Notes under the pieces: generated by a model
The model's input: the letters and a program-made list of their open reading frames with translations, nothing else
Told to the model about the DNA's origin: nothing
Database searches by the model: none
Assembly: GCA_001829495.1 (NCBI GenBank)
Contig: MIBJ01000068.1
Coordinates: 1-64,000 of the forward strand
Length of the DNA stretch: 64,000 nucleotides
Reading direction: 5' to 3'
Source: Spirochaetes bacterium RBG_16_49_21
Lineage (GTDB): Bacteria; Spirochaetota; UBA4802; UBA5550
Program-made: the position numbers and the translations under genes
In this document: positions 1 to 64,000 of the stretch, piece by piece
How positions within the stretch are numbered: the stretch's first letter is position 1
Layout: every line of letters starts with the position of its first letter

Positions 1-268
1 CAGAGCCCTCTTCTCCTCGTATAATTGCCCGACCCGCGCCGGGTCACTCACCCTGCCCCGGGCAGGGGCACAAACACCTGAACAACATAAATCGAGCCAG
101 TTAAAGAGGGCACCGGCTCATGCGTCCATGCACGGCTCCTGCATACGCGACATCCTGTCCGGCAGGTGCCGGAGGTAAGGTGAAAGCTATCACCGGAAAC
201 AAGCCAAAAAAAGCTTGAAATAAATGTTCCGCTGTTTGATCATGCCTCAGAATCTGATTATTTTTTAG
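1..268. other. Upstream region without a recognisable gene
   Basis: I see no convincing coding region here. Two small GC-rich hairpins are visible: GACCC/GGGTC at 31-45 and CCCTGCC/GGCAGGG at 51-67. A GGTGAAAGCTATCACC hairpin lies around 179-194. None of these matches an RNA family I can name. The stretch is probably the promoter/leader zone of the rimP operon plus the tail of whatever lies upstream. Confidence 0.4.
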
Positions 269-280
269 GTGAGGATAGGA

Positions 281-305
281 GAGAGTGGTCAGCCCACTCT
301 CTTTT
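281..305 (+). terminator. Attenuator-like hairpin in the rimP leader
   Basis: A perfect 8-bp stem, GAGAGTGG (281-288) with CCACTCTC (294-301), has a 5-nt loop and is followed by TTTT. It sits about 55 nt before the rimP start. An intrinsic-terminator-like hairpin ahead of rimP-nusA-infB is common in bacteria and fits NusA-dependent attenuation of the operon. It could instead simply end an upstream transcript. The structure is seen directly; the regulation is inference. Confidence 0.55.
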
Positions 306-358
306 GTCAATCAGGGCGCGGATTTAAAAAATCGACGCCTGAATCGGGCGTAACAACG

Positions 359-793
359 ATGAAAGAAAAAATCTCTCAGATAATTGAGGAGAGTGCGCGC
401 AGTCTCGGTTATCTGATATATGACTTTTCAATATATTTAAAAGGAGAAAACACCAGAATCAACGTCAAGATCGACAGTATGACCGGAATCTCTCATGCGG
501 ATTGCGAAAAATTTTCCCGTGAGGTAACTGAACGGCTTGAAGCCGAGGAGACGCTTCCGAACTACTCCATGGAGGTATCTTCGCCCGGGATCAGGAGGCG
601 GGTGCGCAACAGCGATGAATTCAGAAGATTCTTCGGCGCTCCGGTGAAAATCGTATGCCGGAGCAACGGCGGCTCAACGGTAATCAAGGGCCGGATCGGC
701 GAAGCAACCGATACCGCGGTGAGAATAATCTCGGAAAAAGAGGAGCGGGCGATACTATTCGATACGATTACGAGCGCTAATCTTGATTATTAA
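359..793 (+). CDS. rimP: Ribosome maturation factor RimP
   Basis: RimP binds the 30S precursor and is needed for late maturation of the small subunit. The 144-residue product starting at ATG 359 has the family's usual length, an N-terminal alpha/beta domain and the conserved VSSPGIRRRVR segment around residues 75-85. An in-frame GTG at 269 would add 30 residues overlapping the leader hairpin, so ATG 359 is preferred. Its upstream context GGGCGTAACAACG resembles that before nusA (GGTGTAACAACC). It is the first gene of the rimP-nusA-infB operon, 18 nt ahead of nusA. Confidence 0.93.
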   Translation: MKEKISQIIEESARSLGYLIYDFSIYLKGENTRINVKIDSMTGISHADCEKFSREVTERLEAEETLPNYSMEVSSPGIRRRVRNSDEFRRFFGAPVKIVCRSNGGSTVIKGRIGEATDTAVRIISEKEERAILFDTITSANLDY

Positions 794-811
794 GAAGAAG
801 GTGTAACAACC

Positions 812-2389
812 ATGAGCACTAATTTTTTTGAGGCATTGCATCAGATAGCAACCGACAAGGGAATACCGCGGGAATTAATCGAGCAGATCGTTGAATCCGC
901 CATGCTGTCCGCGTTTAAAAAACAGTACGGCATGATCGATAACGTCCGGGTCGTGTTTGACCGGGATAAAAACAACGTGAAGGTCGTGTCCAGGAAGATG
1001 GTGGTAAACAACGCCCGGAACAAGGCGGAGGAGATTTCATATACTGACGCAGTCAAGATCGCGCCGGCCGCCGAACTGGGCGACGAGATCGAGGTCGATG
1101 AAAACCCTCTCGAATCATTCGGCAGGATAGCGGCGCAGACAGCCAAGCAGGTGATCATCCAGAAAATCAAGGAAGCGGAGAAAAACATCATCTTCAATGA
1201 ATTCTCCGGCAAAGAGGGAGAGCTGATAAACGGCTTTCTCCAGCGGAAGACCAAAGACGCGATTTACGTCGATCTGGGCCGCACCGAAGGAATTCTCCCC
1301 GGGCGGGAGCAGTCGCCGCTCGAGCATTACAAGACCGGCGACCGCATCAAGGCGCTCATCCTCTCGGTGCAGAAGAACTCCAAGGGCCCGAGCATCATCC
1401 TGTCGCGGAGTCATCCGAAATTCATTCAAAAGCTCTTTGAGATGGAGATCCCGGAAGTTTACGACGGCGTAGTCAGAATAGTGAACATCGTGCGGGAGCC
1501 GGGTATGCGGACCAAGGTCGCGGTCACGAGCGAGCGGGACGACGTCGATTCCGTGGGCGCCTGCGTCGGCATGAAGGGAATACGGATCCAGTCGATCGTT
1601 CGGGAACTGGAGGGGGAGAAGATCGACGTGGTCGAATATTTTGACGACAAAAAGATAATGGCCGCAAACTCCCTGACCCCGGCCAAGACCGTTGAAATCG
1701 TGGAGAAAGCGGACGGCGGAATTATCGCGGTCGTGGACAACGACCAGAAGCACCTGGCGCTGGGAAGGGCCGGACACAACGTGAGGCTGGCGTCGAAGCT
1801 CTCCGGATTCGACATCGACATCAAGACCGAAGACCAGTACCGCGACTTCCTGGCGTCGAGCGAATCGCGGTCGATCGTGGAGCAGCTCTTCTCGCGCACG
1901 GAGGAAAACGAGACCCCGCTCTCAGAGCTTCCCGGGCTTGAGCCCCGGACCATCAAACTCCTCGAGAACGGCGGCGTGTTCTCGGTCGAGGATCTGGTGG
2001 AGAAGTCCGCGGAAGAGCTCATGGCCATCGACGGCATCGGCGAGAAAACCGCTAAAAAAATTCTCGAGATCATTGAAGAAAGTGTTGATTTTGAGGATTA
2101 CGGAGAAAAGGATGAGGGGGAATCCGGTGCCGACCAGAATGTAGAGACCGACAAACAGGCGGAGACCGACAAACAGGCGGAGACCGACAAACAGGCGGAG
2201 ACCGACAAACAGGCAGAGACCGACAAACAGGCAGAGACCGACAAACAGGCAGAGACTGACAAACAGGCAGAGACCGACAAACAGGCAGAGACCGACAAGC
2301 AGACGGAGACCGACAAGCAGACGGAGACCGACAAGCAGACGGAGACCGACAAACAGACGGGCTCAACAGATCAGCATGAAGCTCAATGA
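812..2389 (+). CDS. nusA: Transcription termination/antitermination factor NusA
   Basis: NusA binds RNA polymerase and nascent RNA to modulate pausing, termination and antitermination. The 525-residue protein shows the N-terminal polymerase-binding domain (about 1-125), an S1 domain (about 130-200), tandem KH domains (GMKGIRIQSIVRELEGEKID near 254-273 and GRAGHNVRLASKLSG near 319-333), and a helix-hairpin-helix domain (about 368-425, LPGLEPRTIKLL and IDGIGEKTAKKIL). After residue 444 comes an unusual low-complexity tail of 12 tandem ETDKQ(A/T) hexapeptides, then GSTDQHEAQ. The start has a good ribosome binding site (AGAAGG). The core is certain; the tail is not part of known NusA function and looks like a recent 18-bp repeat expansion. 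Confidence 0.97.
   Translation: MSTNFFEALHQIATDKGIPRELIEQIVESAMLSAFKKQYGMIDNVRVVFDRDKNNVKVVSRKMVVNNARNKAEEISYTDAVKIAPAAELGDEIEVDENPLESFGRIAAQTAKQVIIQKIKEAEKNIIFNEFSGKEGELINGFLQRKTKDAIYVDLGRTEGILPGREQSPLEHYKTGDRIKALILSVQKNSKGPSIILSRSHPKFIQKLFEMEIPEVYDGVVRIVNIVREPGMRTKVAVTSERDDVDSVGACVGMKGIRIQSIVRELEGEKIDVVEYFDDKKIMAANSLTPAKTVEIVEKADGGIIAVVDNDQKHLALGRAGHNVRLASKLSGFDIDIKTEDQYRDFLASSESRSIVEQLFSRTEENETPLSELPGLEPRTIKLLENGGVFSVEDLVEKSAEELMAIDGIGEKTAKKILEIIEESVDFEDYGEKDEGESGADQNVETDKQAETDKQAETDKQAETDKQAETDKQAETDKQAETDKQAETDKQAETDKQTETDKQTETDKQTETDKQTGSTDQHEAQ
2144..2359 (+). repeat. 18-bp tandem repeat, 12 units, inside nusA
   Basis: Twelve head-to-tail copies of GAGACCGACAAACAGGCG, with minor changes, keep the frame and encode (ETDKQA)8(ETDKQT)4. 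Copies 1-3 end GCG, copies 4-8 end GCA, and copies 9-12 carry ACG. This grading indicates stepwise local duplication. The units are nearly identical, so copy number may differ between strains or be collapsed in assembly. Confidence 0.97.
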
Positions 2390-2466
2390 GGTTAAAGGCC
2401 CCACAGCCGGGCATGGAGTAAGAACGGCCCTTTTAGCACGATACGGTAAGGAAGTCATACGAATAC

Positions 2467-4836
2467 ATGAAAGCCATTGAAATATCAAGAAAAAACCACA
2501 TATCCATGGAAGATATGGTAAAGGTATGCATGGAGCTGGAAATCAAATGCGAGGGAGACGATACGGACCTCCCGCAGAAGGATATTTTTTTAATAGAAAA
2601 AAAGATAGAAGCGATAAAAAAAAGAAAAGCTCACGAAATTGAAGAGAGCAAGAAAGGAAAAAAAATCAGGCTGAAACGAAGAGTCCAGATGCCCAAGGAG
2701 GCAAAGGAAAGCGACGAGGAAGCCAAAAAGAAAACGCCGCAGAAAAAATCGGGCGTGGAAGTTCCCCAGGCCAACAGGCAAAGCCGCCCCGCGCCGGGAA
2801 CGACTCTGAGAAGGGAAAGGACTGCCGGAGCCGGCCCCGTACGGAAGCGGGAATTCGGCGGCGCCCCGGCGAGACCGGGGGCCGGGCGCAGGGATCAAAG
2901 GGATGGCAAATTTGCCCCCGGGAGCAAGCCTGCGCCGCCCATCGCCGAGGGAAAAGATAAAAAAAGAAAAAAAATCAAAGAAAAAGACAAGGATAAAAAA
3001 AAGTACAAGAGGGAACAGGAAGAGAAAGAAATCATATTCAGAAAGAAGCCGACGCTTGAAGAGAGAAAAAGGGAAACCGTCGCTCCGGGCGAGATACACA
3101 TCACCGAAAATATATCCGTCGGCGACCTGGCAAAGAAGCTGAACATAAAGGCGAAGGAGGTAATCGCCAAGCTTATGAAACTGGGCGTGATGGCCACGAT
3201 CAATCAGGTCATCGACGCCGATACCGCCGAGATCCTTGCCGCGGAATATGGAACAAACGTAAAGGTCGTATCCCTCTACGATGAAACAGTCATCAAACAG
3301 ACCGAAGAGGATCGGCCGGAGGATTATGCACCCCGCCCCCCGGTCGTGACCGTTATGGGCCATGTCGACCACGGCAAGACGAGGCTTCTGGATTCGATCC
3401 GGAAGACCAATATCATCGACCAGGAATACGGCGGCATAACCCAGCATATCGGCGCGTACAGCGTAAAAATCGGAGACAAAAAAATCACTTTTCTGGACAC
3501 ACCCGGACACGAGGCATTTACCACCATGCGGGCCCGCGGCGCTAAAATCACGGATATCGTGGTTCTCGTGGTCGCGGCCAATGACGGAGTAATGCCGCAG
3601 ACGATCGAGGCCATCAACCACGCCAGGGACGCCAAAGTTCCGATCATCGTCGCCATCAATAAGATAGATCTTCCGGATGCTAATTACGACAAGGTCAGAA
3701 ACGAGCTTGCGAAATACGACCTGATCCCCGAGGAGTGGGGCGGGCATACCCTGTACGCGCAGATCAGCGCAAAATTCGGCACCAATCTGGATGCCCTGCT
3801 GGAGCTCATTCTCATCCAGGCTGAAATTCTCGAGCTGAAGGCCAATCCCAGGATCATGGCGAAGGGTACGGTAATCGAATCCAGGCTTGATCTGGGCAGA
3901 GGGGCCATGTCCACGGTTCTCATCCAGAACGGCACCTTGCATGTGGGTGATCCCTTCGTCATCGGCGTGTTTTCCGGAAAAGTCCGGGCCATGTTCGACG
4001 ATCTCGGCCGGCCGATCACCGAGGCAAGCCCCGCAACGCCGGTGGAGGTTCTCGGCATCTCCGGCGTCCCGTCGGCAGGCGACCCATTTGAGGGCATCGA
4101 TTCCGAGCGAAGCGCGAAGCAGTTTTCCCAGAAGCGCCTTGAGTACAAGCGGGTCGAATCCGCAAAGAAGGTGCGGAAGGTCACCCTCGAGTCCCTGAAT
4201 GAGATGATCCGCGAGGGAGAGGTGCAGGAGCTTCGGATAATCGTCAAGGCCGACGTCGACGGCTCCAGCCAGGCCCTTAAGGAATCCCTGGAGAAGCTCT
4301 CGACCGGCGAGATACGGGTGAAGGTGATCCACGTGGGCACCGGAGGGATCAACGAGTCGGACGTGATGCTCGCGTCGGCGTCGAATGCGGTCATCATAGG
4401 CTATCACGTGAGGCCCGCCGGCAGGGTTTCCGAGATCGCGGAGCGTGAAAACGTATCGATCAAATTTTACAATGTCATATTCGAAGCCACGGATGCGGTG
4501 AAGGCGGCCATGGAAGGAATGCTGTCTCCTGAAATCAGAGAAGAGGTTACCGGCTCCGGCGATGTACGGCAGGTATTCAAGATTTCCAAGGTCGGAACCG
4601 TTGCCGGCGCTATTGTGAACTCCGGCAGGATCGAACGAAGCTGCAAGGTCAGGCTCCTCCGGGGCGGGGTTGTCGTATATGACGGAGCGTTGAAATCCCT
4701 CAAGCGGTACAAAGACGACGTATCCGAGGTCGCAGCCGGTCAGGAGTTCGGATTCGGCCTGGAAGGATTCAATGACATCAAGGAAGGCGACGCCTTTGAG
4801 GCTTACAAATTGATCGAGGTTGCCAAAACGATATAG
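2467..4836 (+). CDS. infB: Translation initiation factor IF-2
   Basis: IF-2 is the GTPase that places initiator tRNA on the 30S subunit and promotes 50S joining. The 789-residue protein has an N-terminal IF2_N-like segment, then a long Lys/Arg-rich linker (about 60-200). The G domain has G1 GHVDHGKT at about 298, switch [10 protein letters not shown] near 345 and NKID near 398, followed by the beta-barrel and C-terminal fMet-tRNA-binding domains. AAGGAAG lies 9-15 nt before ATG 2467. No ylxR lies between nusA and infB, unlike many Firmicutes. Highly confident from the G motifs and operon position. Confidence 0.98.
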
Positions 4837-4846
4837 GGTAGATATT

Positions 4847-4875
4847 AGCCCCCCTCCGGGGGGTTGGGGGGCTTT
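4847..4875 (+). terminator. GC-rich hairpin after infB
   Basis: AGCCCCCC (4847-4854) pairs with GGGGGGCT (4866-4873), and TTTG follows. It looks like an intrinsic terminator or attenuator between infB and rbfA. Its C/G-run composition also resembles the palindrome at 63018-63045, so it may be a dispersed palindromic element used as a terminator. Confidence 0.5.
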
Positions 4876-4922
4876 GTAGGCAGGGCTTGTTGGACAGCCT
4901 CAAGTGCTATATATTATTCATT

Positions 4923-5312
4923 ATGAGTTATAGAAAAGAAAAACTGGAAGAACAGATTAAAAGAATCGTCTCCGAACTGCTTATCAAGGAAATAAAAGAC
5001 CCGCGCATCGGCTTCGCAACCATAACCGGCGTCGAGCTCTCCAAGGATTTATCCCAGGCGAAAATCGGGGTTTCCGTTCTCGGAGAAGCGAAAGATCTGA
5101 GAAAAACCATTGAGGGATTAAACTCGGCGACCCCCTATATCCGGCACCGGATGGGCAAGGTTCTACAGATCAGGATTATACCAAAAATACAATTTTTTTT
5201 GGATTCATCCATCGCGGAGGGAGCACGCATGGTGCATCTTTTGAACACCTTGGAACAATCCGAAAATAAAAAAGAGGAACGGGATAATGACACCGGTGGC
5301 ACTGAGGACTGA
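4923..5312 (+). CDS. rbfA: Ribosome-binding factor A
   Basis: RbfA is a KH-fold factor that binds the 30S subunit and aids 16S rRNA 5'-end maturation, notably in the cold. The product is 129 residues from ATG 4923. The conserved start (YRKEKLEEQIKRIVSELL), the DPRIGFATITGVELSKDL core and the IRHRMGKVLQIRIIPKIQF segment identify it. A TTG at 4887 would add 12 residues with no homology, so the ATG is chosen, although no clear Shine-Dalgarno precedes it. Its 3' end overlaps truB by 26 nt, so translation is probably coupled. Confidence 0.93.
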   Translation: MSYRKEKLEEQIKRIVSELLIKEIKDPRIGFATITGVELSKDLSQAKIGVSVLGEAKDLRKTIEGLNSATPYIRHRMGKVLQIRIIPKIQFFLDSSIAEGARMVHLLNTLEQSENKKEERDNDTGGTED

Positions 5313-6258
5313 CAAGCTGAGGCCGGAGGGGTGGAAAGCTCCTGCCGGGGATTTATTGAACGCCGTGCTCCTCATCGACAAGCCTGAAGGGAAAACGTCG
5401 CATGAAACCGTGATGGAGGTGAAAAGGCTCACCGGCGCAGACAAGATCGGCCATTCAGGAACACTGGACAGGTTTGCGTCCGGCCTTCTCATCCACTGCA
5501 CCGGCCCGTCCACGAAGCTTGCGCGGTTTCTGCTCGAAGATGATAAAACCTATACCGGCACGATGAGGCTCGGCAAAAGCACGGACACTCATGACCGGGA
5601 GGGAGCCGTAATAGAAGAAAAGCCTGTTTGTGCCGTCACCCGTGAGGAGATTATGGACGCGGCCGGCAGATTCAAGGGGAAAATACTTCAAGTGCCGCCC
5701 CGGTTTTCAGCGCTCAAGATAAACGGGAAAAGGGCGTCAGATCGGGCGCGGGACGGAGAGAGCGTGGAACTGGCCGGCCGGATGGTGACTATTTATGAAT
5801 TTGGTATTTATGACATTGACCTGGATGCCGCGCGTTTCCGCTTTCAGGTGCGCTGCTCCAAAGGAACGTACATACGATCGATTGCGCGGGACATGGGCCG
5901 GATACTGGGCACCGGTGCATATCTCGAAGCGTTACGGAGAACGGGCTCGGGACTTTTCAGTATAGATCAGGCGGTCACCATATCAACGCTCAATGACTAC
6001 CTGGGCGGCGCTCCGGTTAACAAAAGCTTTATCGTGAGGCCGATCGAGGCCCTTAAGAATTACGGCATGATCGTCGTTACAGAGAGCTCTCGAAGGAGGA
6101 TATTAAACGGAGCCTGTTTCGACATTGAGGGAGCGGTTAAAATTATAGATAAAGGCGAAAAATTGTTTATAATCGCCGACGAGGATCAAAATCTTATTGC
6201 AATTGCGGAAATGGATATCAAAAAATGGCAGATAAAGTATTTGAATGTATTCAAATAA
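5287..6258 (+). CDS. truB: tRNA pseudouridine(55) synthase TruB
   Basis: TruB converts U55 in the T-loop of tRNAs to pseudouridine. The 323-residue protein carries the catalytic motif GHSGTLDRFASG (the Asp of GTLD is the nucleophile), the VPPRFSALKINGKRA segment and KGTYIRSIARDMG. The motif reads DRFASG where most bacteria have DPLATG, a variant I associate with spirochaete-type sequences; I could not check this. The start ATG 5287, with GAGGAA upstream, lies inside rbfA. No nrnA gene separates rbfA and truB. Confidence 0.96.
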   Translation: MTPVALRTDKLRPEGWKAPAGDLLNAVLLIDKPEGKTSHETVMEVKRLTGADKIGHSGTLDRFASGLLIHCTGPSTKLARFLLEDDKTYTGTMRLGKSTDTHDREGAVIEEKPVCAVTREEIMDAAGRFKGKILQVPPRFSALKINGKRASDRARDGESVELAGRMVTIYEFGIYDIDLDAARFRFQVRCSKGTYIRSIARDMGRILGTGAYLEALRRTGSGLFSIDQAVTISTLNDYLGGAPVNKSFIVRPIEALKNYGMIVVTESSRRRILNGACFDIEGAVKIIDKGEKLFIIADEDQNLIAIAEMDIKKWQIKYLNVFK

Positions 6259-6279
6259 ATTCGGAGGATATACCGAAAT

Positions 6280-6537
6280 ATGGATCAAAAACGCGAAATC
6301 ATTGAGAAGTACAAAACCCATGACAAGGATACCGGCTCGCCGGAAGTGCAGATCGCCCTTCTGTCCGAGCGTATCAGTCATTTGACCGGGCATTTCAAGA
6401 CTCACGCAAAGGATTTTCATTCGAGACGAGGGCTCTTGAAACTGGTCGGCCAGAGGCGGCGTCTTCTCGATTATTTGAAGAAAAAAGATCTGGAACGCTA
6501 TCGGGGACTGATCAAGGAGTTAGGGATACGAAGATAG
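6280..6537 (+). CDS. rpsO: 30S ribosomal protein S15
   Basis: S15 is a primary 16S rRNA-binding protein of the 30S platform. The 85-residue product has the family's usual length and signature segments: [38 protein letters not shown] and [26 protein letters not shown] site lies 14 nt before ATG 6280, close behind truB. It is followed by a long palindrome and then pnp, the conserved rpsO-pnp order in which S15 and PNPase are post-transcriptionally controlled in many bacteria. Confidence 0.98.
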
Positions 6538-6599
6538 CGCATATCGGATCATTCAGCGCCATCGGGGATGTCCGGTAGAGCAATGGCCGCGGCACTATT

Positions 6600-6694
6600 C
6601 AGAATATAGAAGCCAGGCGTTGCGGCAACCGGGAGGTCGGGCAGAGTCGTCGCCCGACCTCCCGGTTGCGGTAATACCTGACTTCTAAATTCTG
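6600..6694. repeat. Long imperfect palindrome in the rpsO-pnp spacer
   Basis: The inner stem is perfect: 18 bp, 6625-6642 with 6652-6669, and a 9-nt loop. It is extended on both sides by an imperfect stem (CAGAATATAGAAG at 6600-6612 against CTTCTAAATTCTG at 6682-6694), making arms of about 43 nt. In RNA this would be a strong double-stranded stem 56 nt before the pnp start. The outer arms also resemble dispersed CAGAATTC-type palindromes seen in other genomes, so the element may have been captured here. Confidence 0.85.
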
Positions 6695-6749
6695 CGCGGT
6701 TCTTCGGCCGGCATCCGGGGCGTAATCAACTATCAGTGAGGTAACACAC

Positions 6750-8822
6750 ATGTCTATTGAATTCAACGTGGACGTAGGACGGGAGAAGCTCCATTTTAAT
6801 ACCGGCTATCTCGCCAAGCAGGCGGACGGTGCGGTCGCGGTATCGTACGGCGAGGTGATCGTGTTCGCATCGGCAGTCGCTTCGCGGGAGGTCAAGGAGG
6901 GCCAGGATTTTTTCCCTCTTACGGTCGACTATCGGGAGAAATCGTACGCGGCCGGCAAGATTCCCGGCGGCTTCATCAAGCGCGAGTCGCGGCCGAACGA
7001 CAAGGAGGTGCTGACGAGCAGGCTCACGGACAGACCGCTCCGGCCTCTGTTCCCGAAAGACTTCATAAACGAAGTCCAGATAATTATTTACGTGCTCTCA
7101 GCCGACCAGATAAACCAGCATGATATCATGTCGATCAACGCCGCTTCAGCGGCGCTGTCCATATCCGGCATACCCTTTCACGGCCCGGTCGGTGCGGTGC
7201 GCGTCGGGCGCGTCACGGGCGAATGGGTCGCCAACCCGACGTTCGCGCAGTCGGACGAGAGCGACATCAATCTCGTGGTCGCGGGAACTAAAACGGCGGT
7301 CACGATGATCGAGGGGTCGGCAAAGAACGTATCGGAAAGCGACGTGATAGACGCGGTCGAGTTCGCCCACCAGCACATACGGAGAATCTGCGAGACGCAG
7401 GAAGAGCTGGCGAAAGCGGTCAACAAGCCTTCGCTGAAATACAAACCCTTCGTGGCGGATGAGAAGCTGAGGGAGGATATCCGGAAGCGCTACCGGGGGA
7501 ACATTGAAGAGCTTTCGCGCTATACGATAAAAAAAGAGCGTGAGAACGCGATGAACGCCGTTATCGAAAAGGCGGTCGCGGAGCTGACCGAGCTCTTTCC
7601 GGAAACAATAGCCCAGGCTGCGGGGATGCTCAACGATATCGACGGAGAGATCGTACGCAGGCGCATCCTCGAACAGGAAACAAGGGCCGACGGCCGCGGC
7701 GTCAGGGACATCCGGCCCATCGACATCATGGTGGGCATACTTCCCCGCGCTCACGGTTCCGCGGTCTTCACCAGAGGGGAGACCCAGAGCCTCGGCATAA
7801 CGACCCTCGGCTCGGTGTCGGACATACAGCGGCTGGACGATATCGAGGGAGAAGGCAAAAAGCGCTTCATGCTCCACTATCACTTCCCGCGCTTCTCCGT
7901 CGGGGAGACCGGCCGCCACGGCGGGGTCGGCCGCAGGGAGATCGGCCACGGCATACTTGCCGAGCGGGCGCTGGAATACGCCATCCCGGGCGAGGAGGAG
8001 TTCCCGTATACCATCCGGCAGGTATCGGAGGTGCTGGAGTCGAACGGCTCGTCATCCATGGCCTCGGTCTGTTCAGCGTCCCTGTCCCTCTTTAACGCCG
8101 GCGTCCCCATCAAAGCAGCGATCGCCGGCATCGCCATGGGGCTGGTCATGGAGGGCGACCGGTATGCGATCCTCTCCGACATCATCGGGCTTGAAGACCA
8201 CGTCGGAGACATGGACTTCAAGGTGACCGGCACGGACAGCGGAATCACCGCATTCCAGATGGACATCAAGATCCAGGGCATCACTCCCCAGATCATGCGC
8301 GCCGCGCTCGATCAGGCGAGGGAGGGACGGCTCCACATCCTGGACGTGATGAAAAAAATTCTGCCCGTACCGGAGAAACAGCTCTCGCCCTACGCGCCGA
8401 AGATGAAAACAATAAAAATCAATCCTGAAAAAATCGGCGAGGTTATCGGCCCCGGAGGAAAGATCATCAGGCGGATCATCGAGGAGACCGGCGCCGATGT
8501 CTCGGTCGAGGACGACGGCTCCATAACCCTGACCGGCTCCACCCTGGAATCCGTGGATCGGGCCGAGCAGTACATCCTGGGCCTGACCCAGGATGTCGAG
8601 CTCGATAAAATCTACGAGGGAACCGTCAAGCGCATTTTCGAATTCGGGGCGATGGTGGAGATACTCCCGGGCAAGGAAGGGCTCGTCCACATTTCAAAGC
8701 TGGACCACCGGCGGGTCAACAAGGTCGACGATATCGTCAAGATCGGCGACCGGGTCAAGGTACGGGTCATAAAGATCGACGACAAGGGAAGAATCGATCT
8801 CAGCAGAAGGGATGCGATCTGA
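6750..8822 (+). CDS. pnp: Polyribonucleotide nucleotidyltransferase (PNPase)
   Basis: PNPase is a trimeric phosphorolytic 3'-5' exoribonuclease of mRNA decay. The 690-residue protein has the full domain order: RNase PH-like 1 (about 10-220), an alpha-helical linker, RNase PH-like 2 (about 310-540, with the [16 protein letters not shown] and [13 protein letters not shown] segments), a KH domain ([16 protein letters not shown] near 566) and an S1 domain (about 618-690). A GAGGTAAC site precedes ATG 6750. The large palindrome in its leader is a candidate RNase III/PNPase autoregulatory structure. Confidence 0.98.
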
Positions 8823-8837
8823 GGAACCGGGTTATTG

Positions 8838-10097
8838 ATGGTCTTTAAAAATAAACAGGATAATGGATTATCGCTTATTCTCGAGCCGATTGAGGGAGCC
8901 GTTTCGGTTTCCGTGGGATTGTGGATCAAGTCCGGTTCGAGAAATGAACGAAATGTCCAGTATGGATACGCCCATTTCATAGAGCATATGCTCTTCAAGG
9001 GCACCAAGAGATATTCCGCCAGGGAAATCGCCCGCATCGTAGACCGGGTAGGCGGCCAGCACAACGCCGCAACGAACAGGGAATATACCTGCTACTACAT
9101 CAATGTCGTATCCGATTACCTTGCATTAGCCGTGCAGCTTCTTGCCGAGATGTATTATGATTCCCTGTTCGACCCCCTGGAGCTCGAAAAGGAAAAGAAC
9201 GTCGTCATGGAAGAGATCAGGATGTATGAGGATACGCCCGACGAGCTCATCCATGACGCGTTCATCGAATGCATGCTCACGGGCCATCCCCTGGCCCATT
9301 CGATTCTCGGGACGCACGCCAGCATCCGCAACGCGACCCGCGGCAGCCTCGTCTCATTTTATGAGAGCCAGTACCGGAACAACAACACGATATTCGTGAT
9401 CGCCGGAAAATTCGAAAAAAGCCAAGCTTTGGATCTTTTCGCTGAATGCTTTTCGCGCAGCAATGGGGCCGCGAAGCCAAAGCCGCAGCCGCAGGTCAAA
9501 CCCTCGCGGGTCGATTACCACCATATCGAAAAGGAGCTGGAGCAGGTCCATTTCTGCCTGGGCACCGAGGGGATCAATCGCGATGATGAAGACCGTTGGG
9601 GGCTTTATATATTAAGCACCGTGCTCGGCGGAAGCATGTCGTCCCGCCTTTTCCAGAACATACGCGAAAAAGAAGGAATCAGCTACTCAATCTATTCATT
9701 CCACTCCTCATACACGGACAGCGGGATTTTCGGCATATACTGCGCCACGCTCCCTGAGAATTACAGCCGCGCCGTGGAGCTCATCATAGAGGAGTGCAGG
9801 GAAATGGCAATACACGGCATAACCGAAGAGGAACTGCAGGATGCCAAGGATTTCATGAAGGGAAACCTGGCGCTGAGCCTCGAGAGCGTTGAGGTGCGCA
9901 TGGGCCAGCTCGCCAAGGATGAGATCACGTTCCAGCGGAGTTTCAGCTTTGACGAGATCGTAGGCCTCATCAGCAGCGTTTCCATGGATGATTTCAACAG
10001 AACATGCGGCAGGATATTCGGGAAGAAAAAATTGTCCGTGGTGTCCGTCGGAAAGCTTGCGGGCCGAAACGTGCCTGAAAAGAGTATAGCACTGTAA
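8838..10097 (+). CDS. M16 family zinc metallopeptidase (processing-protease-like)
   Basis: This is a peptidase of the pitrilysin/mitochondrial-processing-peptidase family. The inverted zinc motif HFIEH (His46, Glu49, His50) and the downstream Glu cluster in the [12 protein letters not shown] segment mark it as catalytic. The C-terminal M16 repeat follows (about 180-400). The product is 419 residues from ATG 8838; a TTG three bases upstream is the alternative. GAGG lies at 8821-8824. An M16 gene directly after pnp is a widespread bacterial arrangement; the physiological substrate is unknown. Confidence 0.92.
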
Positions 10098-10172
10098 TAA
10101 ATTTTTCACTAAGAAATCTTTTTTTGCTTTACTTTGTATCGCGGTACTTTTATTAATTTCTTCACCCTTTTC

Positions 10173-10259
10173 TTGCTCCCTCCCCCTTTAATGGGGGAGG
10201 GTTGGGGTGGGGGTGGCAAAGCTCACCCTCCCCTCACCCCTCCCATCAAGGGAGGGGGA
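10173..10259. repeat. Dispersed non-coding element, copy A
   Basis: Two hairpins (CTCCCCC/GGGGGAG near 10180-10200 and CCCTCCC/GGGAGGG near 10240-10257) bracket a pairing GGGGTGGGGGTGG / CACCCTCCCCTCACCCC. It has the same architecture and near-identical sequence as copies near 12.1 kb and 40.0 kb, lies between coding genes and codes for nothing. It is a REP- or MITE-like family. Confidence 0.85.
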
Positions 10260-10308
10260 ATGATTCTTAATAAATTTACCATAAACTTAACTGGCGGAGC
10301 GTATAACT

Positions 10309-10743
10309 ATGGCATCAAAAAACGAGGGAATGAACAGCACCATCGGAGAAGGGTCTGTTTTCGAAGGGAAATTTTATATAAGCGGTTCGCTGAAAATTGA
10401 CGGCAAGTTTGAGGGCGAGATCAAGACGGATGAAGAGCTTGTCGTCGGAGAAACCGGAAGAGTCAAAACAAATATACTCGCCAAATCCGTGGTTATTGCC
10501 GGTACGGTGATCGGGAACATCACCGCGCGCAATGAGGTCAGGCTCCTTGAGACCGGCAAGGTGCTGGGCGATATCACGGCGCCGACGATATCTCTCCAGA
10601 AGGGCGTTGTCGCAAACGGGAATTTTAACATTACCGGCGGGCATAAAAAAGACGCCAAAAAGATTATAGAGGATTCCTATAACGGCACGATCACACCCGT
10701 CGGCGCAGAGACAACCGAGATTCGGACAATCGCCTCACGATGA
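10309..10743 (+). CDS. Bactofilin family cytoskeletal protein
   Basis: Bactofilins polymerise into filaments without nucleotide and locate cell-wall or morphogenetic enzymes at the inner membrane. The 144-residue protein has the repeated beta-helix pattern of the family (GSLKIDGKFEGEIKTDEELVVGETGRVKTNI, then VVIAGTVIGNITA, then VRLLETGKVLGDITAPTISLQKG) with short disordered ends. It is followed 135 nt later by an M23 peptidase. This is a common bactofilin pairing and suggests peptidoglycan remodelling at a defined site. Confidence 0.93.
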   Translation: MASKNEGMNSTIGEGSVFEGKFYISGSLKIDGKFEGEIKTDEELVVGETGRVKTNILAKSVVIAGTVIGNITARNEVRLLETGKVLGDITAPTISLQKGVVANGNFNITGGHKKDAKKIIEDSYNGTITPVGAETTEIRTIASR

Positions 10744-10877
10744 GTCCTTTTCTCATAAAAAACAAAACCAAAAAACAGTATTGCGGCGCTAGCCGATATA
10801 CCGATAAACAATTAAATAAATTCGGCCGGACGGCCGAACAATTGATATAGACATATATCCGGCGTTTCTTTGATAAC

Positions 10878-11996
10878 ATGAAAAGAATATTTTCAAAGAC
10901 TATCAAATTCAGCAGATTTACCGTCTCATTGTTCACCAATGAGATCATGCTTGTTTTTATCGGCGACAAAAAAATATACATCAAAAACATCCGGCTGAGG
11001 CTGCCGTCCGTCGATATCTCCTCTCTCAGGCGGCCCCGGATTAAAACCGGACGGCGCCCCGCGTACCGGCCATATTCATCGCGCCGTAATAACCTCCCCG
11101 CCCGTACGAAAAAGCATGCTTTTGCCCTGGCTGCCGCGATCCTCGCGATCAGCTATGTTTTCTCCGTTTCTCCTTCAAAACAGAAGAACTCCATAGCGCC
11201 AGACGATGAAACGATTAAAAAGAACCTGCTCCTTTCAAAAAATACCGATTATTCGTCTCCGGAGAAAGGCCTGAAGCTCATCATAAACGAGCATACGATC
11301 GCCCGCGGCGACTTTCTGCAGAAGATCGCGAAAAAATACGGTGTGTCGGTAGAGACGATCTGCGGGACGAACAAAATCACCACCGACGGGATCCTGACGG
11401 TGGGAGCGGTGCTCAAGATACCGAACAAGGACGGCATCCTGTATACAATGCAGAAGGGAAGCGACCTCGTTTCAATAGCAAAAAAATACAAGGTCTCCTT
11501 AAAAAAAATCATTGAAGAGAATGATCTGAAAAACCCGGATTTCGTAGCAGCGAATACCGTTCTGTTTATTCCCGATGCCAAGCCGCTCAATTTATTTTCA
11601 GGCTTCATATGGCCTTCATTATTAAGGGCGGTGACCTGCGGATATGGATGGCGGAGAAATCCCTTTGAGCCGAGCCAGACCGAGTTTCATACCGGTCTTG
11701 ACATCAGATCCAACTTCCAGTGGATCAAGGCTTCAAAATACGGGAAAGTCGCCTATACCGGATGGCTGGGAGGCTACGGCAAGACCGTGGTCATCGCCCA
11801 CCCCGGAGGCTGGAAGACCCTGTACGCCCACCTCTCACGGATAATCGTCAAGACCGGCCAGCACGTCAAGCAGGGACAGCTGATCGCCATGAGCGGCAAC
11901 ACGGGACGCTCAACCGGCGCGCATTTACACTTTGAAATTTTACGGGGCGACAAAAATATCAATCCGTATATTTACTTCAGAAAAAAAAGAGAGTGA
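10878..11996 (+). CDS. LysM and M23 domain endopeptidase, membrane-anchored
   Basis: This is a predicted peptidoglycan-binding and -cleaving (or amidase-activating) protein of 372 residues. A hydrophobic helix at about 77-95 (FALAAAILAISYVFSVS) follows a basic N-terminus and suggests a single membrane pass. Two LysM domains lie at about 136-181 and 190-235, then an M23 domain (about 260-365) with HTGLD, YAHL and HLHFE, which supply the zinc ligands of lysostaphin-type enzymes. The ligands are present, so it is probably active. No strong Shine-Dalgarno is seen before ATG 10878. Confidence 0.9.
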   Translation: MKRIFSKTIKFSRFTVSLFTNEIMLVFIGDKKIYIKNIRLRLPSVDISSLRRPRIKTGRRPAYRPYSSRRNNLPARTKKHAFALAAAILAISYVFSVSPSKQKNSIAPDDETIKKNLLLSKNTDYSSPEKGLKLIINEHTIARGDFLQKIAKKYGVSVETICGTNKITTDGILTVGAVLKIPNKDGILYTMQKGSDLVSIAKKYKVSLKKIIEENDLKNPDFVAANTVLFIPDAKPLNLFSGFIWPSLLRAVTCGYGWRRNPFEPSQTEFHTGLDIRSNFQWIKASKYGKVAYTGWLGGYGKTVVIAHPGGWKTLYAHLSRIIVKTGQHVKQGQLIAMSGNTGRSTGAHLHFEILRGDKNINPYIYFRKKRE

Positions 11997-12076
11997 TCAC
12001 TCCCCGCACGGCGACGATTGACTTATCAAAAAATGAATTGACTCATTTCGATTCCACCGCTTCTGTAATGCATCAT

Positions 12077-12230
12077 TCGAATTAGACGAATATTAATTAA
12101 AGTGATCCCCCTCCCTTGATGGGAGGGGTAAGGGGAGGGTGAACTTTGGCCTACAAATTCATCTGGTTACTATAAATTAATCACCCCCACCCCGACCCTC
12201 CCCCCATTTAGGGGGAGGGAGAAAGAGGCA
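12077..12230. repeat. Dispersed non-coding element, copy B (inverted)
   Basis: This copy is the reverse complement of the element at 40.0 kb. GAATTAGACGAATATTAATT followed by CCCCCTCCCTTGATGGG lines up base for base, with few changes, with the right end of that copy. The right part (CACCCCCACCCCGACCC and the GGGGGAGGGAGAAAGAGG tail) matches its left part. It lies immediately upstream of glyS, so it probably forms part of the glyS leader. Confidence 0.85.
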
Positions 12231-12251
12231 TTATTAACCGGAGCCATGCAC

Positions 12252-14327
12252 ATGCTGAAGGATGCCAACTTTTTATGCGAGCTGGGCACTGAGGAGATAC
12301 CGGCCGGATACCTGCCGCCGGCCATTGAGGCGGCCAAAAGGCTGTTTATCGATAATCTTGAAGAGAACAGGATAAATTTCAAAAGTATCGAGGTATACGC
12401 AACCCCGCGGAGGATCGCTATCCTCGCCTCCGGCATGGCAGAGACCCAGCGGGAAGAGGTCGCGGAGATCAAAGGGCCTTCGGTGAAGGCTGCGTATGGC
12501 GCGGACGGTTCGCCGACAAGAGCCCTGGAAGGCTTTCTGAAAGGGAACGGCATCGCGCGTGAGGACCTCGCTACCCGGGATACTGATAAAGGCGCGTATC
12601 TGTTCGCCAGAAAGAGGCTTGCGAAGAAAAAAACCGCCGATCTGTTGCCCGGCATAATAGCCGGAATCATCGCGCAGATACCCTTCCCCAAGAGGATGCG
12701 GTGGAGCGACAAGGCGGTCACCTTCCCCCGGCCCATCAGGTACTTTCTCATTATTCTTGACGGCGGCGGCCCGTTAGAGATCGACGGAGTCGCGTCGTCG
12801 AACAAGACCCGCGGCCATTACATCCAGCATAACCGGATGCTCGAGGTAAATTCAATCAAGGACTATGACGGCATTCTCAAACAGAACGGGGTCATCGTTA
12901 ACCAGCAGGAAAGAAAGGAGATCATCAAGCGCGATCTTGAGGAGGCGGCGCATAAGGCTAAAGGCTTTCTCCTCGAAGACGAGGAGCTCCTCGACACGGT
13001 GACCTATCTGACGGAGCAGCCGAGCGTGTGCGCGTGCAGCTTTGACGGCAATTTCCTGAAGCTCCCCGATATCATCCTCATCGCCGAGATGCGGGAGCAC
13101 CAGAAATACTTTTCGGTCATCGGCCCGGACAAGAAGCTTACGAATAAATTTCTCGTGGTGTCGAACAACCCGCCCACGCCGCATGTTACGGCCGGAAACG
13201 AGCGGGTCATCGCCGCGCGCTTAAACGACGCGCGCTTCTTTTACGAAGAAGACCGGAAGGTGAAGCTCGCCGACCGGGTCCAGACGCTCACCAGCGTGCT
13301 TTTCCACAAGGAGCTCGGCTCCATCTACGATAAGGTGCAGAGGATGCAGGACATCGCGGATTTTGTATGCCGGCGCCTTAACCTGGACGGCACGCTTGAA
13401 GCAAAAATAAGGAGGGCCGTTTCCCTGTGCAAGACCGATCTCGTCACCGCCGTGGTATTCGAGTTTCCCTCGCTTCAGGGAAAAATCGGCAGAATTTACG
13501 CGCTCGAGGACGGGGAAGACCCCGATGTGGCCGATGCGATCGAGGAGCATTACCGGCCGCGGTTCAGCGGCGACCGCCTCCCCTCAGCCATGACCTCCCT
13601 CGCGGTTTCCCTGGCTGAAAAGGTGGACAATATATTCGGCTCCTTCTCGGTGGGGAATATCCCGAAAGGCTCGGCTGACCCGTATGCCCTGCGACGGCAG
13701 GCTAGTGCCATTGTCGAGATTCTCATCAGGAATGAGATCAATCTTGAATTGGAGGAGCTCCTGGATGCAGCGACGAAAAATTATAAAAATGGCGTCCGGA
13801 TCGTGGACTCGATCCTTCAGTTCATCGCAGCACGAGCAAAGACGATTTTCTCGGAGAGCGGCCTCTCCCATGATGAGATCGACGCCTGCCTGTCGACCGG
13901 CTCGAGCGATTATCTGGAGCTCTTCCGCCGCGCCCGGAGCGTGAACGAATTCCGGAAAAATGAGAATTTCTCCCGTATGCTCCTCAGCTTCAAGCGGATG
14001 AACAACATCGTATCCGCCTTCAGAAAGGAGAATAAAGCCTACCCGCTCTCCTTCGATCCGGCGCTCTTCCGGCACGAAGAGGAAAGGGAGCTGTATGATT
14101 TTTTTCAATCGAAAAGCGAAACGATCGGAAGGCTCATATCCGCAAGCAACTACATCGAGCTTTTCGGGCTCCTGATCGAGGCCAAGCCCATAATAGACCG
14201 GTTTTTCGACAAGGTCCTGGTCATGGAGAATGATACAAGGCTTCGCGACAACAGGCTGTACGTACTGGAAAGCATCCTGAAAAACTTTACAAAGCTCATG
14301 GATTTCTCGAGAATAGAGGATCGGTGA
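12252..14327 (+). CDS. glyS: Glycyl-tRNA synthetase beta subunit
   Basis: This is the beta chain of the alpha2beta2 bacterial glycyl-tRNA synthetase, supplying tRNA binding. The diagnostic N-terminus FLCELGTEEIPAGYL, RMRWSDKAVTFPRPIRYFL, ADPYALRRQASAIVEIL and a C-terminal DALR-like anticodon-binding region are all present. About 691 residues is the normal length. ATG 12252 gives the usual short N-terminus; ATG 12246 adds two residues. In most genomes glyQ (alpha) lies immediately upstream. Here that place is taken by a dispersed repeat and the M23 gene, and no glyQ is in the window. Confidence 0.95.
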   Translation: MLKDANFLCELGTEEIPAGYLPPAIEAAKRLFIDNLEENRINFKSIEVYATPRRIAILASGMAETQREEVAEIKGPSVKAAYGADGSPTRALEGFLKGNGIAREDLATRDTDKGAYLFARKRLAKKKTADLLPGIIAGIIAQIPFPKRMRWSDKAVTFPRPIRYFLIILDGGGPLEIDGVASSNKTRGHYIQHNRMLEVNSIKDYDGILKQNGVIVNQQERKEIIKRDLEEAAHKAKGFLLEDEELLDTVTYLTEQPSVCACSFDGNFLKLPDIILIAEMREHQKYFSVIGPDKKLTNKFLVVSNNPPTPHVTAGNERVIAARLNDARFFYEEDRKVKLADRVQTLTSVLFHKELGSIYDKVQRMQDIADFVCRRLNLDGTLEAKIRRAVSLCKTDLVTAVVFEFPSLQGKIGRIYALEDGEDPDVADAIEEHYRPRFSGDRLPSAMTSLAVSLAEKVDNIFGSFSVGNIPKGSADPYALRRQASAIVEILIRNEINLELEELLDAATKNYKNGVRIVDSILQFIAARAKTIFSESGLSHDEIDACLSTGSSDYLELFRRARSVNEFRKNENFSRMLLSFKRMNNIVSAFRKENKAYPLSFDPALFRHEEERELYDFFQSKSETIGRLISASNYIELFGLLIEAKPIIDRFFDKVLVMENDTRLRDNRLYVLESILKNFTKLMDFSRIEDR

Positions 14328-14332
14328 CCGCC

Positions 14333-15586
14333 ATGAGGATCTGCCTCCTCTCGTACCGCGGCAACCCCTACTCCGGCGGTCAGGGAATATACCTCAAGTA
14401 CATCGCCGAGGAGATGGTGCGCCAGGGCCACAAGGTCCACGCAGTGGTGGGGCCTCCGTATCCGCCGCCGATGAAGGGCGTTAAACTCCATAAAATAGAG
14501 AACAGCCACTACTACGAACGTAACGGCGCGGATATAATCGACCGGAACGAGCCGTTCGGGATATTCAAGCCGCTCAACTTTTACGAGTACTGCGCCACCA
14601 GGCTTGGCGCTTTTTCCGAGATCAGCTCATTCACCTTCCGTGCGTTCCAACTGGTACGGAGGATTCATGCAAAATACAAATTCGATGTCATCCACGACAA
14701 CCAGTCGATCGGCTACGGCCTCCTCTTAATAAAATATCTCGACATCCCGGTGGTAGCCACCATCCACCATCCGCTGTCCATCGACCTGGCAAGCACCCTG
14801 GAGCGGGCCCCGACATTCAAAAAGAAGATCAAGACCGTCATTTTCTATCCCACCATGATGCAGGCGTTCGTGTCCAAGCGGCTCGACCACATCATCACCG
14901 TGTCACAGAGCGCGAAAACAATGATACACCGCGACTTCGGCGTGCCCCCGGCCGGGATGACCGTGATCTACAACGGCATAGACCGGAGCATATTCCGTCC
15001 CCTTCGGAATGTTCGGAAAAAAAAGGGGAAAATCATATTCGTGGGAAACATTGAGGACGGAAAAAAAGGATTCGCCTACCTGTTAAAGGCCCTCACCCTC
15101 ATCGACGCCGGAGTGCGGCTTACGGTCGTGGACGGAGGCGCTCCTCACCGGAAGATTACGGAACTGCTCATCAAGAAGATGAGGCTCGGCGACAGGGTGG
15201 AGTTCACGGGCAAGACCTCCACCGAAGAACTCGTACGCCATTACAGTGAGTCCGTGCTCGCACTCGTCCCGTCGGTATATGAAGGCTTCGGCCTTCCCGC
15301 GGCCGAGGCCATGTCGTGCGGCGTGCCGGTGGTGGCAAGCGACGGCGGCGCCCTGCCGGAGGTCTTGGGAGACGCCGGTATTGTGGTGCCGGCCAGGGAT
15401 GAAGCCGCAATAGCATCTGCGGTGAATGGACTCCTTGCGGATCCGAGAAAACTTAAGGAGATGAGCCGCAGGGGAATCGAGCGGGTGGAGAAGCACTTTA
15501 AATGGGACAGGGCGGTAAGGGAGATTATCGAGGTTTATAAGAGATCGAGATCATCGGAATACCGATGGCGAAATAGTGCCTGCTAA
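14333..15586 (+). CDS. GT4-family glycosyltransferase
   Basis: This is a GT-B fold glycosyltransferase of about 417 residues. The N-terminal acceptor domain begins MRICLLSYRGNPYSGGQGIYL. The C-terminal donor-binding domain has GIDRSIFRP, GNIEDGKKGF and the family signature SVYEGFGLPAAEAMSCGVPVVASDGGALPEVLG (E-x7-E type). ATG 14333 is chosen; GTG 14324 overlaps the glyS stop, but its spacing to AGAGGA is only 3 nt. The overlap or tight spacing implies coupling with glyS. Donor and acceptor cannot be told from sequence; a role in envelope polysaccharide or lipid glycosylation is inferred. Confidence 0.85.
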   Translation: MRICLLSYRGNPYSGGQGIYLKYIAEEMVRQGHKVHAVVGPPYPPPMKGVKLHKIENSHYYERNGADIIDRNEPFGIFKPLNFYEYCATRLGAFSEISSFTFRAFQLVRRIHAKYKFDVIHDNQSIGYGLLLIKYLDIPVVATIHHPLSIDLASTLERAPTFKKKIKTVIFYPTMMQAFVSKRLDHIITVSQSAKTMIHRDFGVPPAGMTVIYNGIDRSIFRPLRNVRKKKGKIIFVGNIEDGKKGFAYLLKALTLIDAGVRLTVVDGGAPHRKITELLIKKMRLGDRVEFTGKTSTEELVRHYSESVLALVPSVYEGFGLPAAEAMSCGVPVVASDGGALPEVLGDAGIVVPARDEAAIASAVNGLLADPRKLKEMSRRGIERVEKHFKWDRAVREIIEVYKRSRSSEYRWRNSAC

Positions 15587-15598
15587 GTGCGGTACCAT

Positions 15599-16762
15599 TT
15601 ATGCCTGCTTTCTCTTGGCTTCAATTACGATCTGTGCCACGTCCATGACCCTCATTTGATTCTCCAACCCTTCGTCTTTAACGGCGTCTTCCAGCATTTT
15701 CTTGCAGATCGGACATGCTACGGCAACTACCTCGGCGCCATACTCTTCTGCCTCCCTGACGCGCCGTCTGGCGGAGCTGTCCTGGCCTGAGCCGAGCATA
15801 TCGGAAAAATAATTTCCGCCCCCGCCCCCGCAACACAGGGCGCTGTTCATATTCCTTCCCATCTCCATATAATCAAGCCCCGGCACGGATTGAAGTATAT
15901 TCCTCGGTTCGAGATAGACGCCGTTCCATCTTCCGAGATAGCAGGGATCATGATAAGTCACCCTGGCCTTAAACGATCCAAGAGGTAATTTATCCTTAAT
16001 GATTTTATTAAGCATCTGAGTATAATGATAGACCTCAAACTTACCGCCCAACAATGGATACGCATTCTTCATCGCATTAAAGGCATGGGGAGAGAGGGTG
16101 ATGATCCTGGCAATTCCACGTTTGGTAAATTGGTCTATATTATTAACGGCCAGATGCTCGCTGAGCGCTTTTTCGCCAAGGGCATTGACGTCATTCCCAT
16201 CGCTCGTCTCGTTTTCGCCGAGAATCCCGAACGAAATGCCGGCATTCAAAAACAGTGAAGCAACGGCGCGCGTCATTTTTATTCCCGATTCATCAAAAGA
16301 GCCCACGTCGCCTGCATAAAATAGATATTCCTGTCCGTTATATACGGGGACGTCCAGACCTTTCGCCCAGTCGCCCCTTTCAGACTGAGGTTTTTTGAAA
16401 GGATTCCCCCTGTTATATATTTCAGTCAGATAATTCCTGATTGAAGGAGGAAGCTTGCCCGTGTTTACGATTTCCTCTCTTGCCGCTATTATCATATCGA
16501 CGAGATGATCTTTTATCCCCGGAATACCGCATGCTTCAACGCAGTTTTTACAGGTGGCGCATGAAAACAGCACCTCCTTGAACCTGTCGCTTGCATCCAG
16601 ATCTCCCGTTAACCATGCCCTTAAGAGCCACAGTCTCCCGCCGGGTGAGTACGTCTCGAAACGATACTTCAGGTAAGACGGGCAATTAATATCCATGAAG
16701 TTTACCGGTAATTTGCACCACCCGCACCGAAAACACCGGTGCAACAGTTCTTCATGTTTCAT
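15599..16762 (-). CDS. (Fe-S)-binding CCG-domain oxidoreductase subunit (GlcF/HdrD-like)
   Basis: This 387-residue subunit carries an N-terminal ferredoxin-like Cys cluster (CFRCGWC and CATCKNCVEACGIPG, about 10-85). It also has a C-terminal CCG domain with the CX(n)CCX(n)CXXC arrangement (DPCYLG ... ALCCGGGGG ... CPICKK) that holds special 4Fe-4S centres in HdrB/HdrD and GlcF proteins. It is the last gene of the TetR operon; its ATG abuts the stop of the FAD gene (TAAATG), with GGGAGG upstream. It probably passes electrons between the FAD subunit and a quinone, thiol or other carrier. The physiological substrate is unknown. Confidence 0.85.
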   Translation of the reverse strand: MKHEELLHRCFRCGWCKLPVNFMDINCPSYLKYRFETYSPGGRLWLLRAWLTGDLDASDRFKEVLFSCATCKNCVEACGIPGIKDHLVDMIIAAREEIVNTGKLPPSIRNYLTEIYNRGNPFKKPQSERGDWAKGLDVPVYNGQEYLFYAGDVGSFDESGIKMTRAVASLFLNAGISFGILGENETSDGNDVNALGEKALSEHLAVNNIDQFTKRGIARIITLSPHAFNAMKNAYPLLGGKFEVYHYTQMLNKIIKDKLPLGSFKARVTYHDPCYLGRWNGVYLEPRNILQSVPGLDYMEMGRNMNSALCCGGGGGNYFSDMLGSGQDSSARRRVREAEEYGAEVVAVACPICKKMLEDAVKDEGLENQMRVMDVAQIVIEAKRKQA

Positions 16763-18139
16763 TTAGCCAACCTCCCAGTTCCCCGGATTCATAATTCCCT
16801 TGGGATCGAGCACGGATCGAAGACGGTTCATGAGCTGAAACGTATTGGGATCCATATGTTTGATAATCTCCTTTTGGGCCGGCGCCTCCGCCTTCCAGGG
16901 AATGCCTCCCAGCTTCAATACCGCATTATTGGTTTCATGAAGCGCATTCCGCGCCAGGTCCACATCGGCATCGATCGCCCTGTTGAACGTATAGGTGTAG
17001 GAAAACATCATGCAATGCCCGCCGATAATCCGTGCGGCCATAAGATTATCGATACCGAATTTCTTTGAGATTTCAACCCCGATATTATACGCTCCAGCGA
17101 AGAGCTCGATGGGCATGATCGATCCCACATATTCGAATCCGCCTCCTTTCTTTTCATCAGCGACCTGAGTAGGCTGAGGGTTGGGGGCCTTCAGTAAATC
17201 CGCTCTGCTCGCCGGAGGCAAGGGCGCGAACCCGCCTGTTTTATCATCGATGTATTTTTTCACCGAGGCGCGGATCAGGTTTCTCTTCCAGGTTAATTCC
17301 TCCTTTGTGTCCGCCCCGTAATTGATTATCACCATAGGAAATATTTGGACTCTGCCGATTATGCAGCTTACGCCTGCGGTTATATCCTCGGTCAATTGGG
17401 TGCCGGTCAGCCTGTGTAGGACATCAGCAATAAGCTCTATATCGCCGGTAATGAATACCCGCGCGTCATTATACGGATGGGCGGGAAAAAGCTTGATTGA
17501 GAGCTTCGTCACTATGCCGGTTGTTCCTGCCCAGCCGATGAAGAGTCCCGAGAGGTCCGGGAGCGGCGCGCGGGAAAACCAGTAAGGGGATGCGGAGCAC
17601 GATCCGGTCTTCACGATCTCGCCTGTCGGCAGAACGGCCTCCATTCCATTCAGCATTTCCGAATGGAATCCGCCTATTTGAGAAAGATGGCCTGAACCGT
17701 GAATAAGCACATTCCCCCCGACGGTGGCGATCGGCGGCGCGTCGGGGATCGAGTGTTTGAGCCCCGGATGATGCCTTTTGAGATAGGCCTGGAGAATCCC
17801 CTGCGATGTACCGGCCTCTACCAGGGCATACCGGCTCGTCTCGTTTACTTCCAGGATCCGGTTCATCCTTTTCAGGTCCATTACCATACCGCCCTTAAGC
17901 GCCCTGGTAAGCCCTGACAGAACAAGCCCGCCGCCCATGGGCACAACGGGCACCCCTTCCCGGTTGGCCAGCAGCACGATCTTTTGCACTTCTTCCGTGG
18001 AATCAGGCATTACCACAAAATCGGGAGCTGCGGGCAGCATGGTGCCCATATCGCGGGAATAGATAAAAAGCTCTTCCGGTTGATTGGAAACGAATTCCGC
18101 TCCGACAATATCTTTAAGCTCATTATATATTTTTTCCAT
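16763..18139 (-). CDS. FAD-binding oxidoreductase (GlcD/lactate dehydrogenase-like)
   Basis: This 458-residue flavoprotein belongs to the PCMH/VAO superfamily. The FAD-binding domain has VPVVPMGGGLVLSG (about 62-75) and the PPIATVGGNVLIHGSGH pyrophosphate-loop region. A C-terminal FAD-oxidase domain ends VLDPKGIMNPGNW, a typical GlcD/D-lactate dehydrogenase terminus. It oxidises a 2-hydroxy acid in most relatives. Flanking Fe-S subunits on both sides make a GlcDF/LldEFG-like complex likely. The substrate cannot be told from sequence. Confidence 0.88.
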   Translation of the reverse strand: MEKIYNELKDIVGAEFVSNQPEELFIYSRDMGTMLPAAPDFVVMPDSTEEVQKIVLLANREGVPVVPMGGGLVLSGLTRALKGGMVMDLKRMNRILEVNETSRYALVEAGTSQGILQAYLKRHHPGLKHSIPDAPPIATVGGNVLIHGSGHLSQIGGFHSEMLNGMEAVLPTGEIVKTGSCSASPYWFSRAPLPDLSGLFIGWAGTTGIVTKLSIKLFPAHPYNDARVFITGDIELIADVLHRLTGTQLTEDITAGVSCIIGRVQIFPMVIINYGADTKEELTWKRNLIRASVKKYIDDKTGGFAPLPPASRADLLKAPNPQPTQVADEKKGGGFEYVGSIMPIELFAGAYNIGVEISKKFGIDNLMAARIIGGHCMMFSYTYTFNRAIDADVDLARNALHETNNAVLKLGGIPWKAEAPAQKEIIKHMDPNTFQLMNRLRSVLDPKGIMNPGNWEVG

Positions 18140-18158
18140 GGTATTGCCCCCTGTTAAT

Positions 18159-19178
18159 CTATTCGCCTAACGCGATATGACAAAGCTCGCTCATCAGAAT
18201 GGGAATAATGCCGCGCTCCGCCACCAGGTCCTTCATGGTGAAGAAACAGGCCGGGCAATTAAAAACGCAGTATTTTGCCCCCGCTGCCGCCATATCGTCG
18301 ATGTTCCTCTTCTGCACGTCATCGGCCAGCTCGTCCTTTTGCTGCGCCTGTATGGTGCCCGCACAGCACAGGGCGTTTTCCCGGTCGTACTGCCGTTTGA
18401 CCCGTTCCGCGCCGATCCTCGCGAATATGTCGTCAACCCAGTGTTGGGTCTCCGGAACAAGGCGGTTGGAGCAGGGACGCTGATACGCGACTTTTTCATT
18501 AAGCGGACGTATCTGTTTTTTAAGGGCATCCAGTTTCCGGGTCAGGTACTCGAACAGGTGGATCGGCTTAAAAGGAACCTCAATGCCGAAAGCAGGCGCG
18601 AGATGGGTGTAGGTGCCGTAGCATTCGTCGTGAAAACAGATGAATTCGTCAACGCCGCTCTCCTTGAGATAGTTATTCCGGATATTATCGATCATCTTGG
18701 GGAGGCGCTCGCGTATGGTCGAATTCCTGGCAAAGTGAAGCCACATGATATTGCAAAATACATCGTATCCCCCGAAAGTGGATGCTCCTTCGAAGAGCTT
18801 TCCGCGAATCGTGCCCTGCAGCATGGGAAAGGCGCACATATTCACCACGGGCGCCCGGAGCTTCTGAGGTTTGATTCTTCCCCGGGGTCTCATGACGAGG
18901 AGTTGTTGCTCCGTTAAAGGAATGGGTACGGGCCACGCCTTTTTTTCTTCCTGGCGCTCAACGATCATATAAAAGGGATGGTTTTTATTAGGACAATACT
19001 CTTCACACGCGTAGCAGGTCGCGCAATCACCAAGCACGCGCGAATCGTCGCCCCGAATAAGCTTCTTCCATTCTTCCCTGGCTTCGTCCAGACCCAGGTC
19101 CATGTACTGGCATTTCATCAGGCAATCTATTGATTTGCATTTTTCGCAGATTTTTTCATTGAATTTCAATTCATACAT
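18159..19178 (-). CDS. (Fe-S)-binding heterodisulfide-reductase-like subunit
   Basis: The product is 339 residues from ATG 19178, which has AAGGAG upstream; a longer open frame to 19526 overlaps the next gene and is not supported. An N-terminal ferredoxin-like part (CEKCKSIDCLMKC and CATCYACEEYCPNKN) is followed by two CCG-type segments (HDECYGTYTHLAPAFG; RPCSNR ... ALCCAG ... CPACFFTM). It resembles HdrB/HdrD and glycolate oxidase Fe-S subunits. It is the second CCG subunit of this operon, on the upstream side of the FAD gene. Confidence 0.82.
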   Translation of the reverse strand: MYELKFNEKICEKCKSIDCLMKCQYMDLGLDEAREEWKKLIRGDDSRVLGDCATCYACEEYCPNKNHPFYMIVERQEEKKAWPVPIPLTEQQLLVMRPRGRIKPQKLRAPVVNMCAFPMLQGTIRGKLFEGASTFGGYDVFCNIMWLHFARNSTIRERLPKMIDNIRNNYLKESGVDEFICFHDECYGTYTHLAPAFGIEVPFKPIHLFEYLTRKLDALKKQIRPLNEKVAYQRPCSNRLVPETQHWVDDIFARIGAERVKRQYDRENALCCAGTIQAQQKDELADDVQKRNIDDMAAAGAKYCVFNCPACFFTMKDLVAERGIIPILMSELCHIALGE

Positions 19179-19204
19179 GGCCGCGCTCCTTTCATGGATA
19201 TGGC

Positions 19205-19720
19205 TTATTTTTTCTTTTGCTGCTCCTCGAGAATGATCCGGGTCGTCATCCTCGCCACCTCGCCGACGAGCGTCGAACATTTTTCCATCATCCCCGCCTT
19301 CGCTGCCGCTGCCAATTCTGAAGGATCGTACAGGTTGTAGAATCTGCCGATCAGCGAGGTCTGAATATCCGCGCAGCGCGCGGAGCCGTATTTCTCGACA
19401 AACCGGTCGTGCAGCTTCTTTGAAAGCAGATTGGCCTTTACAAGCTTCCTCATGTCGCCGAAGTCCTTTTTGTCCCTTCCAAACATATAGCTTATCGCCA
19501 TGACGCCGCCTGACAGGGCGCCGCAATGCCCGTCGCCGGTCAATCCCACGCCGTCCGCCAGGCCGGTCCCGGCTTTGAAAACATCGTCATTTTCAATCTC
19601 CAGCGCGTCGAACACGCCCGCAATCGTACATTGCGGGCATCCCCCGCCCCGCATTTCATATTTTTTCGCGTTTTCAAACGCCTTGTCTGATTTTTCATTC
19701 AGTGATTTTTCATTTTGCAT
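19205..19720 (-). CDS. C_GCAxxG_C_C family redox-active protein
   Basis: The 171-residue protein has the Cys pattern of the C_GCAxxG_C_C family: GGGCPQC near 28-33, GHCGALSGG near 64-72, then single Cys further on (SARCAD, MEKCST). Relatives in anaerobes are thought to be redox-active or cofactor-binding, but no reaction is established. It lies 4 nt after tetR and 26 nt before the Fe-S subunit gene, so it is probably part of the same oxidoreductase system. The first Gly-Cys of the motif differs slightly (HCGALSGG). Confidence 0.75.
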   Translation of the reverse strand: MQNEKSLNEKSDKAFENAKKYEMRGGGCPQCTIAGVFDALEIENDDVFKAGTGLADGVGLTGDGHCGALSGGVMAISYMFGRDKKDFGDMRKLVKANLLSKKLHDRFVEKYGSARCADIQTSLIGRFYNLYDPSELAAAAKAGMMEKCSTLVGEVARMTTRIILEEQQKKK

Positions 19721-19724
19721 AAGC

Positions 19725-20345
19725 TTACATCCTATTTTTGATATCTAGAAGATTTAACAACAGGTCGAAATACTTTTTCCTCTGTTCCTCCAGCCCTGCC
19801 GTATCTTTGTTGTCGGCCTTGAGAAGGCAAAGCTGCTGGAAATAGTAGTTCATTGCGGCATTGAGCAGTGCAGATACGGTTTCCGGATCATGCTTCCCGA
19901 TCAGGCCTTTTTTCTGTATCTTCCTGATGCTTTTCGCACAACTATCCAAATTTTCATCGAAATACCAATCCCGATAAAACCGGCGGGCCTTTGGATTGCG
20001 GAACATCTCGATCCAGAGGATCCGGGTTATAGCTTCCATTCTCGGAGATGAGAGTATTTTCTGGCGGATTTTGAACGACTCTTTGAATTTATCCCTCAAG
20101 CGATCAAGGGACATTTCCTGCACCGGTTCTTCAGGAGGCTTCGTTTTATTTATTTCGGTTTTGTAGTATTCGAAAATTGCGTCCAAGATGGCTTCCTTGC
20201 CGGGAAAGTGATTATACAGTGAGCTGGTTTTAACGCCTGTCGCATGAGCTATCTCCCGGATAGAGGTTTCGTAAAAGCCCTTTTGTGAAAACAGATCGAT
20301 GCCGGCATTAAGAATCTTTTCTTTTGTGCTTATCCGTTCGTCCAT
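19725..20345 (-). CDS. TetR-family transcriptional regulator
   Basis: This 206-residue repressor is all-helical. The N-terminal TetR DNA-binding domain (about 8-55) reads KEKILNAGIDLFSQKGFYET then SIREIAHATGVKTSSLYNHF, a textbook helix-turn-helix. The C-terminal ligand-binding domain is divergent, as usual; the effector cannot be predicted. It is the first gene of the minus-strand operon that continues with the C_GCAxxG protein, two Fe-S subunits and the FAD subunit. Palindromes overlap its own promoter, so autorepression with operon control is likely. Confidence 0.9.
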   Translation of the reverse strand: MDERISTKEKILNAGIDLFSQKGFYETSIREIAHATGVKTSSLYNHFPGKEAILDAIFEYYKTEINKTKPPEEPVQEMSLDRLRDKFKESFKIRQKILSSPRMEAITRILWIEMFRNPKARRFYRDWYFDENLDSCAKSIRKIQKKGLIGKHDPETVSALLNAAMNYYFQQLCLLKADNKDTAGLEEQRKKYFDLLLNLLDIKNRM

Positions 20346-20402
20346 TCTACGTTTCTATTGTCTTGTATATTTTATTGCGTGTCAGCCTGAGCGGCCGTTG
20401 TG

Positions 20403-20437
20403 GTCTATAAATAGACTAACGATCGATAGTTTGTCAA
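20403..20437 (-). promoter_or_regulatory. Promoter and twin palindromic operators of the tetR operon
   Basis: On the minus strand TTGACA (20432-20437) is followed after 18 nt by TATTTA (20408-20413). Palindrome 1, GTCTATAAATAGAC (20403-20416), covers the -10. Palindrome 2, ACTAACGATCGATAGT (20415-20430, arms ACTA.CGA/TCG.TAGT), fills the spacer. Both are suited to a TetR dimer. The sequences are seen directly; assignment to this TetR protein is inference. Confidence 0.7.
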
Positions 20438-20456
20438 GTCTTTTTGAGCCAGTTGA

Positions 20457-21599
20457 TTAATCATACAAGTGGTATTCCAGCAGCCGGCACTCGATGCCTG
20501 CGTTAAAAAAAATCATTTTGCGGCTTGTTCGCAGCCCCACCTGTTTTGCCAGACGCGGGTTGCCGGTAAATATGTAGCCCGTATGCCCGGCGCATTTTTG
20601 TTTGAAAAAATTCCCTATGCTCCTGTATTGGCGGCCGAGCTCCGCCTCTTCGCCAAGCCTCACGCCGTATTCCGGATTAAGCATGATAATGCCTTTTCCG
20701 GTCGGAAGGGGGGTCTCGGCGAAATCACACACGGAAAATTCGATCAGGGTTTCCACGCCCGCGGCGCGCGCGTTTATTTTCGCGGCGTCAATGGCGCGCC
20801 GGTCAATGTCGGTCGCGATTATGCGCGCCGGCAACCCGCCGCGCCCGCGGCCGTTCATTTCTTCGCGCAATGCCCGCCATTTTTTTCCGTCAAAATTTTT
20901 CACGTGCATGAACCCGAAGTTGTCCCGCAAGAGTCCCGGCGCGCGGTTCAGCGCGATAAGCGCGGCCTCGATCGCCAGGGTACCGCTTCCGCACATCGGA
21001 TTTACCAGCGGCACAGAGCCGTCGTAGCCGGCGGCAAACAGGAGCGCGGCTGCCAGCGTTTCCCGGAGCGGCGCGGCGTGCGGCATCGTGCGATATCCCC
21101 GGTCTGAAAGCTTGTTCCCGGAAGTGTCCAGGTAGAGCCAGCAATCGTCCCTGTTCCAGAAAAGATCGACAACCGCATTATCGCGGTTCGGGCCTGAAGA
21201 CGGCCGCTTGCCGCACTTTTTAACCAGCCTGTCCACGATCGCGTCTTTGACTTTTTGATTGGCGAACATTGAATTTTTGACACGGCCGGTTTCAATGACT
21301 GAAACGACGCTCAGGTATTCGGACGGATCGATGATTTCTTCCCAGGCTAGGGCGGCGACCTCCCGGTACAGCTCGTCCGGGCCGCGGCAGGGGAATTTCT
21401 TAAGCGGATACATCACGTGCAGGGCGGTGCGCAGGCACAGGTTCAGGCGAAGCGCGTCTTCCCACGATGCCTCAATCTCGACGCCGCGGTCATGCTCCGA
21501 CAGGATCGTATAACCCATTTTCCGTAGCTCCTCGCGCAGATAGGGAACCGAGCCCGGCCCGCAGGAGACGGTTAAGGATGTATTGCTGAATATATTCAT
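20457..21599 (-). CDS. THUMP-domain SAM-dependent RNA methyltransferase (RlmL-type)
   Basis: The 380-residue protein has an N-terminal ferredoxin-like/THUMP region (about 1-160) and a Rossmann methyltransferase domain (about 165-375). The SAM motif NPMCGSGTLAIEAALIALNRAPG, the ATDIDRRAIDAAKINARAAG acidic loop and the catalytic-type tetrapeptide NPEY in MLNPEYGVRLGE are visible. E. coli RlmL-like enzymes have NPPYG at this place. They make m2G in 23S rRNA, so an rRNA or tRNA guanine N2 target is likely. It is a single gene, divergent from the DUF4143 gene. Confidence 0.87.
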   Translation of the reverse strand: MNIFSNTSLTVSCGPGSVPYLREELRKMGYTILSEHDRGVEIEASWEDALRLNLCLRTALHVMYPLKKFPCRGPDELYREVAALAWEEIIDPSEYLSVVSVIETGRVKNSMFANQKVKDAIVDRLVKKCGKRPSSGPNRDNAVVDLFWNRDDCWLYLDTSGNKLSDRGYRTMPHAAPLRETLAAALLFAAGYDGSVPLVNPMCGSGTLAIEAALIALNRAPGLLRDNFGFMHVKNFDGKKWRALREEMNGRGRGGLPARIIATDIDRRAIDAAKINARAAGVETLIEFSVCDFAETPLPTGKGIIMLNPEYGVRLGEEAELGRQYRSIGNFFKQKCAGHTGYIFTGNPRLAKQVGLRTSRKMIFFNAGIECRLLEYHLYD

Positions 21600-21764
21600 A
21601 AATGTATCAGGATGATGTTAGACTTTTTCTTGCTTGCTATCAGAGCGTCCGGAATCTGCTGCATCGAGGAACGGCTCTAAGTAAAAGACAAGGATTTTTT
21701 AATATAAATTTTCGATAGTTTTCGGTAAAATAATGGAAAACACTGGTTTTATCAAATGCATGCC

Positions 21765-21807
21765 TCCGGATAAATTGCTTGACAAAAGTAATTTATCCGG
21801 ATAAAAT
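21765..21807 (+). promoter_or_regulatory. Promoter with palindromic operator ahead of the DUF4143 gene
   Basis: TTGACA (21779-21784), a 17-nt spacer and TAAAAT (21802-21807) form a near-consensus promoter. The 14-bp perfect palindrome TTTATCCGGATAAA (21792-21805) overlaps spacer and -10. Its half TCCGGATAAA occurs again at 21765-21774. The predicted transcription start is about 3 nt before the ATG at 21817, so the mRNA would be leaderless. The binding protein is unknown. Confidence 0.7.
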
Positions 21808-21816
21808 GCTTTTGTT

Positions 21817-22956
21817 ATGAAAATAAAAAAAAGGCTTTTTGATCTCAACCTCCCGCCCGGAAAATCCGCTTTTCTTTGGGGCCCTCGCAAGGTCGGTAAA
21901 ACCTATTGGATCTCTCATACCCTCTCCGGCGCTGAGATTATTGATTTATTGAAAACGGATATTTTGGCTGAATATATTACCCGCCCGTCGCTGTTAAGAG
22001 AACGCTACCAGCATTACAAGGGATTGATAGTTATTGACGAAATACAAAAGATCCCTCCCATTCTTGACGAAGTTCACTGGCTTATTGAAAATAGAGGCAT
22101 ATCTTTTTTACTGACCGGATCCAGCGCGCGCAAATTACGCCGCGGTCACGCAAATCTTTTAGGCGGCAGGGCTTGGCGAAGAACGATGACGCCGCTGTCT
22201 TTTATGGAGGTAACTGAATTCAATCTGGAACGAATCATGATTTCCGGATTACTGCCGTCCCATTACCTTTCGCCTGATCCGATTGAAGATTTAAGGTCTT
22301 ATGTCGCCGATTACCTTAAGGAAGAAATTGTCGCCGAGGCGCTCACCCAAAATATTCCGGCATTCAATGAATTTTTGCGGGTAGCGGCGATCACATCCAG
22401 CAAGCTTATTAATTACGTGAATATCGCCCGCGAAACAGGCGTATCTCATAGGACGGTTCGTACCTATTTTGATATCCTTGAGGACACCTATCTGGGATTT
22501 AGGATCCCTCCATGGAAGGAATCAAAAAACCGCCGCATGATAACCACGGAAAAGTTTTATTTATTCGACGTGGGGGTGGCTAATTATCTCTCCAGGCGAC
22601 AGCCAAAAATCGGCAGCCCTGAATTCGGAAAGGCTTTCGAACATTTTATTTTGATGGAATTGAAAGCATATCAGGCGTACCGCGATCCGGATATGTCTAT
22701 AACCTTCTGGAGGACGTCAACCGGCCGAGAGGTTGATTTCATTCTTGGAGAAAAAAAAGCGGCGATAGAAATTAAAGGATCATCCCGCGTTCATGATGGG
22801 GATATCGGTTCTCTTCAAGCTCTATTAGAGGACGGGCCGGTTAAGAAGTGTTTTATCATTTGTCTTGAAAAGCAGCCGCGCCGGCTGACAAAAGATATTG
22901 AGGCGATACCATGGCAGATGTTCATAGAGCGGCTCTGGCGTGGCGAATTTGAATGA
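21817..22956 (+). CDS. AAA+ ATPase with DUF4143 domain
   Basis: The 379-residue protein has an N-terminal P-loop ATPase (Walker A GPRKVGKT at 22-29, Walker B LIVIDEIQK near 70, sensor-like LLTGSSARKLRRG) and a C-terminal DUF4143 domain with a nuclease-like fold. That domain includes EFGKAFEHFILMEL, TGREVDFIL and AIEIKGSS, which resembles a PD-(D/E)XK active-site pattern. The family is very common as stand-alone genes of unknown function. The next in-frame Met is far downstream, so the start is fixed at 21817 even though no Shine-Dalgarno exists; this fits leaderless initiation. It has its own promoter and is not in an operon. Confidence 0.85.
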   Translation: MKIKKRLFDLNLPPGKSAFLWGPRKVGKTYWISHTLSGAEIIDLLKTDILAEYITRPSLLRERYQHYKGLIVIDEIQKIPPILDEVHWLIENRGISFLLTGSSARKLRRGHANLLGGRAWRRTMTPLSFMEVTEFNLERIMISGLLPSHYLSPDPIEDLRSYVADYLKEEIVAEALTQNIPAFNEFLRVAAITSSKLINYVNIARETGVSHRTVRTYFDILEDTYLGFRIPPWKESKNRRMITTEKFYLFDVGVANYLSRRQPKIGSPEFGKAFEHFILMELKAYQAYRDPDMSITFWRTSTGREVDFILGEKKAAIEIKGSSRVHDGDIGSLQALLEDGPVKKCFIICLEKQPRRLTKDIEAIPWQMFIERLWRGEFE

Positions 22957-23022
22957 TAACCGGCAGACGTTAGCCAATCAGCTTGACCGCTTTTTGATGA
23001 GGCACCGGAAAAAATAATATTA

Positions 23023-23052
23023 TTGACACGATCGCAGGCATTAAAGTATTGT
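23023..23052 (+). promoter_or_regulatory. Promoter with long 5' UTR for the DEAD-box helicase
   Basis: TTGACA (23023-23028), an 18-nt spacer and TATTGT (23047-23052). The start codon is at 23257, giving a leader of about 200 nt. Long structured leaders are typical of cold-induced DEAD-box helicase mRNAs. The rest of the 22957-23256 gap holds no gene that I can see. Confidence 0.5.
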
Positions 23053-23256
23053 CCGGACTGATTAATAGAATGCGGTATTTAAATGACAATTGCCCACTTT
23101 TTAGTTTTCCCCCCAATTGAATTATCTACTAAGTGATCAGCGCTCAATTAAATTTTTTCACTGATCAACGGCATTCAAAATCAATACAGAACTATTGCAA
23201 ATCCGGTCATACCCACAGGTAGGCTGAAACCGCATTAGATACAACAAGGAGAAGAA

Positions 23257-24459
23257 ATGAGTTTTACAGAATTTAATTTATCCAGCGGGATTATGTCCCA
23301 AATCGAGGCGATGGGATATGAAACCCCGACGCCGATTCAAAAAATGGCCATCCCGGCGGTTATGCAGGGAAAGGACGTCATGGGACTGGCCCAGACCGGC
23401 ACCGGAAAAACAGCGGCCTTTGCCCTGCCGATTTTACAGAGGCTGTCCGAAGGAAGGAAAGGGCAGATACGGGCGCTCATAATAGCGCCGACGAGAGAGC
23501 TGGCCGAGCAAATCAACGATTCGGTGACCGCCCTGGGCAAACGGACGGGGTTGAAAAGCACTGCCGTGTATGGGGGCGTGAGCGCCGGCAAGCAGGTGGC
23601 TGCCCTAAAACGCGGAGTTGATATAGTGGTCGCCTGTCCGGGCCGGCTGCTGGACCATCTCGAAAGCAGGATCATCAACCTATCAAGACTGGAAACCCTG
23701 GTGCTGGACGAAGCGGACCACATGTTCGATATGGGGTTCCTGCCGGATATCCGCAAAATCCTTAAACACGCAAGCTTGCGAAAACAGACGCTGCTGTTTT
23801 CCGCTACCATGCCGAAAGATATTCAAAAACTGGCTGATGATATTTTAAAAAATCCCTGCCATATCGAGATCGATCATATGGAGCCGCTCGAGACCGTTGA
23901 ACACGCGCTGTTCCCGGTCGCGCCGCACCTTAAAACCGAGCTTTTGTTCGAGTTGCTGAAATCGACTGATGCGCGATCGATACTGATTTTCACCCGCACC
24001 AAACACCGGGCCAAAGTCCTGGACCAGAAGCTGCAGAGGAACGGCTACAGGGCCACTTCTTTGCAGGGGAATCTGCCCCAGAACAAACGGCAGAAGGCCA
24101 TAGAAGGGTTTCGCAACGGCACGTTCCAGATCATGGTCGCCACGGACATCGCCGCCCGCGGTATCGACATATCCCTCATATCGCACGTAATCAATTACGA
24201 TATGCCCGACACCTCTGATGCGTATACGCACCGCATCGGACGCACCGGAAGGGCGGAGCGATCCGGGGACGCGTTTACCTTTGTCACGGGTGAAGACGCC
24301 GGCACCGTAAAGGAAATCGAGCGAAAAATGGGCGCGAAGATCAAGCGCCGGATGATCGAGGGGTTTAACTACAATGCGCCGCAGAAAACAGACGCGCATG
24401 AACCGCAGTTCCGTCGATCATTCCAGAGTCGATCTTTCCCGAGAAGAAAGGTTTCGTAG
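23257..24459 (+). CDS. DEAD-box ATP-dependent RNA helicase
   Basis: The 400-residue SF2 helicase unwinds RNA in ribosome assembly or mRNA decay. All core motifs are seen: the Q motif (GYETPTPIQKMAIP), motif I AQTGTGKT, Ia PTRELAEQ, II DEAD in VLDEADHMFDMGF, III SAT, and C-terminal ATDIAARGIDI and HRIGRTGRAERSG. The short Arg-rich tail resembles RhlE/CshA-type enzymes and lacks the DbpA-type RNA-binding domain. A strong AAGGAGAAGAA site precedes the ATG. Confidence 0.95.
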   Translation: MSFTEFNLSSGIMSQIEAMGYETPTPIQKMAIPAVMQGKDVMGLAQTGTGKTAAFALPILQRLSEGRKGQIRALIIAPTRELAEQINDSVTALGKRTGLKSTAVYGGVSAGKQVAALKRGVDIVVACPGRLLDHLESRIINLSRLETLVLDEADHMFDMGFLPDIRKILKHASLRKQTLLFSATMPKDIQKLADDILKNPCHIEIDHMEPLETVEHALFPVAPHLKTELLFELLKSTDARSILIFTRTKHRAKVLDQKLQRNGYRATSLQGNLPQNKRQKAIEGFRNGTFQIMVATDIAARGIDISLISHVINYDMPDTSDAYTHRIGRTGRAERSGDAFTFVTGEDAGTVKEIERKMGAKIKRRMIEGFNYNAPQKTDAHEPQFRRSFQSRSFPRRKVS

Positions 24460-24480
24460 AAATTGAGTTAAGCCGGATTT

Positions 24481-24516
24481 TTTACGCCGCTCTGCATCCT
24501 TGTGAAGCGGCGTAAA
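24481..24516. other. Hairpin between the helicase and YwbE genes
   Basis: A perfect 11-bp stem TTTACGCCGCT (24481-24491) / AGCGGCGTAAA (24506-24516) has a 14-nt loop. No T-tract follows on either strand, so it is not a canonical intrinsic terminator. It may stabilise the helicase mRNA 3' end or separate the two cistrons. Confidence 0.5.
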
Positions 24517-24530
24517 GGTTAATGGGATGA

Positions 24531-24728
24531 ATGTATATGGATGGTACTAAAAGAGATACTATCAGGCAGGGACAAAAGGTAGCGATAGTTTTAAAAAAAG
24601 ACCAGCGCACCGGCGATTTAACTATAGGAATCGTACAGGATATTTTAACGAATTCCAACCATCACCCGCATGGAATAAAAGTCAGATTAATGAGTGGGGG
24701 AGTCGGCAGAGTTAAAAAGATTCTTTAG
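24531..24728 (+). CDS. YwbE family small protein (DUF2196)
   Basis: The 65-residue protein matches the YwbE family pattern: IRQGQKVAIVLKKDQRTGDLTIGIVQDILTNSNHHPHGIKVRLMSGGVGRVKKI. This is a small beta-rich, probably nucleic-acid-binding protein whose exact role is unknown. ATG 24531 and ATG 24537 are both possible. It follows the helicase by 71 nt and is often found alone or beside RNA-related genes. Confidence 0.85.
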   Translation: MYMDGTKRDTIRQGQKVAIVLKKDQRTGDLTIGIVQDILTNSNHHPHGIKVRLMSGGVGRVKKIL

Positions 24729-24829
24729 CTCAGTTAAACAGATGTACGGATCGAAATTATGCTTGATCGGCAAACGTATTATTCATGTATGGTTTAATGA
24801 ATTTTAATAAGAATACGGAGAAGAAATGT

Positions 24830-25336
24830 ATGGGCCCGCTAACCGCAATTATTAAAACCAATAAAGGGAATATAAAGCTTGCACTTTATCCGGATAAGAC
24901 CCCGGTCACGGTTGCGAGCTTTGCAAACCTTGCGCTTCACGGATTTTACAAGGGGCTGAAGTTCCATCGCGTAATCGAAGACTTCATGATACAGGGCGGC
25001 TGCCCCAAGGGCACCGGCACCGGCGGCCCGGGCTATTCATTCAAGGACGAGTGCACGCCTGAATTGAAACATGACAAGCCGGGCGTTCTCTCAATGGCCA
25101 ATGCGGGCCCGAACACGAACGGGAGCCAGTTCTTCATTACCCACGTGGCCACGCCATGGCTCAACGGCAAGCACACGATCTTCGGGTCCGTGGCCGGCCA
25201 GGAGGACATGAAAGTAGTAAACAGCGTCAGGCAGGGAGACGTTATTGAATCGATCGCGGTCGAGGGCGATACGTCCGAGCTGTTCGCGCAGGTTGGCGAT
25301 AAAATCAGAGAGTGGTATAATGCTCAGCGTTCGTGA
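24830..25336 (+). CDS. Peptidyl-prolyl cis-trans isomerase, cyclophilin type
   Basis: This cytoplasmic cyclophilin (168 residues) catalyses X-Pro isomerisation. It shows [27 protein letters not shown], the [16 protein letters not shown] active-site segment and [12 protein letters not shown]. No signal peptide is present. ATG 24830 with GGAGAAG upstream is preferred to the in-frame ATG 24785, which adds 15 non-conserved residues. The end overlaps the ABC-F gene by 17 nt. Confidence 0.92.
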
Positions 25337-26954
25337 CCTGAAACTCTCTTTCGGCAAGAGAGTGCTTTTCAAGGAAGTCAATATAAATTTTGCCCCCGGC
25401 AATTCGTACGGGCTTATAGGCGCGAACGGTTCGGGAAAATCAACCTTTCTAAAAATATTGTCCGGCGAAATCGAGCCGAGCTCCGGAGCGATCGACCGAA
25501 ACCCGAAAGAGCGTGTCGCCGTCCTGAGTCAGGACCAGTCCGCGTTTGACGAGCACCGGGTGATCGACACCGTGATAATGGGCCATTCTAAGATGTATGA
25601 TGTTCTGAAAGAGCGGGAAGCGGTCTATACCAAGGAAAATTTTTCCGAGAAGGACGGGCACCGGGCAGCGGAGCTCGAAGAGCTCCTGGACGAGATGAAC
25701 GGCTACGAGGCTGAGTCCGACGCCGCGTCCCTGCTCAGCGGCCTGGGGACCGGCGTGGAGCTACATGATAAAAAAATGAAAGAGCTCGAGGGCGGCGAGA
25801 AGGTGCGGGTGCTTCTGGCGCAGGCGCTTTTCGGCAACCCGGATATCCTGCTCCTTGACGAGCCCACGAACAACCTTGATATTGAATCGATAACCTGGCT
25901 TGAAAATTTTCTCTATAATTTCAACAACACGGTAATAGTGGTGTCCCACGACAGGCATTTCATTAACAAGGTCTGTACGCATATAGCGGACATAGATTTC
26001 GGGAAAATACAGCTCTACACCGGTAATTACGACTTCTGGGTGCAGTCAAGCCAGCTCGCGCTCAAACAAAAGAAAGAGGAAAACAGAAAGAAGGAAGATA
26101 AGATCAGGGAGCTCCAGTCGTTCATAGAGCGGTTCAGCTCGAACGCCTCCAAGGCCAGACAGGCCACTTCAAGGAAAAAATTGCTGGAAAAGCTTACACT
26201 CGACGAGATCCCGGTCTCGTCGCGCCGTTTTCCCTATATCGCGTTCAAGCCTGATCGCGAATGCGGGAAGATGGTGCTCGTGATCGAAAACCTTTGCAAG
26301 GCAATCGATAAAGTGCCGCTGCTCAGCGATTTCAGCCTCACGGTGAACAGGGGCGATAAGATCGCCTTCGTCGGCCAGAACAATTTAGTGAAGACAGTCT
26401 TGTTTCAGATTCTTACGGGAGAGGTTAAGCCCGATACCGGGAGCTTCAGATGGGGAGATACAATTACCACCGCGTATTTCTCGAAAGAAAACGGCGCGTA
26501 TTTTGAGAGTGACCTGACGCTCGTTGACTGGCTCCGGCAATTCTCGAAGGATAACGACGAGACCTTCGTGCGCGGGTTTCTCGGCAGGATGCTCTTTTCC
26601 GGGGAGGAGTCGCTGAAAAAGGTGCGCGTGCTCTCCGGCGGGGAAAGGGTCCGCTGCATGCTCTCCCGGATGATGCTCTCAGGCGCCAACGCCATGGTGC
26701 TTGACGATCCTACGAACCACCTCGACCTCGAATCGATTACCGCTCTCAACAACGGCCTCATCAATTTTTCCGGGGTCATCCTGTTCGCCTCGCACGACCA
26801 CCAGTTCATCGATTCGGTTGCGAACAGGATCATAGAAATCACTCCTTCAGGGGCCATTGACAGGGCAATGCGTTTTGATGAATATTTAGAGAGTGAAGAG
26901 GTGCAGAGGCGGAGGGACGAGCTCTACCATGGACATCAGCGGCTCAGCCTTTAG
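25320..26954 (+). CDS. ABC-F family ATPase (YbiT/YkpA-like)
   Basis: The 544-residue protein has two nucleotide-binding domains and no membrane segments, as in the ABC-F translation factors that act at the ribosomal E site. NBD1 is canonical: [29 protein letters not shown]. The charged inter-domain linker (about 235-290, [17 protein letters not shown]) is the P-site tRNA-interacting motif region. NBD2 is degenerate: Walker A reads GQNNLVKT and the catalytic Glu of Walker B is Asp ([10 protein letters not shown]), while LSGGERVRC is kept. ATG 25320 lies inside the cyclophilin gene; longer starts are out of family. Confidence 0.9.
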
Positions 26955-26965
26955 CGGCGGGGCAT

Positions 26966-28042
26966 TTATTCTTCTTTTTTATCAGTCTTTTCCTCTTCCC
27001 AGTCCCAGAAAAAGTCTTTGTTCGTCAACTCCTGGTCTTTCTCCACTGCTGGTGTCGTCCTACGAAGGTTTTCGGGGAGGTCCGCGGTGCCGGCATGGAT
27101 AAAGTCCAGCTGGTCTTCAAGGTCATCGGTTTCGTCCTCCCAGTACTGCGCAGTGCCGAAATGCGGAAACGCGGGAGGGAACGCGGGGTCGTCCCAGCGC
27201 TGGGCGATCCATGCCGCGTACCGGACGTATCGCAATGCCCTGAGGGGCTCTATCAGGCGCAGCCATGAATTATCGAAGTCCCTGAACTGCCGGTATGCCT
27301 CGATAAACACCTCCCGCTGGCGCAGTCCTTCCCGGTCCCGCGCCGGCACGAGCATCCAAAGGTCCTGGACTGCCGGACCGGTCAGGAAATCGTCGAAATC
27401 GAGGAAAAACCAGCCTTCGCTCCCGTGCAGGAGGTTGCCCAGATGGCAGTCGCCGTGTATGCGATGAAAGGGAACGTCCGTACAAAGCGATTCATAGATC
27501 TCCGCCAGCTCCAGCACCGCATTATGATACCGTTCCCTGCAGTGCTGCGGCAGAAAATTGTTATCTTCAAGGAACGCGAGCGGACTGAGCCCGTAGGTCT
27601 CGCCGGTCAGCCGGATCCGGTGTGCGGCTTTTCTGGCTGCTCCGTTGTTATGGATGCGGGCAAGGAGCCTCCCCAGGGTTTCCAGGACAGGATCCGAAAG
27701 CTCATCCGGCACCCTGCCCCCGGTCCGCGGCCATATCGCGTAGAGTATTCCCTCGATTTCGCGCAGGGTCGTTCCGTCTTGAAAACGTAATGGGATGCAT
27801 ACCGGTATCTCGTCCTCAAACAAATCGAATAGAAATTCATGTTCTTCCAGGATCTGTTCCCGGCTCCATCTTCCGGGCCGGTAGAACTTGCTCACCACGT
27901 GCGAACCGTCCTCAAGCCTGAGGTCGTAGACCCGGTTCTCATAGCTGTTTAACGCCATGCAGTGTCCGGTCGGCTCAAAGCCGCAATTTTCCACCGCTTT
28001 TATTACTACGTCCGGGGTCAGTTGATAGAAGAAGTTATTCAT
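26966..28042 (-). CDS. srkA: Stress response serine/threonine kinase, SrkA/YihE-like
   Basis: The 358-residue protein has a choline/aminoglycoside-kinase-like fold. It shows LNSYENRVYDLRLEDGSHVVSKFYRPGRWS at the N-lobe, the catalytic FHRIHGDCHLGNLLHG loop near 200 and the metal-binding DFDDF. This matches the SrkA/RdoA family, which counters stress-induced death in enterics. It converges on the ABC-F gene with only 11 bp between. An acidic C-terminal tail extends it slightly beyond the E. coli length. Confidence 0.85.
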   Translation of the reverse strand: MNNFFYQLTPDVVIKAVENCGFEPTGHCMALNSYENRVYDLRLEDGSHVVSKFYRPGRWSREQILEEHEFLFDLFEDEIPVCIPLRFQDGTTLREIEGILYAIWPRTGGRVPDELSDPVLETLGRLLARIHNNGAARKAAHRIRLTGETYGLSPLAFLEDNNFLPQHCRERYHNAVLELAEIYESLCTDVPFHRIHGDCHLGNLLHGSEGWFFLDFDDFLTGPAVQDLWMLVPARDREGLRQREVFIEAYRQFRDFDNSWLRLIEPLRALRYVRYAAWIAQRWDDPAFPPAFPHFGTAQYWEDETDDLEDQLDFIHAGTADLPENLRRTTPAVEKDQELTNKDFFWDWEEEKTDKKEE

Positions 28043-28063
28043 TAATTGAGAAAACCCGGTAAA

Positions 28064-28618
28064 TTATTCTTCACCAAAGGAGCGGTCGAAGAGCTCTTCA
28101 ATAGCTTTTTTCGCGTCATCCGTCAGGTTTCGCGTACCGGTACCGCAGAAAGTTTTGTGAGATATGACCGGCCTGTCTTCAGCCCATGAGCCATTGGTCC
28201 ACGTGAACCACGCCTTGCGCTCCTGGTCATACACGCTTACCGGCCGGTTGAATAGCTTTGCGAGCTCGACTCCCCATCCTGTTCCTCCTTTAATAGTATT
28301 GTCAACTTGAATCCAGCCGATCGAAAAGACCTGGTACCCTTTGTTGACCATATGAAAGATGGACTGTATTACCCTCCTGATCATGTCGATCTCTGAAAAA
28401 TTTCTGCCCATTTTTAAGGAAACGATCTCCATGCTCACGTTTCCTTCTGCAAGCTGATCCGGTCCGAGCGTTTGGATTCCTTTGGTTCGCTCCATTCTAT
28501 GGCCGTCGAATGAAAAGTTGATTTCTTTGATCCCATGCTTTTCGGCCTGCCTGCCGAATTCGGCCTCAGCTCCTTTATGGCCCCCGCTGTATAATGTAAA
28601 ATTTGATATGTCAGACAT
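28064..28618 (-). CDS. Uncharacterised SLOG-like Rossmann protein
   Basis: The 184-residue protein starts ISNFTLYSGGHKGAEAEFG, a strand followed by a Gly-rich loop like those of SLOG/LOG nucleotide-binding proteins. It ends with GTGTRNLTDDAKKAIEELF, another typical SLOG-like closing segment. There is no signal peptide or membrane helix. SLOG proteins bind or hydrolyse nucleotides and nucleotide-derived signals, but no catalytic role can be assigned here. It lies 21 nt ahead of the SrkA-like gene in the same direction, so the two may be co-transcribed. Confidence 0.55.
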   Translation of the reverse strand: MSDISNFTLYSGGHKGAEAEFGRQAEKHGIKEINFSFDGHRMERTKGIQTLGPDQLAEGNVSMEIVSLKMGRNFSEIDMIRRVIQSIFHMVNKGYQVFSIGWIQVDNTIKGGTGWGVELAKLFNRPVSVYDQERKAWFTWTNGSWAEDRPVISHKTFCGTGTRNLTDDAKKAIEELFDRSFGEE

Positions 28619-28838
28619 TCTAAACTCCTGTAGTATTTATGATTTTGCAGATTTTCTATTGAGGTGGTGCTTCTAATGATTGTCAGATTGCCGGCACAAT
28701 ATGAATATCCACTGTTCTGGGCAAGAGGGAGATGATGGAGCGTTTTGTCAATGATTAATATGGTTTCATTCAATTGTGTTAGAATTGCACCTCGATATTG
28801 AGGCGAGCTGTAATAGTTACTGTGTTAAATCGTTTCCA

Positions 28839-30005
28839 TTAGTATAACGTGCTGCGGGCAGCCGAAGTTCGCCAGTTTCTTGAAAAATATCTCTTCAACT
28901 TTATTTCGGCGCCGGTGAGCAGCACCGGTGGGAGCATATTTAAAATAAGCCGGATGTAGCTCCTGAAGGGCGGCCGGTACAACCTGTTTTCCTTCATCCT
29001 GATGGCCTTATTCTTGCATGAAATAACGCAATTGCCGCAACCGACGCAAAACTCTTGATTGTAACCGTGCTTCTTGTTCTCTATGGAATGCGCATAGGTA
29101 TTGCAGGCCTTTACGCACCTCCCGCAGCTATTGCATAATGATTCGACTACATCCGCGATTACATGCGGAGGAGCCACCAGGTTCCTGCTGAAACTGTTAT
29201 GTATCTTCAGGGCGCGGCAACAGCAATCACAACAGGTACATATTGCGGTTGGGGCCGACGGCACGACATTTGAAGTGAAAAAAACCAGGTTTTTGGCCCA
29301 TCTCTCCCCAACGATATCATACATTTCTTCCTTGCTCACGCTCCGGCCGTTTCCTTCCTTCGCGATACCGAGGGAAAAGTCGCCAAAGGTAAGGCACCCC
29401 TCCAGATGAGAAGCCCGCCTGCATATATGGCCGGTCAGATGCATCGAGTTCCTGCACGGGCACCGGTGATATACACCGAAATGCTTATGAGAGTCGATCA
29501 GCTCCGACACCAGATCAGTATCGGCAATAAAGCTGTTTGCCTCCACCGCGCGCTGGACCGGGATGTTCCGTATCGCGTTGACGGGCCTGCTGAAATAGTC
29601 GCCCAGATACCCGGTATCGATCAGATCATTGATAAGCTCCGCGTATGCACTATGCCATGCGCCGGCTTCATCAATCCTCAGTAAATGCTCGAATATGCCG
29701 GGGATGAGCGGGTAGAGCATAAAGCGATTCGCTATGGTGATGATGATCCTTTTCCGGCACATCTCTTCCAGCATCGGGGCCAGCACGTCCGGATGAGTGC
29801 CTGATTTCCGCGCAATCTGTTCTTTTGTTCTCGGGTACATGAAAGACAGGTGCCCGCAGAGACGCGCCTCTTCAAGGCTGAACAGGTGCGAAATAAGCGT
29901 TACCAGCTTTTCGCTCATCGGCGGTCCCATAACCTTGACCGAGCTGAACTTCGTAGCAAGCTCGATAAATATTGCATGAGCGTTATTTTTCGCAGTCATT
30001 TTCAT
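28839..30005 (-). CDS. Winged-helix plus dicluster ferredoxin protein
   Basis: The 388-residue protein has an N-terminal segment with a winged-helix look (about 35-105: LSFMYPRTKEQIARKSGTHP then MLEEMCRKRIIITIAN). A Cys-rich middle follows (CPCRNS near 182, ICTCCDCCCRAL near 262) and two classical 4Fe-4S motifs (CNSCGRCVKACNTYA and CVGCGNCVISCKNKAI, about 295-345). A hydrophobic C-terminal stretch may touch the membrane. Electron transfer is likely; the winged helix could mean redox-sensing regulation or protein contact. ATG 29999 is an equally possible start. I recognise no named function. Confidence 0.65.
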   Translation of the reverse strand: MKMTAKNNAHAIFIELATKFSSVKVMGPPMSEKLVTLISHLFSLEEARLCGHLSFMYPRTKEQIARKSGTHPDVLAPMLEEMCRKRIIITIANRFMLYPLIPGIFEHLLRIDEAGAWHSAYAELINDLIDTGYLGDYFSRPVNAIRNIPVQRAVEANSFIADTDLVSELIDSHKHFGVYHRCPCRNSMHLTGHICRRASHLEGCLTFGDFSLGIAKEGNGRSVSKEEMYDIVGERWAKNLVFFTSNVVPSAPTAICTCCDCCCRALKIHNSFSRNLVAPPHVIADVVESLCNSCGRCVKACNTYAHSIENKKHGYNQEFCVGCGNCVISCKNKAIRMKENRLYRPPFRSYIRLILNMLPPVLLTGAEIKLKRYFSRNWRTSAARSTLY

Positions 30006-30043
30006 TGCAGCCTGAAGTATCGTGCGCCAGGCGGAAACACCCG

Positions 30044-33000
30044 TTAACCGGATGCGACGCCTATTCTCACGTCCACCGAGTGTTCCCGGCGATCATCAAT
30101 AAGGGGTATGGCAGTCCCGCTCAGCGGAACGCCGTCAAGGGTTATATTCGCACCGCCGCCGGTTGGCATTCGCCGTATGGTGATGTGGTAGATCGTTTCC
30201 CGGTACCGGTAGTGCATCTTGAACGCGTCCCAATCATCGGGAAGGCACGGCTCAAAACGCAGTTTGTCCGTTTCAAGCCGGAGTCCCAGCAGTGATTCCA
30301 CGACAAGCCGGTACATCCAGCCGGCCGAACCCGTGTACCATGTCCATCCGCCGCGGCCGGTATGGGGCGAAAGCGCATATACGTCGGCCGCGACTACATA
30401 CGGTTCCACCTTGTAGGTCGCGACCCCCTGCGGGGACCTGGCATGGTTCACCGGGTTGATCATGGCCGTCAGTTCCCATGCGCGCCGGCTGTCGCCTGAT
30501 TTGGCGAAGGCCATTGCCGCCCATACCGCGGCGTGGGTGTACTGTCCGCCGTTCTCCCTCACGCCGGGAACGTACCCCTTGATGTACCCGGGGTCCAAAT
30601 CAGATGCGTCGAACGGGGGCTCCAGGAGCTGTATCAGCGCATGCTCCCTGCGTACCAGGCGTTTATCAACCGCTTCCATCGACATGCGCGAGCGTGCGGC
30701 GTCCCCGGCCCCGGACAAAACAGACCAGCTTTGCACGATTGAATCAATCTGGCATTCCGGGTTACCCGCCGAGCCCAGAGGCGTCCCGTCGTCGAAATAA
30801 GCGCGGCGGTACCACCCGCCGTCCCAGCCGCTCTGCTCGATTTTTTGACGCAGCATGGACGCTTCGCTCCGGCAATGTTCGACGAAGGCTTTGTCGTCCT
30901 TCGCTTGCGCGATTGCCGTGAATCCCATGAGCACTTCATAAAAAAAGAATCCCAGCCATACGCTTTCGCCTTTTCCGTATTTGCCGACAATATTCATGCC
31001 GTCGTTCCAATCACCCGAACCAATGAGCGGCAGACCATGCACGCCGTAGCTTTCGCCTCTTAAAATGGCGCGCACGCAATGATCGTAGAGGCTGGCCATT
31101 TGCCTTGAGCGGTTCGGAAAATCGTAATAGGAGTCTTCATCCGCCTTTACCGGGCGGCCCTCGATAAAGGCGACCGGTTCATCCAGCACGCCGGTATCCC
31201 CGGTGGACAGAACGTACCGGATAGTCGCCATCGGCAGCCAGAGAAAGTCGTCCGAACAATGCGTGCGCACGCCCCGGCCCGAGGGAGGATGCCACCAGTG
31301 CTGGACGTCGCCCTCCGTGAACTGACGGGCCGCGCACAAAAGGATGTGGTCGCGGGCAAGGCGCGGTTCTGCATGGATGAGCGCCATGACGTCCTGCAGC
31401 TGATCACGGAAACCGAAGGCGCCGCCGGACTGGTAATATCCGCTCCGGGCCCATATACGGCATGCGAGTGTCTGGTATAGAAGCCAGCCATTCGTCAGCA
31501 TATCCAGGGATTGATCAGGCGTTTCCACCTGTACCGCGCCGAGGGTGTGATTCCAATACCGCCATACCGCTTCGAGGGCGCCTCGCGCGGCATACGATCC
31601 GCGGAATCGTCCCACCAGATTGCCGGCGTCATCGGCGTCCCGGCCGACGCCGAGCCTGAAGATGATCTCGCGATCTTGCCCGTCGGCCAGATCGAAAGGG
31701 ACCTGTATGGCGGCGCAGGGATCCAGAGCGGCGCCTACCCTGCCGGAGAGACTTACCCTGGTCATGGCGGCAGGATCGCGAAGAGTACCGTTGCGGCCGA
31801 GGAACTCGGTCCGGTCCCCGCTCAAGGTCCGCGTCGTATCGTCCGTGTCAAAGAAGGCGACCCGTCCGGCAAAATCAATGCTGTAGCCGTTCCGCGCGAA
31901 GAGAGCGCCGCTCGCCGGGTCAAGTTCCGTAACCACGTGCATCGCCGATTTCGGCCGCAGATCTCCCAGCACCCATTCCGCGTATCCGGTGACCGACAGC
32001 CGGCGCGGACGGCCGGAATTGTTGGTTATTTTTAAAACCGTAAACTTTACGCTTGCGTCCAGGGCCACGTAAACCCACGCCTCCGAGCTGATGCCGCGCT
32101 CGGTATGCTCGAATACGCTGTAGCCGAATCCGTGCCGGGTCACATAGGGCGTCGCTCCGCGGCATGGCAGGGGCATGGGGGACCAGTAGTGGCCGCGCTC
32201 TTCATCGCGGATGTAAAAGGCTTCCCCGCTTGAATCGCTTACCGGGTCGTTGTACCAGGGCGTGATGCGGAATTCATGGGCGTTCTCCGCCCAGGTATAG
32301 GCATGGCCGCTTTCCGAGACGACCGTTCCGAATTGCAGGTTCGCCAGCACGTTCACCCATGGCGCCGGGGTCACCTGCCCGTGCGCGGTCGTTATGATGT
32401 ACTCTCGTCCGTCGGGGGTGAATCCGCCGTACCCGTTGAAGAACATGAGATCGGGACGGGGCAGCGCGGTTACCGCAGAGGGTTCGGCGCGGATGCTCCT
32501 GGCCGGCACGAGCTGCGGAACGGGCTTTCTCGCGCCGCCGCGGCGGTTGATCTGCTCCGCCAGCGTCCCCCGGTCGTCGGATATAATGGCGCGGGCGGCC
32601 GTCTGGATCAGTATGCGGTCCTCGTCAGATATCTGGTCGGATGACCGCACGAAAATCCCGCCGGGCCGATCGGTCACATTGGTTTCCGCCCCGGTGGCGA
32701 GGAGCCCCATGATCTGGTCGTGCAGAAGCTGCCGGTACCCGGCGCGATCTTCGTTCCAGATCACCAGGTCGACCGCGACTCCTTTCAAGCGCCAGTAATA
32801 GTGCGCCTGTATAAGCTGCCGCGCCAGATTGATGTTGGCCGTATTTTCAATCCGCAGCAGAACGATGGGCACATCGCCGGATATCGAGTAGCCCCATAGA
32901 CTGGATTGCCCGCGGCGGTTCCGTGCGATGATGCCGGGATCGGCGCGCAGGGAAGAGTGGGCGTAGATGATGGAGCCGGCGAGGTGGCCGTACAGCTGCG

Positions 33001-36000
33001 CGTCGGCCTCGGTTGCGTTGAGCTGCCGGAGCACCACCTGGCTGTGGGTCCACGCAAGGTCGAAAACGCGGTCCGCCAGGCGCCGGTCCTGGTACTTCCC
33101 GACGAGGCTTACGGCGGCGGATCGGGTCTCACCCATGCCGGAAACGATATCGATCGTCACCGATTCTTCAGGAGCGAGCGTTAACCGATATCGAATAGCG
33201 ACAACAGGATCCAGCACCGAGCCTTCGCTTCCCGAAAGCGCCGCGGGTTCGTTCATGGCACGGGGAGCGGCCGGGGTATTCCAGCGTCCGATGAACTGCG
33301 TTCGGTCCGTCTCATAGGATATTCCTCCGGGATTCGCCCCGTACGCGGTCATCAGGTGAAAAAACCATGGCGTCTTTTCGGTGAGGGAGCGCGGACGGCG
33401 ATGGCAGAGTATCGCATGCCGCTCCCGATCGATTTCGGTCTGGACAAAAAGATTGCCGAGTGCCGGATGCAGGGCGTCCGCGACATGCGGCGCGAGGACC
33501 ACTTCCGCGTAACTGGTTATATCGATCTCCCTGCGGCTCCGGGTCCGATTGGTGATGCGGGTCCGCCGCAGTTCGATGTCATCCTCGGGGGAAACGACGA
33601 TCGAGGTATGCGCATCGATGCCGTGATCGCTCCGGCGAAACTCGGCGCGCCCCTCGGAAAAAATCACCTCGTAATATTTCGGCTGCTTCAGCGTCGGCTG
33701 ATACGCGGTCGACCAGAATTCGCCGCTCGACGCGTCCCGGATGTAGCAGAACGAGCCCCAGTTATCGCAGGTGCCGTCTTCACGCCAGCGCGTGACGGCG
33801 ATGTCGTTCCAGCTGCTGTACCCTCCTCCCGCGTTCGTGACCATCACGTTGTATCTGCCGTTCGACAGCAATTGCACCTCCGGCACCGGGGTGTCCGGGC
33901 CGGCGAATACGCGCACCGGCATGTCCGGGCCGGCGAAATTCGCGTGAATTTCGGGGAGCTCGGTGGTATGCGAATAAAGCGCCGTGGCCTTCGGGATCCG
34001 CTCTTGAAGAAGCAACGCCGTCGCCTGGAACAGCGGTTCCGCGTTGAATCGCTTCTGCATCGGACGGTCAAGGATCAAATAGGCCATCGCGAGGAAACTC
34101 ATGCCCTCATGGTGCGCCATGAAGGACCGGACAGCGGCGTTCGATTCCCCGTGCGGAAGCCTGGACGCGGTGAAGTCGATCGCCTCATATAAGCCATACC
34201 TCCCCGCAAAGCCCTCGGCCGCGAGCCGCTGAAGGTTCACGCACGCCTCCTCGGGCGCCACCATAAGGGCCAGCGCCGAGGCATAGGGCGCGATCACCAG
34301 ATCGTCGGCAAGCCCGCGCTTGAGCCCCAGACCCGGCACTCCGAATGCCCGATACTGGTAGTTGAGGCCGGCGTCGATCAGGTAGTAGCCGGATTCCGAC
34401 ATGCCCCACGGCACGCCGCGCTGCCTCCCGTATTCGATCTGCCTGGCCACGGCCGCCTTATAGGACTGGTCAAGCAGCGAATGCTCGTACGCCGGCATCA
34501 CGAGAAGCGGCATCAGGTACTCGAACATTGATCCGCTCCACGACAGGAGCACCGGCCTTCCGCCGGCCGTGGTGAGCTGCCGCCCGAGCGCGAACCAGTT
34601 CTCCTGGGGAAGCTGCCCCTGCGCTATCGCCGTGAAACTGCACAACCGCGCTTCCGATGCCAGCAGATCGTAATAGCTCAAGTCCCTGCGGCGGTCATTA
34701 ACGTTGTAGCCGATGGCCAGCAGATGACGTTCCTTGTCGTAAAGAAAATCATATTCCATTTGGGCGAGTTCGCCCGCGCGCAGCGCCAGGCGTTCGATGG
34801 CCGCAATCCTCTGAGCGGCGCGGTCGCCTGCTTCACTGATGAGCCGCCGTATCTCATCATTCCTCCCGCTCTCCGCGGATGCCGCATCAGCACCCGGCCC
34901 TTGATCGGATGCCGGCAGGAACTCCGTTTTCCGGCGGACCAACTGGCGCAGCGTCGGAATCTCGTCGATATCGGGCATCCGGCGGAGCATATCAGGCGAT
35001 CCCGCCCAGGGGGCGAGAAGGGTCAACTCATCAAGGGAGGCCTTGCATTGCCGGGCCAGCGTCTGCGCCCACCACCATGCCTGGTTATCGGCTCCGGCAA
35101 TGAAGGCATCGGCCATGCCGGCGGCGGAGGTTGCAAGGCGATCGAGGCACCGCCGCGCGGACCCGAGCGTTGCCGGCTTATCCCGGCAGGCCGCCTCCAA
35201 ATCTTTCTGAATATCCGCGAGCCGGGCCGGCGGCGTCCCCCCTTCCAATGTTTCCACGAAAACCCCGAGGGTGTCCCGGAGACCGTCAAACAATCGTGGT
35301 CCCACTATCCTTTTATCGGGAATCTCAAGCAGGCCCGACCGAAGCGTCAGCAAATAGGCGGCGAGGTTGCCGCTGTCAACCGTTGAAATGTAATGGGGCG
35401 GCAACGGCTTCAGGGATTGGGTGTCGTACCAGTTGTAGAAGTGTCCCCGGTGCCGCTCCAGCATGTCCAGCGTGCGAAGCGAACGCGCCGTGCGCTCGAT
35501 ACATTCACCCGCTGTCACATAGCCGAAATCGTACGCGGTCAAATTCGCGAGCAGGGCAAACCCGATGTTGGTCGGCGATGTCCGGTGAGCGACCGCGACG
35601 ACCGGATGCTCCTGATAGTTGTCGGGCGGCAGCCAGTTGTCTTCCGGGCCGATGAAGGTCTCGAAGAACGCCCAGATTTTACGGGAAAGATTCAAGAGAA
35701 AATCGGTCTGTTCCGCCGAAAGGCGCGTTCTCTTGCGGCCGAGCGGCCGGCTGATCCACCAGGCGATAGCCGGTGAGGCGAGCCAGAGTCCCAGTATCGG
35801 CCCGGCAACGGCAAGCGCGGCCGGCCCGGACAGCGCGAGATAGATCGCCGCTGCGGCGACTATGACCGGGGCGATCCACATGGTCAGATATGAACCGGCG
35901 AGGCTCGTGCGGCCGGTGCGTTTCGAGTCGGCGGCCGTATTCCACTCGAGCAGACGCGTATGAGTGATCAGCATCCGCCAGAGTGTGCGTATGATCGCAT

Positions 36001-38758
36001 TCATACTGTAAAACGCTTCATAGGGCATACACGCGAGCGAAAATGCCAACTCCGTCAATCTCCTGCCGGCTGAATTCATTGCAGCAGAGAGGTGCTGTCC
36101 CCACAGCACATCGTCCGGCTTTGTAATCGCATCCATGAAGGAAATGAGCAGGGAAGGTATGCAGATGATCCCGATCACCGCCGCGCTCCAGAGCCAGGCC
36201 GGCGTCAGTATCGTCCAGCCCAGGATAAGCAGGAATGAAAGCGCCAATGGGACGAGACTCCGCCTGAGGTTGTCGAAGATTTTCCATCGCGACAATCCCG
36301 AGAGCGGATTCTTCTGTATTATGCCGCCCGGACCGGGAACGACCGGGAACAGCCATCGCACTATCTGCCAATCGCCGCGGATCCATCTCTGACGCCGGTT
36401 GACGTCCGCACTGTAGCGGGACGGATATTCCTCGAGCAACGGGACATCGCTCAGAAGCCCGGACCGCACATGGCACCCTTCCAGAAGATCGTGGCTGAGT
36501 ACCAGGTTTTCCGGCAAGCGTCCTTTGAGCGCCCGCTCGAACGCGTCAACGTCGTAGATCCCCTTGCCGATGTACGAGCCTTCCTGGAACAGGTCCTGGT
36601 AGACATCGGAGACGGTGCGCGTATACGGGTCGATGCCCGGCTCGCTCCCGCACAACTGCGCGTACCGGGAGCGGTTCGCGTTTTGTAGAATTACGGCCAC
36701 GCGCGGCTGAATGATGCCGTATCCCTCTACGATGCGCCGCCGGGCGTCATCGTACCGCGCGCGGTTCAGCGGATGCGCCATGGCCCCCGCGAACTGCCGG
36801 GCCGAGTCGCGCGGCAGGTGCGTATCCGTGTCGAGGGTGATGACATACTTCACGTTCGACAGAACATCCGTGTCCCCGACGACAAGCGAGAAGCTCTCCC
36901 GCGCGTCGCCCCGCAGAAACGAATTTAAATCGGCGAGCTTCCCCCGCTTGCGCTCATGGCCCATCCAGAGCTTTTCCCGGGGATTCCAGCGGCGCGGGCG
37001 ATGGAAAAGAAAAAACCTGTCGCCGTTCGGATCACGGTACTTTTGATTCAGCTCTTCGATTTTTCTCCGGGCCAGGCCCACGAGCGGGACGTCTTCGGGC
37101 AGGAATTCCCTGTCGGCATCCAGGAAATCAGTCAGCAGGGCGAAAAACAGGTTGTCATCACGGTTCGCCAGGAACCTTACTTCCAGCGCCTCTATCAGAT
37201 CCTCGGTGTTTTGCGCGCTCATGAGCATGGTCGGGACCACGGCCAGAGTCCTCGATTCCGGCGGGATCCCGCCGGAATAATCAAGACGCGGCAGCGGATG
37301 CGGAACCGCAAGAAGCGTTACCGCCCAATTCACGAGCGCGACCGACAGGTGGGTTGCGCATAAAAAAGAGAGTATAGTAAACAGCCCGAATTGCCATCCC
37401 TGCAGCCCGCCTTCACCAGTCAATAGAAGAAGTCCGCAGGCGAAAATCGCGGTCAGCAGCGTGATCGAGCCGGTGTAGATGGCCAGAGGAAACCGGCGGA
37501 TTATGTTTTGAAGAGCTTTGAAAGCGGTTGTGCGCACTCCGGCTGATCGCTCGAGCTGCGCCAATCCATTGTCGATCAGGTAGTAACCGACATGGGCGGC
37601 CCGATCGCCGTTGCCCCTTTTTGCCGCGCCTTCCTGGGATAACCGGATTGCCTTCCGCGCCACCTCGACCTCGGACAGCCCGCCGTCCTTTGCGATCTCC
37701 TCAATTACGTGCCGATAGCGATCGCGGGTCGTAAAATCCATTCTGCGATAGAACCCGCCGGGATCCTCACCGAGGGTCTGATCGACAACGCTCATCGTCT
37801 CCACGAACTCGTGCCAGTCCATCGCACCCAGGAACCGGAGACTGCCGATGCTGTTGCTCATCGATACCTGGTCGGCGGCCTGCTGCTGGATCTCCGACTG
37901 CACCAGCTGTTTGATTGTCGAACCTGATTCAAGGAGCCGCTGCTCGATCCAGGTCAACGGCAACGCGAGGTTGGAACTCTGTCCCTGCAACCGGCGCGTA
38001 AGTTCGGCGACAAAAGAACTGACCATGGGAGGGTCCGAACGCACCATTTCCGCGATCACCAGAATAAGGCTCTTCGGGTCTCTTTCCGCTGTCTCGGTCA
38101 TCCGGTCGGCCCAATAATCCGCGCGGTTCTGTTCGGCCATATCCAAGGCGATCCGCGACGCAACGCGCCGGAGATTCTCGATCAGCGCCAGGCGCAGCAT
38201 GATTGGAATCGCCCACAATTCTCCCAGCTTCAGTATGCTGACGGACTGGTAGGCCGCGACAAAACTGCTGAGATTCTCCGGATCCACCCGCCCGTCGCCG
38301 TGCGAAATCGTTTCCAACGCGATGTCATACACGCGCGGCAGGCCGGCCGAAGGGCCGTTCCGGAGGCGCGGCAGCTCCCGGCTGTAACCCTTCGGCAGAT
38401 GCCTCCTCGCCGTTCGAATATGCTCTTCGATCAGATAAAAGTTGTCAAGAAGCCATTCACCGGCCGGCGTTATTCTATGATTTACCTTAATCGCTTCGGC
38501 AAGCATGGTGCGGACTTTCAGAAGTACAACCTCATTCTCCGCCAGCCGCGTCATCAGGAGAAGATGGTCTGAAACACGTTTCAGGCCAACCATGTGGGAT
38601 CCCGCGAGAATCCTGCCGTGCTGCCGCATCTGATCGGCGCTGAATAACACCGAACGAAGCGGAGGCTCCGCACCTACGTATTTGAGCGTCATGTCTTCGT
38701 GAAAATGTGACCTCGGTCTGATCATGTGTCCGTGATTTAAGGAACCGCTCATTTTCAT
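30044..38758 (-). CDS. ndvB: Cyclic beta-1,2-glucan synthase (NdvB/ChvB-type, GT84-GH94)
   Basis: This 2904-residue inner-membrane enzyme makes and closes periplasmic beta-1,2-glucans. In order: a long N-terminal region (1-420); membrane helices (about 425-480); a processive glycosyltransferase domain with LDTDTHLPRD near 641 and RRQRWIRGDW near 788; further helices (about 850-1010). Then come a glycoamylase-like domain (about 1270-1560, YYLIDAGLNYQYRAFGVPG) and GH94 beta-sandwich modules. The GH94 catalytic domain has the general-acid Asp in GSGDWNDGMN near 2583. The length is close to rhizobial and brucella homologues. It stands alone after a small unknown gene. The start ATG 38758 has only a weak binding site. 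Confidence 0.93.
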   Translation of the reverse strand: MKMSGSLNHGHMIRPRSHFHEDMTLKYVGAEPPLRSVLFSADQMRQHGRILAGSHMVGLKRVSDHLLLMTRLAENEVVLLKVRTMLAEAIKVNHRITPAGEWLLDNFYLIEEHIRTARRHLPKGYSRELPRLRNGPSAGLPRVYDIALETISHGDGRVDPENLSSFVAAYQSVSILKLGELWAIPIMLRLALIENLRRVASRIALDMAEQNRADYWADRMTETAERDPKSLILVIAEMVRSDPPMVSSFVAELTRRLQGQSSNLALPLTWIEQRLLESGSTIKQLVQSEIQQQAADQVSMSNSIGSLRFLGAMDWHEFVETMSVVDQTLGEDPGGFYRRMDFTTRDRYRHVIEEIAKDGGLSEVEVARKAIRLSQEGAAKRGNGDRAAHVGYYLIDNGLAQLERSAGVRTTAFKALQNIIRRFPLAIYTGSITLLTAIFACGLLLLTGEGGLQGWQFGLFTILSFLCATHLSVALVNWAVTLLAVPHPLPRLDYSGGIPPESRTLAVVPTMLMSAQNTEDLIEALEVRFLANRDDNLFFALLTDFLDADREFLPEDVPLVGLARRKIEELNQKYRDPNGDRFFLFHRPRRWNPREKLWMGHERKRGKLADLNSFLRGDARESFSLVVGDTDVLSNVKYVITLDTDTHLPRDSARQFAGAMAHPLNRARYDDARRRIVEGYGIIQPRVAVILQNANRSRYAQLCGSEPGIDPYTRTVSDVYQDLFQEGSYIGKGIYDVDAFERALKGRLPENLVLSHDLLEGCHVRSGLLSDVPLLEEYPSRYSADVNRRQRWIRGDWQIVRWLFPVVPGPGGIIQKNPLSGLSRWKIFDNLRRSLVPLALSFLLILGWTILTPAWLWSAAVIGIICIPSLLISFMDAITKPDDVLWGQHLSAAMNSAGRRLTELAFSLACMPYEAFYSMNAIIRTLWRMLITHTRLLEWNTAADSKRTGRTSLAGSYLTMWIAPVIVAAAAIYLALSGPAALAVAGPILGLWLASPAIAWWISRPLGRKRTRLSAEQTDFLLNLSRKIWAFFETFIGPEDNWLPPDNYQEHPVVAVAHRTSPTNIGFALLANLTAYDFGYVTAGECIERTARSLRTLDMLERHRGHFYNWYDTQSLKPLPPHYISTVDSGNLAAYLLTLRSGLLEIPDKRIVGPRLFDGLRDTLGVFVETLEGGTPPARLADIQKDLEAACRDKPATLGSARRCLDRLATSAAGMADAFIAGADNQAWWWAQTLARQCKASLDELTLLAPWAGSPDMLRRMPDIDEIPTLRQLVRRKTEFLPASDQGPGADAASAESGRNDEIRRLISEAGDRAAQRIAAIERLALRAGELAQMEYDFLYDKERHLLAIGYNVNDRRRDLSYYDLLASEARLCSFTAIAQGQLPQENWFALGRQLTTAGGRPVLLSWSGSMFEYLMPLLVMPAYEHSLLDQSYKAAVARQIEYGRQRGVPWGMSESGYYLIDAGLNYQYRAFGVPGLGLKRGLADDLVIAPYASALALMVAPEEACVNLQRLAAEGFAGRYGLYEAIDFTASRLPHGESNAAVRSFMAHHEGMSFLAMAYLILDRPMQKRFNAEPLFQATALLLQERIPKATALYSHTTELPEIHANFAGPDMPVRVFAGPDTPVPEVQLLSNGRYNVMVTNAGGGYSSWNDIAVTRWREDGTCDNWGSFCYIRDASSGEFWSTAYQPTLKQPKYYEVIFSEGRAEFRRSDHGIDAHTSIVVSPEDDIELRRTRITNRTRSRREIDITSYAEVVLAPHVADALHPALGNLFVQTEIDRERHAILCHRRPRSLTEKTPWFFHLMTAYGANPGGISYETDRTQFIGRWNTPAAPRAMNEPAALSGSEGSVLDPVVAIRYRLTLAPEESVTIDIVSGMGETRSAAVSLVGKYQDRRLADRVFDLAWTHSQVVLRQLNATEADAQLYGHLAGSIIYAHSSLRADPGIIARNRRGQSSLWGYSISGDVPIVLLRIENTANINLARQLIQAHYYWRLKGVAVDLVIWNEDRAGYRQLLHDQIMGLLATGAETNVTDRPGGIFVRSSDQISDEDRILIQTAARAIISDDRGTLAEQINRRGGARKPVPQLVPARSIRAEPSAVTALPRPDLMFFNGYGGFTPDGREYIITTAHGQVTPAPWVNVLANLQFGTVVSESGHAYTWAENAHEFRITPWYNDPVSDSSGEAFYIRDEERGHYWSPMPLPCRGATPYVTRHGFGYSVFEHTERGISSEAWVYVALDASVKFTVLKITNNSGRPRRLSVTGYAEWVLGDLRPKSAMHVVTELDPASGALFARNGYSIDFAGRVAFFDTDDTTRTLSGDRTEFLGRNGTLRDPAAMTRVSLSGRVGAALDPCAAIQVPFDLADGQDREIIFRLGVGRDADDAGNLVGRFRGSYAARGALEAVWRYWNHTLGAVQVETPDQSLDMLTNGWLLYQTLACRIWARSGYYQSGGAFGFRDQLQDVMALIHAEPRLARDHILLCAARQFTEGDVQHWWHPPSGRGVRTHCSDDFLWLPMATIRYVLSTGDTGVLDEPVAFIEGRPVKADEDSYYDFPNRSRQMASLYDHCVRAILRGESYGVHGLPLIGSGDWNDGMNIVGKYGKGESVWLGFFFYEVLMGFTAIAQAKDDKAFVEHCRSEASMLRQKIEQSGWDGGWYRRAYFDDGTPLGSAGNPECQIDSIVQSWSVLSGAGDAARSRMSMEAVDKRLVRREHALIQLLEPPFDASDLDPGYIKGYVPGVRENGGQYTHAAVWAAMAFAKSGDSRRAWELTAMINPVNHARSPQGVATYKVEPYVVAADVYALSPHTGRGGWTWYTGSAGWMYRLVVESLLGLRLETDKLRFEPCLPDDWDAFKMHYRYRETIYHITIRRMPTGGGANITLDGVPLSGTAIPLIDDRREHSVDVRIGVASG

Positions 38759-38791
38759 ATAATGCTGTTTGGTCTTATCAAAATGGACATG

Positions 38792-39094
38792 TTACAGATC
38801 GGTTGAAATGACGTCGGTCAGGTCCCTTTCCCGCAGAATATTTCTTTTCCATTTGGCGATTATGGGAATCACGTAGGGTAAAAGCCTCATGGAATAGTAG
38901 GAGGGAAACAGAGGCAATCCGGCCAGATCGCCGAAAATCATCACCATGAGCAGGTTGTTAAAGTATCCCCTTTCTTTCCTGAGCTCCAATTCCAGCTCGT
39001 ATGCCGTCATCCCGTAAAAAATTTCGTTAAGGGCTTTGCGGCAATTATTAAGTCTATCTGCGAGAAAAGAAAAAAGGTTTCCCGTTTTTATCAT
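38792..39094 (-). CDS. Hypothetical protein with hydrophobic centre
   Basis: This 100-residue protein of unknown function has a charged N-terminal half with AYELELELRKERGYFNN, then a hydrophobic stretch (LLMVMIFGDLAGLPLFPSYYSMRLLPYVIPII) that could be membrane-associated, and a basic end. It lies 13 nt after the DUF3343 gene and 33 nt before the glucan synthase gene, all on the minus strand. It might belong to either unit. Confidence 0.6.
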   Translation of the reverse strand: MIKTGNLFSFLADRLNNCRKALNEIFYGMTAYELELELRKERGYFNNLLMVMIFGDLAGLPLFPSYYSMRLLPYVIPIIAKWKRNILRERDLTDVISTDL

Positions 39095-39107
39095 CCGCCA
39101 TCACCTA

Positions 39108-39335
39108 TTACAGCTCTCTGATTTCTATAATTTCAGTTTTTCCTTCCAATTTTTGGATGATTTGGTCCCGGTATTCCGGCAAAAAACGTATACAGACCCC
39201 GCAGTCGGAGCTGATATGTTTCGGCACCGGGACGATCTTGTGCGGAATGCCCTGTCCATTTAAAATACGCTCGGCTCGGATGACATGGCTCACGGAGTTG
39301 AAGAGCGCAATCAAATAATCCGGTTTTCCCGTCAT
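39108..39335 (-). CDS. DUF3343 putative Se/S carrier-like protein
   Basis: The 75-residue protein reads KPDYLIALFNSVSHVIRAERILNGQGIPHKIVPVPKHISSDCGVCIRF, the DUF3343 pattern with a C-G-V-C pair suited to carry sulfur or selenium as a persulfide or perselenide. Its ATG (39335-39333) overlaps the YedF stop as ATGA, so translation is coupled. A longer open frame to 39449 is unsupported. DUF3343, YedF and a class-V aminotransferase occur together in selenium-related clusters, as here. Confidence 0.85.
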   Translation of the reverse strand: MTGKPDYLIALFNSVSHVIRAERILNGQGIPHKIVPVPKHISSDCGVCIRFLPEYRDQIIQKLEGKTEIIEIREL

Positions 39336-39949
39336 GGCTGCACTATGCGTCCGGCCCGCGACATCGTTCCGGCGATATCGTACATGTTTGATACTATGCC
39401 TGCCGCCACCTTTCCGGTCAATTCGAAAAAATTTACACAGGTGCCGCAAACCAGAACCTTCACGCCTTTTTCTTCAAGGTTTTTCAGATCGTCGAGGACG
39501 CCCGATCCCTCAGCCGCGAGTTTCACGCCCGTGTTGTAGAATATCATGACCTCGGGTCCGGATTCAAGGTCAATCGCCGTGTGAATGAACGCCTTCATAA
39601 GAATCCTTCCCAGCTCGTCATCGCCTCTGCCCATGGTGTCCGACGCGATAACAAATACGGTAGGGCCCGCGGCCGGTTTGCCGTTACTATCACACGGCAG
39701 GTATTCAGGGGGCGCCGCGGTTTCCGGTGAAATCCCGGGCTTTTTCAGAAGATGAATTTTGAATACTCCCTCGGTTTCCCCGGCGACTTCTATTGAACAG
39801 CCGGCGCTTGACGCGAGACGTTTTATATTTTCAAGCGCGGTGCTATTGTCCACCAGCACCGTGACTTCATCACTCGCTTCAAGCGCTTTTTTGGTAAGAA
39901 TGACCGGCTGGGGGCAGGCAAGGCCTTTCGCGTTTATTATTTCCGGCAT
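39332..39949 (-). CDS. yedF: Sulfurtransferase-like selenium metabolism protein YedF
   Basis: The 205-residue protein has two domains: an N-terminal TusA/SirA fold with the persulfide-accepting Cys in GLACPQPVILTKK (Cys12) and a C-terminal DsrE-like domain (about 95-205) with LVCGTCVNFF. This fusion defines the YedF family linked by genome context to selenium metabolism. It is coupled to DUF3343 downstream. A dispersed repeat separates it from the upstream cysteine desulfurase gene of the same strand. Confidence 0.9.
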   Translation of the reverse strand: MPEIINAKGLACPQPVILTKKALEASDEVTVLVDNSTALENIKRLASSAGCSIEVAGETEGVFKIHLLKKPGISPETAAPPEYLPCDSNGKPAAGPTVFVIASDTMGRGDDELGRILMKAFIHTAIDLESGPEVMIFYNTGVKLAAEGSGVLDDLKNLEEKGVKVLVCGTCVNFFELTGKVAAGIVSNMYDIAGTMSRAGRIVQP

Positions 39950-39964
39950 GTTAACCTCCTGAAG

Positions 39965-40155
39965 TTATTACTTGAGTTAAGCGATTTTTGATTAACCCCT
40001 CTTGCTCCCTCCCCCTACATGGGGGAGGGTTGGGGTGGGGGTAATTTATGACGAATAGGCGACTTATGTATGCCAAACATCTATTTCACCCTCCCCTCAC
40101 CCCTCCCATCAAGGGAGGGGGACTGCTTTAATTAAAATTCACCTAACTCGAGTTA
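39965..40155. repeat. Dispersed MITE-like element, copy C, with imperfect terminal inverted repeats
   Basis: The core (40001-40123) repeats the architecture of copies A and B. Here the ends are also visible: ACTTGAGTTAAGCGATTTTT at the left, and on the opposite strand ACTCGAGTTAGGTGAATTTT at the right, both running on to ATTAA. This gives imperfect inverted termini of about 27 nt. The right end abuts the stop codon of the cysteine desulfurase gene. It codes for nothing. Confidence 0.8.
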
Positions 40156-41310
40156 TTTATTCTCTTTAACGAGTATTTCGATGGCCCGAAGCGCGGCATT
40201 GATTTCCTCTTCTGTGTTAAAAATGCCGAAGCTGAAGCGCACCGTGCCGGTCGGGAACGTGCCGATGGTACGGTGCGCCGACGGCGCGCAGTGCAGGCCC
40301 GGGCGCGACATGATGTTGAACCGCTCGTCCAGCCCGAAAGATATGTCCGACGGGCTTATCCCCTCGATACCGAACGATACGACCGCGGTTTTTTTCAATG
40401 CCTCCCGGGGTCCGTACACGGTCACCCCGCCGACAGCGCGCAGGCCCTCCATGAAAAGGCCGGTCAGTGCCGCTTCTTTTTTTCGTATTGTTTCAACGCC
40501 GGTTGAAAGGACATGCTCCACGCCGGCGCCGAGCCCGGCAATGCCGATGGTGTTCGGGGTCCCGGATTCAAATCGGTCGGGCATGAATTCAGGCTGGTCC
40601 TCGAATTCCGAGCGGCTCCCGGTGCCGCCCCGCTCAAGGGGCGCAACCAGCGCCTCGAGCCCTTTGCGAATATACATGCCGCCGGTACCCTGGGGCCCGT
40701 AGAGCGACTTGTGCCCGGTGAAAAAGAGCATGTCTATTCCGGTTTTTTCCACTTCGATCGGCACGCTCCCCGCCGTCTGCGCTGCGTCCACGCATATGAG
40801 AATGCCGCGCTCATGCGCGACGGCCGCCAGCTCATCCACCGGCATTATGGTTCCCGTGACGTTTGACGCGTGGGTGACGAACAGGGCCCTGGTGTTACGC
40901 TTTACCGCGCGGGCGACGTCGGCCGGGGAAATCTCCCCGGATGCGGAGCAGGCAACAACGGTGAGTTCCACGCCTTCCCGTTCCGCGGCGCGCAGCGGCC
41001 GCATGACCGAGTTATGCTCCATGCTCGAGGTGATGACGTGATCGCCGGGCCTGAGCAATCCCCGTACCGCGGTGTTGACGGCCTCGGTCGCGTTCCGCGC
41101 AAATATCACGGTACAGGGATCGCCCGCTCCCAGCAGAACGGCGATGCGTTCGCGCGCGTCAAAGACGATCCTTCCCGCCTCTATCGAGAGGCGGTGTCCT
41201 GAGCGGCCGGGATTGGCGCCCACGTTCGCGTTAAAATCGGCCATGGCCCGCATCATCGCCTCCGGTTTCGGCCACGATGTCGCGGCGTTGTCGAAATAGA
41301 TAGCGCTCAT
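40153..41310 (-). CDS. Cysteine desulfurase family protein (class V aminotransferase)
   Basis: The 385-residue PLP enzyme has IYFDNAATSWPKP at the start, TSSMEHNSVMRPL, VDAAQTAGSVPIEV and the Schiff-base lysine in FFTGHKSLYGPQG. The catalytic Cys loop is RPGLHCAPSAHRTIGT. It removes sulfur (or selenium) from cysteine (or selenocysteine). The variant with HCAPxAHxTIGT matches the subfamily found beside YedF and DUF3343. Its start overlaps the preceding small gene by ATGA. It probably delivers S or Se to YedF and DUF3343. Confidence 0.9.
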   Translation of the reverse strand: MSAIYFDNAATSWPKPEAMMRAMADFNANVGANPGRSGHRLSIEAGRIVFDARERIAVLLGAGDPCTVIFARNATEAVNTAVRGLLRPGDHVITSSMEHNSVMRPLRAAEREGVELTVVACSASGEISPADVARAVKRNTRALFVTHASNVTGTIMPVDELAAVAHERGILICVDAAQTAGSVPIEVEKTGIDMLFFTGHKSLYGPQGTGGMYIRKGLEALVAPLERGGTGSRSEFEDQPEFMPDRFESGTPNTIGIAGLGAGVEHVLSTGVETIRKKEAALTGLFMEGLRAVGGVTVYGPREALKKTAVVSFGIEGISPSDISFGLDERFNIMSRPGLHCAPSAHRTIGTFPTGTVRFSFGIFNTEEEINAALRAIEILVKENK

Positions 41311-41552
41311 AACCCCTTCAACCGCTCTACGAAAGCCTCAACCCGCGTCTTGAGCTGTCCCGCATCCCTAAGCTCCCTGATGCGCAGCCCGTGCACCTCG
41401 CTCATAACGAAATCAAAATATTTCATTCCCCCGGGGCGATTTTTTTGCGACAGGAATATATCCTTATAGGCCCCGCCGAGAACGGCAAGAAGCGCGTCGT
41501 GGCCTTTTAGATCAAGGCCGAGATCCGACCACATTTGTGTGTAATTTGACAT
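41307..41552 (-). CDS. Orphan N-terminal segment of a 2-hydroxyacyl-CoA dehydratase-like (double-cubane) reductase
   Basis: This 81-residue protein begins YTQMWSDLGLDLKGHDALL and continues with YKDIFLSQKNRPGGMKYFDF and SEVHGLRIRELRD. From memory this is the N-terminal segment of the YjiM/double-cubane-cluster reductase family. It ends about 25 residues later in a short helix instead of the roughly 330 more residues, including the cluster cysteines, of that family. A very strong AGGAGG site precedes the ATG, and the stop overlaps the next start (ATGA), so it is expressed. It could be a domesticated remnant or a stand-alone partner domain. It contains no Cys. Confidence 0.65.
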   Translation of the reverse strand: MSNYTQMWSDLGLDLKGHDALLAVLGGAYKDIFLSQKNRPGGMKYFDFVMSEVHGLRIRELRDAGQLKTRVEAFVERLKGL

Positions 41553-41564
41553 GGAAAACCTCCT

Positions 41565-41776
41565 GATAATATAAAAGTCCGGCCGCCATTTTCACGGCCG
41601 GTCTCTCAGAAGGCTTGTCGAGGTTACGACAGGATTATGGCAAGAAAGCGGGTGAAGGGAAGCCGCACGGGCTCCCGGTACGCCCCTCACTGCCGCGGCG
41701 TAAATATGATGTTATCTCTTATTACTTGCATTTCCTGGTCCCGTTTGTATTATGAATGATTCTTTAAAAAATATTT
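41565..41776 (-). promoter_or_regulatory. Long structured leader with terminator-like hairpin (riboswitch-like)
   Basis: The predicted minus-strand transcript has about 220 nt before the small gene. It contains a nested stem (GTGAGGG/CCCTTCAC arms enclosing GGGAGCC/GGCTTCCC, 41647-41692), a 7-bp stem (41614-41620 with 41627-41633), then CCGGCCG/CGGCCGG (41579-41601) followed by ACTTTTATATT and the Shine-Dalgarno at 41559-41564. An aptamer-like region followed by a terminator hairpin just before the binding site is typical of riboswitches or attenuators. I recognise no known class; the ligand is unknown. Confidence 0.55.
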
Positions 41777-41783
41777 GTAAATG

Positions 41784-41812
41784 ATATATGGCCGGTATAT
41801 TTTTTCCGTCAA
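41784..41812 (-). promoter_or_regulatory. Promoter of the S/Se cluster
   Basis: On the minus strand TTGACG (41807-41812), a 17-nt spacer and ATATAT (41784-41789; TATATC with an 18-nt spacer) lie between the NifX-like gene and the structured leader. Predicted start is near 41776. The -35 matches consensus in five of six positions. Confidence 0.5.
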
Positions 41813-41836
41813 TCATTTATTTTTCATAACTATTCG

Positions 41837-42199
41837 TTACGCCTCATGGCACCCGTGTTCATGCGCGTGGCAGGCCACTCCCGAGTCTTCCAGGCTTCCG
41901 GCGAGCCATTTTTCCGTGACCGTTTTCACCTCCCCGGAACAGCCGCGTAAAACCTCGATCCCGTGGCTGTTCAATACATTGACGGCCCCCTCGCCCATGT
42001 TCCCCGCGAGCATCATATTGACGCCCATCTGCGACAGCGTATGCACGATATTGGATCTGCATCCGCACCCGGCCGGCGAGGTTATTTTTTCCTCCGAAAT
42101 TATTTCTTTCTTATCATTGACGGTGAATACCGTGAAATATTCACAGTGGCCAAAATGCTCATCCACTTGGTTCTGAATTGACGGCAATGCGATCTTCAT
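41837..42199 (-). CDS. NifB/NifX-type dinitrogenase iron-molybdenum cofactor family protein
   Basis: This 120-residue protein of the NifX-like fold binds metal-cluster precursors in nitrogenase assembly; many anaerobes without nitrogenase carry it. It reads MKIALPSIQNQVDEHFGHCEYFTVF, with ITSPAGCGCRSN, and ends in a His/Cys-rich tail (CHAHEHGCHEA) suited to metal binding. AGGAGAA precedes the ATG. It is paired with a DUF134 gene upstream, a frequent neighbourhood. No nif structural genes are seen. Confidence 0.88.
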   Translation of the reverse strand: MKIALPSIQNQVDEHFGHCEYFTVFTVNDKKEIISEEKITSPAGCGCRSNIVHTLSQMGVNMMLAGNMGEGAVNVLNSHGIEVLRGCSGEVKTVTEKWLAGSLEDSGVACHAHEHGCHEA

Positions 42200-42315
42200 G
42201 TTGTTCTCCTTTTTTTATTAGATTTATTGTTTACGTACATTAAATTATTTACCGCGGCGTTCTTTGCGTCTCTGCGAGAGCATTTTTTTAGACATTCCCG
42301 GTGCATTCTCAATAT

Positions 42316-42705
42316 CTATTGCCTGCGGCAATTCGGACAAACAGATGCCCCCTCTGATGCAGGCGCTGAATCATATACTTTATTACATCGCGGGCACCGG
42401 AGCCGTCTCATTTCCTCTATTGAGACCTCTCCCCCTTCTATTTTAAGCGCCTTCCCGTTTATGAGCACATCCGCTATTTTTTTATGAGCGGTTTCTATGA
42501 TCCTTCCGAATGTTTGCCGAGATATGTTCATTTTCCCGGCGCCCTTCTCCTGGTATAATCCCTCAAAATCGGCAAGACGTATGGCTTCAAATTCGTCAAG
42601 GGTCAAAACGACCTCCTCGAGAAGGGAGGCGGGGATACCCCGGGGCTTGAAATAGTTTCTGTCGGGCACGCAGCCCACTCTTCTGCAATATTTCGGCCGT
42701 GGCAT
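42316..42705 (-). CDS. DUF134 (UPF0251) putative DNA-binding protein with zinc ribbon
   Basis: The 129-residue protein reads RPKYCRRVGCVPDRNYFKPRGIP, then a sigma-70 region 4-like helix-turn-helix (LTLDEFEAIRLADFEGLYQEKGAGKMNISRQTFGRIIETAHKKIADVLI, about 34-83) and a C-terminal CPRC...CPNC zinc ribbon. It is likely a regulator of the NifX-like gene and of itself. A 22-bp near-perfect palindrome lies in its own promoter. The start has AGGTAAG eight nt upstream. Confidence 0.85.
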   Translation of the reverse strand: MPRPKYCRRVGCVPDRNYFKPRGIPASLLEEVVLTLDEFEAIRLADFEGLYQEKGAGKMNISRQTFGRIIETAHKKIADVLINGKALKIEGGEVSIEEMRRLRCPRCNKVYDSAPASEGASVCPNCRRQ

Positions 42706-42723
42706 TTAACTTACCTGGATGTC

Positions 42724-42752
42724 AGATTATGGGCATATGCTCATAATGTCAA
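42724..42752 (-). promoter_or_regulatory. Promoter and palindromic operator of the DUF134 gene
   Basis: On the minus strand TTGACA (42747-42752), a 17-nt spacer and TAATCT (42724-42729). The spacer is occupied by the palindrome 42726-42747 with arms ATTATGGGCAT and ATGCTCATAAT, one mismatch in 11 bp. A second TTGACA lies at 42761-42766. Autoregulation by the DUF134 protein is the simplest reading. Confidence 0.65.
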
Positions 42753-42925
42753 GAAGTAGTTGTCAAATTTACATATTTTTCCTAAAATAATTTCACTTTT
42801 ACCGCCCGTTTATCGTTATATTTATGCCGGTATTGATTGTTGCGCGGAAGAAGGCAACCGTTTATAAATCGATTGTATTTTTAATGATGCTACTCCAATA
42901 TTTATATGCAGGGAGGTGAATTAAA

Positions 42926-43399
42926 ATGAAATCAAATTTTTTGCTCGGTTGGTTTTTACCGGGTCTATCAATAGCTTTTTTAATTTTCCCGGCATGCGCC
43001 GGATCGGCCGCTGATCCGCCGGTCAGCAAATCCCTGATAGGCAATGTTGCGATAAAAGGATATGATCCTGTCGCGTATTTCAAGGTCGGTAAGGCGTTGA
43101 AAGGAGACAAGTCGATTGCATTCGCGTGGCGCGGCGCGAACTGGCATTTTACAACCAGGGAGAACAGGGATATGTTCGCAGCAGCGCCTGAAAAATACGC
43201 CCCCCAGTACGGCGGCTATTGCGCCTGGGCCATGTCCGAGGCGCGAAAAGCCCAGACGGACCCGGAGGTGTGGAAAATCGTCGACGGCAAGCTGTACCTG
43301 AATTGCAGCAGGGCCGCCATGGAAAAATGGGAAAAGGACATACCGGGCAACATAAAAAAGGCTGATGAGAACTGGCGGAAGCTTGCAGATAAAAATTGA
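42926..43399 (+). CDS. Exported YHS-domain protein
   Basis: The 157-residue protein has an N-terminal hydrophobic signal (FLLGWFLPGLSIAFLIFPACAGSAA, cleavage probably near 26-29). The mature part is a YHS-type domain: IKGYDPVAYFKVGKALKGDK, WHFTTRENRDMFAAAPEKYAPQYGGYCAWAMS. Such proteins are common beside metal and redox genes and may bind metal, but no activity is established. AGGGAGGTGA precedes the ATG. It is followed closely by a truncated methyltransferase gene. Confidence 0.85.
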   Translation: MKSNFLLGWFLPGLSIAFLIFPACAGSAADPPVSKSLIGNVAIKGYDPVAYFKVGKALKGDKSIAFAWRGANWHFTTRENRDMFAAAPEKYAPQYGGYCAWAMSEARKAQTDPEVWKIVDGKLYLNCSRAAMEKWEKDIPGNIKKADENWRKLADKN

Positions 43400-43422
43400 T
43401 TCTGCTTGACGGGGCAGATCAC

Positions 43423-43863
43423 ATGGATTTTCAACCGGGAATTTTTAATTCATGGTTCTTGATCGCACTCTACCATGCGGTCACCTGGGCCGCATACGTG
43501 TTGGCAGGGAAAAAGAGACACCTTCCTATCGAAACGCCGGGAAGGGGCCGGGCGAAATGGGAAAAAAATGGCATGTGCGCCATGGCAATAATGGCGCTGA
43601 TCTTACTGATCTCGATTGTCATCCCCTTGAATCTCGGATTCATGCTTTTCGCCGGCCTTGCGCTCTACGCATACGGCCTGTTACTCAGCATGGCCGCGAT
43701 TTATTCGTTTATCCGGACCCCCGGCGGATTTAACACCGGGGGGATATACCGGTATTTGCGAAACCCGATGTATCTGGGCATATCCTATAACAGGTTCCGC
43801 TATGTCTTATTTAACCGAACAGGTTATTTCCTGACTTGCTCCAACATTGTATTATTATATTAA
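43423..43863 (+). pseudogene. Truncated isoprenylcysteine methyltransferase-like membrane protein
   Basis: The 146-residue product has several hydrophobic helices and the family motif GIYRYLRNPMYLGI near the end. Intact relatives continue with two more helices and a C-terminal E-E-x-x-L/VPRY region (usually about 200 residues). Here the frame runs into unrelated sequence (SYNRFRYVLF...) and stops, and I find no continuation in the other two frames. It therefore looks 3'-truncated and probably inactive. The start ATG 43423 is preferred to TTG 43396. Confidence 0.6.
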
Positions 43864-44019
43864 TAAGGGAATCTCTCTGGCCATACCTATTCGTATTCCC
43901 ATCATCAATCAGTTTTATCGTGTATCATCGCCATTCGTATGCAGCCGCTTTACGCTGCAAAATACCAGATTGAATAACAAGCGGTATAAAGGGCGTACAC
44001 AACAATAAGGAGGAGCACC

Positions 44020-45534
44020 ATGAGCGCAAAAAAACCTGTTAATAGATTGACCACGGCTTTCGGCATACCCGTAGGCGACGATCAGAACAGCCTTACCGCC
44101 GGAGCTCGCGGGCCTGTTTTAATGCAGGATGTTCACCTGCTTGAGAAGCTCGGTCACTTTGACCGCGAACGCATCCCCGAGAGGGTTGTCCACGCGAAAG
44201 GCGCGGGCGCGGGCGGCTATTTTGAAGTGACCGCCGATGTCACCAAGTACACAAAAGCGAAGTTTCTTTCGAAGGTCGGAAAAAGGACCGAGGTATTCGT
44301 CCGTTTCTCCACCGTGGGCGGTGAAAAGGGGTCGGCCGACTCCGAGAGGGATCCGCGGGGTTTTGCGGTCAAATTTTACACCGAGGAGGGAAACTATGAT
44401 ATGGTCGGCAATAATACCCCGGTCTTTTTTATACGCGATCCTTTGAAGTTTTCCGACTTCATACACACCCAGAAGCGCAATCCCGCCACAAACTGCAAGG
44501 ATCCGGACATGTTCTGGGATTTTCTCTCTCTCACGCCGGAATCGATCCACCAGGTGACCATTCTTTTTTCCGATCGCGGCACGCCTGCGGCCTATCGGAA
44601 CATGAACGGGTACAGCAGCCACACCTACAAATGGTATAATGAAAAGGGCGACTATTCCTGGGTGCAGTACCATTTTAAGACCGATCAGAAGATTAAGAAC
44701 CTGACGCGACAGGAAGCGGACGCGTTGAAAAGCAAGGACCCGGACCACGCCACCCGTGATCTTTATGAGGCGATCAAACGGGAGGAATACCCGTCATGGA
44801 CGCTTGAGATGCAGATTCTCACGCCTAAACAGGCTGAAAATTTCAAATGGGACATTCTGGATATCACTAAAATATGGCCACACAAAGAAGTGCCTCCCAT
44901 TAAAATCGGAAAGCTCGTTTTAAACCGCAATCCCCTGAACTACTTCGCGGAAGTGGAACAGGCTGCATTTTCTCCCGGGAACCTGGTCCCGGGAATAGCC
45001 GCTTCGCCGGACAAGATGCTGCAGGCGCGGTTATTTTCTTATCACGACACCCATATCCACCGGCTGGGGCCGAACTATCACCTTCTGCCCGTAAACGCGC
45101 CTAAAAACGCGCCTGAGACCAGCTATCAGAGGGACGGATTTATGCGCTTCGACACAAACGGGGGCGGGGGTCCCAATTACTGGCCCAATAGTTTCAACGG
45201 CCCGGAACCGGATTTATCCGCATTAGAGCCTCCTTTTGAAATCTCGGGATACGCGGATCGATATCAATATAAATACCCCAATGATGATTTTGTTCAGGCA
45301 GGCAACCTGTACCGCGACGTCATGAGCGATCAGGACCGCGAGAACCTGGTGGGAAACATCGTGAGCCACCTCGGCGGGGCGCTGAAGCGCATACAATTAA
45401 GGCAAACGGCGCTTTTCTTCAAAGCGGATTCAGATTACGGCACCAGGGTTGCGGCCGGTCTCGGGCTGGACATAAAAGAAGTTGAACGATTGGCCGGGAT
45501 GTCGAACGAGGAGCGCGCAAAAGCGGCGTCATAA
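44020..45534 (+). CDS. katA: Monofunctional haem catalase
   Basis: This 504-residue catalase disproportionates hydrogen peroxide. The distal catalytic His58 is in [21 protein letters not shown], the Asn in [17 protein letters not shown] is nearby, and the proximal haem-ligand Tyr341 is in [15 protein letters not shown]. The length fits small-subunit (KatA-like) catalases with no C-terminal flavodoxin-like domain. GGAGGAG precedes the ATG. It is followed directly by a decayed nucleotidyltransferase gene on the other strand, suggesting that the region was rearranged. Confidence 0.96.
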
Positions 45535-45651
45535 CAATACCCCCCCCCTGACCCGTGAGCCGAACGCGTAGATGTTTTCTATTCTTCCGGAAAATTTTTC
45601 TTTAAGAAGACGTGCAATCTGATTCAGCGCTTTTTCATAATGTTCGTACAT
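45529..45651 (-). pseudogene. 5' remnant of an MNT-type nucleotidyltransferase gene
   Basis: On the minus strand from ATG 45651 the frame reads MYEHYEKALNQIARLLKEKF, then SGRIENIYAFGSRVRG, which is the start of a minimal nucleotidyltransferase domain with its GSRxRG motif. Intact proteins then have the catalytic SDxD. Here the frame enters a run of nine C/G (45540-45548), reads GVLL and stops inside the catalase 3' end. Only about 40 codons survive, so it is a remnant. Confidence 0.7.
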
Positions 45652-45728
45652 GGATAAATTTCAGCATAAATCAATGAAAATTCAAGTAATAATTTACCGC
45701 TCCGGGAATAATCAACTTTAGTATCCCT

Positions 45729-46190
45729 TTATGCAAGGAAGAATCCCCCTGTGTTCTCTTCAATAGATCCCGGCATTTTCTCCACAAACGCCCTGATCTC
45801 GTCCCGTACGCGGCGATAATGGGAAAGCGCCTCCTCCTCTGTTTTTGAGCTGCGCGCTAAAACCGGCGGGTCCTCGAACCCGTGATGGACGACCTTGGTC
45901 TTTCCCGGGAACACCGGGCACTGTTCGGCCGCGTGGCCGCAAAGCGTGATGACGTAGTCGAATTCAATACCCTTGAATCCATCAACATGCTTCGAGCGCT
46001 TGCCGGAGATATCGATCCCGATCTCAGCCATGACCCTTACTGCAAGGGGATCGACGCCCCGCGGTTCCGTACCCGCAGAGTGTGCCTCAATCGTTTCGCT
46101 TTTAAACGCACGCGCCAGTCCCTCGGCCATCTGGCTCCTGCATGAGTTGCCGGTGCAGAGAAAGAGAATTTTAAGCCTGTCATCATTCAA
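45729..46190 (-). CDS. arsC: Arsenate reductase ArsC, thioredoxin-coupled type
   Basis: This 153-residue enzyme of the low-molecular-weight phosphatase fold reduces arsenate to arsenite. Catalytic Cys12 is in LCTGNSCRSQMAEG, and the redox pair Cys84/Cys91 (TLCGHAAEQC) has the C-x6-C spacing of the S. aureus pI258-type enzyme that is recycled by thioredoxin. AGAGGTG precedes the ATG. It lies directly after the PhoU-ArsC fusion, last in the pst operon. The thioredoxins of the 60 kb arsenic cluster are plausible partners. Confidence 0.93.
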   Translation of the reverse strand: MNDDRLKILFLCTGNSCRSQMAEGLARAFKSETIEAHSAGTEPRGVDPLAVRVMAEIGIDISGKRSKHVDGFKGIEFDYVITLCGHAAEQCPVFPGKTKVVHHGFEDPPVLARSSKTEEEALSHYRRVRDEIRAFVEKMPGSIEENTGGFFLA

Positions 46191-46206
46191 AAAAGCACCT
46201 CTCTTT

Positions 46207-47307
46207 TTATTGGAAGAGCTCCCTGTTCGCCGCCTCGATGCGCGAGCGCAGCTCGTCCCTGAGGGCGTTCATCTTGGCCTGGATATCCTCTTCGTCGCCC
46301 GTGAAGCGGGCGGGGTCCGACAGGTTCCATGTTTCGCTTCGCCTCGCGGGCAGCTCCACGCAGAGCTCCTCCCCGCAGAGCGTGATTATGACGTCAATCT
46401 CGTCCACCGGCACGGAGGATATCTTTTTCGGTTTCTGCGATGAGATGTCGATGCCGATCTCCGCCATTGCCCGTATCGCGCGGGGATTGATCCCGGGTCC
46501 CGGATCGGAACCGGCGCTGTATACGGCGGTTCCCGGCGGAAAGATGCGCCTTGCCAGGCCCTCGGCCATCTGGCTGCGCGCGCTGTTGTGCACGCAGAGG
46601 AAGAGGACTCCGCGGATATTTTTCTTCGCGCTTTCAAGCGATTCCCGATGGCGCACGTCCCTGCCCCTGGTCATGTAGATGACGAGCTCGGCCAGGTTTT
46701 TCACGTGATCGCCCATGCGCTCGATGTTTTTTATCACCGCCTGTATATTCATCGCCTCGAAGGTGTCGGCGGGATCGTTCTCGATGATCTTAAGGGAGGC
46801 GCGGAATATCTCCGCGTAATGAGCGTCAAGCAACGCGTCGCGCTCGATTATCTTTTCGGCAAGAACCGCGTCTCCGCCGACAAAAGCCGTCCTCGCGTCG
46901 TCGAGCATGGAGCGCAGGATGTCGCCCATCGCGAGTAAATCGTCGGGCAAACGCCGGCCGCCGTGACTCGCACATTCCCCGGCTCTCTTGCAGATGGTAA
47001 CCGCGTGATCGCCGATCCGCTCGATGTTCGGAACAAGCTTGAGGACCGCCACGAGAAAACGCAGGTCCGACGCCACGGGCTGCTGCTTGGCGAGCACCGA
47101 TACGCAGAGGTCGTCGATCTCGAGCTCCAATTCATTGACCTCCTCTTCCAGGCGCATCGTTTTTTTCGCGAGCGGGATATCATTATTGATGAAGGCGCGG
47201 ATGCCGTCGGACACCATTGCCGCGGCCTTTTCCGTCATGGTGATCATCCGGTCCCGTATCATGTTGAGCTGGGCCTGATATTCGCGGTCCGTATGCTGGT
47301 ATGCCAT
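46207..47307 (-). CDS. PhoU-ArsC fusion: phosphate-signalling domain joined to arsenate reductase
   Basis: The 366-residue protein joins two families in one frame. Residues 1-225 are PhoU: two three-helix bundles, each with its metal-site motif (VPNIERIGDHAVTICKRA near 92-109; IKNIERMGDHVKNLAELV near 193-210). Residues 230-366 are a low-molecular-weight-phosphatase-type ArsC with catalytic Cys238 (FLCVHNSARSQMAEGLARR) and Cys311/Cys316 (TLCGEELC, C-x4-C). Catalytic residues of both halves are present. It sits between pstB and a separate arsC, in a complete pstSCAB operon. The fusion would put arsenate reduction at the Pst transporter's cytoplasmic face; that is inference. Confidence 0.9.
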   Translation of the reverse strand: MAYQHTDREYQAQLNMIRDRMITMTEKAAAMVSDGIRAFINNDIPLAKKTMRLEEEVNELELEIDDLCVSVLAKQQPVASDLRFLVAVLKLVPNIERIGDHAVTICKRAGECASHGGRRLPDDLLAMGDILRSMLDDARTAFVGGDAVLAEKIIERDALLDAHYAEIFRASLKIIENDPADTFEAMNIQAVIKNIERMGDHVKNLAELVIYMTRGRDVRHRESLESAKKNIRGVLFLCVHNSARSQMAEGLARRIFPPGTAVYSAGSDPGPGINPRAIRAMAEIGIDISSQKPKKISSVPVDEIDVIITLCGEELCVELPARRSETWNLSDPARFTGDEEDIQAKMNALRDELRSRIEAANRELFQ

Positions 47308-47341
47308 ATACTATCCCCGTTTTTTATTATTTTCGGCCGTA

Positions 47342-48178
47342 TCATCCGAACCGGCCGGTTATATAATCTTCTGTTCTCGTTTTATGGGGCGACTTGAACA
47401 GAGTATCCGTATCGCAATATTCCACGAGCTCTCCCATATAAAAGAACGCGGTGTAATCCGACACCCGTGCGGCCTGCTGCATGTTGTGCGTGACTATGAT
47501 GATCGTGATGCCCCCGCGCAGGGAGTGAATGAGGTCCTCTATTTTCGCGGTTGCGATGGGATCGAGGGCCGAACAGGGCTCGTCCATGAGCAGAATCTCG
47601 GGCTCTATGGCGAGCGCCCGCGCTATGCAAAGCCGCTGCTGCTGTCCTCCCGAGAGGCTCGTCCCTGGTTTGTCGAGAACGTCCTTTACCTCGTCCCACA
47701 GCGCGGCCTGCCGGAGCGAGCGCTCCAGCACGTCGTCGCCGGCGCTCCCCCGCGTTCCCTGAAGCGGTATCCCGGCGAGAACGTTATCCTTCACCGACAT
47801 CATGGGAAAGGGATTGGGCTTCTGAAACACCATGCCGATCCTTCTGCGAAGCATGACGGGATTGACCTTCGGGTCATATATGTCTTGTCCCGCGAAATAC
47901 ACGGATCCGGATACGCGCGCGCCGGGTACGCCCTCGTGCATGCGGTTGAGGGTTCGTATGAACGTAGATTTTCCGCATCCCGACGGGCCGATGATCGCCG
48001 TGACCGCGCCCGCGGCAATTAAAATATCAACGCCCTTGAGCGCCATCAGGGAGCCGAACCAGGCGCGCAGAGCAACGGTTTTTATAACCGCGGCCCCGTC
48101 CCGGATGCCGGTATAATCGCGGCGGTCTTCGTCCCCTCCTTTCTCTTTATGACCTGATATCGGTTCGATTGTTTCCAT
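47342..48178 (-). CDS. pstB: Phosphate ABC transporter ATP-binding protein PstB
   Basis: The 278-residue ATPase energises high-affinity phosphate uptake. Walker A is GPSGCGKST, the signature is [16 protein letters not shown], Walker B is [16 protein letters not shown], and the H-loop is in IVTHNMQQA. The Pst-specific [15 protein letters not shown] is present. An N-terminal extension of about 32 charged residues precedes the usual start; no better start codon lies downstream. It is the fourth gene of the operon. Confidence 0.95.
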
Positions 48179-48203
48179 GGAACAACCCCTTCTCCGTCCG
48201 GTT

Positions 48204-49085
48204 TTAATCGATTCTCCTCTGCAGCCTGTATCTCAACGCTATGGCAAGGCTGTTCATAAGAATCATGATAACGAGCAATACTATTATACCCGCCGCGGCA
48301 TTGACGTGAAAATCGCTCTGAGGGCGCGAAATCCAGTTGAATATCTGCACCGGCAGGGCGGTGAACGGGCTCATAACGGAATCGGGCAGAAAGGCCACAT
48401 AGGTAAGCGCCCCTATCGTGATAATGGGCGCTGTCTCGCCGATTGCCCTGGACAGGGACAGGATGACGCCCGTGAGAATTCCGGGAAGGCTTAAGGGGAG
48501 TACGATTTTCCGAATCGTCGTCCATTTGTCGGCGCCCAGGGCATAGGCTGCTTCGCGAAGGTCCCCGGGCACCATGCGCATCGATTCCCTGGCGGCCATG
48601 ATTATCATGGGAAGCACCATGAGGGAGAGCGTTGCCGCTCCGGCAAGGAGGCTTCGCCCCATGTTCATGAACCGCACGAAGAGCCCCAGGCCGAGAAGGC
48701 CGTAAATAATGGAAGGAACGCCCGCCAGGTTGCTGATGTTTATTTCGATGAAGGCCGTGACCGCGTTTTTCCCTGCGTATTCCTCCAGGTAGATCGCGGC
48801 CCCGATTCCCAAGGGCAGGGCTATCGCGGCGGTAAGGATCATGAGAATCGCGCTTCCCGCAAGGGGGGAGAGTATCCCGGCCCGGGCGGCGAAGCGCGAG
48901 GGAAAGCCTGTCAGAAAATCCCACCCCAATCTGGGTAATCCGTCGACGGCCGTGTCGATGAGCAGCACCGCCAGTATCACGAAGGGAACCATGACCGCCA
49001 GCGCCATGATCGCCTTAAAGGCTTTTTCGATCTTCTCATCCATCGCCCGGAAGGAGAGGTCCTGCGCGATTCCTTTTTTTCTCAT
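48204..49085 (-). CDS. pstA: Phosphate ABC transporter permease PstA
   Basis: The 293-residue permease has about six membrane helices and the EAA-like loop [33 protein letters not shown] near 165-197. The [16 protein letters not shown] segment is typical of PstA. Its ATG overlaps the pstC stop (TAATG), so the two permease chains are translationally coupled, as expected for a heterodimeric channel. Confidence 0.95.
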
Positions 49086-49993
49086 TACAATGCTCCTTTT
49101 AGGAGTTTCCTGCGAAGATAGAGCGCAAGAAGATTAAAAGCCAGCGTCATGACGAACAGCATCGCTCCCACGGCGAAGATCGTGTTGTATTCCAGCGTCC
49201 CGTGGGGAGTGTCGCCGAGGCTCACCTGCACGATGTAGGCGGTCATGGTCTCTATGGGGACCCGCGGGTCCAGCGTGAGAACCGGCTGCTGGCCGGCGGC
49301 GATGGCAACGATCATGGTTTCGCCTATGGCGCGCGATATTCCCAGGATAAAAGAGGCGGCGATTCCCGAGAATGCGGTGGGGAGTATGACGTGCCGGATG
49401 GCTCGGAGCCTGTTGCTCCCGAGGGCGATCGCTCCCTCGCGGAGGGAGGCGGGCACCGAGTATATGGCGTCCTCGCTCAAGGAGGCGACGATGGGGGTGA
49501 TCATGATCCCCATCACCAGACCGGGACTCAGGGAGTTAAAGCCGGCCAGCTCCGGGATGAATCCCTGCAGCAGGGGCGTCACAAAAGTGAGAGCGAAATA
49601 GCCGTACACGACGGTGGGAACGCCGGCGAGCACCTCGAGTACGGGCTTTAATATCCTCCTTAGCCTCTCCGGCGCGAACTCGCTTAGAAAAATCGCGATC
49701 AGTATCCCCATGGGTACCGCGACTATCATTGCGAAGAAACTGGTGAGCGCGGTGCCGGCAATGAGCGGCCATATTCCGAAATGCTTTTGATCAAACAGCG
49801 GCGTCCATTGCGTGTCGAAAAAAAACTCGCTTAAGGGAACCTGCCTGAAAAATTCAACGGTCTCGAAGAAGAGCACCATGATAATTCCCGCAGTGACGGC
49901 AACGGACATCGCCGCGCACGCGAAAAGCGCGGCGGATATCCATCGTTCCGTAAGAGAGCGGCTCTGGAGCAGATCCGGTTTGCGGTTGTCCAT
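49085..49993 (-). CDS. pstC: Phosphate ABC transporter permease PstC
   Basis: The 302-residue permease has about six helices. The coupling loop [27 protein letters not shown] and [16 protein letters not shown] identify PstC. The N-terminal cytoplasmic lead and [24 protein letters not shown] are typical. It lies 13 nt after pstS and overlaps pstA by one base. Confidence 0.95.
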
Positions 49994-50006
49994 GATCTAT
50001 TCCGGT

Positions 50007-51014
50007 TTATTTCTTTTTAAGGAGCTCCTCAACGGTAACGCCCACCTTCGATCCCGAAAACACCGTACCCGTTACACGGTCGCTTACGCGCTTTGCCGCC
50101 AGTTGATAGGCGCCCTGGGGAAGGGGAATATAACCCACCTGCTTTGCGAGCTGCGGCACGTTTTTCAAATAGAACTCGACAAAGGCCCGTACCTCCGGTT
50201 TTTTCTCCATGGATTCCTTTCGGACATAAATAAAAAGCGGACGTGAGAGGGGCTGATAAGTGCCCTTTCTAACGGTTTCCTGCGAAGGCCGTATCGGGCC
50301 CCTGCCGTTTCCAGGCTTGCCGTCGTCTACCGCCACCAGCTTCAGCTTGTCCCTGTTCTCCTCATAATACGCCAGCCCAAAAAATCCCAGCGCGAACTTG
50401 TCGCCGGCGATACCCTGGACCAGGACATTGTCGTCCTCACTTGCAGTGAAGTCACCGCGGCTGGAATGCTCCTTGCCCACGATAGCTTCGGTGAAATAAT
50501 CATAGGTGCCGCTGTCGGCCCCTGCTCCGTAAAGATGGATGTCTTTATCCGGCCATCCCGGGCGGACCTGGCTCCATTTCATGATCCTTCCCTGCGCCTC
50601 CGGCTCCCAGAGCTTCTTAAGCTCGGCGACGGTCATGTAATCGCACCAGTCGTTCTGCGGGTTTATCAAAACCGCCAGACCGTCATACGCCACCGGTATT
50701 TCGATGTACTCGATTCCCTTTTCAACGCACCTGTCCTGCTCGGTTTTTTTTATCGGGCGCGACGCGTCGGAAATATCGGTCTCCGCCCCGCAGAATTTTT
50801 TGAATCCGCCGCCGGTGCCCGATATGCCCACGGTGACGCGTATACCTTTGTTCGATTTCTGGAATTCCTCCGCCACCGCTTCGGTGATGGGATACACGGT
50901 GCTCGACCCGTCGATCGAAATCGTGGCGGCCGGATTTTTCCCGCACGCTACGGCGAAAAGCGCTGCAAACGCAATATTGATCGTCATTGAAATTCTAAGC
51001 GGTCTTTTTTGCAT
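50007..51014 (-). CDS. pstS: Phosphate-binding protein PstS
   Basis: This 335-residue periplasmic solute-binding protein has a signal sequence ending in a lipobox-like LFAVAC (Cys near 24), so it is probably a lipoprotein. Phosphate-ligand motifs are seen: [43 protein letters not shown] and [19 protein letters not shown] precedes the ATG. Some PstS proteins discriminate strongly against arsenate; whether this one does cannot be judged by eye. It heads the pst-arsC operon. Confidence 0.94.
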
Positions 51015-51079
51015 AAGGCAACCTCCATAGAAATTTATTTAAGATATCACACTATTTCGCCCCACAACGAAATGATATG

Positions 51080-51108
51080 ATAATATACCGATAATTCCCG
51101 GAGATCAA
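51080..51108 (-). promoter_or_regulatory. Promoter of the pst-arsC operon
   Basis: On the minus strand TTGATC (51103-51108), a 17-nt spacer and TATTAT (51080-51085). Further upstream AAGATA/TATCTT (51129-51147) forms an inverted repeat in an AT-rich stretch that could bind a regulator. I see no clear tandem Pho-box. Confidence 0.45.
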
Positions 51109-51261
51109 ATCTTTATAAAGGATTTGTTAAGATAATATAAATATCTTGCAATCCACTGCTAAAAATGATCCAGCCTGTCATTGCGTCTAATATGAAAACC
51201 GCATAAAGTTATATCGTCAACAAATAAAAACTCCGCGGCTTGCCGCTCTGCTTTTTATTAC

Positions 51262-51291
51262 TTGACCTTGCGCCGCGCAAAGGAATAAATT
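51262..51291 (+). promoter_or_regulatory. Promoter of moeA, close to the start codon
   Basis: TTGACC (51262-51267), an 18-nt spacer and TAAATT (51286-51291). The predicted start is about 51298 and the first ATG is 51301, so a leaderless or near-leaderless mRNA is expected. In-frame ATGs at 51313 and 51316 are alternatives. Confidence 0.45.
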
Positions 51292-51300
51292 TTTGTTAAT

Positions 51301-52545
51301 ATGATTGAGAATATGATGAAAATTAAGAAAGGAGGGCCAGGCCGCTGGATCGGTCTTGCCGAGGCCCGCGCAATCTGCTTCGATAAAACGCCGCTTATTG
51401 ATAAAGAAGAGGTGCACATTATCGATTGTTCCGGAAGAGTCGCGTTCTGCGATATGACCGCCATAGTCAATTCTCCATCCGTCACCGCCTCACTCAAAGA
51501 CGGATACGCCGTACATTCATCTGATGTCGCTGCCGCCTCGCGGCAAAACCCGATAAGGCTTGTCCTCTCCGGTACTTCGGCGGCGGGCGACTCGGGAACA
51601 GGACCGCTGGCCACTGGCTGCTCGGCCCGAATACTTACCGGCGCGCCGCTGCCCCAGGTGGCCGATGCGGTCGTTTCTCAGGAATTCGTCAATGTACAAG
51701 ACGGATTCGCACTATTCACCGCCGATGCGGATCCCGGCAGGAACGTGCTGGTGGAGGGCGCCGACGTGCGAATCGGCGAAATAATTCTTCGCAGGGGAGA
51801 AATCCCGACTCCCGGGCGTATAGGCTTGCTGGCGGCGGCAGGCGTATCAACCCTGCCGGTATACCGCATGCCGCGAATACTTCTTATAGCCACAGGCGAT
51901 GAGATCGTGGAACCGGGCACGCCGCTGAAAAAAGGGGGGCTCTACGCAAGCAACCTGGTGACGCTTGCTTCATACAGCGTTTCGCGCGGACTTCATGCGG
52001 ACATGCGAATAGTGAGCGACTCGCCTGAATATCTGAAACAAGCCATCACCGGTGCGAATGGGCCCTACGACGCTCTCTGTATCATAGGCGGGGCCTGGGA
52101 CGGTGACAGGGACTTTACCATGTCGACGCTCGATGAACTCGGATGGGAGCCGTATTTCAGAAGGGTGCGCATGGGGCCTGGAAAGGCGGTGTCATTCGGC
52201 CGTTTGGGAGGCAAACCGGCATTCAGCCTGCCCGGAGGTCCGCCGTCGAACCATATCGCATTTCTTCAACTGGTACTGCCGTCCCTTTTGCACATGGGAG
52301 GGCATATGCCGCCATATCTTCCTCTCGTGCGGGCGACTCTTACCGAAGAGGTCTCCGGTCAGGAAGACTGGACCCAATTTATTCACGCAAAGCTTTCCAG
52401 TGAAGAGGGTGAATTGAAAGTAACGCCCCTCCGCTCGAAAAGCCGGCTCCGGGACATGGCGGATTGCGACTCTCTCATTGAAATTCCGGAAGGAAAGACA
52501 CGCATTGAGCGGGCAAGCATTATTGATGTTCAAAGGATAGTGTAA
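51301..52545 (+). CDS. moeA: Molybdopterin molybdenumtransferase MoeA, divergent
   Basis: MoeA inserts molybdate into adenylylated molybdopterin. The 414-residue protein has the family domain order and SPSVTASLKDGYAVHSSDV, ARILTGAPLP, GRNVLVEGADVRIGE, LLIATGDEIVEPG and the C-terminal barrel. The catalytic-loop region is unusual: GGAWDGDRDF where most MoeA have SGGVSVGDYD, and LPGGPPSNHIAF where most have LPGNPVSA. It may therefore have altered substrate handling. It is divergent from pst and convergent with the mobA/mobB relic. Confidence 0.85.
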   Translation: MIENMMKIKKGGPGRWIGLAEARAICFDKTPLIDKEEVHIIDCSGRVAFCDMTAIVNSPSVTASLKDGYAVHSSDVAAASRQNPIRLVLSGTSAAGDSGTGPLATGCSARILTGAPLPQVADAVVSQEFVNVQDGFALFTADADPGRNVLVEGADVRIGEIILRRGEIPTPGRIGLLAAAGVSTLPVYRMPRILLIATGDEIVEPGTPLKKGGLYASNLVTLASYSVSRGLHADMRIVSDSPEYLKQAITGANGPYDALCIIGGAWDGDRDFTMSTLDELGWEPYFRRVRMGPGKAVSFGRLGGKPAFSLPGGPPSNHIAFLQLVLPSLLHMGGHMPPYLPLVRATLTEEVSGQEDWTQFIHAKLSSEEGELKVTPLRSKSRLRDMADCDSLIEIPEGKTRIERASIIDVQRIV

Positions 52546-52577
52546 GGTATGAAGGAACCGATTAGGGAGACCGTCAT

Positions 52578-53067
52578 TTATCTTCAATCGATATGATGAT
52601 CTCTTGCGCGTCGGTGCACTCTTTCAGGGAGGTAATCATACCTTTGACTGCATTGGAAAGCATATTTGCGATAAATGGCTTCAGCGGCACCGCTCTGCCG
52701 TTCACGCAAAGCCGGATAGATTGACCCGGTCGTGACCCGAGAAAGCGCTCCTCAATGAGACCTGCGAGCCCTGCGGCGTCGTTTATAGAAAACTGGGGAA
52801 CATTGATGTCGTGCCGGGAATCGGTGGCGATAGCGATCAGATTGTCGTTTTCTCCGCAGAGGAGGTCATCATATACCGCGCCGCGAAAAACCTCGATTTT
52901 AGGCTTTGAATTGCGTTTGTAGCCTTCAGTCAGAATGATATCGACGCCGTGGATGAAACGCGCGGCGATATCGTCAATATCGAGTTCCTCGTAAAGCCCG
53001 TCAATATGAGCGACTTATCCTCCCCGAACCTTTTGCTCATGCCTCCTGCCAATACGTCAGAAATAAT
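52578..53067 (-). pseudogene. Collapsed mobA/mobB relic
   Basis: On the minus strand, 53067-53010 encodes IISDVLAGGMSKRFGEDKSL, the nucleotide-binding start of MobA. Right after this, in another frame, comes VAHIDGLYEELDIDDIAARF followed by VDIILTEGYKRNSKPKIEVFR and a C-terminal stretch ending SIEDK before TAA at 52578. This is the C-terminal two-thirds of MobB. A deletion appears to have joined the mobA 5' end to the mobB 3' part out of frame. No usable start codon serves the MobB part. Confidence 0.75.
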
Positions 53068-54367
53068 ACCGTGCGCGTAGATCCCACCGATGGTCGGCCG
53101 GTTTTTCACCGAATTCAGAATTCCTGCCTCCCCACAAAAATGCATATCTGAATCGAAGCTCGAGATTATTTACTCCTGTATAAAGCAATTCAGGCGTCAG
53201 GCTGAAACTCAAATCGTCTATGTTGAACATCACGGTAAGCGCTGGGGTAAAGTAGAGAATGTCAAAGGGCTCCTTCTGGCTGACGCGCAAATACAGATAG
53301 TTTTTCATGGGAGTGAATCTACCGTAGGCGCCTTCAGTCAGCGCCTCGGCCGCTCTGAACGGCAATTCTTTTAGAGTAGCGCGATATGTATAATAAGCCT
53401 CATTAATCAGGAAATAATAACTGCGCATCTCGGACACCGACATGCCGGATGCATTATGATAATATTCGATGATGACGGTGGTCTCTATCTCCGTCAGATA
53501 GCGTATGCCCCCAAGAGCGGCGATTGCGTTGATTTTCCGTTTTCGCGCCATGCCCGTAGTTCCAAGGGAAAGCTTTGTTATTCCGGGCAGATATGCGAAT
53601 TCTCCGTGAACCTCCAAATTGGTCGTGATGTTCCTCGACACGTCGATCCCCAACCTGTAGTTATTCTCCAACCCAGTAAAAAAAAGAAAGTCGATGTCCG
53701 TATCGAAAAACAGGAGATAGAGCTTGCCTGCAAAATACCAATGCCCGGCCCCGCCGAAATTTTCATTAATACCCTTGTAAACGGGCACGACAACGGGTGT
53801 AAAAGAAAGGGTTTTAAGGGGCCCGGTGAAGCTGGCGATGAAGTCCGCGGTCGCGACCGTGTATCCCTCATACGCGAGCTCCGGATCGTCCGGGTTTTTC
53901 GGCCGGTCAACGAAGGCGACCGGATTCCAGGCGTATCCCTTCCCCCATTTCAGTGTCTTTTTGCCCGCGTCGATAACCACATGCTGGTTCGGCTTGAGAG
54001 AAGCGTATCCTTCATAGAGACGCAAATCAAACGGCCACCGGCGGTTTGAATATCCAAATGCTTCGTATGCCCTGGCAAACGCCTTGAATATGCCCTTTTC
54101 AAACGTTAATTCCGGCTGAAGTCTTAAATACGCGTCCGCGTATGGACTGCCGGGATTGTTCTGGTAATATTTTAAACGAAAAAGCGCGCTCTTCAAATCG
54201 GCTATATACAGCGAGGGGAATAATTCAACATACCCGCCGATCGAAAAGGGTTTTTTTTCGACCTCAGATTCTTCGAATTTGAATTCATTATCATCTTCAG
54301 CGTAAATTCTTAATGCCATGCCCGCCAGCGCCGCGCAGCCTAAAGTAAGAATAATGAGAAGCCTCAT
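53057..54367 (-). CDS. Outer-membrane beta-barrel protein of an ABC/LolA-like export set
   Basis: The 436-residue protein has a signal peptide (LLIILTLGCAALAGMALRIYA) and alternating hydrophobic strands rich in Tyr/Phe. It ends in RARYYF with a terminal aromatic residue, as in outer-membrane barrels. No named family is certain. It lies 3 nt after the LolA-like gene and downstream of an ABC permease and ATPase on the same strand. This co-occurrence (ATPase, permease, outer-membrane lipoprotein-sorting protein, barrel) suggests a trans-envelope lipid or lipoprotein transport unit. Confidence 0.7.
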   Translation of the reverse strand: MRLLIILTLGCAALAGMALRIYAEDDNEFKFEESEVEKKPFSIGGYVELFPSLYIADLKSALFRLKYYQNNPGSPYADAYLRLQPELTFEKGIFKAFARAYEAFGYSNRRWPFDLRLYEGYASLKPNQHVVIDAGKKTLKWGKGYAWNPVAFVDRPKNPDDPELAYEGYTVATADFIASFTGPLKTLSFTPVVVPVYKGINENFGGAGHWYFAGKLYLLFFDTDIDFLFFTGLENNYRLGIDVSRNITTNLEVHGEFAYLPGITKLSLGTTGMARKRKINAIAALGGIRYLTEIETTVIIEYYHNASGMSVSEMRSYYFLINEAYYTYRATLKELPFRAAEALTEGAYGRFTPMKNYLYLRVSQKEPFDILYFTPALTVMFNIDDLSFSLTPELLYTGVNNLELRFRYAFLWGGRNSEFGEKPADHRWDLRARYYF

Positions 54368-54370
54368 GGA

Positions 54371-55102
54371 TCACCTGAGTGAATCCACGCGGGGCATGAA
54401 TGTCAGGGTGAACACCTCATCTCCGACCGATCGCTTCTTTATTTTCGAAAAAATCATTATTGAGCGATAACCCTTGTACAGGGGGCTCACGGTCTCAATG
54501 ACCGACGGCCGGACGATCCCGCCGGTGAAGTCTTTTATATTTTTGAAATTGAGGGTCTTGATAAGCATGTTTTTCTCGGTAAGGCAGTCGATCCTGACGG
54601 GTATCTTTCTCTGTTTTTCGGCCCGGAGGCGGATCCGGTCATACGCAACGCTCCTGTTCCTGGCCTTGAGGTGAAGAAGATATTCACCGCCTTTTATTTC
54701 AAGCTTTTCAACTTTATATTCAGCGCTGTAATCGAGAGCCAGAATATCCGCGTTATTGAATACCCCCCCGATAACCGATTGAAGAGAAGTAATCCGGATC
54801 GGTTTTCCCACGTTGGGCACGTACAGCCACATATTGTCTCCAAGCCGGAGCGTGCTCCTTCCCTTGTCGCTCGCGGGAGCAAGAAAGAGCGCGATCAACT
54901 TGTCCACCCCTTTTTTAAGGCTGAAGAGCACATATTCCTTCTTGCGGCCGTCCGGTTCGATATTGATGATCTTTCTATATGATTCATACGATTCCGGGTT
55001 CAGGTTCCGGTCGATCTCGCGCAAGAGCCGGTCCGGCTCCTCTTCGCCCGCATAACCGGCCGTAAAAAACAGCAGAATGAAAACCATCAATAATCGTTTC
55101 AT
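54371..55102 (-). CDS. LolA-like outer-membrane lipoprotein-sorting protein
   Basis: The 243-residue protein from ATG 55102 has GGAGGATG upstream and a signal peptide (LLMVFILLFFTAGYA). The mature part shows the LolA-like half-barrel pattern of the lipoprotein-sorting family: KKEYVLFSLKKGVDKLIALFLAPASDKGRSTLRLGDNMWLYVPNVGKPIRI. It probably shuttles a lipid or lipoprotein through the periplasm for the neighbouring ABC system. A longer frame to 55195 is not supported. Confidence 0.82.
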   Translation of the reverse strand: MKRLLMVFILLFFTAGYAGEEEPDRLLREIDRNLNPESYESYRKIINIEPDGRKKEYVLFSLKKGVDKLIALFLAPASDKGRSTLRLGDNMWLYVPNVGKPIRITSLQSVIGGVFNNADILALDYSAEYKVEKLEIKGGEYLLHLKARNRSVAYDRIRLRAEKQRKIPVRIDCLTEKNMLIKTLNFKNIKDFTGGIVRPSVIETVSPLYKGYRSIMIFSKIKKRSVGDEVFTLTFMPRVDSLR

Positions 55103-55124
55103 GTCATCCTCCGGTATCGATTTT

Positions 55125-56361
55125 CTATACGTGCCTGAGCGCTTCCACCGGCTCCATCCGCGACGCTTTATATGCGGGATAGAACCCGGCCGCAAGGGAC
55201 ACGGCGAGCACCGTGATCGTTATCGCCACGGTTTCCGGCGCGCTCAATGACGCCCTCAGTACAAGCCCCTGCTGCATTCCGAAATTAAAGGTGATCCCCG
55301 CCGCATTGACGATGATGATGATAATGGCCCCGATAACGACTCCCGCGATCGACCCGGCCGCGCCGAGAAGGAACCCCTCGGTAATGTACATGTACAGAAT
55401 CTTTTCGGGAAGCGTCCCGATAGCGGCGATCGTACCGATTTCACGGATGCGCTCATACACCGCCATCATCATCACGTTCATGATGCTAATGAGCACGATG
55501 GCGACCAGCATTATTCTGACAAACTGGGTCATCACGTCGATCATTTTTGCGATATTCACGAAAGGAGAAAGCCCCTCCCATGTATGCACCTCATAAACCG
55601 GTTTTCCCCCGCTCGATAAACCGGCTAACTCCTTTTTGATGCTTTTTTCAAACGAGCCGAGCTTGTCAAAATTTTTTACGCGAACGGCCACCTCGCTCAC
55701 CTCGGCTTTTTCCATGCGAAGAAGCTCGACCGCATCGTCAAAATTAATATATCCGTCCCTGCCGCCGGGCCCGACCACGCTGCTTAAGATCCCCGACACG
55801 GTGAATTGCATGCCGTTGACCGAGCCGTCCCTGTTGGTCGCGACAATAACCACGGCATCGCCCGTCTTGACGCGCATGCCCTGCGCCAAAAGCTCGGGCA
55901 CCAGTATTTCCCCTCTTTTGAGAGAGTCGCTTCCCGCTGTTATCCTTTTTGTCAGCAGCGGCGTTGTTTTATATTCTTTGTCGGGATACACGCCGTTTAA
56001 ACGAATATTGGTCGTTTCCGCGAAATTGCTGAACATACCGGCGAACTTGATGCGGTGAGAATATGCCTCCACCGCCCTGTTCTTTCGTAAAACCGTTTCA
56101 ACTTGCATAAACTGCTCCATGCTCAGCGTGAGATTGAGCGGCAGATTTTCTATGGAGGCGACGTATCCCTTTCGGTGGATCTGCGCGTGGCCCGAGCATC
56201 GAATCCGTGATCTGCCCGACAATCATGTTTTTAAACGATCCCGAGACGGCAACATAGACCACGACAAAAACGACCCCCAGGGTAATGAGGGACGACGTCA
56301 AAAGGGTCCGCCGTTTGTACCGTATCAGGTTGCGTACGGCAATTTTAATTATGCTTCGCAT
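55125..56361 (-). pseudogene. ABC transporter permease (MacB/LolC-type), frameshifted
   Basis: Read across two frames this is one MacB-like permease of about 410 residues. The N-terminal part (56361 to about 56194) has the first helix TLLTSSLITLGVVFVVVYVAVSG and ends IVGQITDSMLG. The rest (about 56190 to 55125) starts HAQIHRKGYVASI and has three C-terminal helices. The break is at the GGG run (56191-56193): one base fewer restores LGHAQIH. It may be a real single-base insertion or a sequencing error. The start overlaps the ATPase gene by 17 nt. Confidence 0.82.
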
Positions 56362-57079
56362 GGGCTTTCCCCCTTTTCGTTTTTGCGCGCTTCTTTATCG
56401 TTTTCCTTTGTGTTATCAGGCCGTCCTCCAGCGAATATATGATTTCGGCCTCTCCCACGATCTTCTGATCATGCGTGGAGAAAATAAACGAGGTCCCGAA
56501 TTCGTCCCTCATCTTTCTCATGATCGCTATGACGCGGTACGCGGTGTCATGATCGAGGTTCGCCGTGGGCTCGTCCGCCAGCACGATCTTCGGATTCGTC
56601 GCCAGGGCTCGGGCGATGGCAACCCGCTGCTTCTGCCCGCCGGATATCTGGTCCGGATACTTCCCCTTCTGGTCTTCCATGCCGACTTCGGCGATGAGCC
56701 TTCTCACGCGCTCCCTCCTCCTGGCGGGCGGAATGTTCTGAACCATCATCAGGGGGTATTCGATGTTCTCAAAGACTGTCAGAACCGGTATCAGGTTAAA
56801 ATCCTGAAAAATGAAACCTATCCGCTCGCCGCGAAACGCCGCCCGCTCCCTTCTGGTGAGCTTCGATATGTCGGTTCCCTCGATTATGACGCTGCCTCCG
56901 GTGGGCACGTCGAGGCATCCGAGAATGTTCAGCAAGGTCGTCTTTCCGCTTCCGGACGGCCCGATGAAGGAAATAAACGACGACGGGTCGATTGTGAAGG
57001 TCAGTCCCTTGAGCGCCGGCACGGTTATCTCTCCGGCCGTATAGTTCTTTTGCACGTTATCGGCGGTAATAAGTTTCAT
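56345..57079 (-). CDS. ABC transporter ATP-binding protein (LolD/MacB-type)
   Basis: The 244-residue ATPase has Walker [10 protein letters not shown], the Q-loop in [19 protein letters not shown], signature [16 protein letters not shown], Walker [13 protein letters not shown] and the H-loop STHDQ. These are diagnostic of the LolD/MacB/FtsE group. The basic tail [16 protein letters not shown] is unusual. It is the first gene of the export set and overlaps the permease start. Confidence 0.92.
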
Positions 57080-57126
57080 AATCTCTCCCGTTAGAGCGGC
57101 TTACAGCCTGCGCTTTCATACTTTTC

Positions 57127-57798
57127 TCATTTGCTTTGGTTCCTGAGGCGCTCCATAATCTCCTTCGCTCTTTTTACCGCTTCCTGTTCTTTTTCATCAG
57201 ACGGCACGCACCATGGTTGGGTGACCTGCCATGTCAGCGAACCGGAGAGAGGGGGTTCCGGGTAAGCGCCGGCATCATGCACCGTGTAGCCCATGAATTC
57301 CACGGGATTCTCCTGGAAGCATGACCATACCGCCTTTCGCATGATTTCCGGGTCGCCCTGAAACTGGAGATCGATGAGCATCACCTGTTTTCTGAACCGC
57401 TCGATGAATTCCGCCGGAACATTGTACAGGAACGGATGAAGGGCGTCGGTGCCGATGATCTTCTTCTTTTCGTCGACGCCATTTGCCATAAGGGCCTTTA
57501 GCGCTTGTCCGGTCTGATGGCCCTCGGATTCCGGTCCGCCAAGAATTAAATATCTGATATTCGGATTGGCCACGACGTTGCAGATAATTTTTTCGAAGCC
57601 GATATTGGGCGTCTGCAGCGTGCCGGAGAGGGCAGCGCCGCTTTCCGCGCCAGCACGGACCAGGCGCTCGATCTCAGGCGGGATTTTATCCGCATCGGTG
57701 TTGAGGATGATCGCAACCGCGACCGGGGAAAAATCGTTTCCCCGGATGTACCTCCCCTCTTCCGGGGGATAATCGGGATGCGGCTTTACTTTTAACAT
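57127..57798 (-). CDS. Orphan MtrA-like corrinoid protein (tetrahydromethanopterin S-methyltransferase subunit A family)
   Basis: The 223-residue protein aligns by eye with MtrA, the corrinoid-carrying subunit of methanogen methyltransferase. It has RYIRGNDFSPVAVAIIL, TPNIGFEKIICNVVANPNIRYLILGG, EGHQTGQALKALMANGVD (with His94 where MtrA's cobalt-ligand His lies) and NVPAEFIERFRKQVMLIDL. It lacks the C-terminal membrane anchor and has instead a soluble tail of about 60 residues. No other Mtr subunits are present. It lies 2 nt after acr3 as the last gene of the arsenic cluster, so a role in arsenic (methyl) chemistry is inferred, not shown. Confidence 0.8.
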   Translation of the reverse strand: MLKVKPHPDYPPEEGRYIRGNDFSPVAVAIILNTDADKIPPEIERLVRAGAESGAALSGTLQTPNIGFEKIICNVVANPNIRYLILGGPESEGHQTGQALKALMANGVDEKKKIIGTDALHPFLYNVPAEFIERFRKQVMLIDLQFQGDPEIMRKAVWSCFQENPVEFMGYTVHDAGAYPEPPLSGSLTWQVTQPWCVPSDEKEQEAVKRAKEIMERLRNQSK

Positions 57799-57800
57799 GG

Positions 57801-58844
57801 TTATGAAAAAAATCTCCTCCTGAAAAAAAGCGCCACGTTCACAAGCCCGATAAGCACCGGCACCTCCACCAGGGGCCCTATGACCGCGGCAAAGGCAACT
57901 CCGGAACCGATGCCGAAAACCGCGACCGCGACCGCGATGGCAAGCTCGAAGTTATTACTCGCGGCAGTGAACGATAGCGTCGCGGAAACGCAGTAGTCCG
58001 CGCCTATTTTTTTGCTCATGTAAAAGCTCAGCAAAAACATGACCACAAAATAGATGAGAAGCGGTATGGCGATCCGTACGACATCGAGCGGTATCTTTAC
58101 AATGTACTCGCCCTTCAGGCTGAACATGACCAGGATCGTAAAGAGAAGCGCGATTAGGGTCATGGGGCTGATCTTCGGGACGAACCTCGTCTGGTACCAT
58201 TCCTTGTTTTTAAGCTTGATAAGCGCGAAACGGGTTATTATGCCTGCAATAAACGGTATGCCTAGGTAGATGAACACGCTTTCTGCTATCTGGCCGATCG
58301 TTACGTCCACCAGTACGCCCCTCAGGCCGAAAAGCGGAGGGAGCACGGTTATGAAAAACCAGGCATACACGCTGAAAAAGAGCACCTGGAATATGCTGTT
58401 GAAGGCCACGAGCCCGGCCGCGTATTCAGCGTCACCGCAGGCCAGGTCGTTCCACACGATTACCATGGCGATGCACCGCGCCAGGCCGATCATGATAAGG
58501 CCCACCATGTATTCCGGATATCCGGCGAGGAACAGGATCGCGAGGAAAAACATGAGCACCGGGCCGATGACCCAGTTCTGAACAAGGGAGAGCCCGAGGA
58601 CCTTCCAGTTTTTAAACACGTCGCCCAGCTCTTCGTATTTGACCTTGGCCAGGGGAGGATACATCATGAGAATGAGGCCGATGGCAATGGGAATGTTGGT
58701 AGTGCCGACCTGAAACCGGTTCCAGAACCCTGCCACGCCCGGATAGAAATAGCCCATGCCCACGCCAATGGCCATAGCCAGGAATATCCAGAGGGTGAGA
58801 AACCGGTCGATAAAAGATAGCTTTTTACCTTTCGCTTCAGACAT
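57801..58844 (-). CDS. acr3: ACR3-family arsenite efflux transporter
   Basis: The 347-residue permease has about ten membrane helices and ACR3 signatures: [33 protein letters not shown], the essential Cys in [21 protein letters not shown], and the [23 protein letters not shown] loop near the end. It expels arsenite with the membrane potential. It is preceded by ccdA and thioredoxin genes and followed 2 nt later by the MtrA-like gene. Confidence 0.94.
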
Positions 58845-58904
58845 GACAGCCTCCTCAAAAGTAAAAATTTATGGCCTGACCAATATTGTGCCCTTCCTTA
58901 ATCC

Positions 58905-59606
58905 TCACGGTAAAAAAACAAGATATAGTCCGCCCAGGATCACGAGCACACCGCAGGCTTTTTTGAGAATGACCGCGCCCCGCGATTTTTCGTTCCAGTT
59001 AAGATACCGTTGAACTACCTCGGTGAAGGTGCCCGCGAGCACTATGACCGAGCAATGCCCCGCCGCGTAAGCCAAGATGAGGGATATCGCGAAGACGACT
59101 TTCGTGTGCGCTACGCTGAACACAATGCCGAGCATGGGCGCCATGTAGGCGAAGGTGCAGGGCCCGAGAGCGATGCCGAAGACGAGGCCCAGAATGAGCG
59201 CAGCGAAAAGGCCCTTTTTCTTAAAATTCGGATTGGCGCTCCTTTCAAGAAAAGGCAGAGGAATGACGCCCAACAGGTGGAGCCCGACAATGAAAAATAC
59301 TACAGCCACGATATAGTTGCCCCATCCGCCGATATCGCCCATCATGCGGCCCATGAGGCCGGTGATGAGGCCGATAATGCCGATGGTAACAAGAATTCCG
59401 ACGGCGAACAGGAGCGCCAGAATAAAGGCCCGTTTCGTACTCATGCTTCCCTGCTCGTCGATGAACCCGATGATGAGGGGTATACTCGCCAGATGGCAGG
59501 GCGAGAGCAGGATGCCCGCGATCCCCCAGAGGAAGGAGCCTGCCAGGGCGATGCCCGGCGAGGACGAGAGCATGGCGCTCATTGCGTTGAAAAAATCGGC
59601 AAGCAT
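58905..59606 (-). CDS. ccdA: CcdA/DsbD-type transmembrane thiol transporter
   Basis: The 233-residue protein has six helices and the paired Cys of the CcdA family: ILLSPCHLASIPLIIGF near 36 and GIALGPCTFAYMAPM near 148. It carries reducing equivalents from cytoplasmic thioredoxin to an extracytoplasmic partner. That partner is probably the exported thioredoxin whose stop codon overlaps this start (TGATG). Confidence 0.9.
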   Translation of the reverse strand: MLADFFNAMSAMLSSSPGIALAGSFLWGIAGILLSPCHLASIPLIIGFIDEQGSMSTKRAFILALLFAVGILVTIGIIGLITGLMGRMMGDIGGWGNYIVAVVFFIVGLHLLGVIPLPFLERSANPNFKKKGLFAALILGLVFGIALGPCTFAYMAPMLGIVFSVAHTKVVFAISLILAYAAGHCSVIVLAGTFTEVVQRYLNWNEKSRGAVILKKACGVLVILGGLYLVFLP

Positions 59607-60124
59607 CAGCGGACGCCTCCTTTTTCAAGCACCTGCTCCAACTCCTCAAAGGGGAAGTATCCGAGGTGCCGAAAATACTCCTTCCCGTTCCGGTCAAGGA
59701 AGACCTGGGTGGGTATAGCCTGTATACCGTATTTCTGGCCGTAGGGCCTTCCTTCCGGGGTCCAGATATCGTAAAATATTACCTTGACCCGGCTTCCGTA
59801 TTTTTGCTCGATTCGCCGCATCACCGGCTGCATCATTCTGCAGGGGATGCAGTTGACTGAGCCGATTTCGATAAACGTCACCATGACGCCCGGTGCGGCG
59901 CCTTTTGTGTCCCCGTGCCCGGTATTTTCATGTTTGGTCGAATTCTCGTCCACCGCCGCCGGGCCGGTCGGAGCCTTTTCCCCGCCGCAGCCGAAAACGC
60001 CGCCGAAAAAAGCGAGAGGAAGCGTCAATGCGCCGCTTTCGCAAGGGCAGTTTCGCGCCCTGCCCCAGATCATCGCTGCGGCAGCGATCACAGCGAGAAT
60101 TATAAGCCTTTTAGCGAGCTTCAT
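59606..60124 (-). CDS. Exported thioredoxin-fold protein
   Basis: The 172-residue protein from ATG 60124 has an N-terminal hydrophobic segment (LIILAVIAAAAMIWG) and a spacer with a lipobox-like FGCGG. The thioredoxin domain (about 80-170) has the active-site VNCIPCRMMQPVM (C-I-P-C) and the cis-Pro in AIPTQVFLD. The longer frame to 60193 overlaps the DGC relic. It is paired with CcdA. It may keep an arsenic-handling thiol reduced outside the cytoplasm. Confidence 0.85.
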   Translation of the reverse strand: MKLAKRLIILAVIAAAAMIWGRARNCPCESGALTLPLAFFGGVFGCGGEKAPTGPAAVDENSTKHENTGHGDTKGAAPGVMVTFIEIGSVNCIPCRMMQPVMRRIEQKYGSRVKVIFYDIWTPEGRPYGQKYGIQAIPTQVFLDRNGKEYFRHLGYFPFEELEQVLEKGGVR

Positions 60125-60141
60125 GCGCGTATCTCCTCCCC

Positions 60142-60353
60142 CTACACGACGCCGACACGTTTCAAGTTCTTCCGCGCGCATGCAATGGGACACCCGTCCA
60201 GGTGATGTTCACTTCCACTCCCGCAAGACAGGTCTTTTGCGCGAAGCCTTCCTTCCATAGTTTCCGCATCGCCCTATCTGCCAGTTCCCCCACGTCAGCC
60301 GCGCCTGAACATGAATACAAAAGTCTAACTCCTTCGTAACAGCAATCAGCCAT
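60142..60353 (-). pseudogene. DGC-domain (putative zinc-binding) protein, internally deleted
   Basis: From ATG 60353 the frame reads ADCCYEGVRLLYSCSGAADV, GELADRAMRKLWKEGFAQKTC and LAGVEVNI, the start of a DGC-domain protein. It then loses frame. In another frame LDGCPIACARKNLKRVGVV and a stop (60142-60144) supply the DGC motif itself. About 25-30 codons that normally lie between are missing, so an internal deletion with frameshift near 60205 is inferred. Such proteins frequently sit in arsenic and mercury operons. Confidence 0.75.
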
Positions 60354-60381
60354 GATTCTTCCCCATAAAATAATTTTAGTT

Positions 60382-61482
60382 TTAATAAATCAGATTAAAC
60401 ACATATCCTACGATCATGATGCCGACGGCGACGACACTGACGAATATGAAAATTAAGGGCAATTTAAGTACTTTTTTCAATATAATCATCTCCGGCAGTG
60501 AGAGACCTATGACCGACATCATAAAGGCAAGGGTGGTTCCGAGCGAGGCCCCCTTTTCAAGAAGGGCCTGAACGACCGGAATGATGCCCGCCGCGTTAGA
60601 GTACATGGGCACGCCGATAATGACCGCCAGTGGAATTGACCACCACGCCGATTTGCCCATGATGGACGCCATGAAATTCTCCGGCACATAGCCGTGAATG
60701 CCTGCGCCGACGCCGATCCCGATCACTATATAAATCCAGACCTTTGATACAATCTCAATAACTGCGACATATCCGGCCTGAATCCTTTCGGTAAAAGTCG
60801 TTTTTCTTTCTTCTATTTCAAGTTTGCCCGCTTTTATTTCATGTACCCATTCTTCGACAAAGCGTTGGACTTTAAGCTTACCAATGATCCAGCCGGAGAA
60901 AATTGCGATAATAAGGCCGGTGGAGGCATATAAGAAGGCGGTTTGCCAGCCGAAAAGGCCGAAGAGGAGCACGAGAGCGACCTCATTAATCATAGGGGCG
61001 GCCACCAAAAAAGAGAAGGTGACGCCCAGGGGGATTCCGCTTTCCATGAAGCCCAGGAATAGCGGTATCGCAGAACAGGTACAGAAGGGCGTTACGATCC
61101 CGAGCGTGCTCGCCATGATATTCCCGACGAGCAGGGGCTTTCCTTCGAGGGCCCTGCGTGTTTTTTCAGGTGAAAAATAAGAGCGGATGATCCCGACGAT
61201 GAATACAATGAACGTCAGAAGAATAAGCACCTTGGGAACTTCAAACATAAAAAAGCGGATCGCCTCGGTGAGATGGGAATTTTTATCCATACCCAGCATG
61301 GAATACATGATATAGTTGACGCCGCTTTCAAGAAAAATATAAAGAACGATCCCGATGGGAGCGAGCAGCAGCGGTAATACAGTCCTGATTTTAATATTTT
61401 TCCTCCCGGTTTGCGGGACCGCATTTAAGTCTATATTATTTTGAACATAATATTCATTCATGAATAAATTCCCGGTGTTCAT
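60382..61482 (-). CDS. arsP: ArsP-like permease (DUF318 family)
   Basis: The 366-residue protein has eight or more helices and the ArsP/permease signature TPFCTCSAIPLFLGFMESGIPLGVTFSFLVAAPMINEVAL, carrying the Cys pair thought to bind trivalent organoarsenicals. ArsP proteins export methylarsenite and aromatic arsenicals; other family members have unknown substrates. ATG 61461 is an alternative start. It follows the small thioredoxin by 4 nt. Confidence 0.85.
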   Translation of the reverse strand: MNTGNLFMNEYYVQNNIDLNAVPQTGRKNIKIRTVLPLLLAPIGIVLYIFLESGVNYIMYSMLGMDKNSHLTEAIRFFMFEVPKVLILLTFIVFIVGIIRSYFSPEKTRRALEGKPLLVGNIMASTLGIVTPFCTCSAIPLFLGFMESGIPLGVTFSFLVAAPMINEVALVLLFGLFGWQTAFLYASTGLIIAIFSGWIIGKLKVQRFVEEWVHEIKAGKLEIEERKTTFTERIQAGYVAVIEIVSKVWIYIVIGIGVGAGIHGYVPENFMASIMGKSAWWSIPLAVIIGVPMYSNAAGIIPVVQALLEKGASLGTTLAFMMSVIGLSLPEMIILKKVLKLPLIFIFVSVVAVGIMIVGYVFNLIY

Positions 61483-61486
61483 TGTA

Positions 61487-61732
61487 TCAGGTCGGTTGCC
61501 CGACGCTGATCCATTTTTTTATTTCATCTTTGGCCGGAAGTTTCCCCGCAACCTTCACCACGCCGTCAACTACAAGGGCTGGGGTTGCCATAACACCATA
61601 GTTCATGGTGGACTGTATGTCAGTGACGTGATTTATATGGGCTTCTATGCCCGTTTCATGAACCGCCTCTCTGGTCAAGGCTTCCAGCTTGTGGCACTTG
61701 GCGCAACCGCTGCCTAATATCTCGAGTAACAT
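61487..61732 (-). CDS. Small redox-active disulfide protein (thioredoxin-like)
   Basis: The 81-residue thioredoxin-fold protein has the active site LGSGCAKCHKLEAL (C-A-K-C) near residue 10 and a cis-Pro in VMATPALVVDGVV. Such minimal thioredoxins regularly accompany arsP-type permeases and arsR. It may reduce ArsC or the permease's Cys pair. It is the first gene after arsR. Confidence 0.9.
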   Translation of the reverse strand: MLLEILGSGCAKCHKLEALTREAVHETGIEAHINHVTDIQSTMNYGVMATPALVVDGVVKVAGKLPAKDEIKKWISVGQPT

Positions 61733-61838
61733 AATTTGTTCTCCTTAAATTATTTTATTCATTATGCAATGAATCGCATTCCTTAATTAATATTAATTAT
61801 CTTTTCTCCTCTCAATACGGGCACACTATTAGTTTTAT

Positions 61839-61864
61839 AATATTTGAAAAAATTGCCAAATATT
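61839..61864. promoter_or_regulatory. Inverted repeat upstream of the trx-arsP operon, probable ArsR site
   Basis: A perfect inverted repeat, AATATTTG (61839-61846) and CAAATATT (61857-61864), has a 10-nt spacer. The sub-sequence TTGCCAAATAT recurs in the arsR promoter (62237-62250 region), so one regulator may bind both. The site lies just downstream of the arsR stop and about 110 nt before the thioredoxin start. Confidence 0.5.
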
Positions 61865-61876
61865 ACAAACAAATAA

Positions 61877-62236
61877 TCACCGTTTCGTTTTACAGGCCAA
61901 AAGTATCTCACCCTGCTGCCTCGCGTTTGACTCAATGACATCCTCCAAACAGCCGAAAAATCCGAGGATACAGGGCGTCCGTAAATAATAAAAAATATTG
62001 TTCCCCGATCTCTTGTCGCCGATCAGGCCCGCGTTTTTCAGCACCGAAAGATGCTTCGAGACCGTTGATACGTCCGCTCCGATCATGTCGGTGAGATCGT
62101 TCACGCACCGCTCTCCCTTCTCGAGCTCTTCGATGATAAAGAGCCGCGAGGGATGGGCAATGGCTTTTATGATCTTAGCCCGCGCCTCGTACTGCATCTT
62201 TTGCGTCGCCGTAAGCTGGCTTTTTAATATTTTCAT
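61877..62236 (-). CDS. arsR: ArsR-family transcriptional repressor
   Basis: This 119-residue winged-helix repressor from ATG 62236 shows AKIIKAIAHPSRLFIIEEL, KGERCVNDLTDMIGADVSTVSKHLSVLKNAGLIGDKRSG and a Cys-containing C-terminal part (TPCILGFFGCLEDV). A single Cys in helix 3 (ERCVNDL) and the C-terminal Cys pair could form a non-canonical As(III) site. A TTG at 62272 falls inside the -35 box, so the ATG is preferred. The transcript is predicted to start at or next to that ATG. Confidence 0.92.
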   Translation of the reverse strand: MKILKSQLTATQKMQYEARAKIIKAIAHPSRLFIIEELEKGERCVNDLTDMIGADVSTVSKHLSVLKNAGLIGDKRSGNNIFYYLRTPCILGFFGCLEDVIESNARQQGEILLACKTKR

Positions 62237-62243
62237 ATTTGGC

Positions 62244-62272
62244 AATATGGCAAAATATCCAAACATTGTCAA
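62244..62272 (-). promoter_or_regulatory. arsR promoter with overlapping inverted repeat
   Basis: On the minus strand TTGACA (62267-62272), a 17-nt spacer and CATATT (62244-62249). The region 62238-62263 holds imperfect inverted arms TTTGGCAATAT and ATATCCAAA, which cover the -10. The predicted start is about 62237, one base before ATG 62236, so the mRNA is predicted to be leaderless and autoregulated. Confidence 0.65.
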
Positions 62273-62298
62273 GGCATTTTTCAGATTTTTTTAACAGC

Positions 62299-62330
62299 CC
62301 CGTAAGGGCGCATCATGATGCGCCCTTACG
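62299..62330. repeat. Perfect 32-bp palindrome
   Basis: Both arms are 16 nt, CCGTAAGGGCGCATCA and its complement. It lies between arsR and rubredoxin. Its core GGGCGCAxCATGATGCGCCC recurs at 62751-62784, so this is a small dispersed palindrome family, possibly REP-like, that could terminate or protect transcripts. Confidence 0.85.
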
Positions 62331-62392
62331 GCCACCGGGTATTTACGCACTGCAATAAAAAAAATTATTTTAAAAAAATTTTTTGACATCAC

Positions 62393-62421
62393 GGTCTTAT
62401 TATCGTTATCATTGACTTTTT
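62393..62421 (+). promoter_or_regulatory. Rubredoxin promoter with possible Fur/PerR-like box
   Basis: TTGACA (62393-62398), a 17-nt spacer and TTATCA (62416-62421). The stretch TATTATCGTTATCATTGA across the -10 resembles Fur-family half-sites. An iron or peroxide regulator would suit the rubredoxin/ferredoxin genes; this is only a sequence resemblance. Confidence 0.4.
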
Positions 62422-62516
62422 CTATGGCAGATTCCCGAAATATTTAACGTCTCCCGATGATCCGGATCAGTTGAATCGAAGGCGAAATACAACAAAAATA
62501 CACAAAGGAGAAAATA

Positions 62517-62678
62517 ATGCAGAAATATCAATGCATGGTATGCGGCTATATCTATGATCCGTCCGCGGGGGACCCGGACAGCGGCGTCAAGCCGGGCACC
62601 AAATTCGAAGACATACCCGACGACTGGGTGTGCCCCTTATGCGGAGCGCCGAAGAGCGATTTTGAGCCGGTCGATTGA
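62517..62678 (+). CDS. Rubredoxin
   Basis: This 53-residue electron carrier has a single Fe(Cys)4 site: [18 protein letters not shown] and [14 protein letters not shown] give the two C-x2-C pairs. Length and [18 protein letters not shown] are standard. AAAGGAG precedes the ATG. It typically donates electrons to superoxide reductase and rubrerythrin-like enzymes; a rubredoxin-superoxide reductase gene lies at the window edge. Confidence 0.97.
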
Positions 62679-62750
62679 TCCGATTTGCAATTCCGGAGAG
62701 AAAAAATATATCTGAGTTATATATTAGACGTGTTGCAAAACTAAATCAGC

Positions 62751-62784
62751 ACAGCAGGGGCGCACCATGATGCGCCCCTGCTGT
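62751..62784. repeat. Palindrome after rubredoxin
   Basis: Arms ACAGCAGGGGCGCA (62751-62764) and TGCGCCCCTGCTGT (62771-62784) enclose a 6-nt centre. It shares its core with the palindrome at 62299-62330. It may serve as the rubredoxin transcript's 3' structure. Confidence 0.8.
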
Positions 62785-62802
62785 AGATAAAGAGGAGGAT
62801 GC

Positions 62803-62988
62803 ATGAAAGCAAAAGTTGACCCGGATACCTGCACAGGATGTGAATTGTGCACCCAAACATGCCCTGAGGTCTTCAAAATGGAAGGGGATGTGGCGGTTGC
62901 GTATGTCAATCCGGTGCCCAAAGAGTATGAAGATCTGGCGAAACAGGCGGCTGATGAGTGCCCCGTCGAAGCTATTTCGATTGAATAG
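62803..62988 (+). CDS. Single-cluster 4Fe-4S ferredoxin
   Basis: The 61-residue ferredoxin reads KVDPDTCTGCELCTQTCPEVFKM, then ADECPVEAISIE. The first three Cys and the late Cys-Pro bind one 4Fe-4S cluster, as in Desulfovibrio ferredoxin I- and Thermotoga-type proteins. AGAGGAGG precedes the ATG. The overlapping antisense and other-frame reading frames are shadows. Confidence 0.95.
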   Translation: MKAKVDPDTCTGCELCTQTCPEVFKMEGDVAVAYVNPVPKEYEDLAKQAADECPVEAISIE

Positions 62989-63017
62989 CTCGAAAACCCC
63001 TGGAGCTATGCAGTAAC

Positions 63018-63045
63018 CCCCCAACCCCGCCGGCGGGGTTGGGGG
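63018..63045. terminator. Bidirectional terminator-like palindrome
   Basis: A perfect 28-bp palindrome, CCCCCAACCCCGCC with its complement, lies between the convergent ferredoxin and bacterioferritin genes. No long T-run follows, but the placement suggests transcription ends here from both sides. Confidence 0.55.
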
Positions 63046-63063
63046 CGGATTTGTCAGGCACTC

Positions 63064-63528
63064 TTAAACCTTCGTCGACAGGAACATCTGCAGTCCCATC
63101 TGGCCAACCTGGTCCTGCATCTCTTCAATATCGTCGATATGGCCGTCTTCATCCTTGAGTATGGACTCCAGAATCTCCCGTGTCGCGAAATCCGCCACGT
63201 CCCCGCCAAGCTTTATGGCTTCATTATACGCCTTGATTGCGTCGCGCTCAGCCGTATGATCGTTTGCAAGCTGCTTCGGCACGTCGGCTCCGATATTGAT
63301 CTTCCTGAGTTCGTTGACAACGGGCACCCCTTCCAGAAAGAGGATACGGCCGATCAGCTTTTCCGCGTGCTTCATTTCGACGATTGCGCGTTTTTCAATA
63401 TCCTCATGAAGCTTGTCATAGCCCCAGTTCGCGCACATCTCCGAGTGCACCATGTATTGATTGATCGCGGTCAGCTCGTCTGCGAGAAGCGAATTAAGGG
63501 CTTGTATGAGTTTATCGTTACCTTTCAT
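63064..63528 (-). CDS. bfr: Bacterioferritin
   Basis: This 154-residue iron-storage subunit forms a 24-mer with haem at dimer interfaces. All canonical residues are at the expected positions: ferroxidase ligands Glu18, Glu51, His54, Glu94, Glu127, His130, and the haem-ligand Met52. GGAGG precedes the ATG. A TTATAATTA stretch upstream is reminiscent of a PerR half-box, which is weak evidence. The gene belongs with the oxygen and iron defence genes at this end. Confidence 0.96.
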   Translation of the reverse strand: MKGNDKLIQALNSLLADELTAINQYMVHSEMCANWGYDKLHEDIEKRAIVEMKHAEKLIGRILFLEGVPVVNELRKINIGADVPKQLANDHTAERDAIKAYNEAIKLGGDVADFATREILESILKDEDGHIDDIEEMQDQVGQMGLQMFLSTKV

Positions 63529-63598
63529 TGAAAACCTCCATATGGCATAATAAATTTGTTGAATGACTAATTATAATAATATATCCGGAAGCCTGCCG

Positions 63599-64000
63599 TC
63601 ACAACGCGACGTCGGCCATCCAGTATCCGTGTATGTTGCAATTTTCCACCACCGTGATCTTGCCGCTCACGTTTTTAAGGTGAAAGCAGCCGGCAGGGTT
63701 CACGCTCAAGGGCGTAAACATAACGCGGGATATATATTTGTCGTTCTGATAGCAATCGACAAACATGATATAGTGCTTTTCTTCCATAGGATGCATGGTT
63801 TTTCCAATCCGGACCAGGATATCAACGCAGGGAGTTTCCGGAATAAGGCCGCACTGCTTGTTAACTATAATCAAAGGCACATGCTTTACCTCAGCCTCAG
63901 GGCTTTTTTCCCTCGATTCTTTAAAAATCGAATCTTTCTGAGCATATTTGTCTTTCGGAGAAAGACAAACGGGACACTTGTCCGGAATCGCATTGAACTC
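63599..64000 (-). CDS. Rubredoxin-like plus superoxide reductase (neelaredoxin-type), partial
   Basis: The gene runs off the window end; 133 residues of its C-terminal part are visible. The first segment EFNAIPDKCPVCLSPKDKY is the second Cys pair of a rubredoxin-like domain. The rest is a superoxide reductase: VKHVP, MHPMEEKHYI and ENCNIHG give His, His, His, Cys and His ligands of the Fe(His)4Cys centre. The Glu two residues before the first His in Pyrococcus is Val here, while the catalytic Lys is kept. A GTG at 63880 is not the true start. It reduces superoxide to peroxide, which catalase could then remove. Confidence 0.85.
   Translation of the reverse strand, partial: EFNAIPDKCPVCLSPKDKYAQKDSIFKESREKSPEAEVKHVPLIIVNKQCGLIPETPCVDILVRIGKTMHPMEEKHYIMFVDCYQNDKYISRVMFTPLSVNPAGCFHLKNVSGKITVVENCNIHGYWMADVAL

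Follow-up and report, generated by a model that had tools for sequence, protein, structure and literature searches.

Stand-alone proteins of the MtrA family, with the cobalt ligand and cofactor contacts of MtrA intact, recur in the arsenic operons of several phyla, often together with arsP. We regard this arsenic link as a solid result, strong but not universal. One such protein is encoded in the window, by which we mean the whole stretch of 64,000 nucleotides analysed here from Spirochaetes bacterium RBG_16_49_21 (contig MIBJ01000068.1). An earlier note on this DNA had proposed that a corrinoid methyl carrier in such an operon could mean methyl transfer to or from arsenic by a route different from that of ArsM; the recurrence described above supports that interpretation in part, cobamide binding and methyl transfer being predicted, and 10 of the 36 surveyed loci have no arsenic gene.

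An MtrA-type gene in an arsenic operon

The mtrA gene of the window is co-directional and tightly packed with arsR, arsP and acr3. The features of this region are as follows, in the order in which the minus strand runs.

61877..62272 (-): arsR regulator (HTH_5; NF033788 80 bits, cut-off 55)
61487..61732 (-): ArsE-type small thioredoxin (TIGR00412 104 bits, cut-off 62)
60382..61482 (-): arsP, organoarsenical permease family (PF03773, ArsP_1, E 8.3e-75)
60162..60353 (-): broken DGC-domain gene (39/106 profile positions matched)
59606..60193 (-): thioredoxin-like protein, hydrophobic near the N-terminus by eye (Thioredoxin_2, E 6.4e-12)
58905..59606 (-): CcdA/ArsG-like membrane protein (DsbD_TM; ArsG model NF040495 46 bits, below the cut-off of 200)
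57801..58844 (-): acr3, arsenite efflux permease (TIGR00832 455 bits, cut-off 282.8)
57814..57821 (-): AGGAGGAG, putative Shine-Dalgarno-like sequence ahead of mtrA, within the acr3 end (read from the sequence)
57127..57798 (-): mtrA, MtrA-type corrinoid protein gene (ATG start, 223 aa)
56345..57079 (-): ABC ATPase, 47 nt downstream of mtrA on the same strand (ABC_tran)

The earlier note had placed mtrA 2 nt after acr3 and had seen arsR, arsP, thioredoxins and ccdA in the same run. Both observations were confirmed: acr3 ends at 57801 and mtrA starts at 57798, with 2 nt between the two minus-strand genes, and the other members were recognised by profile matches, the CcdA protein falling below the ArsG cut-off (46 vs 200). 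A scan for terminator-like sites listed none in the gaps between acr3 and mtrA and between mtrA and the ABC ATPase gene, so that mtrA, which the earlier note had taken for the last gene of the operon, may be followed by the ABC ATPase gene in the same unit. In operons of same-genus relatives, the CcdA-type protein of locus L056 reaches 213.5 bits on the ArsG model (NF040495), and the DGC gene of L057 has a longer open frame than the broken copy in the window. Two ArsC-like genes (thioredoxin-type arsenate reductase; 45777-46190 and 46342-46713, minus strand) lie about 11 kb beyond mtrA, outside the operon, each under the ArsC equivalog cut-off.

A predicted cobamide site with an altered lower network

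The window protein is a soluble, stand-alone member of the MtrA family. It matched PF04208 (MtrA) with E 1.1e-37 and 129.7 bits (cut-off 25) and NCBIfam NF002126 with 200 bits (cut-off 161), and it stayed below the cut-off of the equivalog for subunit MtrA of the Mtr complex (TIGR01111, 122 bits vs 249). MtrA was its sole Pfam match at E 0.01, with no SAM methyltransferase domain of the ArsM kind, and its NCBIfam matches at E 0.001 included no HgcA model. The protein is predicted to adopt the MtrA fold. No membrane segment was found, the highest 19-residue Kyte-Doolittle mean being 0.95. The host genome (3.80 Mb, 83 contigs, 94.7% complete) carries one PF04208 gene, and searches of it for MtrH and MtrE found neither. 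The earlier statement that the protein stands without any other Mtr subunit or anchor thus holds for the anchor and for MtrH and MtrE, the two subunits that the search covered. Furthermore, the genome encodes CobS, a RACo-type activator, 18 matches to PF02310 (16 over the cut-off) and an AcsE-like methyl-THF:corrinoid methyltransferase (224 bits, cut-off 259) that adjoins CFeSP gamma (602 bits, cut-off 306); its ArsM-like match scores 194.5 bits, below the cut-off of 263.

In solved MtrA, His84 is the lower cobalt ligand, the ring is contacted by the Asn55 amide and the backbone of residue 82, and the nucleotide-tail contacts include Thr53, Gly57, Asn64, Tyr18 and Val61 (PMC4915002). Alignment placed these at His94, Asn65, Glu92, Thr63, Gly67, Asn74, Tyr17 and Ile71 of the window protein, respectively, in agreement with the earlier assignment of an MtrA homologue with His94 (its histidines being 7, 94, 121 and 174) at the cobalt-ligand place. 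Conservation was counted over 152 family sequences, made up of the best 120 of the 3476 homologues found at E 1e-5 (these 120 being 74-100% identical) and 32 further genome proteins, after removal of identical rows, of rows shorter than 150 aa and of three distant rows; the counts in this and the next paragraph refer to this set of 120 plus 32. His94, Thr63, Asn65, Gly67 and Asn74 were present in 152/152, and the Tyr17 position held Tyr in 144 and Phe in 7.

In solved MtrA, Glu54 keeps the ligand histidine in place and is in contact with the Ile111 backbone. At the Glu54 position, 116 of the 152 sequences have Glu, 35 Pro and 1 Ala; the window protein has Pro64 there and lacks the Glu54 linkage, a trait of solved MtrA rather than of every family member. 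Ile111 corresponds to His121 in 149/152. Cys73 was found in 152/152 sequences, against Ala (Ala63) in the two canonical rows compared, Gln145 in 152/152 and Phe146 in 151/152. Among the cysteines of the window protein, Cys73 and Cys160 alone are conserved, and Cys160 also occurs in canonical MtrA. With the contact residues kept and the Glu54 and Ile111 positions changed, the cofactor pocket is retained and the network below the cobalt altered. From the conserved ligand and contact residues, the window protein is predicted to hold a cobamide.

Recurrence of mtrA beside arsenic genes

We surveyed 36 loci from 33 genomes, comprising 31 found by peptides of the window protein, four further genome stretches and the window itself; the sample leans to close relatives because of the peptide-based finding of the 31. 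The pairs L014/L022, L029/L039 and L021/L059 (the last by matching coordinates) each come from one genome. Neighbours within 6 kb were scored by tblastn with queries from the window and neighbouring loci. The acr3 neighbourhood in relatives, on which the earlier note had staked its proposal beforehand, was borne out: a core arsenic gene (acr3, arsP, arsM or arsA) lay within 6 kb of mtrA at 22/36 loci. By marker, acr3 occurred at 17, arsP at 18, arsM at 2 and an ArsE-type thioredoxin at 16 of the 36. In addition to the 22, L028 has an acr3 end that is cut by the contig. A half-size ArsP-like permease is the sole marker at L013 and accompanies an ArsE gene at L014, which has a weak acr3 match more than 7 kb off; a DGC gene is the sole marker at L023.

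No marker was found at 10/36 loci (L011, L017, L020, L021, L024, L025, L026, L029, L030 and L038), with upstream sequence shorter than 3 kb in four of them and of at least 3 kb in 6. When only loci with at least 3 kb upstream were counted (n=25), 16 had a core marker. Since the desulfobacterial L025 and L038 and the dehalococcoidal L030 are marker-free, the arsenic link is not universal. Gene clusters common to at least four loci were mostly arsenic-related, no partner methyltransferase shared beside mtrA was seen across the loci, and mtrA recurred beside differing acr3/arsP types and gene orders in several phyla. At two loci, L031 and L037, an arsM gene above the NCBIfam cut-off shares the cluster with mtrA.

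Two loci had further genes directly adjoining mtrA. L012 is the sole locus seen with a ferredoxin-like gene just before mtrA (5823-6212, plus strand, 25 nt ahead; weak HgcB match, 32 bits vs a cut-off of 99). At L010, a tandem pair of radical SAM/SPASM genes directly follows mtrA (6102-8373, plus strand), the first of which is related to a tungsten-cofactor maturase, below its cut-off; similar radical SAM/SPASM genes lie near acr3 in mtrA-free loci.

A control comparison across 344 genomes of the phylum, Spirochaetota, gave 12 that match the window protein, namely 11 with family members and G034 with a distant homologue (34%). Above the cut-off, acr3 was present in 119/344 genomes: 10/11 family-bearing and 109/333 others (Fisher p 1.5e-4, kinship ignored). 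G094, the sole family-bearing genome without acr3, has a completeness of 60%. The 11 genomes contain 14 mtrA places; at 9 of these (two of them partial mtrA copies) acr3 lies within 3 kb, a proximity expected by chance at no more than 0.7% per place. Genome G048 carries, besides two other mtrA genes, a third copy in the form of a C-terminal fragment (L104:8500-8622, minus strand; G048 C1:2462505-2462624), about 2 kb from a second acr3.

The same operon type was common, without mtrA, among 39 acr3 loci of genomes lacking the family (G034, with its distant homologue elsewhere, included), and mtrA therefore resembles an optional module added to a standard operon. Within the genus of the window's genome, acr3 is followed by arsC in G003 (L068), and the order is acr3, mtrA, arsC in G004 (L057) and G001 (L056). 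arsP accompanied acr3 at 10/11 mtrA-bearing vs 16/39 mtrA-free loci (p 0.005, lineage and contig ends ignored; L032 and L034, which are without acr3, left out of the 11). ArsM above the cut-off was found in 0/11 family-bearing vs 22/333 other genomes, a difference that is not significant (p 1).

A 39-row tree separated the 34 family rows from canonical MtrA and three distant relatives with branch support 100/99, at a point where long branches meet, and 11/36 of its inner branches are open. Spirochaetal rows formed two supported clades and one loose row, and methanogen, actinobacterial, chloroflexal and deltaproteobacterial rows stood between them. This interleaving of phyla suggests that the family has spread laterally. 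L010 and L016, near relatives of the window's genome, are Spirochaetes MAGs; family members also occur in methanogens. A further MtrA lineage is represented on a Planococcus kocurii plasmid (L061:464-1840, plus strand), with the PF04208 domain fused to a PterinBD-DUF4346 domain and the ligand histidine kept.

Relation to known systems

Among the closest known systems is MtrA, the corrinoid, methyl-carrying subunit of the methanogen Mtr complex (PF04208; solved as 5laa, 5l8x and 8q3v). In contrast to it, the window protein has no membrane anchor, its genome yielded neither of the searched subunits MtrH and MtrE, and it falls in a separate clade. Relative to canonical MtrA, Cys73 stands for Ala63, His121 for Ile111 and Pro or Glu at Glu54, and the arsenic-operon family has its own insertion, C-terminal extension and genomic setting. 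Cytoplasmic MtrA homologues of methanogens resemble the window protein in having the same domain and in being soluble and stand-alone; they share 60-97% identity with MtrA and have a length of about 170-180 aa (PMC4915002), whereas the window protein has 223 aa, is about 40% identical over the domain and is arsenic-linked. MtrA homologues in some bacteria are noted in the accessible part of that source without mention of arsenic.

HgcA of HgcAB would share the logic of a corrinoid protein that passes methyl to a toxic element via methylcob(III)alamin, and HgcAB is reported from Spirochaetes, Actinobacteria, Deltaproteobacteria and Euryarchaeota, among others (PMC11588087). HgcA differs in its cobalamin domain, its five transmembrane helices and its HgcB partner, none of which applies to the window protein. 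With the SAM-dependent arsenite methyltransferase ArsM (NF008823), the proposed common ground is the product, methylarsenic, and an ars operon with arsP; unlike ArsM, the window protein has no methyltransferase domain match and would use a cobamide. MtaA in Methanosarcina likewise methylates arsenic from methylcobalamin (PMC13262295), but this activity is described there as an incidental side reaction of methanogenesis that is not arsenite-regulated, whereas mtrA lies in an arsenic operon. No title or abstract among the matches listed tied an MtrA homologue to ars operons, most subscription literature being beyond the reach of that search; the word MtrA is absent from the main text of the ars-gene surveys PMC4435449 and PMC6205960, and the accessible part of PMC10052568 lists ANME mtr genes and a bacterial acr3 separately.

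Candidate functions

The chemistry of the arsenic-operon MtrA is a testable guess, and the genome data cannot tell its direction. Tentatively, and with clearly less than even confidence, we favour a cobamide-binding carrier that gives methyl to arsenite by a route differing from that of the SAM enzyme ArsM. Thiol-bound As(III) would attack methyl-Co(III) directly, and this would account for the lack of an encoded methyltransferase partner dedicated to the step. The cobamide would be re-methylated from methyl-THF by a host MeTr-type enzyme, or from SAM, and cobalt that had slipped to Co(II) would be reset by the host RACo-type activator. ArsP would export methylarsenic and Acr3 arsenite itself. 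The action would parallel that of HgcA on mercury, with a protein scaffold unrelated to it. It counts against this reading that methylarsenite exceeds arsenite in toxicity, and the benefit of methylation would therefore depend on export.

Consistent with methylation, no partner protein was seen common to the neighbourhoods of mtrA, arsenic is methylated from methylcobalamin in a side reaction of methanogens (PMC13262295), and HgcA, supplied with methyl by SAM, methylates mercury via methylcob(III)alamin (PMC11588087). Moreover, characterised ArsP exports methylarsenite, not arsenite (PMC6205960), and arsP is a frequent mtrA neighbour. Against it stand the 10/36 loci without an arsenic gene, 6 of which have at least 3 kb upstream, and a second methylation route beside arsM at L031 and L037 looks redundant. 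The 194.5-bit ArsM-like match leaves room for SAM-type arsenic methylation in the window's genome. Pro64 in place of Glu54, and the want of any conserved cysteine but Cys73 and Cys160, also count against methylation.

An oxygen-independent demethylase, with Co(I) on the protein taking methyl from the methylated arsenic of neighbours, freeing arsenite for Acr3 and passing the methyl to folate or CoM, appears unlikely to us. The hosts include methanogens and sulfate reducers, anaerobic groups (presumably so for the MAGs too) in which a dioxygenase such as ArsI would be unable to work. The family members in methanogens, the RACo and AcsE-like MeTr of the host and the fit of arsenite as product to the adjoining acr3 also agree with demethylation. 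To our knowledge, however, known corrinoid demethylases require a substrate-specific methyltransferase partner, and none was seen common to mtrA neighbourhoods. Heterolytic methyl removal by Co(I) needs pentavalent arsenic, whereas ArsP handles a different form. That form is trivalent arsenic (PMC6205960). Demethylation of DMAs by methylotrophic methanogens is reported, its mechanism given as unknown and a corrinoid route proposed (PMC6776024, PMC10579292, PMC13262295), and a demethylase would close a gap noted in anoxic soils (PMC6776024, PMC10579292).

Rather unlikely, in our judgement, is arsenic handling without methyl transfer, in which the cobamide or Cys73 would bind As(III) and the protein would serve as chaperone, sink or redox partner handing over to Acr3 or ArsP. 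The presence of Cys73 in 152/152 family rows (best 120 of 3476 plus 32), with Ala in the two canonical rows compared, ArsE-type thioredoxins within 6 kb at 16/36 loci and the lack of a methyltransferase partner seen beside mtrA fit such a role. A single Cys makes a poor binding site for As(III), however, and a thiol chaperone would not need the ligand histidine and cobalamin contacts, which are invariant or nearly so.

We hold it quite improbable that the protein leaves arsenic untouched and feeds methyl groups into methionine/SAM synthesis or, under arsenic stress, stands in for a corrinoid protein that is sensitive to arsenic. MtrA is a predicted methyl donor to the core methionine synthase MesA (PMC7857596), and 10/36 loci are without arsenic genes; yet no shared methionine synthase was noticed beside mtrA in the comparison of neighbouring gene clusters, and the clusters common to at least four loci are mostly arsenic-related. 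A chance hitch-hiker beside acr3 in this lineage, to which the mostly same-genus nearest tree rows would point, is contradicted by recurrence with different acr3/arsP types and gene orders in several phyla and can be set aside as highly improbable.

Collectively, we see an even chance that the family is a dedicated B12 enzyme of arsenic resistance, derived from MtrA and spread among bacteria and methanogens in ars operons, that makes or breaks As-methyl bonds without ArsM or ArsI, as an arsenic counterpart of HgcA. Of the named enzymes, ArsM depends on SAM to methylate arsenic and ArsI demethylates it as a dioxygenase, yet both processes take place in anoxic soils. For demethylation in these soils, the mechanism is called unclear (PMC10579292). 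A cobamide-type protein encoded in bacterial and methanogen ars operons offers a concrete, testable gene candidate, and one that surveys based on arsM would miss.
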